From Bacteroidales bacterium (GTDB lineage: Bacteria > Bacteroidota > Bacteroidia > Bacteroidales > F082), in contig JAEEON010000074.1 in NCBI GenBank assembly GCA_016284305.1, positions 62,001 through 126,000 on the forward strand: DNA of 64,000 nucleotides, in the 5' to 3' direction. Under the pieces are notes generated by a model, which did not search any database, had not been told where the DNA came from, and saw only the letters and a list, made by a program, of their open reading frames with translations. Numbering within the stretch: the stretch's first letter is position 1; the number at the start of each line of letters is the position of its first letter. Shown here in pieces: positions 1-64,000 of the stretch. Made by a program: the position numbers and the translations under genes.

Positions 1-3000
1 TATACTCTTCCATAGATAAGGCAGTATCTTATCCAAGGAATAGTGTGCTGATGCCAATCCCTCAAGACCAGACAATTTATAGAGAATTGGGACCTTATCA
101 TCGTCAAACAAACCAAAGACAAAGTCGTCAAAACGGTCTGGTTGCTCACTGACACATTGTTTAAAAGTATCAGCATGTACTCTTTCATCAAAATGGCGGA
201 ACTTCCCTTTTGCATACCGTTGTACACCATAAAATGAATTTAACCAACTATTAAATGTTACCGTTTTGTATTGTTCAATCGGCATAAGGCCACCACAGAC
301 AAAAGCTGCGGTTGCCTCATGATCAGGCTTTGTGTTATTCCATTCATCGTCAAACCTCCTATTTAATTCTAATAATCTGTTTTTATTCTGTTGGTTGCGA
401 AGATGTTCCGGTATGGCACAAATTAGTTCTCTTTGATGATAACCTAAATGAGGATAATACAACATTGAGTTTTTTTTCTCTTTATTAGAGAAACTATCTG
501 ACGCTGCTTTAAAATTATAGATGTATTCCTGTACTTTTGCCAAGATTTCGCCATCAACTGTCAACAACCATTTCCTTAACATTTCCAAGAAATAGTATCT
601 TGCGTCACTGGTTGTCAGCAGATCATCCACCAATTGAGGATTTTCAAGTATGATAATCATCTCCTTTGAGAAATAAGCAGGATTCTCCGCCATTGCCATA
701 AAAGCAAAAACATAACAACTAACTTCTCTTTGATCCAATAAACGCCTAATATCTTCAATTTTGGAATCCGGATGAGTCTTCACTTCGTGTTTCAACATTT
801 CGCCAAACCACTTTTCCAAAGAAGAAGAACCTTGATGGCGCCCAAGATAATGAGCGAACACTTTGTCATAATCAATCTCATTTTTCCACTCAGAAATCCG
901 ATTTGCATTTATGGCGCCTATGATCGCGTCTCTCAAAATAGGATAAAAGTCATTTGCATGCTTTTTCATCATGGGTTTACAAATATCTTCAACAATATTC
1001 CTCATAACATGTTCTTTGTCACCGTCTTCCTCTTTTTTAGGATTTAGCACATATAATAATAAATCCATTATTTTATCAAGTACAAATTTGGGATTGGTTG
1101 CCAAAGCGCTCTCTAAGAAATCTGCCTTTTTTTCGAATGTGTCACATAAAGATTGATACCATTTTGTAACAATGCTTAACGAAAAGTCAGGAGTGAAATA
1201 CAGTAATCTCTGAACTACATTGTTTCTTGTTTTCTCGTCCTTAATTTGATCTATTAACTTATATACTTCTTCTGTGCTAACTTGAACATGGTTCCATAAA
1301 AACCCATAAACATTCAAGTATTTGGTATCACCGACAAGCATTTCTGTAATGTCTTTGGCAAGCAATGGGCATATTACATCATACCATTCCTTATTTCTTG
1401 TCTGTTTTATGAATGAATAAAACAATGATGGAGTTTGTACGCACAATTCTTTTATACATTTTTTCTCAAAAGGTAAAATGTTTGTTCGGTTTGCCATTCC
1501 CCAAAGAAACATCAGTTGGATATGCACTCTTACTTTTTTAGAAAACAATATGGTCTTGACATCTTCCTGATATTGTTTTGCGTTTTTTGCTCTTTCGTAA
1601 TCAATCACCATATTAACAGTGGATCGTAAAAACAAACCTTGATGCTTTTTTTCTGCCACTATTTTTTGAATGAATGGCTGTTCTCCTTTTGTATGATACC
1701 GCGCAAATACATAGTCATACATGCTCTGATGGAAGAAGGTCGCCCTATTGCCCACTTGTTCAATAACACCTTTACTAATAAGATAGTTTGATTCTCTAAA
1801 ACTCTCAGTATCAGATTCCCATTGTGGAGTTAAAGTTTCGTCATCATATATTTTTTGAGCCAAACCATATAAAACATTTTCGGCTGATTTCTTATTGATT
1901 GTGACTTCTGAAAGGTTTATTGTTTGTCGCCATAATTCATCATACAAATCCGTTATGGAAAGATAGTTTGTTTTGGGGTTTTTTACAAACACTTGACAAA
2001 AAAGGTTAAGATGTTGTGGCGTCTGTAATACTTCTATAGTTTTCTCATCTAACTCTTTATACAGACCGGTTTTAAGTCTATTAAGGATTGTTTCCACTTC
2101 CGACTTACTCAATATACCCAATTCAATTTTTGGATTTTGTCCCAATAAACGCAACTTAGGATCAAATTCCAAATCAAAAGAACGACAAGACACAATAATC
2201 CTCACATTCTTAAGACAGCCAGCAGCAGAAAAATGTTCAATCAAAGCTACTACATTCTCAAGTTTGGTTCTATCGTTGGTAATATATTGGGAGAGAGCAT
2301 CTATCTGATCTATAACAAGAACTGCTTTTTCTTCTTGTATCAAGCTTGAAAAAGTGTTTATCAACGCCTCTAACTGTTCGTTGTTCGTCATCCCTGAAGG
2401 AATTTGGAATCTGTCTGCTTTCAATGCAAAACATTTTATACCATCGGCGTCCAACTTCTGGATCACCTGCTTTATGACAACACTTTTCCCCATACCAGCA
2501 TTGCCCACAAGCAATTTGACATTGGGCTCTTCTTTGGCTAAATCTCCTTGAACCCATTGGTACAATAAATCTATCTCTTTCCGCTCAACAAAAGAATTCT
2601 TTAAATGGTGGAAATCTGTATTTATTAAACGGAAAGCCACAATGTTTTCCGAGATAATCTCCTCAGCACTTTTCTTTCTTTTTGACAACAAGGATACTTT
2701 ATCATCAAAAATTTGTTTCCACCTCTCAATAACATCATTGACATTTTCCCGACTTAAAACTTCATCGTCAGAAAAATGATATGTATGAGAGGCGTTATCC
2801 CCTTGCGCTCTAAAATCTCTTATATACTCGTCTGAAATGTACTTCCAATATATTCTATTTGCATCAGCATCAACCGAAAGGAACACACAAACTTCGTTAC
2901 GCATTTGATTTGCATAAGCAACAAAATATGCAGGAATCGGTGCTTTATTCAACCCTTTATTCTCAGCTTTATAAGATTTAGCTTGAACTATTATTTTCCC

Positions 3001-3189
3001 GATAGGGCGTTCTTTTTCATCGACTAACTCAATATAACCATCTATATTAGCAGACTTGTCGTGACATTCAACCTTATGTGTTATTGCTCTAGTTCTCCTA
3101 AACAAACCTCTAATGCAATAATTTGCATCTTCATCAAGTCGGTCATTGGAGTCAGTAACCTGTTTGGGATTGAAATGTGTAGTTTCCAT
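1..3189 (-). CDS. STAND/NACHT-like P-loop NTPase with N-terminal DUF4365-like (PD-(D/E)XK) domain; 3' end beyond window
   Basis: Manual minus-strand translation from ATG at 3189 is open for 1063 codons to position 1 (no stop, so absent from ORF track). N-term NIDGYIELVDEKERPIGKIIVQAKSYK (D...QxK), Walker A LLVGNAGMGKSVVIK, Walker B AVLVIDQIDALS, long helical C-terminus. Confidence 0.85.
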   Translation of the reverse strand, partial: METTHFNPKQVTDSNDRLDEDANYCIRGLFRRTRAITHKVECHDKSANIDGYIELVDEKERPIGKIIVQAKSYKAENKGLNKAPIPAYFVAYANQMRNEVCVFLSVDADANRIYWKYISDEYIRDFRAQGDNASHTYHFSDDEVLSRENVNDVIERWKQIFDDKVSLLSKRKKSAEEIISENIVAFRLINTDFHHLKNSFVERKEIDLLYQWVQGDLAKEEPNVKLLVGNAGMGKSVVIKQVIQKLDADGIKCFALKADRFQIPSGMTNNEQLEALINTFSSLIQEEKAVLVIDQIDALSQYITNDRTKLENVVALIEHFSAAGCLKNVRIIVSCRSFDLEFDPKLRLLGQNPKIELGILSKSEVETILNRLKTGLYKELDEKTIEVLQTPQHLNLFCQVFVKNPKTNYLSITDLYDELWRQTINLSEVTINKKSAENVLYGLAQKIYDDETLTPQWESDTESFRESNYLISKGVIEQVGNRATFFHQSMYDYVFARYHTKGEQPFIQKIVAEKKHQGLFLRSTVNMVIDYERAKNAKQYQEDVKTILFSKKVRVHIQLMFLWGMANRTNILPFEKKCIKELCVQTPSLFYSFIKQTRNKEWYDVICPLLAKDITEMLVGDTKYLNVYGFLWNHVQVSTEEVYKLIDQIKDEKTRNNVVQRLLYFTPDFSLSIVTKWYQSLCDTFEKKADFLESALATNPKFVLDKIMDLLLYVLNPKKEEDGDKEHVMRNIVEDICKPMMKKHANDFYPILRDAIIGAINANRISEWKNEIDYDKVFAHYLGRHQGSSSLEKWFGEMLKHEVKTHPDSKIEDIRRLLDQREVSCYVFAFMAMAENPAYFSKEMIIILENPQLVDDLLTTSDARYYFLEMLRKWLLTVDGEILAKVQEYIYNFKAASDSFSNKEKKNSMLYYPHLGYHQRELICAIPEHLRNQQNKNRLLELNRRFDDEWNNTKPDHEATAAFVCGGLMPIEQYKTVTFNSWLNSFYGVQRYAKGKFRHFDERVHADTFKQCVSEQPDRFDDFVFGLFDDDKVPILYKLSGLEGLASAHYSLDKILPYLWKSI

Positions 3190-3207
3190 AGTTCCCTTTA
3201 TCAAAAC

Positions 3208-5562
3208 TTACAGACCATCCCTATAATCCAACAATTCTTTAGCCGTTGTGAACAGGGGCTCCTCTGGTGTGTATGATCCAAACTCTTCCAAATGTTTCTT
3301 TCGCAAATCCACGAGAAGTTCTTTGATTCGTAACTTGCCAACCGTAACCTCCTCGTCGAATCGGTAAAAGAAATAATTGCCTTTAGGTTCAAAGGGATAC
3401 CATGTCTTTTTCATCCGTTCTTCAGAAACTTTTGGTGCCGTGTCTTTAACGTGGAAGACACGATACTTACCGCTACTTTCCACATCATCGGTGTAGAGAA
3501 CAACGAACTGCACCTTTTTCTTCTCATAAAAGGAAGCGAAATGAGCACCTTCTCTTGGCTCTTCTCCCTTTACCTGCAATCTTACGTTGTAAACCAGCGA
3601 CCCTTTGTCATTGTTGCCCAATATCCACTGTAGTTGTTCCTTTGATTTATAATAACCCACAAGAACACCATGGTCAGGATAACGTTCCAGATAATGCATG
3701 GTAAGCCATTGTGACATAACCAGCGGCTGTTGTAATTCTTGTTCAATGTCAGCCTTCAATACCTCATGTGGGTCTTTGCCCATCAAGCACTCCTCAATGA
3801 CAAAGTATTTCTTCAATTCATCAAATTGTCCCTGTGTTTCTGCCATTTTTTTTGCCGGACGTGCGTATGCAAAATACATAGTTCTATCCTCACCGTATGG
3901 CTGAAATACACGTCCATTCAACTCGTAAAAGTGTTGTTGCAGGTATAAAGCTCCGTCAACACCTAACCGAGCACGCATGGCATATATCTTGAATTCTTTT
4001 TGAATCACCTCGCGTATCTCGTCACGAAAGATATTATGGACATACTGTTTCCATATAGCCTTTTCATTCGATTTGTTTCGAGCATAGAGATAGAGTATGT
4101 ACAAGAAGTTTACGTCATATTGTGACAAGAAGAGTGTATCCCGGTCAAACAACCGATCCGGAAACTGATACGAGACCTTTGTACAGTGTTTCTCGTTCTT
4201 GTCCTTATGCTTAACGATGTTTTCATGAGCATTGTAACGACGATCATCATATACAAAAGCACTAATGAAGAAATTGGGGATCACATCATAGCCCTCAGTC
4301 ACGGAAGCATCTTGTAATCGTATGTCATTAAATTGTTTCCGATCTTCTTTGCGCAGCTTCCTATCCACTTCGTCATAAGCTGTTTCTTCCGCCAAAAATA
4401 GGTTGATGTTCCATTGGATCACATTCTTTGCGTAAGTGTACTGCTTGTAAATAGATTCTGCTGTCAGCGAGTGTCCACTTTTGTAGTATTTCGAATCTCC
4501 AATATAATACACCTCACGATCCATTTGCATATTGGCAGAAGTTAATGCCAAATCGGTGTATATGTGGTCCACACGTTTTCCATCAGTCTGATCAGCAAGT
4601 CCCTTAGGAATACTATTGCGCGGAGTGCCAATCAGTTCATCAATCATCGCTTCAAACACCACATTGAAACTCTTGGCCAAAATGTATTCTTGAGCGTGTG
4701 TATTGATGGCAATCCGGTATGAGTTTTCAAAAAATGCATAGCAGAGATCCCACAATTGAAGTGCTTTGTCAGAAAAGTATTTGTACTTGATCTGCATTAA
4801 CCGTGTTTTACCCATTCCACGCAGATACTGCTTGAACTGTTTGCCTTGTATCAGTTCATATTGTACATTGATAGGTGCATTGAATCCGTATTCCTGATTT
4901 AAATAATACAAAATGCTAAAAAAAATGATAAATAGTTCTTCCTCATAGTTTATTATCCGTTTCTTGTTGATTGGATTTACGTACACGGCTTCGTTGTCTT
5001 GTATGAATCCCTGCGTGTGGCCAATGGTACGAGTCCAGCTAATTTTGTTATTCCCGCGATGCAGGTTCTTTATAGTAAAGAGGACAAAGTCGCGGTTGTC
5101 ACGATTAAAGTCAATAAGAGAAAGAACAATATCCAGATAGGTCTCTGCCTTTTGGCGTGTCCCCTTGCCTGCTTGAGGAAGATGTTTATATAGGATAGCT
5201 TTGCTCTTGGGGTTGGACTTATAAAACACAATCAACGCACGGTAAATCCACACCGAAAACTCGTAAATAAACTTTCGGTATTCCTTGCCCAACTGTTCCT
5301 GGCCCTTCGGAGTGAGCACCATCTCGGGGGTGACTCCTTTCTCGCCTTCGTCTGTTTTCAGTTTAACACCCACCAACACTTCCTGTTCTGTCAGCAGCAC
5401 CTTGGGCAAGATGAACACACAATCGTGCAAATGCGGGTTGTAGAAATAGCCCACATATTGCACGCTCACCCGCTTATCTACATCTTGAAGCACATATATG
5501 TCCTTCAAGATTGTCTCCACAAGGTGGCTTTCATACTGGTGTTCTTCAAACAGGATGTACAT
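3208..5562 (-). CDS. mcrC: McrC/LlaJI-type restriction endonuclease subunit
   Basis: 784 aa; motif DGKRVDHIYTDLAL...YYIGDSKYYK typical of PD-(D/E)XK in McrC/LlaJI; start overlaps stop of the McrB ORF by 1 bp. Confidence 0.8.
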   Translation of the reverse strand: MYILFEEHQYESHLVETILKDIYVLQDVDKRVSVQYVGYFYNPHLHDCVFILPKVLLTEQEVLVGVKLKTDEGEKGVTPEMVLTPKGQEQLGKEYRKFIYEFSVWIYRALIVFYKSNPKSKAILYKHLPQAGKGTRQKAETYLDIVLSLIDFNRDNRDFVLFTIKNLHRGNNKISWTRTIGHTQGFIQDNEAVYVNPINKKRIINYEEELFIIFFSILYYLNQEYGFNAPINVQYELIQGKQFKQYLRGMGKTRLMQIKYKYFSDKALQLWDLCYAFFENSYRIAINTHAQEYILAKSFNVVFEAMIDELIGTPRNSIPKGLADQTDGKRVDHIYTDLALTSANMQMDREVYYIGDSKYYKSGHSLTAESIYKQYTYAKNVIQWNINLFLAEETAYDEVDRKLRKEDRKQFNDIRLQDASVTEGYDVIPNFFISAFVYDDRRYNAHENIVKHKDKNEKHCTKVSYQFPDRLFDRDTLFLSQYDVNFLYILYLYARNKSNEKAIWKQYVHNIFRDEIREVIQKEFKIYAMRARLGVDGALYLQQHFYELNGRVFQPYGEDRTMYFAYARPAKKMAETQGQFDELKKYFVIEECLMGKDPHEVLKADIEQELQQPLVMSQWLTMHYLERYPDHGVLVGYYKSKEQLQWILGNNDKGSLVYNVRLQVKGEEPREGAHFASFYEKKKVQFVVLYTDDVESSGKYRVFHVKDTAPKVSEERMKKTWYPFEPKGNYFFYRFDEEVTVGKLRIKELLVDLRKKHLEEFGSYTPEEPLFTTAKELLDYRDGL

Positions 5563-7061
5563 TAGTTATGTTCTTCATTCGTCTTTTTCCAGTTCATAAC
5601 ACTTTCAAGAAAGCCTTTCAGACGCACCTCGTTTACCTTTTCGCCCTCCTCGTTGTAGAAGTCAGGGAAGGTGAGGTCTTTTGTCACCTCCTTGCCTTCA
5701 ATCATTTCTTTATATTGGAACAGCACAGCATCCTCGAAGCCGTAATCTTTGAACACATCGTTCCAGAGGTAGAAAACAACTTTGCTGACGAAGGTCTCAG
5801 CATTTATAACGCCATTGCTGTCGGCTTTACAGAAAAAGTATCCTAGTTGTTTGTCAGCACTGGAGGTTATTGAAGCGATAATCTCGTTGATCTTGCTGAT
5901 GAAGTCCCACCAGGAAAGCGATTCTTCATCATTGATCTTAACGGTGTTTCCTTCGTTATCTTTCACAACATTTCTCCAATTTAGTTCATTACCATACTCA
6001 TCTTTTCCCTTCTTAATCTTCATATACTTCCACTCCCATCTGCGCTTGAAGGCCGAGTCGATGGGGAAGAGGCTTTGGTCGGAGGTGTTCATGGTAGCCC
6101 AGATATAGAGGTTCGGAGGAAGCAACAAAATACGTCCGCTTTGAATGTCTTCAGAAAGGGTAGAATCATAGTTGCTGATGTAATCCTTGACGGCACCTTC
6201 AGCATCGATGGCTTTGTTTAGCTTGTAGTCTTTATGCTCCTTAAAAGCTCTTTCAATCTCCTGTTGCAGGTCGGTATCGGCCTCAATGGGATATTCTGAG
6301 AAATCGTTATCGCTTCGGTCGAGCAGTTGGAAGAGGTCGCCGAAAATCTGGGCGCAATTGCCTCGGTTGATTTCCTCGATGACAAGGAATTGAGGAGCAA
6401 CTCCGTCATCGCCAGCATCGGCCCACTTCTTCCAGGCACCGAGATAAGCCTTCAAGAAAGCCTGCATCACGAATTTGTAGGTGATGCGTTTCTCTTTATA
6501 TGTGCCTGGGTCTTGCAAGCTTATGCCGCTTTTCACCACAACTGGGACTACTTGTGTATCCACTTCATCCATTGTCGGCTTATAACAACCCACAAAGGTC
6601 GAGTAATCGCTGTCGGGGTGGAACGTGGTTCGGATAACGCTTTCTCCCTTGGTCAGTTTCTTTATCTCGTGGGATTTGCCCGTGCCAGGGGCACCGTAGA
6701 AGATTTGCTGGAGGGGAAAAACAAACAATCTATTCTTATGAGGAATAGTGGTGCCTTGCTGGGTGAACTTTTCAATTTGACCGAGAGCCATCAAGGCCAT
6801 AACACGTAATGTTGATGAATAGCCGTATTCAAATTTGTCTATATCGCTCAGTCCGCTCAAAGCGTCTCTTGCATCATTGGCTGTTGCGTCGGGGTGCTTG
6901 CCAAAGTAATCAATATATTCTTCCAATAAGGATTTTGAGATAGTTCTTAACCCATAAGCTCCTCTACTTGTCGATTTTACAAGGTAACAGAGTCTGTCTT
7001 CATCGATGATTGTTATTTGACCATTGTCGGAAGAATCTCCAATATTAAGAATAGTATTCAT
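5562..7061 (-). CDS. mcrB: McrB-type AAA+ GTPase/ATPase restriction subunit
   Basis: Walker A IFYGAPGTGKS, Walker B FLVIEEINRGNCAQIFGDLFQLLDR, ATMNTSDQSLFPIDSAFKRRWEW: McrB hallmarks. Confidence 0.9.
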   Translation of the reverse strand: MNTILNIGDSSDNGQITIIDEDRLCYLVKSTSRGAYGLRTISKSLLEEYIDYFGKHPDATANDARDALSGLSDIDKFEYGYSSTLRVMALMALGQIEKFTQQGTTIPHKNRLFVFPLQQIFYGAPGTGKSHEIKKLTKGESVIRTTFHPDSDYSTFVGCYKPTMDEVDTQVVPVVVKSGISLQDPGTYKEKRITYKFVMQAFLKAYLGAWKKWADAGDDGVAPQFLVIEEINRGNCAQIFGDLFQLLDRSDNDFSEYPIEADTDLQQEIERAFKEHKDYKLNKAIDAEGAVKDYISNYDSTLSEDIQSGRILLLPPNLYIWATMNTSDQSLFPIDSAFKRRWEWKYMKIKKGKDEYGNELNWRNVVKDNEGNTVKINDEESLSWWDFISKINEIIASITSSADKQLGYFFCKADSNGVINAETFVSKVVFYLWNDVFKDYGFEDAVLFQYKEMIEGKEVTKDLTFPDFYNEEGEKVNEVRLKGFLESVMNWKKTNEEHN

Positions 7062-7095
7062 ATCTATTTATGGTTTTGTATCATTGAAATGCCTA

Positions 7096-7869
7096 TCATA
7101 AACTTATTATATCCTCTGACAGATAGTCCTCCAAACTTTTAGATGTGAATCCGTCTTGATATGCAGTTATTGTTTGTTTGAATATCTGCCATTTATATTT
7201 GTTTCTTAACTCTTTGTCAATAAACGTTAGGTTTTGATCAATATGAGTTAGTAAGGTTGCAGTCTGCCTTATTGTTTTCTTTAATACAGAATTAGTATTC
7301 GTTGAATTACTTGTTATTTTATCAGGTATACCTTGGCTCAGCATTACGATTCTATCCGTTTGGATAGCCATTGTAAGGTATAAGCAGTCTGTTAAGATAG
7401 ATTTGATAGTTTGATAATTGTTTTGTCTGAAACAAATCAATAGTTTGTATATAGAATTATTCCTACGAAATGGCATATAATCTATCCAAATAATTGCATC
7501 AAGATAAAAATTAGCACTGTTGATGGCTTGTTGAATCATACTTTCTGTAATAGCAGTGTGTCCATTTAAGGCACGTATACAAGTGCTTCTAATTTGTAAC
7601 ACTTGATTGTACAGATTCTCAAAATGAGAAAACATAGTATTTTCTGCTTCCTTCTTTAGTTGAAAGTATTTCAATATCTCATAGGCAAGAACAATTAATT
7701 GACTTGCAAAGGCCCCGGCAAAGATGGCAAACAAAAAATCATTCGATATCCATCTTGAATTTACAATAACAATTTGATTTTCAATATTGAGAGAAACAAT
7801 ATACGTTAACACGAACACAATAGCCAAAAGCCAAAATAGTCGTATAATCGTATTTACACAAGTTGTCAT
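7096..7869 (-). CDS. Two-TM membrane protein with cytoplasmic helical domain, unknown function
   Basis: 257 aa; TM1 LFWLLAIVFVLTYIVSL, TM2 FLFAIFAGAFASQLIVLAYEIL, then a helical soluble region; lies inside the defence operon. Confidence 0.75.
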   Translation of the reverse strand: MTTCVNTIIRLFWLLAIVFVLTYIVSLNIENQIVIVNSRWISNDFLFAIFAGAFASQLIVLAYEILKYFQLKKEAENTMFSHFENLYNQVLQIRSTCIRALNGHTAITESMIQQAINSANFYLDAIIWIDYMPFRRNNSIYKLLICFRQNNYQTIKSILTDCLYLTMAIQTDRIVMLSQGIPDKITSNSTNTNSVLKKTIRQTATLLTHIDQNLTFIDKELRNKYKWQIFKQTITAYQDGFTSKSLEDYLSEDIISL

Positions 7870-7955
7870 ATACTATGTTTAGTTATATAATTCAGTATGA
7901 AATCTATAGCATCCTGAGAACAAATCTATGAATGTATTTTTTATCTTGGGCATAT

Positions 7956-8588
7956 TCAACTAATAATCAAATCTTTATAAACATAATACAGTTCATCGGC
8001 AATAGTTCTATTGTTGGGTGCCTCTTTTTTCAAAAGGCACTGCACTATTTCTCTGCTTATGTTGAACTTCAACCGTTCCTTAAACAAGTGGAAATCAACC
8101 ATCGTAGCATCGGTAGTTGTATTAATGAAAGCGTTTACTAAAGCCGAATTAAAACAATCCACATCTTTTTTGTCAAGATCTTCTATACGGATGCCATGTA
8201 ATACCCTGGCTTGTCTAACATCATCCAAACTGGTGGGAATAAAACCAAAACCAATAGCGTTGGTCAACTTGTAATTCTTTATGAACGGGTTGGAATTACA
8301 TGCCAACAAAAACAAGCGTTTCCCTTCTAATAGACCAATGTTGTCTTTATTGATTAATTGAACGTTATCGATAATGCTTGCATAGAGGCACGTGCTCATA
8401 CCATGGCCCAAAAAGAAAACGGTTTGAGCATCCTCAAGTTCATTAAAAATGAGTTCAAGCGGATCATCATCTCCAGAAGTATCATACCCAACCCCAACTG
8501 CATTGAAACTCGTGCAGATGTGTTCATACAGCGGACGAAGAAATGCCGTTGTGAAATCTTCCGGATATATGCAAACAGTCTTTTTCAT
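7956..8588 (-). CDS. CHAT/caspase-like (clan CD) cysteine protease
   Basis: 210 aa; VFFLGHGMSTCLYAS (catalytic His in hGHG) and KRLFLLACNSN (catalytic Cys in hhAC) spaced as in CHAT/caspase folds; ATGA overlap with upstream gene. Confidence 0.7.
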   Translation of the reverse strand: MKKTVCIYPEDFTTAFLRPLYEHICTSFNAVGVGYDTSGDDDPLELIFNELEDAQTVFFLGHGMSTCLYASIIDNVQLINKDNIGLLEGKRLFLLACNSNPFIKNYKLTNAIGFGFIPTSLDDVRQARVLHGIRIEDLDKKDVDCFNSALVNAFINTTTDATMVDFHLFKERLKFNISREIVQCLLKKEAPNNRTIADELYYVYKDLIIS

Positions 8589-9274
8589 CGGTTGACTTCG
8601 GTGAGATATGCAATGGTTTGGGTTAAAACGGCTTCAATCCATTCCTCGGAACGGGCATCGGATTTGCTGTCTATCATCTCTGCGATTTCTAGAAATGTCT
8701 TTCCCTTTAATTCTGGGCAACAAGAGCTGAAAACCATATCGCCGTTTGCCCGTAACAAAGCGCATAAACGATGCTCCATGCTGTCTTCGCTATCATGTCG
8801 CAAATATTTAAGGAGGTCTTCTCGGTAATCGACTCTACTAATGCAATCTATTATCTTGTCGTGAATCAATTGATTTATGCCCTCAACAAGTTGTTCTGAT
8901 GATGCTTTTTGATAGTCTTCTCCGATAACGCTATTGATCACTTTATTCCAATTGCCGGAATACACGAAAAAGTTCAAGTTTCTTCGAAATTCGTGAACCA
9001 TGTGAACTATATCCAATCCGTTCAAATAGTCACAATCCAAACCAAAATCTGTAAGAGCTATGTCTATCTGCTTGTCTTTGATTTCTGAAGCTATTTTATC
9101 TTTCAGCTTTGCGACATCCAAATCTTCCGAATCTTCTTTTTTCAACTCGGCGGAACTGGTTCGGATGAATATGAAATCCAAATCGAATTCTTGCCTTGTT
9201 GAAAGCTTGATGCTATCTATGATTTTTGTTTGGTCTTTATCATCAAACAGTAATATGCATTTTGTCTTCTTCAT
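8585..9274 (-). CDS. Receiver-domain (response-regulator-like) protein with helical C-terminal domain
   Basis: 229 aa; acidic pocket LLFDDKD, phospho-acceptor strand IDIALTDFGLDCDYLNGLDIV, conserved Ser strand FFVYSGN. Confidence 0.7.
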   Translation of the reverse strand: MKKTKCILLFDDKDQTKIIDSIKLSTRQEFDLDFIFIRTSSAELKKEDSEDLDVAKLKDKIASEIKDKQIDIALTDFGLDCDYLNGLDIVHMVHEFRRNLNFFVYSGNWNKVINSVIGEDYQKASSEQLVEGINQLIHDKIIDCISRVDYREDLLKYLRHDSEDSMEHRLCALLRANGDMVFSSCCPELKGKTFLEIAEMIDSKSDARSEEWIEAVLTQTIAYLTEVNR

Positions 9275-9283
9275 ATTGTCAAA

Positions 9284-17878: not shown

Positions 17879-19342
17879 ATGAAACACCTCGAACTATTCC
17901 TCCACGAAGAGGCGGCACGCTGCCTGCTGTGCGAAAACGCCCCTTGCTCCAAAGCCTGTGGCAAAGGCAATCCGGCTCGGGCCCTCCGGGCTATCCGGTT
18001 CAACAACGAGAAGAACGCCTGGCGTTGGCTCAACGACTGCTCCGACGAAGACCTTCAACGGGCAGAAAAAGCCTGCATCCACTACGATCGTCCTATACGG
18101 ATAAGGGAGGTTGCTGAAGAAGTAAGGAGACAGAAGACAGAAGACAGGAGACAGGAGACCGAGAAACCGAGTCTCGAGATCGAATTCTGCGGGATACGCT
18201 GCGAGAACCCGTTCTTCTTGGCGTCGTCATCTATCTGCACCAACTACGAGATGGTGGCGCGGGCCTTCGAGGCGGGCTGGGCGGGGGTCTTCTACAAGAC
18301 CATCTGCAAGCAAGACATCCACGAGGTGTCGCCACGTTTCGATGCGGTTAGGGAAGGCTCGTCGTTTGCCGGGTTCCGCAACATGGAACAGCTGAGCGAG
18401 AACCCCTACGAGGTGGACTTCGACATCCTGCGCCGACTGAAGAAAAACTACCCGACGAAGGTCGTGGTGGCCAGCATCATGGGCGAGTATGAAGAAGAAT
18501 GGATCGAGCTGGCCAAGATGGCCGAAGACGCGGGCTGCGACGCCGTGGAGCTGAACTTCTCCTGCCCCCAGATGCGCCTCGCCGGCATGGGCAGCGACGT
18601 GGGACAAGATGCCGAGCTGGTGACCTTTTACACGGCCTACGTGAAACGCAACGTGAAGATCCCCGTCATCCCGAAGATGACGCCCAACATCACGCAGATC
18701 AACCAACCTGCCATGGGCGCTTACTTCGCCGGCGCCGATGCCATCTCGGCCATCAACACCATCAAGAGCGTGACGATGACACCCGAAGCCAAGGTCGATG
18801 AAAAATGGACCATCTCGGGCCTCAGCGGCCGCTCCGTCAAACCCATCGCCCTGCGTTACATCCTCGAGATGGCGAAGAACCCCATCATGAAGAACATCCA
18901 ACTCAGCGGCATCGGAGGCATCGAGACCTGGCACGATGCGCTGGAGTTCATCCAGCTGGGCTGCCGCAACGTACAGGTGTGCACCGCCGTGATGCAATAC
19001 GGCTATCGCATCATCGACGACCTCGTGATGGGCCTCCAGACCTACCTGCAAGAACGGGGCATCGAAAAGCTCGAAGACCTCGTGGGCGAACAGCTGCCTG
19101 CCTTCGTACGCCCCTCCGACCTCGACCGCGACACCAAGGTGTTTCCGACCGTCAACCGTGACCAATGCATCGGCTGCGGACGCTGCTATGTCTCTTGCCT
19201 AGACGGCGGTCACCAAGCCATCCGCTTCGATTCCGACACCCGCCAACCCCATATCATCGGCACCAAATGCGTCGGATGCCACCTCTGCCGCCTCGTCTGC
19301 CCCGTCAGCGCAATGGGACTGGCCCAACGGATCAAGAAATAA
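17879..19342 (+). CDS. preA: Dihydropyrimidine dehydrogenase PreA-like subunit with N-terminal PreT-like Fe-S domain
   Basis: N-term CLLCENAPCSKACGKGNPARALRAIRF; DHOD-like core; C-term 2x[4Fe-4S] CIGCGRCYVSC / CVGCHLCRLVCP. Confidence 0.88.
   Translation: MKHLELFLHEEAARCLLCENAPCSKACGKGNPARALRAIRFNNEKNAWRWLNDCSDEDLQRAEKACIHYDRPIRIREVAEEVRRQKTEDRRQETEKPSLEIEFCGIRCENPFFLASSSICTNYEMVARAFEAGWAGVFYKTICKQDIHEVSPRFDAVREGSSFAGFRNMEQLSENPYEVDFDILRRLKKNYPTKVVVASIMGEYEEEWIELAKMAEDAGCDAVELNFSCPQMRLAGMGSDVGQDAELVTFYTAYVKRNVKIPVIPKMTPNITQINQPAMGAYFAGADAISAINTIKSVTMTPEAKVDEKWTISGLSGRSVKPIALRYILEMAKNPIMKNIQLSGIGGIETWHDALEFIQLGCRNVQVCTAVMQYGYRIIDDLVMGLQTYLQERGIEKLEDLVGEQLPAFVRPSDLDRDTKVFPTVNRDQCIGCGRCYVSCLDGGHQAIRFDSDTRQPHIIGTKCVGCHLCRLVCPVSAMGLAQRIKK
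18126..18160 (+). repeat. Heptad tandem repeat (GRAGACA)5 inside preA-like CDS
   Basis: GGAGACA GAAGACA GAAGACA GGAGACA GGAGACC; encodes linker RRQKTEDRRQETEKP. Confidence 0.85.
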
Positions 19343-19368
19343 CTTCCGCATGATAGTTGACCGATAGT

Positions 19369-19460
19369 TGTCATTGCGAGGAGCGGAGTTTGCGGAGCGA
19401 CGCGGCAATCCACTGTTGACGATGGTGGATTGCCACGCTCGTGCCTCGCTCGCAATGACA
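19369..19460. repeat. REP-like palindromic dispersed element, copy 1 (intergenic)
   Basis: TGTCATTGCGAGGAGCG...GCGGCAATCCA...TGGATTGCC...CTCGCAATGACA; terminal inverted repeats; second copy at 32144-32259. Confidence 0.85.
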
Positions 19461-19472
19461 AAGACGAGGTCT

Positions 19473-20267
19473 TTATTCCCTGTTTGGAACCTCACGGAAC
19501 TCCATGATATCCAGCATGTTGTACATCACACCCTGGATTTCGTAGTGCCAACTCTGGTGGAAATGCCCGTAATACCAATACCGCAAGGGATGGCCCCGCT
19601 CCATCAAATAGTTCCGTAACAACTCCAAGGTCTCCCGCTCCTCCTCCACGTCGGCCAACAGCCGCTCGTCGTCCACTGAGAAATAAAACAACCCCTGCTT
19701 CGTGATGCGGTCGCACACCAACGGCGCCGTATGCGTGACCACCGTGTCGATCTCATACACCTCGCCAATCTCCTCGAGCATCCCACGGTCGAACACCGGA
19801 GCCTCGTCCTCCCAATAGACATTGCGCTCCAACGGTGCCGCCGGATCGGCCTTCCGGTAGAACGGGCTGTTCTTGCGCAGCTCACGGTCCACCGAGACGG
19901 CCCCACCCACGCACAGCACCACGCGACCGCAGGCCGTCAACACCGAATAGTCCGGCACCGTCATAAAACGCTCATGACAAAGGCGGTGTGGACCATTGAA
20001 ATAGGCAGGATTGTCGTGGTTGCCCCGTATCATCACCAACCAACAGTTCGAACCGCTCAAGTACTTTCGATTGCGCTCATATACATGGTCGTAATAACCC
20101 GGCCGTTCAAAACCAACGCCACAATCACCCGCCACTACAATCAAGCTATCCTTCAATCGATAGCGCAGGCAACACTTGTGTATCAACTTGTTGAAATCAC
20201 CGTGGATGTCACCAACAACCACAATGCTCCTGGCTTCAGGAAAATCAAAAACATTCATTTGTATCAA
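19473..20267 (-). CDS. Metallophosphoesterase
   Basis: VVVGDIHGDFNKL, VVAGDCGVG, MIRGNHDNP, YYGHFHQS motifs. Confidence 0.9.
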   Translation of the reverse strand: MIQMNVFDFPEARSIVVVGDIHGDFNKLIHKCCLRYRLKDSLIVVAGDCGVGFERPGYYDHVYERNRKYLSGSNCWLVMIRGNHDNPAYFNGPHRLCHERFMTVPDYSVLTACGRVVLCVGGAVSVDRELRKNSPFYRKADPAAPLERNVYWEDEAPVFDRGMLEEIGEVYEIDTVVTHTAPLVCDRITKQGLFYFSVDDERLLADVEEERETLELLRNYLMERGHPLRYWYYGHFHQSWHYEIQGVMYNMLDIMEFREVPNRE

Positions 20268-20324
20268 TTTGAATTTCCCTGAAGTAGCAGAAAACTCCGA
20301 AATGTTACATTTTGTACGGAATTT

Positions 20325-22457
20325 TTATTCCACAATCGTCATTTCATCGACTAAATGCTTGGCTCCAGCGAACTTGTCGATGATGAAGAGCACGTAACGG
20401 ATATCGACAGAGATGTTCCTACAGATGTCAGGATCATAGATCAGGTCGCTCATCGTGCCTTCCCAGCAACGGTCGAAGTTCAAGCCCAGAAGCTGTCCGT
20501 CGGCATTGAGGATCGGGCTGCCTGAGTTGCCTCCTGTAGTGTGCACGCTGGCGGTGAAGGCCACATGCATGCTTCCATCCTTATCGGCGTAACGGCCATA
20601 ATCTTTCTTGAGATACAGCTGTTTCAGCTTAGGCTCCACCACATAGTCGTAGATGTCGGGGTTCTCCTTCTCCATGATACCTTCCAGGGTGGTGAAGTGA
20701 CGGAAATTCTTGCCATCTTGAGGTCTGAAACCTTCCACCTTGCCGTAAGTCACACGCAGCGTAAAGTTGGCATCGGGCGAGAAACGTTTCTCGGGCTCCA
20801 TCGCCATCTGTCCCTTCATATAAATGCGTTGCAACCGTTCGATCTCCTTATTGATGGGGCCCATCTTTGGATTCACTTCCTCGCGATAAAAGCTCATCAT
20901 GCTTTGGTAAGCTTTCAAGGCGGGGTCCTTTGCCAATTTCTTGACCTTGTTAGCCTTGAACGCATCCAAGAAAGCGTTGACTTTCGTTTCCGAGGTGAAC
21001 ATCGACTTGGAGAACAGCTCGTTCACATAGGCATCCACATTCTTGATCTCGTTGAGGAATCCTGGACGGAAGTCGACAGGTTGGTGGTTGAGGTATTCAG
21101 TGAGCATGGTCTTGGCCACTTCTTCATCAATGGGTTGATAGTAGTCCTTGAAGAATTCTTTGGTGGCATTTTTCAATGAAGCAACCATCTTGTCGATGTC
21201 GGCCTGCGGGGTCTCTTTGGTAACTTGCAAGAGTCGGCTAAAGTTGCCCGCGAAGCTGATCAACTCGATGTTCAGTCCGGCATTCGTCAGGTAGGTGTAA
21301 GCCACGCGATAGGGCTCCAATTCCTTGTATTTCTGCTCGAAATTCTTCAGCAGGTCGATGTACATGTAACGGTTACGAGCACCCAAGGCCCATTCCTGGA
21401 AGGATTCTTCATAGAAACGTTTCTTCTGAACGCCATGGAAATGATTGATACCTTCGGTGACGCCCATCCACTTCTTCCAACCGTTGCCCAAACCGGCATG
21501 TTTCGAGGCATATTGGATGCGCACCTTCTTGTCTTGTTCTTGATAGGTGTTGTAGATATCGAGGATCTTGCCTCTCAAATCGACAGCGATGGGGTCGATC
21601 ACATTGGCTTCTTGGTCAACGGCGATGGCCGGAAGATATTCGTTGGTGCGAGCGGGGTAGCCAAACACGAAGGCGAAATCACCTTCATCGGCGCCTTTCA
21701 GAGAGATGTCGAGATGCTTAGCGGGTTTGTAAGGCACATTGCTGGCGCTATAGTCGGAGGGGTGGCCGTCTTTGTCGGCATACACACGGAACACGCTGAA
21801 GTCGCCGGTGTGACGAGGCCACACCCAGTTGTCGGTGTCGCCACCAAACTTGCCGATATTGCTTGGCGGACAGCCCACCAAACGCACATCGGTAAATATC
21901 TCATTCAGAAGTAGATAATATTCATTACCCAAGAAAAATGGCTTGATGGACACTTTATATTTTGTCGTTTTCTCCACCTCGGCGATGAGTTGTTTCATGC
22001 TTTCGTTGATGGTGGCCTGGCGTTTTTCTTCGGTCATGTCGTCGGTGACATGTTTCAGCACCTGCTCGGTCACATCGCGCATCTCCCTCAAGAAGATGAC
22101 ACTTAATCCAGGGCAAGGCAGTTCTTGTGAACGGTCCATGGCCCAAAAGCCATCGGTCAGGTAGTCATGTTCAACAGAGCTGTGCTGTTGTATGTAGTCG
22201 TAGCCACAATGGTGGTTGGTGAGCAGCAGACCATAGTCGCTCACAATCTCGCCCGTGCAACCGCCACCAAACAGCACAATAGCGTCTTTCAGACTACTAT
22301 GATTAATGGAATAAATGTCTTCGGCACTGATGCGCATGCCCATTTCTTGCATTTCTTTTTCATTGTACTGAAGAAGCATCGGGATCCACATGCCCTCGCC
22401 AGCAAAGGCGATCATCGAAGAAACTAAAAAAACAACTAATAGATGTAACTTTTTCAT
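20325..22457 (-). CDS. S46-family dipeptidyl peptidase (DPP7/DPP11-like)
   Basis: GMWIPMLL, GLLLTNHHCGYDYIQ, FVFGYPARTNEYLP, TTGGNSGSPILNADGQLLGLNFDR. Confidence 0.93.
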   Translation of the reverse strand: MKKLHLLVVFLVSSMIAFAGEGMWIPMLLQYNEKEMQEMGMRISAEDIYSINHSSLKDAIVLFGGGCTGEIVSDYGLLLTNHHCGYDYIQQHSSVEHDYLTDGFWAMDRSQELPCPGLSVIFLREMRDVTEQVLKHVTDDMTEEKRQATINESMKQLIAEVEKTTKYKVSIKPFFLGNEYYLLLNEIFTDVRLVGCPPSNIGKFGGDTDNWVWPRHTGDFSVFRVYADKDGHPSDYSASNVPYKPAKHLDISLKGADEGDFAFVFGYPARTNEYLPAIAVDQEANVIDPIAVDLRGKILDIYNTYQEQDKKVRIQYASKHAGLGNGWKKWMGVTEGINHFHGVQKKRFYEESFQEWALGARNRYMYIDLLKNFEQKYKELEPYRVAYTYLTNAGLNIELISFAGNFSRLLQVTKETPQADIDKMVASLKNATKEFFKDYYQPIDEEVAKTMLTEYLNHQPVDFRPGFLNEIKNVDAYVNELFSKSMFTSETKVNAFLDAFKANKVKKLAKDPALKAYQSMMSFYREEVNPKMGPINKEIERLQRIYMKGQMAMEPEKRFSPDANFTLRVTYGKVEGFRPQDGKNFRHFTTLEGIMEKENPDIYDYVVEPKLKQLYLKKDYGRYADKDGSMHVAFTASVHTTGGNSGSPILNADGQLLGLNFDRCWEGTMSDLIYDPDICRNISVDIRYVLFIIDKFAGAKHLVDEMTIVE

Positions 22458-22532
22458 GTTTTATACGTTAGATTAATATTGGGACAAAAATAAGCAGATT
22501 TTTTCATTTTTTCTTGACTCGAACAAAAAAAG

Positions 22533-23240
22533 ATGATTCGATTAGAAAACATCAATAAGACCTACTTCGGAGCCCAACCGCTACACGTGCTTAAGGGCAT
22601 CAACCTCCATGTGGAGGAAGGTGAAATGGTAAGCATCATGGGTGCCTCGGGATCTGGAAAATCCACCTTGCTTAATATCTTGGGCATTCTCGACAACTAC
22701 GATTCGGGCAACTACCACCTCAACGGTAAGTTGGTGAAAGGCCTCAGTGAGAATGAAGCGGCCGACATGCGTAACCGCACCATCGGCTTCATCTTCCAGT
22801 CGTTCAACTTGATTCCTTTCAAGACGGCGATGGAGAATGTAGCCCTTCCGCTGTATTACCAAAATGTGAGCCGCAAGAAGCGCAACGAGATGGCCATGGA
22901 ATATCTCGACCGCTTCGGCCTGAAGGAATGGGCCGACCACTATCCCAACGAGCTCTCTGGTGGCCAAAAGCAACGCGTCTCCATGGCCCGCGCCTTGGTG
23001 ACCCAACCGAAAGTCATCCTCGCCGATGAACCTACAGGAGCCTTGGACAGCAAGACCTCTGCCGAGGTGATGCAAATCCTCCGTGAGGTGAACCAGACAG
23101 GCATCACCATGATCATCGTCACCCATGAAAAAGGCATCGCTCTTCGCACCAACAAGATCATCCACCTCAAAGACGGTGTGATTGAGAACATTGAAACCAA
23201 CAACCCCGACCTTATCGACTTTAACACGGAAATTAAATAA
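22533..23240 (+). CDS. ABC transporter ATP-binding protein (MacB/LolD type)
   Basis: GASGSGKSTLLNILG, LSGGQKQRVSMARAL, ILADEPTGALDS. Confidence 0.95.
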   Translation: MIRLENINKTYFGAQPLHVLKGINLHVEEGEMVSIMGASGSGKSTLLNILGILDNYDSGNYHLNGKLVKGLSENEAADMRNRTIGFIFQSFNLIPFKTAMENVALPLYYQNVSRKKRNEMAMEYLDRFGLKEWADHYPNELSGGQKQRVSMARALVTQPKVILADEPTGALDSKTSAEVMQILREVNQTGITMIIVTHEKGIALRTNKIIHLKDGVIENIETNNPDLIDFNTEIK

Positions 23241-24475
23241 TGGACTTCTGGCGCGAGATATTCATGGCTTTGAGCCGCAATAAGTTGAGGACCTTTCTTA
23301 CGGGATTGGCCATCTCTTGGGGTATCTTCATCCTCATTGTGCTCCTTGCCGCTGGCAATGGACTCATGAATGGCATCAGCGAGGAATTTAGCGACCAGAG
23401 AACTAACGTTTATATGATTTATAGCGGCGAGACCTCAAAACCGTACAAGGGACACGGCATCAACCGCTCCATCATGTTTAACGACAAGGACATCCGCTTT
23501 TTGGAAACCGAAGTAAGACAGGTAGGCCAAGTGTCGCCTCGCATTTATTTCAATGGCTTTGCCACCATCAACGATCACTCGAGTAGTGTTTTTGTGAGTG
23601 GCGTAAGACCCGTTTTCAAACAAATCAACAACGTCAAACTTTCCGAAGGTCGTTTCATCAACGAGTTCGACGAAAAGAACAGCGAAAAGTTCATCGTCAT
23701 CGATGAGACTTTGCGCGACAAACTCTTTGACGGAGACACTTCCCCACTTGGGCATTTTGTCATCATCAACAACATGGCTTTCAATATTGTAGGCGTTTGC
23801 GAAGCGGAAGGTCGTTCCGATGGAGGCAACGCTTACGTACCTTTCTCTACCTTAAAGAAAATCACGAGACAGAGCCAATACTGGATGTTGAATTTCATTG
23901 TCAACGGCTTGGAAACCAAGGAAGACAACGAAGCTTTCACCGAATATCTGCGAACTCAACTGGCGCATTTGCACGAGTTTGATCCCGATGATACCTCTGC
24001 TGTTTACATCCGTAGCAGGCAAGAGGAATACCTGCAAACCATGAAGATTTTCCGAACTTTGCGACTGTTCATTTGGATCATCGGCTTTGCCATGCTTATC
24101 TCGGGCATCGTGGGCGTGAGCAACATCATGCGTATCACCGTGAAGGAACGCACCAACGAAATTGGCATCCGCAAAGCACTCGGCGCCAAATCGCGCTCCA
24201 TCTTAGCCTCCATCGTTGTTGAATCCATGATCATCACCACAATTTTCGGTTACATCGGAATGTGGCTTGGCATGGTGGTAGCCGAAGCCAGTGGCAGCCT
24301 CATCAGCAAGATCCAGGAAGGTAACGCCATCACACTGAATATCGTTCCCAGCATTGACATCCGCATTGTGCTTTCGGCCACGGCATTGCTCATTGTGTGT
24401 GGTGTTTTCGCTGGTTTCTTCCCTGCTCGCAATGCGGTGAAAATCAAACCTATAGAAGCAATGAATTACCGATAA
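23240..24475 (+). CDS. MacB/FtsX-type ABC permease
   Basis: FtsX architecture; VSNIMRITVKERTNEIGIRKALGAK. Confidence 0.92.
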   Translation: MDFWREIFMALSRNKLRTFLTGLAISWGIFILIVLLAAGNGLMNGISEEFSDQRTNVYMIYSGETSKPYKGHGINRSIMFNDKDIRFLETEVRQVGQVSPRIYFNGFATINDHSSSVFVSGVRPVFKQINNVKLSEGRFINEFDEKNSEKFIVIDETLRDKLFDGDTSPLGHFVIINNMAFNIVGVCEAEGRSDGGNAYVPFSTLKKITRQSQYWMLNFIVNGLETKEDNEAFTEYLRTQLAHLHEFDPDDTSAVYIRSRQEEYLQTMKIFRTLRLFIWIIGFAMLISGIVGVSNIMRITVKERTNEIGIRKALGAKSRSILASIVVESMIITTIFGYIGMWLGMVVAEASGSLISKIQEGNAITLNIVPSIDIRIVLSATALLIVCGVFAGFFPARNAVKIKPIEAMNYR

Positions 24476-24487
24476 AACCCTGAAACC

Positions 24488-25750
24488 ATGTTCGACTTCG
24501 ACGGCATACATGAGATCTGGCAAACCATCACACGCAACAAGACACGCAGCTTGTTGACAGCCTTTGGCGTGTTTTGGGGCATTTTTCTTCTCGTTGTCCT
24601 CACCTCAACGGGCAATGGTTTCGAGAACGGACTGATGAAGCAAGTGGAAGGTGTCACACCTAACACAGGATTCTTCTTCACTGATGAAACCAGTGAACCG
24701 TACAAAGGCTATCAAAAAGGTCGTTCCTGGTCGATGCAACTCTCCGACTTGGAAGCCCTCCGAGAAGCCTTTCCCTGCATCAAAGCCATTTCACCCGAAG
24801 CCACAGTGTGGTCTAATGAGGACAAAAACGTGATCTATAGCAATCGTGGAGGAAGCTTCTCGGTAAAAGGGGTGATGCCTGAATATAACGAAATTGAACG
24901 ATCGAAGATCATGAAAGGACGCTTCCTCAATGATACCGACATTGCCAATAACCGCAAAGTGTGCATCTTGGGTAAGAAAGTTTACGCAACCATGTTTGAG
25001 AAAGGCGAGAATCCAATCGGTAAGATGGTGAAAGTCAATGGTATCTATTTCCAGGTGGTGGGTGTGGTCCGCTCCTACACGGAAAATGTCAATATCAATG
25101 GCACCATCGACGAGTCTGTCATCCTGCCCTACACCACCATGCAACAGGTTTATGCGTTAGGTGATAAAATCCATTTCTTCGCCATGGTGGCCGACGACGA
25201 CACTCCTCTTCCCGACATCGAGGAAGACATCATGCAGTTCATCAAGCAACGGCACGACATCTCCCCCACCGACAATGAGGCCATGAATTCCTTCAACCTC
25301 ATGGAGATGTTCAAAGCTTTCAAAGGATTGTTCTTTGGTATTCACCTCCTGATTTGGATTGTGGGCTTGGGCACCTTAATGTCGGGCATCATCGGTGTGA
25401 GCAACATTATGTTAGTGACCGTCAAGGAACGCACCCGTGAAATCGGTGTTCGCCGCGCCATCGGAGCCAAGCCGAAAAACATTATCGGTCAAGTGTTGTC
25501 GGAAAGCATGGTGCTCACTGTCTTGGCAGGACTGGTGGGCCTGTGTATTGGTGTGGGCATCATGGCCATCGTGGGGATGATTACATCCAATATGCCTACC
25601 GATGACGCGATGTTCCAAGACCCGTACATGAGTTTTAATGCGGCAGTGGCAGCCACCGTCATTGTCATCATCACCGGCCTCCTTGCCGGAGTATTGCCCG
25701 CTTGGAGAGCCATACAAATCAAAGCCATTGATGCAATTAGGGAAGAATAG
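24488..25750 (+). CDS. MacB/FtsX-type ABC permease
   Basis: GVSNIMLVTVKERTREIGVRRAIGAKPKNI; follows the paralogous permease. Confidence 0.92.
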   Translation: MFDFDGIHEIWQTITRNKTRSLLTAFGVFWGIFLLVVLTSTGNGFENGLMKQVEGVTPNTGFFFTDETSEPYKGYQKGRSWSMQLSDLEALREAFPCIKAISPEATVWSNEDKNVIYSNRGGSFSVKGVMPEYNEIERSKIMKGRFLNDTDIANNRKVCILGKKVYATMFEKGENPIGKMVKVNGIYFQVVGVVRSYTENVNINGTIDESVILPYTTMQQVYALGDKIHFFAMVADDDTPLPDIEEDIMQFIKQRHDISPTDNEAMNSFNLMEMFKAFKGLFFGIHLLIWIVGLGTLMSGIIGVSNIMLVTVKERTREIGVRRAIGAKPKNIIGQVLSESMVLTVLAGLVGLCIGVGIMAIVGMITSNMPTDDAMFQDPYMSFNAAVAATVIVIITGLLAGVLPAWRAIQIKAIDAIREE

Positions 25751-25756
25751 GAGGGA

Positions 25757-26058
25757 ATTGAGAATTTAGAATTTAGAATTTAGAATTTAGAGATAGCCCG
25801 TTAGGGCTTAAAGCTCGGAGGAAGATAATTTAGAATTTAGAGATAGCCCGTTAGGGCTTAAAGCTCGGAGGAAGATAATTTGGAATTTAGAAATAGCCCG
25901 TTAGGGCTTAAAGCTCGGTAGAATTGATAAAAAATTGATAATTTAGAATTTAGAATTTAGAATTTAGAGATAGCCCGTTAGGGCTTAAAGCTCGGTAGAA
26001 TTGATAAAAAATTGATAATTTGGAATTTAAAGATAGCCCGTTAGGGCTTAAAGCTCGG
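25757..26058 (+). repeat. Repeat cluster: heptads (GAATTTA)n plus five copies of AGATAGCCCGTTAGGGCTTAAAGCTCGG
   Basis: 28-bp units at 25791, 25841, 25891, 25968, 26031; each has an AGCCC-gtta-GGGCT hairpin. Confidence 0.92.
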
Positions 26059-26096
26059 TAGCATCGGAAGAAAAAATGAATTAAAAGAATCATATC

Positions 26097-27197
26097 ATGA
26101 AGAAATTTTTCAAAATTTTGTTTTTCATCTTGTTAGGAATAGGGGTTATTTGGACATTCGTGTATCTTTTCAAGAAATCGAAACCCTCGACGGTTGTTTA
26201 CGAAGTGGTGGAAGCCCGCCTCGACACCATCCAGAAGACCACAGTGGTCACCGGACAGATCGACCCTCGCGACGAGGTGGCCATGAAACCTCAAGTGTCG
26301 GGCATCATTGCCGAAATTCTCAAAGAGCCTGGACAACAAGTCAAGCAAGGGGAAGTCATCGCTGTAGTAAAAGTCATCCCCGACGTGAGCAGCCTCTCCG
26401 CCGCCGAGTCGCAGGTCAGGGTGTCGAAGCTCAACCTCGATAATGTGGAGAAGACCTTCAAGCGCCAAGAGAGCCTGAAACAGAAAGGCCTCATCTCTGC
26501 CGAGGAATTCGAGAAAGCACAGCTGGAGTACCAACAAGCCAAAGAGAGCTACAGCAATGCCAAAGACCAGCTCAACATCATCAAAGAAGGCATCTCGAAG
26601 AGCGCGACGGGGTACAGCAACACGAAGATCAAAGCCACCATCTCGGGCATGATCCTCGACATCCCCGTCAAGGTGGGTAACTCCGTCATCAACTCGAACA
26701 CCTTCAACGACGGCACCACCATCGCGACCATCGCCAACATGAAAGATATGATTTTCAAGGGCAAGCTCGACGAGACTGAGGTGGGCAAGATCCACGAGGG
26801 CATGCCGCTCGTCCTGACCATCGGAGCCATGAACGACCGCAAATTCGACGCCGAGCTGGAGTACATTGCTCCCAAAGGCACCCAGGAGAGCGGGGCCGTC
26901 TTCTTCGAGATGCGTGCCAAGGCACTTCTACCCGATGACGTCTTTGTCCGCGCCGGCTACTCTGCCAATGCCGAGATCATCCTCGACCGTGCGGTGGGCG
27001 CCGTGGTCGTCCCCGAGAGCTGCATCAACTATGAAGACGGAGAGACCTACGTGTATCGTTGTCTCCAAGAAAACCCTCAGTCATTCGAAAAGCAAGCCGT
27101 GAAGGTAGGCCTCTCCGATGGTGTCAACATCGTCATCACTGAGGGACTGAAAGTCGGCGACAAAATCCGTGGTAATGAAATAGTAACCAAAAACTAA
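26097..27197 (+). CDS. HlyD/MacA-family periplasmic adaptor
   Basis: Lipoyl-like halves, coiled coil, GYSANAEIILDRAVGAVVVPESCI. Confidence 0.9.
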   Translation: MKKFFKILFFILLGIGVIWTFVYLFKKSKPSTVVYEVVEARLDTIQKTTVVTGQIDPRDEVAMKPQVSGIIAEILKEPGQQVKQGEVIAVVKVIPDVSSLSAAESQVRVSKLNLDNVEKTFKRQESLKQKGLISAEEFEKAQLEYQQAKESYSNAKDQLNIIKEGISKSATGYSNTKIKATISGMILDIPVKVGNSVINSNTFNDGTTIATIANMKDMIFKGKLDETEVGKIHEGMPLVLTIGAMNDRKFDAELEYIAPKGTQESGAVFFEMRAKALLPDDVFVRAGYSANAEIILDRAVGAVVVPESCINYEDGETYVYRCLQENPQSFEKQAVKVGLSDGVNIVITEGLKVGDKIRGNEIVTKN

Positions 27198-27203
27198 ACA
27201 ACC

Positions 27204-28520
27204 ATGAAAAAGTTCATCCTCGTATCGGCATTATGGATGGTGGCTTTCACGCTGAGTGCGCAACAGCCGTGGACTTTGCAGCAGTGCATCGACTATGCCA
27301 TGGAACACAACGTGAACATCTTGCAAAGCCGACTGCAGCAGCAGAACGCCGACTATCAACTCAAGATGAGCCAAAACGCCTGGTTACCTTCGGTCAACGC
27401 CAGTGCCTCCGAGGGCTTTGGCTTCGGACAGTCGCCTTCCTATACCGGCGTGTATGTCTCCGACAACTCGTCATCCGCATCGGTGGGTCTCAGCGTCTCT
27501 GTACCCCTGTTCCAAGGCCTGAACCTCTACAACACCAACAAGGCGAACCAGCTGAACTACGACGCCAGCATCCAGGACTTTGAAGCCGCCAAACGAGAGC
27601 TCCATCTGGCCATCATGGCCTACTACATGGAGGTGGTCTATTGCAAGGAGCTGAAAGGCGTGGCTGAGAAACAATTGGAACTTTCCGAGAGCCAACACCA
27701 ACGCACACAAGAGCTGTTCGAGGTAGGTCGTCTCCCCGAGTCGAACGTCTATGAAAGCGCTGCCCAAGTAGCCTCCGACCGCGCCTCCCTGACTGAAGCC
27801 GAGAACAACTTGATGTTAAGGCTTCTGGATCTCACCCAAGCCCTTGAGATTGACAATGTGGAAGGCTTCGATGTGGTGTCGCCAGAGGCCTTCATCGTTG
27901 ATGGCGAGCTACCCTTAGCCTCTCCGCAAGTCACTATCCAACAGGCCTTGACCCATCAACCAGAGATGCAAGCTGCCCAACTGAGATTGCAACAGGCACA
28001 TTATGACTTGAAAGCCGCCAAGTCGGCTTGGTATCCCTCGTTGAGCTTCTACGGTGGCTATTCCAACGGCTATTATCATTATTTCACCAACGCCAACGCC
28101 AACATCCCTTTCTCGCAACAGCTGAAGACCAACGGCCGTACCCAGCTGGGTTTGTCGCTCAACATCCCAATTTTCAACAGCATGCAGACAAAATACCGTG
28201 TGAAGATGACCGAGTTGGATATTGAAAACCAGCGACTGAACATCGAAAACACCAGCAAGAAGCTGAAGAAAGAGATCCAACAAGCCTATTACAGTGCCGT
28301 GGCTGCCAAGCAGAAATATGTGGCCGCCGAAAACACCTTGAAGTCTTCGCAACTGGCTTACGAATACGCCCAAGCCGGCTTCGAGGCAGGCAAGACTACC
28401 CTGATGGAACTCAACGAGAGCAAGAACCGTCTTTATAAAGCCGAGTCGAGCCTATTGCAGGCCAAGTACGAATACCTGTACCGTTGCAAGGTGATGGCTT
28501 TCTACAATAGCTTCACCTGA
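27204..28520 (+). CDS. TolC-family outer-membrane efflux protein
   Basis: QPWTLQQCIDYAMEHNVNI signature and TolC helical repeats. Confidence 0.92.
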   Translation: MKKFILVSALWMVAFTLSAQQPWTLQQCIDYAMEHNVNILQSRLQQQNADYQLKMSQNAWLPSVNASASEGFGFGQSPSYTGVYVSDNSSSASVGLSVSVPLFQGLNLYNTNKANQLNYDASIQDFEAAKRELHLAIMAYYMEVVYCKELKGVAEKQLELSESQHQRTQELFEVGRLPESNVYESAAQVASDRASLTEAENNLMLRLLDLTQALEIDNVEGFDVVSPEAFIVDGELPLASPQVTIQQALTHQPEMQAAQLRLQQAHYDLKAAKSAWYPSLSFYGGYSNGYYHYFTNANANIPFSQQLKTNGRTQLGLSLNIPIFNSMQTKYRVKMTELDIENQRLNIENTSKKLKKEIQQAYYSAVAAKQKYVAAENTLKSSQLAYEYAQAGFEAGKTTLMELNESKNRLYKAESSLLQAKYEYLYRCKVMAFYNSFT

Positions 28521-29785
28521 TACAAGGCCTGCCGGTGGTTATGCCCCGTGGGATAAAGGAAATAAAGCACTCGGTTGTGTACCCGTAACATCTCCGCAAA
28601 AGGATAGCCGCTGAGGTCGAGGATGGGTGTTGCGGTACCCGTCGTCAAGTCGATACGCATCAAGGTACACAGACCGTCGTTGATAAAAAACGTGTAAAAC
28701 TCTTTTCGGGCACGGTCCACCATCATGGTTTTCTTCCATCGCTTGTCAGGAACCATGCCACCCGTCCAATGCTTGCGCTCATGGTAAACGAGCGGATAGC
28801 TTTCCACTGCCATACCGACGGAGTCGAAGACGATGGTCTCGCGATCCGTGTAATCAAACAGATAAAACTTGTTGTCGATACTGTAAATCGGGTTATAGAT
28901 ATAAAGCAGATGCGGGAAAAAGTTGATGGCATAGAAATAAAAGCTGTCCACCTGGCCTCGGCTCGACCTCAGCACGTCGTCGAGTGCATCTTCATCCACG
29001 ATGTGATACAGCGGATACACCGTGTCGGCCGTCGGTGTCACACAATAATAGTATTGTTCCAAGCCGTAAAAGCCATACCGCCCAGTGACAACCACTTTGT
29101 CGGAAGCCGCCACGATGGGTGCATAGTCATGATAGAATTTCTCGGTAGAAATCGGGGAATACAGAAACATGTCCTTCTTCTGTCCATCGGCGGTCTCGGT
29201 GAAGCCAAGCTGACAAGCGTTCTCTGCGCTCACCACATGGATGAACCCATAAAAATCCTTATAGAGGTTCTTGTACGAAGAAGAAATCTTCAGCTCATGC
29301 AAGGTGTCCATCTCGAAAGAGAGGTGCAGCAAAGCAGCGTTTCGTTGACGATAGGCAAGAAGATAAATGCCGTCGTCAGCAATCACATAGTCGATAACGC
29401 TCCTCACGGGATTGTCAAAAGCGATGTTGGGGGCGTTGGCGGTGATTTCCACCTCCAAGAGTTCGTGTTTTTTGGTTTTCATCTCGATTTTTACTTCTTC
29501 ACCTATCAGATCTTTCTCTTTGATGATATAAGTCATCGGCTCATAAACAATATGCGCAAAGCGAATCTTTTGTCCCACCATCGGTCGTGACAAAGTAAAA
29601 TGTCCGTTTTCATCTGTTATGGAAACGAGAAGCGAGTCATTCACATAAACGCTTACGTTTTCGATGGCACGACCTTTCTCGTTGAGGCAAACGCCTTGGA
29701 GATAGGGACATTCTTGAGCATAGTCCTTCAAGGAAAGCAACAATAGAAGGAATGTCAAAAATGAGTAAAATCGAGTGTTTTTCAT
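28502..29785 (-). CDS. Secreted carboxypeptidase-D-regulatory-like domain plus beta-propeller-like protein
   Basis: Signal peptide, LQGVCLNEKGRAIENVSVYVNDSLLVSITDENGHFTL; 3' end overlaps tolC-like gene (convergent). Confidence 0.7.
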   Translation of the reverse strand: MKNTRFYSFLTFLLLLLSLKDYAQECPYLQGVCLNEKGRAIENVSVYVNDSLLVSITDENGHFTLSRPMVGQKIRFAHIVYEPMTYIIKEKDLIGEEVKIEMKTKKHELLEVEITANAPNIAFDNPVRSVIDYVIADDGIYLLAYRQRNAALLHLSFEMDTLHELKISSSYKNLYKDFYGFIHVVSAENACQLGFTETADGQKKDMFLYSPISTEKFYHDYAPIVAASDKVVVTGRYGFYGLEQYYYCVTPTADTVYPLYHIVDEDALDDVLRSSRGQVDSFYFYAINFFPHLLYIYNPIYSIDNKFYLFDYTDRETIVFDSVGMAVESYPLVYHERKHWTGGMVPDKRWKKTMMVDRARKEFYTFFINDGLCTLMRIDLTTGTATPILDLSGYPFAEMLRVHNRVLYFLYPTGHNHRQALYQVKLL

Positions 29786-29803
29786 AGCGATATGGTATTA
29801 AGG

Positions 29804-31048
29804 TTATTCTATTCCCATTCGATACAGCGCTTTGCTGTGAGTGTTGCCCGTGTGATACATAAAATACAGCCATCCATCGTTTACTTTGGGGAGTAGCACA
29901 AATTGGAATCCAGACAACCTTGCGACTTCTTTGGTTTTTCCTGTTTTCATATCGATTTTATTTAATACCAATATGCTTTCCTCCAAGAAAACCGCATAGA
30001 ACTCTTTTCTTACCTGATCTACCAATACCATTCGATTCCAGGTGCTTTTCATGGGCCGTTTGCCATTCCATTGCACATCCCGATGGAATTTAATCGGTGT
30101 TTCACCGACCAGTTTTGTGTTTTTATCGAAAAACTCTATCTTGTCAGCTTCGAAATTGAACAAGACCAAAGAATCTCCCACGGCAAACACAGGGTCAAAA
30201 ATCGGAGGAGGTGGAATCATGCCGCCAAGACCGAACTTTCTGATGTTTTCAACTATATCCAAACCCTCCGGGTCAAAAGTGTATTCCAAGAGATAAGCAT
30301 TGGTGTCTCCTTTTGTGAAATAATGGAAATACAGTTCTTGTGCCCCGTCGCCGTAGGTGGCAATTACAAGAGTACTATCGATCAAGGCGGCAGCGTTACC
30401 CATGATTCTATAAAAATCGCGGTGTGACATGCCGTAGAAAAGCTCCGCATCCAAATAAGTGTCGCCAAGTTGCCGATGTCCAATTTGGTAAGTGGAGTCA
30501 TAACTGATCAGATGGATTTGCCCATAAACGTCCTTGTAAAGCCTTTCAAACTTCCTGTCGATAGGAAGTATTGACAACGTGTCGAAGTCCAGCGTAAGAT
30601 GAAGCAGGGCGTTGCTGCTTTTGCGATAGACGATCATATAAAGGCCCATCTCATTGATTTCGTAGGCCAGAAGGCTGATCAAGGGTTCGTGATAGGCGAT
30701 TTCCGGCTTGTTTTCGCTCACGGTCACTTCTGCTAGGGGATAGTCCACGGGGCGCATACGGAAACTGATGTTGACATTTTCTGTTTGTAACTGTTTCGGA
30801 GTGAGGCTCACGATGGTGTCCTGATAGCCGATACAGGAATACAACAAGTTAACCTGATTGGAATTATCGGTTAAGAGTAGCCTATAGTTGCCTTTGGCAT
30901 CAGTGACCGTTCCTTGTTTTGTTTCGGTCACGATGATGTGAACATTCTGCACCCCAAGATTGCCGTGAACCATCGTTTTCGTTTGCGAAAAGGAGGTGAA
31001 GCCTAACGTGATCAATAAGAGGATTAATAGAAATCGACCGTTATTCAT
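29804..31048 (-). CDS. Paralogue of 28502-29785 (carboxypeptidase-D-regulatory-like plus propeller-like)
   Basis: NLGVQNVHIIVTETKQGTVTDAKGNYRL and shared C-terminal MVLVDQVRKEFYAVF...YFMYHTGNTHSKALYRM. Confidence 0.7.
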   Translation of the reverse strand: MNNGRFLLILLLITLGFTSFSQTKTMVHGNLGVQNVHIIVTETKQGTVTDAKGNYRLLLTDNSNQVNLLYSCIGYQDTIVSLTPKQLQTENVNISFRMRPVDYPLAEVTVSENKPEIAYHEPLISLLAYEINEMGLYMIVYRKSSNALLHLTLDFDTLSILPIDRKFERLYKDVYGQIHLISYDSTYQIGHRQLGDTYLDAELFYGMSHRDFYRIMGNAAALIDSTLVIATYGDGAQELYFHYFTKGDTNAYLLEYTFDPEGLDIVENIRKFGLGGMIPPPPIFDPVFAVGDSLVLFNFEADKIEFFDKNTKLVGETPIKFHRDVQWNGKRPMKSTWNRMVLVDQVRKEFYAVFLEESILVLNKIDMKTGKTKEVARLSGFQFVLLPKVNDGWLYFMYHTGNTHSKALYRMGIE

Positions 31049-31357
31049 AGTGATGGAGTTTTAGGATTTCATCACGACAAAATTAAGTTACAATATTTTT
31101 GTTTTTTATGGTCTTGTTTCTTGATATAGATTTTTATGGATGAAAAATAATAGTATCTTTTTGAAAATCAATATAATATATGTTATCTTTGTATAGAATA
31201 ATCTAAATAGTATCAAAAAATTTAGCATCAAAACTATTGACCGCACCCGTGTGGCCATTGACGACTATTATGAAGCTGTTGGAAAAAGAGACCGCGACAT
31301 GCAAAAATTTATGTAGCGAAGGTTTTCGTCTCGCCAACGAAATCATCGACCGTTGCG

Positions 31358-32311
31358 CTAAGATGTTGGCATAGCATTCAAAACTGCTGAAACGGGGTCC
31401 TTCCCTACCTTTTTCAGCAAATTTGAGCGGTATTTCATCACCGTGTTTTGGCTTAATTCGAGGATTTCAGCTTCTTCTTTGATGCGGAATTCGAGGAAGT
31501 TAAGGATCAGTAAGTCGTATTCCTGCTCGCTCAAGTCGGGATAGGTGGCTTTTAACTGCTCGTAAGCTTTGGGGTAGGTGGCATTGAAAGCTTCGAGGAT
31601 GCGTTTGCGCTGGCTGCCTCGCGAAAGGACTTCCCTGGCCTGCCGTTGGAGGTTTTCAAAAGTCTGGCGTTCAATGGCGGATTGCGCCTCGTTGAGTTGG
31701 CGGTCATACGCCAGAAGCTCCCGGTCATAGGCTTGACGTTGTTCGTCGTACGTTTGCCGTTGCCTATGGTTGGCCTTACGTAACCGAAGGATCACCCAAG
31801 TCATCATCAAAAGCGCCAGCAAGGACACAGCGACAATGAACACAATTCTCTTATGGGCTTGCTGCCGTTCTTGGTTCAGGGTAAGGTCATAGTTTTCAGC
31901 CAAATACAGGGCGTATTCGTTGATTTTCAAGGTGTCGCCCTGGGCCAAAGCGATGTCAAGCAAGTATCTTGCGGCCGTCATCTTTTCGTCGGTATCCATT
32001 AAAAACACCTGCTCCAGATAGACTTTGGCGGAATCTTGCTGCCCTTCGAAATAATACTCGGTGCCGCGGTTCAGGTACCGATGCCTGTCATTCGTAGGAT
32101 GGGCATATGTGGTCAGAGGAGTAACAAAACAGAAAACGATAGCTGTCATGGCGAGCGAAACACCATGGAGTGTAGCCATCCAACATGACCCAGAATGGCC
32201 AAGACAACTCGGGGTGGATTGCCGCGTCGCTCCGCAAAGCTTCGCTCCTCGCAATGACAGGAACGAGGCAATGGAAAGCAAAAACCATATACTCTTCAAC
32301 CGTTGACGCAT
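31358..32311 (-). CDS. Membrane-anchored regulator with periplasmic helical region, TM, coiled coil and C-terminal LuxR/sigma-like HTH
   Basis: TM IVFIVAVSLLALLMMTWVIL; C-term YPDLSEQEYDLLILNFLEFRIKEEAEILELSQNTVMKYRSNLLKKVG. Confidence 0.7.
   Translation of the reverse strand: MRQRLKSIWFLLSIASFLSLRGAKLCGATRQSTPSCLGHSGSCWMATLHGVSLAMTAIVFCFVTPLTTYAHPTNDRHRYLNRGTEYYFEGQQDSAKVYLEQVFLMDTDEKMTAARYLLDIALAQGDTLKINEYALYLAENYDLTLNQERQQAHKRIVFIVAVSLLALLMMTWVILRLRKANHRQRQTYDEQRQAYDRELLAYDRQLNEAQSAIERQTFENLQRQAREVLSRGSQRKRILEAFNATYPKAYEQLKATYPDLSEQEYDLLILNFLEFRIKEEAEILELSQNTVMKYRSNLLKKVGKDPVSAVLNAMPTS
32144..32259. repeat. REP-like palindromic dispersed element, copy 2, inside CDS 31358-32311
   Basis: Minus strand TGTCATTGCGAGGAGCGAAGCTTTGCGGAGCGACGCGGCAATCCA... 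ending CTCGCCATGACA; ~40-bp near-identical core with 19369-19460. Confidence 0.85.
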
Positions 32312-32319
32312 GGCCTAAA

Positions 32320-33393
32320 TCATTCTTTAATCTCAATCCTGCTGATCACTCCTTGGCTTCGATCCGAGTCAAGATACACGCTGTAGGCATATCCACCGTG
32401 GACCTTGAAAACTCTCGGATAAATGCTGGGACAGGCTTTCTGAATGGTACCCACCGTGCCCTTCTCTGGGTTATAAAGCCCTAGATAGTTCATCCCGTTT
32501 TTCATGAACAGGCCGTAAGTCTTTCCCATGAGTTCATCGGTCAGGAACTGATTCTTGAAATAGGAATCACCCGAAAGAATCTTCAAAGGCCTGGGGTCGG
32601 ACACCTTGAACTCCTTATCGACCTCCACGATCTTGCATCCCTGTAAGTCAATCAATTGCAGGAGACCGTTGTATTTCAAGGCTGCCGTATGGTATTCTTT
32701 GGCGACATTTTGTCGGTACCACAGGATCTGAAGATGGATATTCAAGGTTTTGTTCAGACGTCGCAAATCGCCATCCCACATACCCATTCGCAGCTCATTG
32801 GCCCCGATAGGCACTGCATGGTCGTACATGGCGATGATCCGGTTCAGATGGGCCTGACAGATTTCAACGGCCGCTGTGTTGATAAAACGGCACAAAGGAT
32901 GGTTTTTCTTTTCCGGATCGTCTTTCAGGATGTACGAATAGGTTTGTGTTTGTCCGTGAAACTCCTGAACGTGGTAGTCATGCTTGTCATAAACCATGCT
33001 GCGGAGCACGTTGGCCCCATTGAACTCCAACACATATTTCGCCACTTTGTCGTTGAATTGCTGTTTGGAGAACGTCGTCAAAGGCAAGGCGTTCCACTGA
33101 TGATCAAAATAAACCTGAAGGCAGCTGTCGCGGTTCATCAGTAGGAAATGCCCAAAGGGGTCGATATACAATTCCTCATACTGCTGCTGGAACTCAGTCT
33201 CGCTCAGCTTGTTTCCCTCAAGGTCAAGCAGGCTCAACACCGAACTGCGGCTACGGTTCTCCAGGACGAGGACCTGGTTCCCCGAAAATGCCACATCGGC
33301 GATATAGCGTCCGCTTTTGGTCCGATAGAATTCACCAGCTCGGAGACTTCCAACCAGGCAAAACAGCACAACGATAATCAAGTATCTTTTCAT
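32320..33393 (-). CDS. Secreted propeller-like protein, paralogue lacking CarboxypepD_reg domain
   Basis: Signal peptide; C-term FKVHGGYAYSVYLDSDRSQGVISRIEIKE resembles the two neighbours. Confidence 0.6.
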   Translation of the reverse strand: MKRYLIIVVLFCLVGSLRAGEFYRTKSGRYIADVAFSGNQVLVLENRSRSSVLSLLDLEGNKLSETEFQQQYEELYIDPFGHFLLMNRDSCLQVYFDHQWNALPLTTFSKQQFNDKVAKYVLEFNGANVLRSMVYDKHDYHVQEFHGQTQTYSYILKDDPEKKNHPLCRFINTAAVEICQAHLNRIIAMYDHAVPIGANELRMGMWDGDLRRLNKTLNIHLQILWYRQNVAKEYHTAALKYNGLLQLIDLQGCKIVEVDKEFKVSDPRPLKILSGDSYFKNQFLTDELMGKTYGLFMKNGMNYLGLYNPEKGTVGTIQKACPSIYPRVFKVHGGYAYSVYLDSDRSQGVISRIEIKE

Positions 33394-33532
33394 GGGAACA
33401 AAGGTATTGAATATTTCATCAAAAAAATTGCTCCACCAAATCGAGTACAGATTTTTATTGTTAATGCAGATAGTTAATTTGTTGATTTTCTATAGAATAG
33501 CCAAGAATACATTATAGTTTTATATTATCAAA

Positions 33533-33570
33533 AAGAGAGGGTGACCTTATGGTTTTGGTCACCCTCTCTT
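33533..33570. terminator. Strong hairpin terminator
   Basis: AAGAGAGGGTGACC ttatggtttt GGTCACCCTCTCTT, 14-bp perfect stem. Confidence 0.85.
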
Positions 33571-33591
33571 ATTCATATGAAAGTGTAATGG

Positions 33592-33759
33592 CTATTTAGG
33601 TGATGATTTCGGCTTGGGCGTAAAACTATTATTCTGATTGCTGTTGTTAGAGGTTGTCTTTTTTGATCCTGGCTTGTCATTATTTTGCTGATTGCTGCTG
33701 TTTTGGCTTGCCACTTTCAGCTTTGGTTGGCCTTTATCAATATATTCAAAATATTGCAT
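33592..33759 (-). CDS. Small Asn/Ser/Gln-rich protein (55 aa) not in the ORF track
   Basis: MQYFEYIDKGQPKLKVASQNSSNQQNNDKPGSKKTTSNNSNQNNSFTPKPKSSPK*; followed by the terminator at 33533-33570. Confidence 0.55.
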   Translation of the reverse strand: MQYFEYIDKGQPKLKVASQNSSNQQNNDKPGSKKTTSNNSNQNNSFTPKPKSSPK

Positions 33760-33778
33760 TCACGAACAGAAAGATTTA

Positions 33779-34402
33779 TCACCGTCTCAAACACCGCACT
33801 TCGCCACCCAACTCATATTCAATGGGACCATAATGTTTGGCGTAGTACAGCTCCGTGGGGAAGGTATTGCGGGTGATGGCATCCTGGTCGGTGACCTTGA
33901 AGTGCAACACGTCGTTGTAAACCACCCCGTTCACCTCGTGGCTACGGAGCACCTCCATCGTACAATTGTATAGACGCTCGATCAGCCTTTCATCGCTGCA
34001 TGTCGTGCAGGTAAAATGCTCTCCATCCACATTGACATCGAACTGAACGTCATAGAAACCCAAGGCAAAATGGGTGTTCCTACCGTAATAATTGGTGACA
34101 CTTAAATAACAAGCGCGACCCTCATAAAAGCTGACGCGACCTTCCTGATTAATGTTTTCACAAAGGTCTTCATCGGTTTTCACAAACAAGAAATAGGAAG
34201 CGCCTTCTCCCATACCGGCTTGGGGAGCCGAAAAGCCAAACTCCTGGGTGATGCCGTTTTGGTCTTGAACGTAGAACGCCAACTTGTCCTGGTCCACAAA
34301 CCACTCCTTGAAGCGGTCATCCACATAGTGGTATTCCGTTTTCACACACGAGGTGAGGGCCATCAACAGCACGATGGCCATCCAAATCTTATTCTTCTTC
34401 AT
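33779..34402 (-). CDS. Lipoprotein
   Basis: MKKNKIWMAIVLLMALTSC lipobox. Confidence 0.75.
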   Translation of the reverse strand: MKKNKIWMAIVLLMALTSCVKTEYHYVDDRFKEWFVDQDKLAFYVQDQNGITQEFGFSAPQAGMGEGASYFLFVKTDEDLCENINQEGRVSFYEGRACYLSVTNYYGRNTHFALGFYDVQFDVNVDGEHFTCTTCSDERLIERLYNCTMEVLRSHEVNGVVYNDVLHFKVTDQDAITRNTFPTELYYAKHYGPIEYELGGEVRCLRR

Positions 34403-35039
34403 AAAGCAAATATTTTTCACCATTCGACATATAAATAGCAATCACACCCTTTTCATAACTGTAATAGAGCGTCTTCAAATAGATGCCCTGCAGGTCCTGC
34501 CCTTCGTTGACAAACTCGAACACGTCGTGATAGACATGGCCGTTGACCTCAAAGGACTCGTGTACCTTAAACAGGTCGGTAGGTTCCCCAATGAAAGGGA
34601 TGGAGGCATAAAGGTCATGGCATTGCAGCTGGGCATACTTGTGCCGGGCCGGATAGTCATAATACACACTGTCAGCCATATAGGCATTGGAAAAACGGAT
34701 GTCGATATCGAACAGTGGATAGTCGGGCTTGCAGGTGGTGATGTCGATTTCATAGTCGAAATACACCGTTGGTGAGGGTTTGCTTTTTTCCAAATGTTCG
34801 TCAAAACCCCAAGCGTTGTTGCCTTGGGACTTCACCCGGTAGCGCATCACCTTAAAAGGAATGACCACCCGATCGCTTTCATGTTGGAGATAAAAGGTCT
34901 GGCCGTCCTGATAAGGCACAGTAGGAAGATACTCTTCGGGAATGGTTCCCAAATCGATGTACTCGGGCTCTTTGTTCGGGCATCCCGTAAAGCCAATGAC
35001 CGCTACAAAGGCAGTCAATAAAAACAAGATTCTTTTCAT
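34389..35039 (-). CDS. Lipoprotein
   Basis: MKRILFLLTAFVAVIGFTGC lipobox; overlaps next gene. Confidence 0.75.
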   Translation of the reverse strand: MKRILFLLTAFVAVIGFTGCPNKEPEYIDLGTIPEEYLPTVPYQDGQTFYLQHESDRVVIPFKVMRYRVKSQGNNAWGFDEHLEKSKPSPTVYFDYEIDITTCKPDYPLFDIDIRFSNAYMADSVYYDYPARHKYAQLQCHDLYASIPFIGEPTDLFKVHESFEVNGHVYHDVFEFVNEGQDLQGIYLKTLYYSYEKGVIAIYMSNGEKYLLYEEE

Positions 35040-35347
35040 GGTTCGATGATTTATAATTTCACATTGCAAAAGTACAACAGATAAACCTCATTTATTACTG
35101 GTTTAGTATTCATTACAAGATATTTTACCAGCAACTATCTGTTATTAAAGCATTTAACATATTGTCATTACAACTTTTTAGAAACATGCCCACACCGGTA
35201 AAACGATGCTGCCTAGATGAAAACTATGTGAATCTTATAGCAGAAAAACTTGTAATCACAAAATATAATTAACTGATAATCAATAATTCATTTGTAAAAT
35301 CGTTTGTAACGGCATCTACCAAGTGCATTTTGTTCGAAAAGAGTTCC

Positions 35348-35355
35348 TAATTTTG
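35348..35355 (+). promoter_or_regulatory. Putative -7 box (TAATTTTG)
   Basis: TAnnTTTG 21 bp upstream of the ATG at 35376. Confidence 0.4.
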
Positions 35356-35375
35356 CGAAAAAGAAACACATCAAA

Positions 35376-36923
35376 ATGTCAAGGTCATTGTTATTCTTCG
35401 GAATCGTCATCCTCCTGCTCCCCTCCTGCACCTTCCGTTCGAAGGCTAAGACAGAGCGTATGGAGGCAGTAGTGAACGAAGTGCGCGACCGTTACCGTGC
35501 CGACGAGGACATCAGCAACGACGACCAGATCTTCGAGGCTTACGACTATTTCCTTCATACCAAGGATTACCGGAACGCCGCTCCAGCCGCCCTTTACAGC
35601 GGTCGGGTACGCCAAGCAAAAAAGGAATACGAGGCAGCCATGAACTGTTACCAAGAGGCCGACCGTTATGGTCGCTTGACGGGCGACTCGGTCAGTGCTG
35701 CCTTTGCACAATATTACATAGGTGACCTCCTCAACAACAGCGGCCATGAAGACGAGGCCATCGTCAACTACAAAGCGGCTGCCGAACTGTGGGGCGACAG
35801 CCTCTCCCGCAAAGCCAAGTGCATCAACGCCGTGGCTATGATGAACATCGTCATCGATGCGTATGACAGCGCCTTTATCTATCTGGAACAAGCCTTAAAG
35901 CTCGCCCAGATCTCCAATGATTCCATCACGGAAGCCTCCGTTTGGAATAACTACTCCGTGGCTTACCAACTCACCGACGACTTCGATGCAGCCAAAGACT
36001 GTCTTCGGAAAGCCTTGCCTCTGGTGGATGTCAAGCGCCGTCCCATCGCCCTGATGAACCTCGCCAAAGTGTATCTTGCCTTGGACGAACGCGACTCCCT
36101 CGAATACTACAAAACAGCGATGCTCAACGCCATGGAGCTGACGGAATGCCGTCCCGAGACCATGGCCGCCGTCTATGCCTTCCTGATCAAAGACGCCTTG
36201 AGCAACGGTGATTATGCCACCGCGTTCGACCTGGAGAAAAAACACGAAGAAGTCGCCCTCGACATCCTCTCCGACCAAACCCAAAGCTCCGTGCTCGAGA
36301 TCCAAAAGAAATACGACTTCGAGGCCCAAGCCAACCAGCATAACCGTCAGATGCTCTCGCGCCAACGGCTCATCATCGTGCTCATCGTCGTCTTAATGAT
36401 CGCCTTGGTCATCATCACTGGTCTGATTTTCAACGCCTTAAAAAAGAAACGCATCGAAGCTGAAATCAACGCCAACCTGTTGGAACTCAAGAAACGCAAT
36501 GAGCAGCAACAACAGGAACAGAGTGACCTTCAAACCCAAATCGAGACCCTCCAAAAACAAACTGGAGACCGACTTAAAGACGAATACCTTCAGAAGTGTC
36601 ATATAATCCGATGCTTTGAAGTATATTCACATGACCGTAACAACCCCATGGGTTTCAAGGACTTGGAGAAAGCCCTGTTCGAAGGCGAGGACCATTGGAC
36701 GGGATTCGAACAAGCCTTCGAGGGCGTGCATCCAGGGTTCATCGACTCTGTCAAGACAAACTACCCCGACCTCACGGAATCGGAGTTCCGTTATTGTCTG
36801 CTCTCACACTTCAAACTCAGCCGACAAGAATATGCCGACGCCCTTGGATGCAGCGTCTATAACATCGACAAAATCAGAGCAAGCCTCAACAATAAATTTA
36901 GAATTAAGAATTTAGAATTATGA
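35376..36923 (+). CDS. Membrane-anchored TPR regulator with C-terminal HTH-like domain
   Basis: Lipobox-like N-term, TPRs, TM LIIVLIVVLMIALVIITGLIF, coiled coil, C-term YPDLTESEFRYCLLSHFKLSRQEYADALGCSVYNIDKIRASLNNKFRI. Confidence 0.75.
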   Translation: MSRSLLFFGIVILLLPSCTFRSKAKTERMEAVVNEVRDRYRADEDISNDDQIFEAYDYFLHTKDYRNAAPAALYSGRVRQAKKEYEAAMNCYQEADRYGRLTGDSVSAAFAQYYIGDLLNNSGHEDEAIVNYKAAAELWGDSLSRKAKCINAVAMMNIVIDAYDSAFIYLEQALKLAQISNDSITEASVWNNYSVAYQLTDDFDAAKDCLRKALPLVDVKRRPIALMNLAKVYLALDERDSLEYYKTAMLNAMELTECRPETMAAVYAFLIKDALSNGDYATAFDLEKKHEEVALDILSDQTQSSVLEIQKKYDFEAQANQHNRQMLSRQRLIIVLIVVLMIALVIITGLIFNALKKKRIEAEINANLLELKKRNEQQQQEQSDLQTQIETLQKQTGDRLKDEYLQKCHIIRCFEVYSHDRNNPMGFKDLEKALFEGEDHWTGFEQAFEGVHPGFIDSVKTNYPDLTESEFRYCLLSHFKLSRQEYADALGCSVYNIDKIRASLNNKFRIKNLEL

Positions 36924-37375
36924 GAGGGACCATAAAGACTTTCTTCTTACTGATTATCATTATCTTGGGCACCAACTCATGCAACAAGGAGCCTTCCTAT
37001 CAGGAACTGTTCTACAACAGCCTCCTCGCCCATTCCGACGGCAAGGAAAAAAAGGTGGATGTGAAGGGGTCGTTGATGAACGGTGACATGAAAAGCCCCA
37101 ACATCGAATCGTGGCTGGTCGATAATATCCTTTACGTATGTTTCTACGAGACAGTAGAAAACTGCATGACCTTGGTCACCGACAGCAACGGTAACCTGCT
37201 GTTCTCTAGAAGGATGGACAAACAGTATCCCTGTGTGGTGAGGGTCTTCATGGGCAACGAACCCACGGGAACCTATCATCTTTACATCACCGATGGCATC
37301 AAGACCGCCGAGGGAGATTTTTATTATGTCAACGCCTCGCCTTGGGGAAATGGAAAACAAAACAACTATCAATAA
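36920..37375 (+). CDS. DUF3244-like secreted lipoprotein
   Basis: LIIIILGTNSC; PNIESWLVDNILYVCFYETVENCMTLVTDSNGNLLF...GTYHLYITDG. Confidence 0.65.
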   Translation: MRGTIKTFFLLIIIILGTNSCNKEPSYQELFYNSLLAHSDGKEKKVDVKGSLMNGDMKSPNIESWLVDNILYVCFYETVENCMTLVTDSNGNLLFSRRMDKQYPCVVRVFMGNEPTGTYHLYITDGIKTAEGDFYYVNASPWGNGKQNNYQ

Positions 37376-37378
37376 ATC

Positions 37379-37984
37379 ATGAAAAACATCCTATTAATAA
37401 TTTTGGCCTTGGCCCTCTGCCTTCCAACCTTGGCACAAGAACAAGACAATGAGCGTCATGTCAGCAATGAGATCGCTTTAAGCTATGGAGTTCATCCCAT
37501 AAGCGGTGATGACTACTTACCTAGCGTGCCATATTCTTATTACCTCGACAAAGTAGGAGCCTTTTCGGGCAGTTACACTCATTTCTTCAACAAGGTTGTC
37601 GGGGTAGGCGGCACTTATTGTTTCGACTATAGGGAAATCGACTACCGTTATCATGGCACCAACAATCCATTGGTCTGCAACCTCTATGAATCCTGCCACT
37701 CCCTTATGGGACACGTCAAATTGAACTGCATCAACAAAAAACACTTCACTCTTTATGTCAAAGCCGATGCAGGTCTCTGTTTTTGGGGTTATAAACTGGA
37801 GGAATTCCAACCCGACGTGTTCGGGGTGAACCTTCCCACCAAGCACTGTTGTTTTGCTTGGCAAGCCGCTGCCGGCGTTGAGGTCGGTAATGACCGCATC
37901 GCCGGATTCCTGCAATGGGGTGTCGGCATGGAAGGCAACTACAGTTTGGGGATCAGATATAAATTTAAAAACCGCGCACAATGA
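37379..37984 (+). CDS. Outer-membrane beta-barrel-like protein
   Basis: Signal peptide; alternating barrel-like strands; ends WGVGMEGNYSLGIRYKFKNRAQ. Confidence 0.65.
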   Translation: MKNILLIILALALCLPTLAQEQDNERHVSNEIALSYGVHPISGDDYLPSVPYSYYLDKVGAFSGSYTHFFNKVVGVGGTYCFDYREIDYRYHGTNNPLVCNLYESCHSLMGHVKLNCINKKHFTLYVKADAGLCFWGYKLEEFQPDVFGVNLPTKHCCFAWQAAAGVEVGNDRIAGFLQWGVGMEGNYSLGIRYKFKNRAQ

Positions 37985-38547
37985 AAAAACTCTTGATCAT
38001 TTGCACAACGCTCATCATGATGAGCTCCTGCATCGAACATGCCCATATCTATCAGAAATTGTCCGACGAAGACGCTGCCGCCATCCCTTACCAATTGGGA
38101 CAAAGAGTAGCTTTCTTGAACCAGGACGGCGACACCTTGACATATGAAGTCGTTTTTGATGACACCTATCCCTATGACCTAGACCGATTCTTTTCGCGGA
38201 CACACGAAGGAACGGGACAGAACCCCAAGGACGACTATTACTGCTACGCCCGCACGGTGATTCTCGAATGCGAACAAAACAACCACAGCTTAGGGTTTAC
38301 CATCCGTCCCGACAAGGACCTCATATTCTATTTTGGGAACGACCTCGACCTTAACGGCAACCTCCTGAGCTATCAACCATATGTCTCTCTGGACGGAATC
38401 GATTACACCAACGTCCATCATGAGATCCTCTACAGCCAATACAACGGCCAGCTGATCTACGACTGGTACTACAACGAGGCATTCGGACTCTTGTTTATCC
38501 AATACTATAATCAGTCATTGACGAGGGTTCCTTCCAGTCAAGACTGA
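37981..38547 (+). CDS. Lipoprotein related in style to 33779/34389 products
   Basis: MKKLLIICTTLIMMSSC lipobox; ATGA overlap with upstream gene. Confidence 0.7.
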   Translation: MKKLLIICTTLIMMSSCIEHAHIYQKLSDEDAAAIPYQLGQRVAFLNQDGDTLTYEVVFDDTYPYDLDRFFSRTHEGTGQNPKDDYYCYARTVILECEQNNHSLGFTIRPDKDLIFYFGNDLDLNGNLLSYQPYVSLDGIDYTNVHHEILYSQYNGQLIYDWYYNEAFGLLFIQYYNQSLTRVPSSQD

Positions 38548-38568
38548 TGAAGGCTGTTTTTCATCAGT
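38543..38568. terminator. Hairpin overlapping the stop codon of 37981-38547
   Basis: ACTGATGAA ggctgttt TTCATCAGT, 9-bp perfect stem. Confidence 0.5.
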
Positions 38569-38651
38569 AAGGATGCATTGTGTCCAAAGTTTCAACAACA
38601 AAAGTATTGACATTATTATAATAATGTATATTTTTGCTTCGAGATTATTAG

Positions 38652-38819
38652 TCCCCTCGTCTCACTCAAAAGCAGTTGGCTGACTTGTCAGGGGTTTCTC
38701 TTCGTATGATCCAAGCTTACGAACAGGGCGACCAGGACATCACCAAAGCGGAAGTTCGGTCGGTCCTCGCACTGTCACGGGTGCTCGGATGTCGTCCTGA
38801 GGCGATCATACTAGGTTAA
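38652..38819 (+). pseudogene. N-terminally truncated XRE/Cro-type HTH remnant
   Basis: In-frame SPRLTQKQLADLSGVSLRMIQAYEQGDQDITKAEVRSVLALSRVLGCRPEAIILG*, preceded by TAG with no start. Confidence 0.75.
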
Positions 38820-38830
38820 CGATTCCCTCC

Positions 38831-41800
38831 TTATTGCACCACAAATTTCCGTGTCACATCCCCAACGCTGATAAAATACATTCCGTTAGGCAATTTTGAC
38901 AAGTCAATCTGGTTGTTTTCTCCGTCGAGGCGACCCGTCAGCAAGGTTTGACCCATCGTATTGCTGATGCGGTACTCACCGGACTGGGCGCCTGATACGG
39001 TGATGAGACCTGTTGTTGGATTGGGATAAACCTGGAATCCATCCGTCAAAACGGGTTCTTCCACGCCATAATCATGGTATTCTTCATACACCTCGTCGCA
39101 GTCCTTTACACCGTATTTGAACATCAGTTGGTTTTCTTTCCAGAAGCAACGGATGCCCTCCACTCGGTAGCCTTTGCCTTTATTCATCAACTTTTCGGGG
39201 AAGAAGCTGGTCAAGTGGCCAATGCCACGGACAATGGTACCGCTGAAAATATGATTTTCATCACTCACCTGTAGCATCTTGTACATTCGACCTTCATACT
39301 CGTACTGTTCTACGGCATCCACGTGCATCACGAGACTTTCGGTCCCCACTTTGGTTTCCCATGCGTAACCTGTTTGCACATTGAAATCATAAAGCGTGGT
39401 AAATTCTTGCAAATCTTTGTTCCACCAATAAACCACATCACCTTCATCAAAGATATATTCGTGACTCACCTCGGTATGTTCATCCTTATCATATAGGGTG
39501 TTGATACGCACCAAGACGTGAATCTGCTCTTTATCGTTGATGGTGGTGTCGTTAGCCTGACGGAGGTATTGGTAGGTGATGCTTCCATCCTCATTCAAGA
39601 TCTCGTAATACCACTCGTTGGAAGCCGTGCCGCAGTCTTCTTCGATAGCGCTTTGCCAACTTTCCCATGCCTCCCGATAAATGTTTTCACAGCCGCAAGG
39701 AACTATCAACTTATCCTGTAAATTCGCTGGTGGGAAGCTGGTCAAGCCACACATTGCGGGAGTGGTGCCGTGGCAAACCAATGTCAACTTCAAGCTTCCG
39801 TCTTCTCTACGGAACGCCCCTTCCGCAATGTCAGAGACCGACACGCCCAAGTCAACCTGTGACAGATTACGGCAATTGTAAAAAGCTTGGGAACCTATGG
39901 ACCTCACGCTGTTGGGAATCACGATTTCCTTCAAGGCGAAACAAGAGGCAAATGCCCATGCGCCGATGGAAGTCACCGTCTTGGGGATGACGATGGAATC
40001 CAAGCGTGAGCATTCCTCAAACATACCCGTAGGAATGGCATCTATATTTTGAGGTAAGGTAACTGTTTCCAGTCGGTCACACTGTTGGAACAAGTAATTC
40101 CCAAGGTGATGCACCGTCTCAGGGATGGTATAAGAGGTCAGTCCCACACATGCCCTAAAAGCACTTGAGCCAAGAGAAGTTACCGAGGCGGGAAGATTGA
40201 CCTCCTTCAGATGGAAGCATTGCAAGAACGCTCTTTCTCCTATTTCAGTAACCGTTTCAGGGATCACGATGGAATCCAGTAATTGACAATTATTAAACAA
40301 GTCATTGTGAATCGCTGTAAGGTTTTCAGGCAGATGGACGGATCGAAGCTCATAACAATAAGCGAAAGCACCGGCACCCAATTCCTCCACGGTGTTGGGA
40401 ACATCTATCGAAGAGAGATGGGAACAATAGTAAAACACACTGTCTCCGAGATGCGTCACCGATTCAGGCAAGTCGATGGAGGTCAAGCCAGCCCCAAAAA
40501 ACGCACGTTCTTCGATATGCGTTACGGAGGAAGGAATCTCTATGGAATTAAGACTCTGACAGTTGATGAACAACTCTTTTGGAAGTACCGTAATTCCCTC
40601 GGGAAGACGTACCGAGTTAAGCGGCCAACAGTTGGCAAAAGCCCTGTTGCCGATGGTTTTCACCGAGTTAGGCAACACCACGACACGCAGGTAGGAGCAT
40701 GAGGAAAACGCCGACTCACCGATGGCGGTCACCGTGTTGGGCACTACCACTGAATTCAGCTCGCCACTGCAATTTTTGAATGCTCCGTCACCCACAGCAG
40801 TGACAGTATAGGTAATACCTTCATAATCAATAGTCTCTGGAATTGCAATATCACCCACATAACTGTTAAAGCCCGTCATTTCCAAGTCCGGAGTGTAAGT
40901 CACTTCCACCGTGTTGTTTCCGGTGATGTTATAATACAAGCCGCTGGCTTCGTCATAAAAACTCAGACCAAACAAGGGAGTCAATATGGGAATCTCATCA
41001 GTATTCACAAGGCATTTCCAATACTCTCTTCCCGTGACAAAATACAAGTAATTGTCATACCCTTTGAAAAGATAATCTCTATTGCTTGGAGCAACGTCAA
41101 CAAGGGGAATGGCCTCGCCTACGTTGACAAACGTCTCGCCATGGTCAAGGGAATAAGAGAGGACAGCCGATTCGCCTGCGAAACTGGGCTTGTAAACAAC
41201 GCCGTTATCGCTAATGGCTAAACTTGTGCCATCGAAAAGATAAAAACCAGGAATGTGCTGGAAGCCAACGCTAGTTCCGTCGCCACTATAGCCACAAGCC
41301 ACCACGTTGCCCTCGGGGTCAAAGGCCATATCACGAATGTTCACGCCTACGCCGGCAACGCGTTCCCCTTCATGCATATCGGAAAGCATCAAATGATATA
41401 TGCCTCCTCCTTCGTTTATATCAATTGTACTAATGCCAATATATACATCACCGCTCTCATTGACCAAAAGGTCGCTGATGGCCGGAGCATTGTTCGCAGT
41501 CATAAACATAGGAATAGCTCCATCCCAAGTGGCACCATTGTCTGTAGTCCAAAAGATTTCTCCAGTAGATGACCATCCGACAACAGTTTCATTGTTTGGG
41601 GCATACAAACCCGCAACATCTTCAATCGCGCATGAAGAGACCTGTGGCATTTGTTGCCAAGTGTCGCCGTTGTTGTCGGAATATATTATGGTATTCAGCG
41701 TGTTGTTGAAAAGGAAGATTCTCCCATCAGGACTGACACTGAAGCAATGCGGGTTAAAAAGATAATTGAAACCGGTTTCAGGACCAATCACAATGGTGCA

Positions 41801-41980
41801 AGGACCGTTTACGGTTTGCATCCGACTAATACCATTGCTGCCTTCATAGAAAAACAAGCTACCATCCGGAGCTACACCCAACAAGGTGGATGAATGGTCA
41901 ATGAATTCCCAATAGTTCTGTGCCTTGAAGCCGCCTATGCAAGCCAGGCAAAGGATGATGATTGAAATTGCTTTTTTCAT
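38831..41980 (-). CDS. BspA-like leucine-rich-repeat surface protein with T9SS C-terminal sorting domain
   Basis: Repeated IPETVTEIGERAFLQCFHLKEVNLPASVTSLGSSAF units; C-term VYPNPTTGLITVSG...LPNGMYFISVGDVTRKFVVQ. Confidence 0.9.
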   Translation of the reverse strand: MKKAISIIILCLACIGGFKAQNYWEFIDHSSTLLGVAPDGSLFFYEGSNGISRMQTVNGPCTIVIGPETGFNYLFNPHCFSVSPDGRIFLFNNTLNTIIYSDNNGDTWQQMPQVSSCAIEDVAGLYAPNNETVVGWSSTGEIFWTTDNGATWDGAIPMFMTANNAPAISDLLVNESGDVYIGISTIDINEGGGIYHLMLSDMHEGERVAGVGVNIRDMAFDPEGNVVACGYSGDGTSVGFQHIPGFYLFDGTSLAISDNGVVYKPSFAGESAVLSYSLDHGETFVNVGEAIPLVDVAPSNRDYLFKGYDNYLYFVTGREYWKCLVNTDEIPILTPLFGLSFYDEASGLYYNITGNNTVEVTYTPDLEMTGFNSYVGDIAIPETIDYEGITYTVTAVGDGAFKNCSGELNSVVVPNTVTAIGESAFSSCSYLRVVVLPNSVKTIGNRAFANCWPLNSVRLPEGITVLPKELFINCQSLNSIEIPSSVTHIEERAFFGAGLTSIDLPESVTHLGDSVFYYCSHLSSIDVPNTVEELGAGAFAYCYELRSVHLPENLTAIHNDLFNNCQLLDSIVIPETVTEIGERAFLQCFHLKEVNLPASVTSLGSSAFRACVGLTSYTIPETVHHLGNYLFQQCDRLETVTLPQNIDAIPTGMFEECSRLDSIVIPKTVTSIGAWAFASCFALKEIVIPNSVRSIGSQAFYNCRNLSQVDLGVSVSDIAEGAFRREDGSLKLTLVCHGTTPAMCGLTSFPPANLQDKLIVPCGCENIYREAWESWQSAIEEDCGTASNEWYYEILNEDGSITYQYLRQANDTTINDKEQIHVLVRINTLYDKDEHTEVSHEYIFDEGDVVYWWNKDLQEFTTLYDFNVQTGYAWETKVGTESLVMHVDAVEQYEYEGRMYKMLQVSDENHIFSGTIVRGIGHLTSFFPEKLMNKGKGYRVEGIRCFWKENQLMFKYGVKDCDEVYEEYHDYGVEEPVLTDGFQVYPNPTTGLITVSGAQSGEYRISNTMGQTLLTGRLDGENNQIDLSKLPNGMYFISVGDVTRKFVVQ

Positions 41981-41996
41981 GATATATGTGTTAATT

Positions 41997-43463
41997 TTAT
42001 ACCGCGTTCACGATTTCCTCGAAGGAGCGGTTGTCGTCCCCGAGGTTCATTTTCATTTGTTTGATTCTGGTTTTGCGTTTGTAATAAGAATCGGTTTGTG
42101 TGTCTAACAAGATGGAAATCACCTGGTTGGAGAAACCGTTCTTGGAGAGGCAACAGATACGTACATCCCACTTGCCAAGCTTTGGGAAGAGCTGGAGCAA
42201 GCGTTGTGAGAAGCCGTCAAAAATCAGGTCGGTAAGGTTGATGAAGTCGGTCCAGTCGTTGTCAGCAAGTTCGAAGTTGAGTGTGTCGGCGTTCACCTGC
42301 TCACTGAGGGCTTGTGCCGTAACCATCACCTTGTTACGCGCCATGATCTTCTGGGTCATCATCAGCTCTTTCTGCGAGAGAGTCTGCTGGTTGCGACGCA
42401 GCTCGTCATTGGTACGGATCAAGGTCTCCATGTCGCTTACCAGCTCGTGGATACGGTTTTGGTCGCGTTCCACCTGACGGCCAAACTGCTCCATCTTCAA
42501 CTTATGGTCGCTAACGATCTTCCTTACAATCAACAAGATAACTAACAAAGCTATCAATACCAATGCGATAATCAGATACAACTTCAGGTCGCGGTTACGG
42601 TGAAGACTTTCCAGCTCACTTTGCTGGGCTTTCAATTCATATTCCGATTTGATGCGTTGCATGACTTCGCTGGAGTGTTGCTTCTCAGAATCCAGCAGGT
42701 TCGTCGAGAACAGCTTATGGTATTGGACAGCTTGCTTGTAGTCGCCTTCGTTGTAGGCGATGGCATAAAGCGTCTCATATACTGACATTTTCAGTCCAGG
42801 ACGTTCGCTGCGCAAAGCCTCGTTCAAAAAGTACTTGGCCTGCTCAACATCATCCAAATAATAATAAAGGATGCCCAAGGTCATGTGGGCAATGTCGGTA
42901 TCGGTGTCGCTGAGACCGATTTCCAGTGCTTTGTTCACGCTCTCGATACCTTTGGTGAAGTTGCCTGTTTCCATATAATAGTCACGGCCCATCTCCAGAT
43001 AGAGGTCGCTCCGCATGGCTTGGTCATGGATCAATGCCGCGATGTTGAAGGCCGTATCGTAGTACTGTTTGGCTTGGGTGTATTGTTCCTGTGCTCGGAC
43101 AGCCCGGCCGCTGTTGCGATAGGCGTTCATCATGCCCGTGGAGTCGGCGGTTTGGCGGAAGCAGACCAAAGCTTGCTGATGTTGGGTGAAGGCACCCTCG
43201 AAGAGTCCGTGTTTGAAATACATGGCCCCGAGGTTATCGCTCAGCTGGCCTTCAAGCTGAAGGACCTCTGTGGTCTTTTCGCATCCACGCAATACTTCCA
43301 GCCCTTGCAAAAACTTTTCAGCAGCTTCTTCCGATTGGCGTTGCTCACGCAGGTTTAAACCTTCTTCAAAAAGGAATTGGGCTTGTTCCACCCGCTTGGT
43401 TTGGGTGTTGCAAGCCGTCATCAAAACGCCAATCAATAAGCAGATTAATAATTGTGTTCTCAT
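41997..43463 (-). CDS. Membrane-anchored TPR regulator-like lipoprotein
   Basis: LLICLLIGVLMTAC lipobox, TPRs, TM LYLIIALVLIALLVILLIV, coiled coil, C-term LFPKLGKWDVRICCLSKNGFSNQVISILLDTQTDSYYKRKTRIKQKM-like. Confidence 0.75.
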   Translation of the reverse strand: MRTQLLICLLIGVLMTACNTQTKRVEQAQFLFEEGLNLREQRQSEEAAEKFLQGLEVLRGCEKTTEVLQLEGQLSDNLGAMYFKHGLFEGAFTQHQQALVCFRQTADSTGMMNAYRNSGRAVRAQEQYTQAKQYYDTAFNIAALIHDQAMRSDLYLEMGRDYYMETGNFTKGIESVNKALEIGLSDTDTDIAHMTLGILYYYLDDVEQAKYFLNEALRSERPGLKMSVYETLYAIAYNEGDYKQAVQYHKLFSTNLLDSEKQHSSEVMQRIKSEYELKAQQSELESLHRNRDLKLYLIIALVLIALLVILLIVRKIVSDHKLKMEQFGRQVERDQNRIHELVSDMETLIRTNDELRRNQQTLSQKELMMTQKIMARNKVMVTAQALSEQVNADTLNFELADNDWTDFINLTDLIFDGFSQRLLQLFPKLGKWDVRICCLSKNGFSNQVISILLDTQTDSYYKRKTRIKQMKMNLGDDNRSFEEIVNAV

Positions 43464-43630
43464 TTTTCGAATGGTTGTTGATGCAAAATTAAAGAGAAAA
43501 ACAACTTGTCAAGAGGTTTTCGGAGAGACCGTGGGAAATGTCCCTATCATTTCTGGATGTCCAAGTAGATAGACATTGATTTTCATTGAGTTATAGATTG
43601 GCTGGATTTCGTTTTGTCCTTGCCTTTGTA

Positions 43631-43686
43631 CCCCACACTGCGCTCCCCACACTGCGCTCCCCACACTGCGCTCCCCACACTGCGCT
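43631..43686 (+). repeat. 14-bp tandem repeat CCCCACACTGCGCT x4
   Basis: Four exact consecutive copies followed by a hairpin ACGTGCC-TTC-GGCACGT at ~43712-43728. Confidence 0.92.
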
Positions 43687-43762
43687 TCGCTTGTGCGGGG
43701 TTATTGAGAGCACGTGCCTTCGGCACGTTCAAGATGCTTATGACTTGTATCGGAAAATTAAT

Positions 43763-43770
43763 TATCTTTG
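43763..43770 (+). promoter_or_regulatory. Putative -7 box (TATCTTTG)
   Basis: Exact TAnnTTTG 19 bp upstream of the ATG at 43789. Confidence 0.5.
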
Positions 43771-43788
43771 TAAGCGAAAGAGTTTATC

Positions 43789-44451
43789 ATGGAAGAAATC
43801 ATCACTTTTCTCACTAACGTGCTCCACAACAACAACCGCGAGTGGTTTCACGAGCACAAACAGGAATACCAAAGCGCCCAGGCGAAGTTCAACGCCATCG
43901 CTGAGCAAATTATTGACGGCGTGGCACAGTTCGATCCCGATATGCAAGGGTTGACATTAAAGGATTGTACTTACCGCTTTTATCGCGACACCCGTTTCTC
44001 TTCTGACAAGCGGCCTTATAAGACCCATTTCGGAGTGTTCGTGTGCAAAGGCGGCAAGAAGTCGATGCTTAGCGGTTATTACTTTCAGGTACAGCCCAGA
44101 GATTCAGAAGATTACTTCAGCGGCAACATGCTCTGCACCGGGATGTACATGCCTTTTCCCGAAACCTTGAAGAACATCCGAGAGGAAATCCTCTACGATG
44201 GTGTTCCTCTTGAGAAGGCTATCCAAAAAGCCAAAGGTTTCAGTTTAGATACCGGACGCAATATGAAACGCGTGCCCAATGGCTATCCCAAAGACCATAC
44301 CTACGCCGAGTTTTTCAAACAACGGGATTGGCTTCTGGTAAAAGAAATAGATGACCAACACCTCTATAGCCCCAACCTGGTGGACTGGGTGCTGGACGAG
44401 TTCAAGAAGACCAAGGACTTTTGCCAGTGGCTGAATCAAGGTGTAAGGTGA
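43789..44451 (+). CDS. DUF2461 (TIGR02453) family protein
   Basis: NNREWFHEHKQEYQ...YRFYRDTRFSSDKRPYKTHFGVFV. Confidence 0.88.
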   Translation: MEEIITFLTNVLHNNNREWFHEHKQEYQSAQAKFNAIAEQIIDGVAQFDPDMQGLTLKDCTYRFYRDTRFSSDKRPYKTHFGVFVCKGGKKSMLSGYYFQVQPRDSEDYFSGNMLCTGMYMPFPETLKNIREEILYDGVPLEKAIQKAKGFSLDTGRNMKRVPNGYPKDHTYAEFFKQRDWLLVKEIDDQHLYSPNLVDWVLDEFKKTKDFCQWLNQGVR

Positions 44452-44552
44452 AAGGTTTTTCAATTACCACCTTTCAATTTTCACCTTTCACCTCTCACCT
44501 CCCTTGGCAGGGTTTTTGTTTTTTTCCAAAGAAACTCAAAAAACCCGTCATC

Positions 44553-44906
44553 ATGGATTACCTGTTATTACTTATCACCTTTGCGGGAGCCATTATCTCT
44601 GAGCTGCTCTCCATCTATGCCGACATGATTGGATGCAAGACCTTCCTGAAAAAGCTCATTCCCGGCAAATCCGATCGTTTTTATTTCATCATCGACGCTC
44701 TGTTGATGCCTTTCATAGGCACAGCCTTAGCCTATTTCATCATGGAACCCACCAGCATGAAAACGGCTTTCTGTGCTGGTCTCACCTGGTGCGGTACCCT
44801 CCAGACCCTCGGCCTCACTTTGAAATCCGAAACTGTGGTCACCACCAAGGAATCAGGGGGCAAGATCACCGTCTCCTCCACTACCAAAACCACCAAGAAA
44901 GTCTAA
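44553..44906 (+). CDS. Small integral membrane protein
   Basis: MDYLLLLITFAGAIISELLSIYADMIG...; in ORF 44421-44906, ATG at 44553. Confidence 0.65.
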   Translation: MDYLLLLITFAGAIISELLSIYADMIGCKTFLKKLIPGKSDRFYFIIDALLMPFIGTALAYFIMEPTSMKTAFCAGLTWCGTLQTLGLTLKSETVVTTKESGGKITVSSTTKTTKKV

Positions 44907-44923
44907 CCCCAAAACGCAACACA

Positions 44924-45196
44924 ATGAAAACCAGGACAAAAAAAGATCAAAAAAGGCCGTTGCTCATTCTCGCCATGCTCCTATTGCTGTCATTCGTCGG
45001 CCTGTTTATCGGAGCCAGCATCAGCCGTAGCCACATCAAAAAAGAACTCACCGCCATGAATGAAGAGAGCCGTCTACGCAACGCTGACTTCCAAAGCCGG
45101 TTGATACAACTAGAGTTTCGTAACAAGAAAATCACTCGCATCATCGGAAAAGACGAGGAACTCGAAAAATGGATTGAAACACTACGTACACCATAA
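44924..45196 (+). CDS. Small single-TM protein
   Basis: MKTRTKKDQKRPLLILAMLLLLSFVGLFIGASISRSHI; ATG 44924. Confidence 0.6.
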   Translation: MKTRTKKDQKRPLLILAMLLLLSFVGLFIGASISRSHIKKELTAMNEESRLRNADFQSRLIQLEFRNKKITRIIGKDEELEKWIETLRTP

Positions 45197-45203
45197 AAAA
45201 GAC

Positions 45204-45211
45204 TATCTTTG
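45204..45211 (+). promoter_or_regulatory. Putative -7 box (TATCTTTG)
   Basis: Exact TAnnTTTG 22 bp upstream of the ATG at 45233. Confidence 0.5.
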
Positions 45212-45232
45212 TGGCATCTAAACTGATGCACC

Positions 45233-46276
45233 ATGAAAACAAAAACACTCTTTTGGGCAGCCATGATTCTGATGATGGCCGCCTGCACAAGCCACAAAGA
45301 ACCTCAATTCAATATCAAGGTGAACCTCGCCAATGCCGATGGACAGACGGTTTACCTCCAAAAAGGAGAACAGATCCTTGACTCGGCGGTCATCAAAAAC
45401 TGGGATGCTGAGTTTAACACCCCAGTGCGCTCCGACAACGAGATGTATGCCGTCATGCTCAAACAATGGCGTCGTCCATTTTCGTTTTTCACCGACAACA
45501 AGGACATCTACCTTGAAGGTGACGCACAAAATCCGAATAACATCATGGTCAAAGGATCTCCTTCACAAGATCGATTGAATGCTTTTACGGAGAGTTACAA
45601 TGCCCTTGAATCGAAACTGGAGGCCGACAGCACTCCACAAGCTGATGCCGACGAGATACTGAAGATGCACTGTTTCGACTATGTTTGGGAGAATCCCAAA
45701 GACCCCGTGGCGCATTATGTGCTTTACCGTTATAAATGGGCTTTCGGACCTTGTGAGATTCGCACGATGATTGACAACATTCATCACGCCGACAGCACAC
45801 TTACGTCAGGCAACCTGAAGTTGGCTGAAGAGTATGTGGAGAAGCTAGAGCGTGTACAGGCTGGACAACCCATCATCGACTTCACCCAAAACGATGCCAA
45901 CGGCAACCCCGTGACCCTTTCAAAATTAGCTGAAGGCAAGCTGTTGCTGGTGGATTTTTGGGCATCGTGGTGCCCCGACTGCCGCAAGGAGAACCCCAAT
46001 GTGGTGGCAGCCTACCAGAAGTTCCACGACAAGGGCTTCGACATCTTGGGCGTCTCGTTTGATACCAACAAAGAGTCTTGGCTCGCCGCCATTGAGAAGG
46101 ATGGTTTGACATGGACTCATGTCTCCGACCTCCAAGGTTGGGGTAATGCTGCCGGTGCTCTCTACTCCATTGCTTTCATCCCCCAAAACGCTTTGATCAA
46201 GGATGGTGTCATCGTCGCTCGCAACCTGGAAGGAGAAGAGCTGATGAAAGAGATTGAAGTGCAATTGAATAAATGA
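45233..46276 (+). CDS. Thiol-disulfide oxidoreductase (TlpA/ResA-like, DUF4369-type N-terminus)
   Basis: VDFWASWCPDCRKENPNVV thioredoxin-like active site; lipobox-like N-term. Confidence 0.9.
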   Translation: MKTKTLFWAAMILMMAACTSHKEPQFNIKVNLANADGQTVYLQKGEQILDSAVIKNWDAEFNTPVRSDNEMYAVMLKQWRRPFSFFTDNKDIYLEGDAQNPNNIMVKGSPSQDRLNAFTESYNALESKLEADSTPQADADEILKMHCFDYVWENPKDPVAHYVLYRYKWAFGPCEIRTMIDNIHHADSTLTSGNLKLAEEYVEKLERVQAGQPIIDFTQNDANGNPVTLSKLAEGKLLLVDFWASWCPDCRKENPNVVAAYQKFHDKGFDILGVSFDTNKESWLAAIEKDGLTWTHVSDLQGWGNAAGALYSIAFIPQNALIKDGVIVARNLEGEELMKEIEVQLNK

Positions 46277-46422
46277 CTTTTTGAAACAAACGGATACTCT
46301 TTTTGATTAAGTGTGAATTATTTTTATTCAATTAGTGTAAAAAAATCATTAAAATCAGTATGTTTTCTAAAATTTTAATGTATTTTTGCAGAAAATACTT
46401 TTGATTTTAAATAATTCATGCC

Positions 46423-47313
46423 ATGAAAAAAACAGACAACGTCATCCGATTCGACTGGGCTGCGAAAAACATCCTGCGCGACAAGGCCTCGTTTGTCATC
46501 CTCGAAGGGTTCTTGTCCGCCCTCCTGAATGAAAAAGTGACCATCATCGAACTCCTCGAGAGCGAAAGCAACCGACAACGGAGAACCGCCAAAGCCAACC
46601 GCGTCGATGTGAAAGCCAAAAACAACAAGGGAAAAATCTTCCTCATTGAAATCAAGCAGACTTCCGAGACGGATTATCTCGAGCGCATCGTCTTCAGCGC
46701 TGCAAAGACCATCACCGACCATATCGACTCTGGAATCAACTATGCCGGAATAAAGAAAGTGTATTCCGTCAACATCGTCTATTTTAACTTGGGTGAGGGT
46801 AGCGACTACCTTTATCACGGACAAAGCATCCTTCGAGGGGTCAACACCGGCGATACCCTGCTGATGACTAGCAAGGACAGCCAAGGGTTGAGAATGGTAA
46901 ACCCAAAGAGTATCTTCCCGGAATATTATATCCTTCGAGTGAAGAAGTTCAACGATGAAAACCCTATTACCGCATTCGGCGAGTGGATGCGATATTTCAA
47001 ATGGGGTTATATCGACCCAAACACAAAAGTCCCTGGCTTGATAGAAGCCATGGAACGGCTCAACGTACTTAAATTAAGCGAGGACGACCGGAAACGCTAT
47101 GAGTATGACCTCTATGACAGCCATTATGAGGAAGACATCGTGGATACTGCCCGTTTTGAAGGCAGGGAGCTGGGGAAAAAAGAAGGCCTTGAACAAGGAA
47201 GAATGGAAGGGATCGAACAAGGAAGAATGCTGGAAAAACAAGCACTATACGAAAGGATGAAAGCAGCTGGGGTTGACCCTGAATTAATAAAGAAACTCAT
47301 TGAATCATCCTAA
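46423..47313 (+). CDS. Rpn/PD-(D/E)XK nuclease family (transposase-like) protein
   Basis: FDWAAKNILRDKASFVILEGFLSALL...VDVKAKNNKGKIFLIEIKQTSE; typical C-term EGIEQGRMLEKQALYERMKAAGVDPELIKKLI. Confidence 0.85.
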   Translation: MKKTDNVIRFDWAAKNILRDKASFVILEGFLSALLNEKVTIIELLESESNRQRRTAKANRVDVKAKNNKGKIFLIEIKQTSETDYLERIVFSAAKTITDHIDSGINYAGIKKVYSVNIVYFNLGEGSDYLYHGQSILRGVNTGDTLLMTSKDSQGLRMVNPKSIFPEYYILRVKKFNDENPITAFGEWMRYFKWGYIDPNTKVPGLIEAMERLNVLKLSEDDRKRYEYDLYDSHYEEDIVDTARFEGRELGKKEGLEQGRMEGIEQGRMLEKQALYERMKAAGVDPELIKKLIESS

Positions 47314-48053
47314 TACCCTGGTGCCCAAGCTACAAATGGCGGGTTGGGATAGTCCTCCTTGTCATATTCCAACGGCTGGCCATCGCTGATCCTTAGCACC
47401 TTGCCTCCAGCAGCAGTGAGGATGGCATCGGCAGCGGCTGTGTCCCATTCTTTGGTCTTACTATAGCATACATACACATCGGCACTGCCTTCAACCAGTC
47501 GAGCGAACTTCAAGCTGCTGCCTTGTGAATCGATGACTAAGTCGGGATGAACAGGACGCAACACCTGATCGATATACTCATCTACCTCGGGAGTGCGGTG
47601 GGAACGGCTGACCAAAACGGTGAAAGGTGAAAGGTGAGAGGTGAAAGGTGAAAGGTAGGTGAGGCTGTTTATCTTGCCGTCTGATGCAGCCCATAATTGG
47701 TCGGTTACTGGGGCGTAGATCACACCTAACACAGGGCGTTTCTGTTCAATCAAGGCGATGTTGACCGTGAACTCACCATTGCGTTTGACAAACTCGGCGG
47801 TGCCATCCAAAGGATCGACCAACCAATAACGACCAAAAGTGGAACGGTCAGCAGGCAGGTCCTCCTCGCTGACAAAGGGCAAACCTGTTGGTTTCAGCAT
47901 CTCCTTGATGATGTTGCTTGCCCTTAGGTCGGCCTGGGTAACCGGCGAAGCATCGTCTTTGACATAAACCTCGAAAGACTGAGAATAGACTTCCATGATG
48001 GCTTTGCCCGCCATACGAGCTGCTTCAATAGCGAGATTAATCCATGTTTCCAT
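47310..48053 (-). CDS. cysQ: 3'(2'),5'-bisphosphate nucleotidase CysQ
   Basis: EDLPADRSTFGRYWLVDPLDGTAEFVKRNGEFTVNIALI; KTKEWDTAAADAILTAAGG. Confidence 0.9.
   Translation of the reverse strand: METWINLAIEAARMAGKAIMEVYSQSFEVYVKDDASPVTQADLRASNIIKEMLKPTGLPFVSEEDLPADRSTFGRYWLVDPLDGTAEFVKRNGEFTVNIALIEQKRPVLGVIYAPVTDQLWAASDGKINSLTYLSPFTSHLSPFTVLVSRSHRTPEVDEYIDQVLRPVHPDLVIDSQGSSLKFARLVEGSADVYVCYSKTKEWDTAAADAILTAAGGKVLRISDGQPLEYDKEDYPNPPFVAWAPGY
47619..47653. repeat. Heptad tandem repeat (GGTGARA)5 inside cysQ
   Basis: GGTGAAA GGTGAAA GGTGAGA GGTGAAA GGTGAAA; encodes YLSPFTSHLSPFT. Confidence 0.9.
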
Positions 48054-48142
48054 ACAGCAAAGATAAGAATCTGACCTAGTTTATTAATAATAAACTAATA
48101 ATTTTTTTAAAGATTTTTGCCTTTTATGCGCATTTATTCTAC

Positions 48143-48150
48143 TAATTTTG
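48143..48150 (+). promoter_or_regulatory. Putative -7 box (TAATTTTG) for topA
   Basis: TAnnTTTG ~57 bp upstream of the ATG. Confidence 0.4.
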
Positions 48151-48206
48151 CCGCCGTAATTCAAAATGGGGCCATCCCCCGAATCAACACAACCGAATAG
48201 CAAACC

Positions 48207-50531
48207 ATGACAAAGAATTTAGTTATCGTAGAGTCTCCTGCCAAAGCAAAGACCATCGAAGGTTTCTTGGGCAAGGAATATACTGTGAAGTCTAGCTATG
48301 GACACGTCCGCGATTTGAACAAGAACACGCTTAGCGTCAACATAGAGAAGGATTTCGAACCTGAATACGAGATCAGTGAAGACAAAAAGAACTTGGTGGC
48401 CGAGCTGAAGAAACTCTCCAACCAAGCCGACACCATCTGGCTGGCATCCGATGAAGACCGTGAGGGAGAATCGATTTCTTGGCATCTCTTTGAGGCTTTG
48501 GATCTGAAGAACAAAGACACCAAGCGTATTGTTTTCCATGAGATCACCAAGACGGCAATCTTGAACGCCATTCAGAACCCGCGTAACATCGACATGGACC
48601 TGGTGGCTGCCCAGCAGGCCCGCCGTGTGCTCGACCGTTTGGTGGGTTATGAGCTGTCGCCGCTGTTGTGGAAGAAGGTGAAACCCTCGCTCTCAGCCGG
48701 TCGTGTGCAGTCGGTAGCTGTGCGTCTCATCGTCGAACGTGAAGACGAAATCAAGAACTTCGTGCAGACCAGCGCCTATCGCATCACCGCACAGTTCTCA
48801 TTCATCCGCAACGGACAGGAATACACCCTCTCGGCTGAGATGCCCAACCGTTTCGATACCGAGGATGAAGCCCGCGCCTTTGTGGAGTCGTGCGTGAAAG
48901 CGACTTACAAGGTGGAAAATATCGAGAAGAAACCCGCCTCGAAGAGCCCGGCACCACCGTTCACCACCTCTACCTTGCAACAAGAGGCCGCACGAAAGCT
49001 CGGCTTCTCTGTGGCCAACACCATGCGCCTCGCCCAACAGCTTTACGAATCAGGTAAGATCACGTACATGCGTACCGACTCTGTCAACCTCTCGTCGCTG
49101 GCTCTGGGCATGGCCAAGAAAGAGATTACCGAAAATTACGGCGCCGAATATGTGAAGACCCGTCAATACCAAACCAAGACCAAGGGAGCCCAAGAGGCAC
49201 ATGAGGCTATTCGTCCCACTTACCTCGACCAACACACCATCAAAGGCACAGCCGATGAGCGCAGACTGTACGAACTGATCTGGAAACGCACCATCGCTTC
49301 ACAGATGACCGATGCGCAAATCGAACGCACCAATGTCAACATCGGCATCTCCTCGTCCGACAAGAAGTTTGCCGCTACCGGTGAGGTCATCCTCTTTGAC
49401 GGCTTCCTGAAGGTATATATGGAGAGCTATGATGACGACCGTCAGGAAGAAAAAGCCAGCGTGTTGCCTCCCATCGAGGTGGGCCTGCCCCTCGACCTTG
49501 AGAAGATGGAAGCCCAACAACGCTTCACCCGTCACCCACTTCGCTATACCGAGGCCAGCCTCGTGAAAAAGATGGAAGAGCTGGGTATCGGCCGTCCTTC
49601 AACCTACGCTCCCACCATCTCCACCATCCAGAAACGCGAATACGTCACCCGTGGCGACATCCCGGGTGTCACGCAATATTTCAATGTCATCACCCTGAAA
49701 AACGACAGAATCACCGAAAAGAAAGGGAAAGAGAACTATGGCGCCGAGAAAGGCAAGCTGCTGCCTACCGACATCGGCATCCTAGTCAACAAGTTCTTGC
49801 TGCGTTACTTCGAGAGCATCATCGACTACAACTTCACCGCCAATGTGGAGAAGGAGTTCGACAAGATTTCGGAAGGCCTGTGCGAGTGGAACAAGATGAT
49901 CAAGGAGTTTTACTCCGGTTTCCACAAGCAAGTGGTCAGCACTACTGAGAACTCAGGCAAGTTTAGCGGTGAAAAGTTGCTGGGTGTAGATCCAGAGACG
50001 GGCAAGAAAGTGTACGTGAAAGTTGGACGATTCGGTCCAGTGGCTCAAATTGGCGACACCGAGTCGGAAGAAAAACCTCGCTTTGCCGGCCTTCACAAGG
50101 ATCAGAGCATCGAAAACATCACCCTTGAAGAGGTGTTGAAGCTTTTCGAATTCCCAAGAATCCTCGGCCAGTATGAGGACAAGGAAGTCAGCGTTTCAGT
50201 AGGCCGTTTTGGTCCATATGTGAAGCACAACAACAACTTCTTCAGTCTGGCCAAGACCGACAATCCTGCCAACATCGACATTGAACGTGCCATTGAGATC
50301 ATCGAGGAGAAACGCAAGAAAGACGTGGAGAACACTTTGGCGACCTTCGACAACGACCCCGACATGAAGGTGTTGAACGGCAGGTTCGGCCCGTACATCT
50401 CATACAAAAAGAAGAATTACCGTCTTGCCAAGGACGTTGATCCTCGCTCGTTGAGCTATGAGGATTGCCTTAAGCTGGTGGAGGCCGATCCGAAGACCAC
50501 TACCAAGCGCAGGACTGTAAAGAAAAAATAA
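48207..50531 (+). CDS. topA: DNA topoisomerase I
   Basis: LVIVESPAKAKTIEGFLG, ASDEDREGESISWHL, SGKITYMRTDSVNLS. Confidence 0.97.
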   Translation: MTKNLVIVESPAKAKTIEGFLGKEYTVKSSYGHVRDLNKNTLSVNIEKDFEPEYEISEDKKNLVAELKKLSNQADTIWLASDEDREGESISWHLFEALDLKNKDTKRIVFHEITKTAILNAIQNPRNIDMDLVAAQQARRVLDRLVGYELSPLLWKKVKPSLSAGRVQSVAVRLIVEREDEIKNFVQTSAYRITAQFSFIRNGQEYTLSAEMPNRFDTEDEARAFVESCVKATYKVENIEKKPASKSPAPPFTTSTLQQEAARKLGFSVANTMRLAQQLYESGKITYMRTDSVNLSSLALGMAKKEITENYGAEYVKTRQYQTKTKGAQEAHEAIRPTYLDQHTIKGTADERRLYELIWKRTIASQMTDAQIERTNVNIGISSSDKKFAATGEVILFDGFLKVYMESYDDDRQEEKASVLPPIEVGLPLDLEKMEAQQRFTRHPLRYTEASLVKKMEELGIGRPSTYAPTISTIQKREYVTRGDIPGVTQYFNVITLKNDRITEKKGKENYGAEKGKLLPTDIGILVNKFLLRYFESIIDYNFTANVEKEFDKISEGLCEWNKMIKEFYSGFHKQVVSTTENSGKFSGEKLLGVDPETGKKVYVKVGRFGPVAQIGDTESEEKPRFAGLHKDQSIENITLEEVLKLFEFPRILGQYEDKEVSVSVGRFGPYVKHNNNFFSLAKTDNPANIDIERAIEIIEEKRKKDVENTLATFDNDPDMKVLNGRFGPYISYKKKNYRLAKDVDPRSLSYEDCLKLVEADPKTTTKRRTVKKK

Positions 50532-50578
50532 TTGTGAAGCATTAAAAGAACAAATCATTAATCTTAAATCAATAAACC

Positions 50579-51613
50579 ATGGAGAAAAAAGACCTTCTGA
50601 AAGATGTTGTTGAACACATCGACATCAAGAGCTACGACTCGACCCAACTGATCAATGCCATGCGCAAAATGTCGTTCACCTCGCGTGACACGGCCCGTGC
50701 CGCCGACATTCTTTGCCAGATGATCGCTGAGAAAGACTGCACCAACATCCTCACCATTGCCGGTTCGACTTCGGCTGCCGGCTGCATGCAGGTTTATGTA
50801 GAGATGGTGAAGAACAAGATGATTGACGCCGTGGTCTCCACCGGTGCTTCCATCATCGACATGGACCTCTTCGAGGCCTTAGGTTACAAGCATTACATCG
50901 GCACCAAGGAGAACGTCATCCCCGACACCAAGCTGCGTGAGCTCTACATCGACCGTATCTATGACACCTTCATCGACGAGGAAGAGCTGCAAGCTTGCGA
51001 CCAGGCAACCTGCGACGTCGCTGACACCCTCGAATGCCGTCCTTACAGCAGCCGTGAGTTCCTCTATGAGGTGGGCAAATGGCTCGCCAACGGTCATGGC
51101 GTGAAGAAGGAAAGCCTTATCCAGACCTGCTACGAATGCGGCGTGCCGATCTTCTGCCCCGCTTTCAGCGACTCTTCAGCAGGCTTCGGCATCGGCAAGC
51201 ACCAATGGCTGCGCAAGCAAGCCGGTAAACCCTATGTGAGCATCGACTCGGTGGCCGACTTCCTTGAACTCACCCAGATCAAGATGGCCAGCCCACAGTC
51301 AGGCCTCTTCATGGTTGGCGGTGGCACGCCCAAGAACTTCGCACAAGACACCGTCGTCTGCGCTGAGATCCTCGGCCATGAGGTGCCTATGCACAAGTAT
51401 GCCATCCAAATCACCGTGGCCGACGTCCGCGACGGCGCCTGCTCCTCCTCCACCCTGCTCGAAGCTGGCTCATGGGGCAAAGTGAGCGAAGAACTCCAAC
51501 AGATGGTCTATGCCGAAGGCACCACCGTCATCCCCGCCATCGTCAGCTATGCCTACCATAACGCCGCTTGGCGCGATCGTGAGTACAAGAACTGGCAAAA
51601 ACTCTATAAATAA
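50579..51613 (+). CDS. Deoxyhypusine-synthase-family protein
   Basis: IAGSTSAAGCMQVYVEMVKNKMIDAVVSTGASI...SSSTLLEAGSWGKVSEE (WGK lysine conserved). Confidence 0.85.
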   Translation: MEKKDLLKDVVEHIDIKSYDSTQLINAMRKMSFTSRDTARAADILCQMIAEKDCTNILTIAGSTSAAGCMQVYVEMVKNKMIDAVVSTGASIIDMDLFEALGYKHYIGTKENVIPDTKLRELYIDRIYDTFIDEEELQACDQATCDVADTLECRPYSSREFLYEVGKWLANGHGVKKESLIQTCYECGVPIFCPAFSDSSAGFGIGKHQWLRKQAGKPYVSIDSVADFLELTQIKMASPQSGLFMVGGGTPKNFAQDTVVCAEILGHEVPMHKYAIQITVADVRDGACSSSTLLEAGSWGKVSEELQQMVYAEGTTVIPAIVSYAYHNAAWRDREYKNWQKLYK

Positions 51614-51695
51614 TTGAGAATTGAGAATTGAGAGGTGTTTTCTTACGAAAGCTACCTCTCAATTCTCACCTTTCACCTCTCACCTTTCACCTCCC
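51614..51695. repeat. Inverted heptad repeats (TTGAGAA/GGTGAAA) abutting the start codon of 51696
   Basis: Left arm TTGAGAA TTGAGAA TTGAGAGGT; right arm complementary ACCTCTCAATTCTC then CACCTTT heptads up to the ATG. Confidence 0.85.
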
Positions 51696-52871
51696 ATGGA
51701 CATTAGCATGTTTCTTGAGCCTGTGCCGGACAAGTGTTTCACCAAGAATGTCCGTCCCGGGAAGAATACTTTCGGAGAAACCATCACCGTTTTTCGTGAC
51801 GAAGAGGATTTCCCCGAACTGGAAGGTTTTCAACTGGCCTTGATCGGCATCAAGGAAGAACGCGGTGCCATCGACAACCACGGATGTGCCGATGGCGCTG
51901 ACTATATCCGCAAAGCCTTCTACCAACTCTTCAATCATTGGGACAACATTAAAATTGTCGATCTCGGCAATATCAAGATTGGGCAAGAGATCACCGACAC
52001 CTACTACGCCCTCAACCAGGTGCTCACCGAACTCCTCAAAGAACATATCTTGCCCATCCTCTTCGGTGGCGGACAGGACATGACCTATCCCATGTACCAA
52101 GTCTATGAACCTACCGGAAAACTGGTCAACATCGCCACCATCGATCCCTTGTTCGACTTGGGCAACGACAACGAAGGCCTCAACTCACATTCCTATCTCA
52201 GCCATATCATCCTTCACCAACCCAACTTCCTATTCAACTTCACTAACATAGGATATCAATCATATTATGTTGATAATGAAAGTATTGAGTTGATGAAACA
52301 GCTGCTCTTCGACGTGTATCGCCTAGGCAACCTGAAGCAACACATCGAACTCACCGAACCGCTGATTCGCAATGCAAACATCCTCAGCATCGACATGAGT
52401 GCCATCCGTGCTGCCGATGCCCCAGGGGTGAAAAACGCCTCTCCCAACGGTTTCAACGGCGAAGAGGCCTGCCGAATGACCCGTTATGCCGGACTCAACT
52501 ACAAACTCTCTTCCATCGGCTTCTTCGAGTACAATCCTCATTACGACATCAACTCGCGTACTGCCAACCTCATTGCCGAGATGATGTGGTACTTCATCGA
52601 AGGCTACAGCAACAGGCAAGACGACCTTCCTACCACTGACAGCACCGATTTCAAACGCTACAACGTGCAAATCGGCGAAGGCGAAGAGAACGTCATCTTC
52701 CTTTGCCATAAAATCACCGGAAAATGGTGGATTGACATGTCGTTCATGCACCCCGACGATCCGCGCTATGAGCGGCACCACTTCATCCCCTGCTCAAGAG
52801 AGGACTATGAACAGGCTTTGAACAACGAGCTGCCCGACAAATGGTGGCAGTTCTACCAGAAATTGATGTGA
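51696..52871 (+). CDS. Arginase/ureohydrolase-fold protein with degenerate metal-binding motifs
   Basis: [42 protein letters not shown] align with the three arginase motifs. Confidence 0.75.
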
Positions 52872-52876
52872 TCTCC

Positions 52877-53455
52877 ATGGAAACCGAGAAAATCATCTTA
52901 GGCATCGACCCTGGCACCATCGTGATGGGCTATGGACTCCTCCAACAGAAAGGCAAGGAGCTGAGCATCATCCGAATGGGTGTGTTAAAGCTAGGAAAGC
53001 TTGAAAACCAGGCACTTAAGCTAAAGAAGATTTTTGAGCGCATGTTGGAACTCATCGAGGAATACAAACCTGATGAGATGGCTATTGAGGCTCCGTTTTT
53101 CGGCAAAAACGTACAATCGATGCTCAAGTTAGGCCGAGCTCAAGGCGTGGCTATGGCCGCAGCTTTGTATCGCGACATCCCGATTTTCGAATATGCTCCT
53201 CGTACCATCAAACAGACCATCACCGGCAACGGCAGCGCCTCTAAGGAGCAAGTGTCGAAGATGCTGCAAGCCATGTTACGTTTCGACGAGATACCCGAGT
53301 TCTTTGATGCCACCGATGCTTTGGCAGCGGCAGTCTGTCATTACCTCGACCGAGGCAAGGACGTCAACTACACCAAGCCCAAAAAGAAACGAACCTCGTC
53401 CAGTGCTGACTGGGCGAAGTTCGTTATGGAAAACCCTAATAGAGTTGAAAGGTGA
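52877..53455 (+). CDS. ruvC: Holliday junction resolvase RuvC
   Basis: [51 protein letters not shown]. Confidence 0.95.
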
Positions 53456-53524
53456 AAGATGAAAGGTACCTATCGGTGTCCATCTTTCACCTTTCAACTT
53501 TCATCTTTCACCTTTCATCTTCAC
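53444..53524. repeat. Inverted heptad repeat/bidirectional hairpin between convergent ruvC and EF-G genes
   Basis: GTTGAAAGGTGAAAGAT vs ATCTTTCACCTTTCAAC, 17-bp perfect arms; contains both stop codons. Confidence 0.9.
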
Positions 53525-55567
53525 AATCTCTTCCTGTTTATCCTTTGGAGTCGGAGTATATTGATAGAACTCCATCGAATAGTTGGCTCGACCTGAAGTG
53601 AGGTTACGGAGTGCGGTGGCATAGCCAAACATCTCCATCAGCGGCACGAAGGCATCGAGTTTCTGTGAACCCTTGCGGAAACGGCGCATGTTCTCGATGC
53701 GACCGCGACGTTTGTTGATGTCACCGGTCACATTGCCGATGTAGTCGTCGGGGGTGTTGATCTCCACCTTCATCATGGGTTCAAGCAACACGGGACTAGC
53801 TTTCATGAAGGCTTGTTTGAAGCACATCTGGGCGCAGAGTTGGAAAGCCATGTCGCTTGAATCGACAGGGTGTGAACTACCGTCAACGAGCACGCATTTC
53901 ACATCGACCACTGGATATCCGGCAAATGGACCTTTGAGCATGGCTGCGGCCAAGCCTTTTTCCACCGAAGGGATGTATTCCTTCGGGACGACGCCACCTT
54001 TGCTGATATCGATGAACTCGAAGCCCTTGCCTGGGTTCGGTTCAAAGCGGATGACGGTATGTGCGTATTGACCCTTGCCACCCGTCTGTTTCACAAACTT
54101 GTAGTTACATTCGAACGGTGCGGTGATGGTCTCACGGAACGATACCGACGGAGCGCCTACCGACACCGGCACCTTAAACTCGGTGTTGATACGGTCAACG
54201 ATAATCTCAAGGTGCAACTCGCCCATGCCAGCGATAATGGTTTCTTCCGTCTCCTCGTCGAAATGGGCACGGAATGACGGATCTTCATTACAGAGCTTGG
54301 CCAAAGCTTCGCTGAGCTTGCTGCGGTTTTTCTTGTCTTCGAGGTTGACTTTCATCTCGATAACCGCTGGTGGGATATGGATGTTTTCGAGCATCAACGG
54401 GGCTTTCTCGTCGCACAGTGTATCGCCCGTACGGGTGAGTTTCATGCCCACGAGGGCTACGATTTCGCCCGGACCGGCCTCATTGATCTCTTCACGTTCC
54501 TTGGCTTTGATACGGAAGATACGTCCCACACGCTCACTCTTTCCTTTATTGGTGTTAAACACGCTCATGCCGTTGACAAGCTTGCCGCTGAAGATACGGA
54601 TGAAGGTCTGTTGACCCACGTAAGGATCGTTGATGAGTTTGAAGGCCAGGGCGGAGAAAGGCTCGTTCTCCGAAGGGTTGCGTTGGCAGGTCTTTTCCTC
54701 GTTATAAGGATCATGTGCGATGACGGCGCCGAGGTCTTTTGGCGACGGAAGGTAATCGACGATGGCGTCGAGCAGCAGCTGGATGCCTTTGTTCTTATAG
54801 GCGGCACCACAGAGCACGGGCACCATCATCAGCTTGATGGTGGCTTTGCGGATGGCCGACATCAGCAGGGCAGTAGGGATTTCCTTGTCATCAAGGTAAA
54901 GTTCGGCCACATCGTCGTCGAGGTCTGCCACTTTCTCTATCAAGTTACGGCGAGCGACGAGGGCTTGCTCCATCATCTGCTCTGGGATGGGGCCAACAAT
55001 ACGTTCTTTTTCGCGGAACTGAACCGAGTTCATCTGCACCAGGTCGATCATGCCTTCAAAGGAGGACTCAGCTCCGATGGGGAGATGCAACGGCACGGCA
55101 TTAGCTCCAAGGTATTTGTTCATTTGGTTGACCACTTCGTTGAAGTCGGCGCCAGTACGGTCCATTTTGTTGACGAAGGCGATGCGGGGCACGCGGTATT
55201 TGTCGGCTTGGTTCCACACCGTTTCCGACTGAGGCTCCACGCCGCCGACGGCGCAAAACACAGCGACCATGCCGTCGATGACACGCAACGAGCGTTCCAC
55301 CTCGACAGTGAAGTCAACGTGACCGGGAGTATCGATAAGGTTGATTTGATGATCGTTCCAATGGGCGGTGATGGCCGCCGATGCGATAGTGATGCCGCGT
55401 TCCTGCTCCTGCTTCATGAAGTCCATGGTGGCTTGGCCATCATGGGTCTCACCCACCTTGCGGTTGACACCGGTGAAAAACAGAATGCGTTCTGAAACCG
55501 TAGTTTTTCCTGCATCGATATGGGCTGCAATACCGATGTTGCGGAGTTTGGAAATGTTCTGACTCAT
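53501..55567 (-). CDS. fusA: Elongation factor G (paralogue-like)
   Basis: [44 protein letters not shown]; located outside a str operon. Confidence 0.93.
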
Positions 55568-55624
55568 GGGATTGAAAATGGAATGTTTTTTGTAGTATAT
55601 TGGGGCTGCAAAATTACAAATAAA

Positions 55625-55828
55625 ATGGCTGACTACAAAAAACTTTATCGTTCGAGAGACAAGAAATTGTGCGGTGTCTGTGGTGGACTCGCCGAGTACT
55701 TTGATTTGGACCCTACATTGCTTCGTTTGCTGTGGATCATCCTTACCTTTGCAAGTTGCTCGTTAGGCCTCATCGCCTATCTCGTATGCGCCTTGATCGT
55801 GCCACAGAAGCCTGACAACATGGCATGA
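55625..55828 (+). CDS. PspC-domain protein
   Basis: [36 protein letters not shown]. Confidence 0.9.
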
Positions 55829-55831
55829 GTC

Positions 55832-56458
55832 TTACCAGATATCCGACCACGTGACTGAAATCACGTGGTTGGTTGATTTTTCCATTTCCTTAAACACGTT
55901 GGAGAAGCCGTAGGTGTAGCGTAGTTCCACAAACCAATAGCTTACCGCAACAGTGAGTCCATAGTCGATTCTATTGAAGCTACCTATGGCCCACGGTGTA
56001 ATGGTCTGGACGGTTTTACGTGGATCCTTTACGGATTCCACGGCATCGCCTTTCAGGCAGAAACCAATTTGTGGTCCCACCCGAAGACGTATCAACTTCG
56101 ATTCATCTTCGTCATCAGGAGTCCATTTCCTAAAATAGAAATTAAACAGCAACGGAATATTGATGTACGACGATTTTTCCATGATTCGCAACTTGTTGCC
56201 ATTGTCAAGAATGCCTTGTTTGGAGCTGGTCCCCTGTCTTGAATAGATGACATCGAGTTCAGCACCGACGATGAAGTGTTCAGGAATCAAAGCCACTCGG
56301 AATCCGAAACAGAAGTCCGTACGAAAGCGTGTAGTGTCGAAGTCGGTGAGACTCATCGTGGAAAAAGTCGGACCCAAAATGAGCCCTCCTCCAAGACGCT
56401 GGGCTTGGAGACAACCCATCAAGAAGAGACACAAAACAAAAAAAACACAGCGGCGCAT
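55832..56458 (-). CDS. PorT-like outer-membrane beta-barrel protein
   Basis: Signal peptide MRRCVFFVLCLFLMGCLQAQ; barrel-like strands; ATG at 56458. Confidence 0.7.
   Translation of the reverse strand: MRRCVFFVLCLFLMGCLQAQRLGGGLILGPTFSTMSLTDFDTTRFRTDFCFGFRVALIPEHFIVGAELDVIYSRQGTSSKQGILDNGNKLRIMEKSSYINIPLLFNFYFRKWTPDDEDESKLIRLRVGPQIGFCLKGDAVESVKDPRKTVQTITPWAIGSFNRIDYGLTVAVSYWFVELRYTYGFSNVFKEMEKSTNHVISVTWSDIW
55846..55869. terminator. Hairpin in convergent 3' ends (within PorT-like CDS)
   Basis: ACCACGTGA ctgaaa TCACGTGGT perfect stem, 18 bp after the PspC-domain gene stop. Confidence 0.55.
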
Positions 56459-56502
56459 GATCGTGGTTTTAATAATCCGTTGTGCAAAACTAAAACTTTT
56501 TC

Positions 56503-56510
56503 TATTTTTG
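56503..56510 (+). promoter_or_regulatory. Putative -7 box (TATTTTTG)
   Basis: TAnnTTTG 25 bp upstream of the ATG at 56535. Confidence 0.45.
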
Positions 56511-56534
56511 CAGTTTAATTCGTTTTTATTTTTT

Positions 56535-64000: not shown

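Follow-up and report, generated by a model that had tools for sequence, protein, structure and literature searches.

A predicted caspase-like protease as candidate effector of a four-gene, methylation-coupled two-component cassette in Bacteroidales

A 210-residue protein encoded in a Bacteroidales genome is probably the minimal caspase-like effector of a compact four-gene, methylation-coupled two-component defence cassette, and abortive infection by that cassette is plausible. Its gene lies in a 64,000-nucleotide stretch of genomic DNA (the whole of which we refer to as the window), where the gene order is C5 methyltransferase, kinase, receiver and protease. Comparison of homologous loci led us to conclude that the protease gene is consistently placed last in a mobile operon of four genes, whose components and predicted functional residues in the window are as follows.

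11641-12963, minus strand: C5-cytosine DNA methyltransferase (gene 1), start codon uncertain; matches Pfam DNA_methylase at 1e-56
9284-11644, minus strand: sensor kinase (gene 2), 786 residues, start overlapping the methyltransferase stop (ATGA); matches HATPase_c_3 at 4.9e-23 and HATPase_c at 2.5e-18
9896-9898, minus strand: His583 of the kinase, predicted phospho-accepting residue; invariant in alignments
8585-9274, minus strand: receiver with an extra C-terminal helical region (gene 3), 229 residues; recognized by conserved residues and a profile match
9047-9049, minus strand: Asp76, predicted phosphorylation site of the receiver, from the alignment
7956-8588, minus strand: caspase-like (clan CD-type) protein, predicted protease effector (gene 4), 210 residues, ATG start; supported by alignment, profile and dN/dS
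8403-8405, minus strand: His62, predicted catalytic, in a GHG motif (FLGHG); pairs with the caspase-1 His motif
8298-8300, minus strand: Cys97, predicted catalytic, in a C-x-[ST] motif (LLACNS); pairs with the caspase-1 QAC motif

A sequence-only reading of this DNA had described a stand-alone open reading frame of 210 codons with FLGHG and LLACNS motifs, and that description holds. The frame is present, and dN/dS values between the window protease and its relatives range from 0.07 to 0.20 (for the pairs in which dS could be estimated), indicating that it is more than a chance reading frame and is a coding gene under purifying selection. The closest relatives are found in Bacteroidales genomes (97, 64 and 58% identity), and profile searches recovered members in other Bacteroidales families and more distantly within the same class, at 21–29% identity, as well as on a Stenotrophomonas rhizophila plasmid and two viral contigs. 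Conservation of the His/Cys pair in homologues had been set beforehand as a criterion for the assignment; both residues are invariant in all 14 sequences of our alignment, which spans 17–65% identity, and apart from these two, F16, G63 and F114 alone do not vary. The HG dipeptide is likewise present throughout (as GHG in 13 sequences and SHG in L022), while the residue preceding Cys97 is alanine or serine in 13 of the 14 and cysteine in L120. The distance from the histidine of the HG motif to the cysteine in its [AS]-C context is approximately 35 residues, as in clan CD cysteine peptidases. The window protease used as a query found no match among plasmids, phages and viral contigs; it was a profile of the kinase that brought up further cassettes in viral contigs. 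Weak profile matches in G341, G422 and a second site in the window's own genome (E 7.5e-4 to 4e-3) were left out of the homologue set, and no cassette surrounds either the G341 or the G422 match.

The same reading had called the protein CHAT/caspase-like, of which the second half has survived. No model in Pfam, NCBIfam, PADLOC or PHROGs matches the protease at E ≤ 1. The CHAT family (PF12770) was not matched by hmmscan, by the genome search or by profile–profile comparison, an hhalign comparison of the protease profile with 29 CHAT domains found nothing, and CHAT membership was therefore rejected. When the 14-sequence profile was compared with all PDB sequences, caspase-1 was the top match (E 0.0025), with its catalytic His (SHG) and Cys (QAC) motifs in register with those of the protease; caspases made up most of the 46 PDB matches, which cover approximately 50 residues and include redundant caspase entries. 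The best caspase E value fell from 0.067 with 11 sequences to 0.0025 after three homologues were added, so the caspase signal grew with the alignment. A weak alignment (P 0.019) by hhalign with 26 Bacteroidota caspase (C14) domains likewise matched the His and the Cys to their caspase counterparts; the caspase family model PF00656 itself found no match. Peptidase C25 (gingipain) was considered as well, as two of 11 members matched PF01364 (best E 0.018), and was not adopted because hhalign pairs mainly the C-terminal helices. In an AlphaFold model from a six-row alignment (pLDDT 73.2, pTM 0.73; a four-row alignment gave pLDDT 63.5), the protein forms an alpha/beta core with H62 following strand 3 and C97 following strand 4, and then a series of helices. 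By motif and profile, though not by the structure search described next, the protein likely belongs to clan CD.

The protein might instead be some other Rossmann-like enzyme or binding domain (flavodoxin-, TIR- or nucleotide-hydrolase-like) that still serves as the receiver's output. A Foldseek search with the AlphaFold model, which is of moderate confidence, returned no PDB match at E < 0.001 and placed flavodoxin-like and TIR-like Rossmannoids at the top, and the CHAT and C25 profile comparisons either found nothing or aligned elsewhere. We nevertheless regard this alternative as unlikely, given that the invariant pair follows two successive strands in GHG and mostly [AS]-C-x-[ST] contexts, as in clan CD, that profile comparison ranks caspases first and aligns both motifs with theirs, and that the alignment contains no further invariant polar residue that would suit a TIR domain or NADase.

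The kinase and receiver neighbours named in the sequence-only reading are real. The kinase consists of a GHKL domain (HATPase_c_3, paraMORC-like), a coiled coil, a DHp-like region and a HATPase_c domain, matches a histidine-kinase catalytic domain in the PDB (3.5e-10), and retains both ATPase domains across cassettes. The methyltransferases of homologous cassettes share 55–98% identity, with invariant PPCQ and ENV motifs. In the receiver, D11, D76, Y105 and S106 are invariant among nine homologues and reproduce the expected pattern of an acidic residue after strand 1, a phospho-accepting Asp after strand 3 and a Ser after strand 4; the strand-5 Lys of receivers is not evident in the gene 3 product. 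One receiver homologue (L014) matches Response_reg (4.7e-4), and the best PDB match of the receiver profile is the NtrC1 receiver (E 0.0085).

This arrangement is reminiscent of the two-component-like systems described by Bellieny-Rabelo et al. (2021), which combine a C5 methyltransferase with HEF_HK (PF19191) and Response_reg_2 (PF19192) proteins (PMC8011034): the C5 methyltransferase, the soluble kinase with HATPase_c_3, DHp and HATPase_c regions, the adjacent receiver and the restriction-modification context are common to both. Unlike those systems, the kinase has no match to PF19191 at E ≤ 1, no protein of the window's own genome matches PF19192 even at E 10, and the H-box reads LIH-T/N, with no acidic residue after the histidine. 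The related methylase-kinase-receiver family is reported from hundreds of genomes without an assigned function or output (PMC8011034), whereas the cassette described here has its own caspase-like gene immediately after the receiver.

As had been noted, the protease carries no fused sensor, TPR or otherwise, and the proposal that it is regulated in trans by its coupled neighbour agrees with a gene order and tight spacing that are retained in every testable homologue. The methyltransferase/kinase and receiver/protease junctions are both ATGA overlaps, the latter at 8585-8588, where the protease start and the receiver-gene stop share 4 bp. Across homologues the protease lies directly after a receiver gene in 13 of 13 context-testable loci, usually overlapping it; the fourteenth (L013) lies at the very end of its contig and is left out of this count. 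The 13 loci come from Bacteroidales, related Bacteroidota, the Stenotrophomonas plasmid and the two viral contigs. Searches that used only the protease sequence reached nine of these loci, the window among them (L022, L106, L120 and L234 were reached via the kinase or methyltransferase), and in all nine the protease comes directly after a receiver gene, so the association was not built in by the search. Spacing from receiver stop to protease start ranges from −14 to +11 bp, with overlaps of 4 or 8 bp predominating. Several loci are imperfect: in L015 the methyltransferase and the N-terminal part of the kinase are absent at a contig edge and the receiver frame is interrupted, while another contig of the same genome (L237) carries a methyltransferase and kinase start at its own edge; in L028 the kinase is split over two open reading frames. 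Wherever the locus is complete, a methyltransferase is included. A type II restriction-modification unit would include a cognate restriction endonuclease; no nuclease gene lies beside L014 or L029 or is shared across the set, and neighbouring restriction endonucleases vary between cassettes or are absent.

Kinase relatives on viral contigs carry the same methyltransferase-kinase-receiver set with other outputs. In one group (L107-L114 and L116-L119) the receivers, about 276–317 residues in length, are extended by a HEPN-like region with a C-terminal RNxxxH motif in 12 of 12 aligned viral-contig copies, and in L235 and L236 the receiver of a methyltransferase-kinase cassette is also fused to a HEPN-like domain. 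Several of these proteins weakly match HEPN families (HEPN_RiboL-PSP 7e-4, HEPN_Apea 0.026, Cas13-ApeA 0.002), and we predict from these motifs that they are phosphorylation-controlled RNases. The kinase is present in seven of 296 Bacteroidales genomes, accompanied by the caspase-like gene in five of them and by a REC-HEPN protein in two; no locus among those examined contains both. In the kinase tree, the protease and HEPN types are neighbours without a clean separation, and the protease label requires three changes, at least two of which are forced by supported branches. Among more remote kinase/receiver pairs encoded on plasmids, the next gene is an HNH gene (Deinococcus) or one for a metallo-beta-lactamase fold (Burkholderia), or else the receivers are long. 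With outputs that differ from cassette to cassette, the site behind the receiver behaves like a swappable effector slot. Neither this exchange nor the mobile, methyltransferase-led four-gene unit had been recognized in the sequence-only reading.

A second methyltransferase-kinase branch on viral contigs (L121-L135) has receivers of about 440–465 residues, whose C-terminal ~330 residues contain a CD motif (mostly CDxAQ-like) and an R-x-G near the C-terminus; the three that were scanned gave no convincing Pfam family. On a Campylobacter coli pTet-type plasmid (L024, 7001-11431) we observed a kinase, a receiver of about 330–345 residues and a convergent C5 methyltransferase. As 41 Campylobacter plasmid records match the kinase, the wider family extends to common conjugative plasmids.

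Downstream of the protease, the window contains three further genes.

7096-7869, minus strand: two-TM protein, adjacent cargo and not in the cassette; found only with McrB, in the window and L003
5562-7061, minus strand: McrB-like AAA_5 restriction ATPase, adjacent cargo; AAA_5 at 2.4e-6, PADLOC REase_II at 4e-38
3208-5562, minus strand: McrC-like nuclease partner, adjacent cargo; assigned by position and a DSKYYK motif only, with no Pfam match

Only in the window and L003 do these genes come after the protease. In L002 a Bpu10I-type restriction-modification system and Vsr take their place; L012, L014, L028, L029, L030, L106 and L120 have neither the 2TM/McrBC genes nor a Bpu10I-type system directly after the cassette; and L234, also without 2TM/McrBC, is followed by Vsr and two more C5 methyltransferases. 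From these gene contents we regard the 2TM and McrBC genes as neighbouring cargo of a defence island. The sequence-only reading had offered the adjacent 2TM protein or the STAND protein as candidate substrates of the protease. Absence of the 2TM gene from the other complete cassettes (and of any further match in 198 more Bacteroidales genomes) removes the basis for the first, and the second is not supported: Pfam identifies no STAND protein among eight neighbouring proteins, and the ATPase of the island is the McrB-like AAA_5 protein.

The island has further neighbours. DUF5131 and/or DedA-like genes lie at 14563-15895 in the window, 4863-5603 in L002 and 2170-2607 in L003; these shared flanks, combined with different restriction cargo in the three genomes, point to a probable insertion hotspot. 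Between the cassette and the DUF5131 gene (13883-14489, plus strand) is a likely ParE-type toxin (PF05016, 1.9e-6), preceded by a small open reading frame that could be its antitoxin. Elsewhere the cassette occurs in mobile settings, with a holin gene beside L106 (a viral contig), relaxase genes at L234 and TnsA at L022. The last of these, on Stenotrophomonas plasmid CP031730 (5700-12041), directly adjoins TnsA, which suggests that it is cargo of a Tn7-like transposon; the gene table of that record lists neither its receiver gene nor its protease gene.

Comparison of the window with L003 also revealed a local discontinuity.

8110-8580, minus strand: divergent block, window versus L003, marked by a drop in DNA identity within the protease gene

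The receiver gene (75–100%) and the 2TM gene (80–98%) are similar in the two genomes, whereas identity drops from 97% to 51–77% where the protease gene begins and rises again close to the 3′ end of that gene, and dS is 1.6 for the protease as against 0.36 and 0.33 for its neighbours. The N-terminal, catalytic part of the protease has been exchanged or diversified, a local allele replacement of a sort common in conflict genes. The McrC-like protein also looks exchanged, being 48% identical where McrB is 82% identical between the islands (3208-5562 in the window, 11540-13762 in L003).

We propose the following mechanism. The C5 methyltransferase would mark host DNA, which the GHKL/paraMORC-like kinase would inspect by means of its clamp or ATPase head. 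On encountering foreign or wrongly methylated DNA the kinase would autophosphorylate its conserved histidine, and the phosphate would move to Asp76 of the receiver. The receiver and protease would be made together by translational coupling, and the phosphorylated receiver would release or activate the protease, which would cleave one or more cellular proteins and so halt the infected cell. Sister cassettes would couple the same kinase/receiver pair to a HEPN-like RNase domain. What the comparisons show directly is the conserved operon, the invariant dyad, the intact kinase and receiver residues, the exchange of effectors and the mobile settings. Protease activity, the trigger, the order of the phosphorelay, toxicity and an antiviral purpose are all parts that we infer: the relay because the phosphotransfer residues are conserved, and the defence function because of the island, mobile-element and viral-contig contexts. 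Taken as a whole, the cassette may represent a restriction-type immunity in which self and non-self are written by methylation and read by a MutL/MORC-like histidine kinase, and in which a phosphorelay switches on a caspase-like protease (a HEPN RNase in the sister systems), so that DNA modification controls programmed cell death and no restriction enzyme takes part; we advance this full scheme tentatively, giving it slightly less than an even chance.

The main functional rival is that the cassette is a selfish addiction module, comparable to some type II restriction-modification systems, in which the methyltransferase protects, the kinase, receiver and protease kill cells that lose the module, a prophage or plasmid is thereby kept, and phage defence is a by-product. 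The occurrence of cassettes on viral contigs, beside a relaxase gene and on a plasmid, and the unfailing presence of the methyltransferase at complete loci, would fit such a role. The window cassette, however, lies in a chromosomal island with other restriction genes, as defence predicts, and addiction would not call for so elaborate a signalling relay; we judge addiction to be improbable. Least probable of all is that the protease regulates restriction, tuning or switching neighbouring McrBC or Bpu10I-type enzymes in response to the kinase: restriction genes do follow the cassette in the window, L002 and L003, and a regulatory role was proposed for related two-component pairs (PMC8011034), but those genes differ in kind (McrBC versus a Bpu10I-type system), are absent beside L012, L014, L029 and others, and protease-less cassettes fill the slot with a HEPN-like, toxin-type domain.

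The proposed defence cassette shares features with several known systems. ParaMORC GHKL ATPases are encoded in restriction-modification operons (Iyer et al. 2008, PMC2292703), and the kinase described here resembles them in having an N-terminal MutL/MORC-like GHKL ATPase encoded with DNA methylases; paraMORCs pair with helicases or nucleases or carry a fused nuclease or TIR domain, and a receiver partner is not mentioned in that study. Ymh-type HEPN domains are fused to paraMORCs (PMC3710099), and a relation of HEF_HK systems to paraMORCs has already been proposed (PMC8011034).

By analogy, Detocs appears to be the closest functional counterpart, in that two-component signalling drives a toxic output there and, as we propose, here. 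This defensive two-component system comprises three genes, and the best described of its effectors is a PNP that cleaves ATP (PMC11249213). Its outputs are exchangeable. Detocs has a TPR sensor kinase and an output fused to the receiver, and is not known to include a methyltransferase, whereas here the sensor half is GHKL/HATPase_c_3 and the effector a separate gene. With CHAT proteases (TPR-CHAT/Csx29, SAVED-CHAT/CalpL and gasdermin-activating forms) the window protease shares a clan CD-type dyad and a proposed suicide role, but it differs in having no PF12770 match and no fused sensor, and a receiver, not RNA or a cyclic nucleotide, is proposed to control it. With caspases (peptidase C14) it shares its best PDB profile match, extending through both catalytic motifs, but the matched region is confined to ~50 residues, PF00656 is unmatched, and the helical C-terminal half is different. 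Literature searches, in a library that omits most subscription papers and preprints, turned up no paper that describes a caspase-like output in systems with this type of kinase and receiver.

The protease is a candidate output for systems built from a methylase, a paraMORC-type kinase and a receiver, and it yields a testable hypothesis in which sensing of DNA modification leads, by a phosphorelay, to cell death driven by a protease or an RNase. The caspase-like effectors already known from bacterial immunity respond to different cues, RNA and cyclic nucleotides among them. If the hypothesis is true, a caspase relative controlled by phosphorylation would be added to bacterial immunity, and the logic of restriction-modification could drive suicide as well as DNA cleavage.
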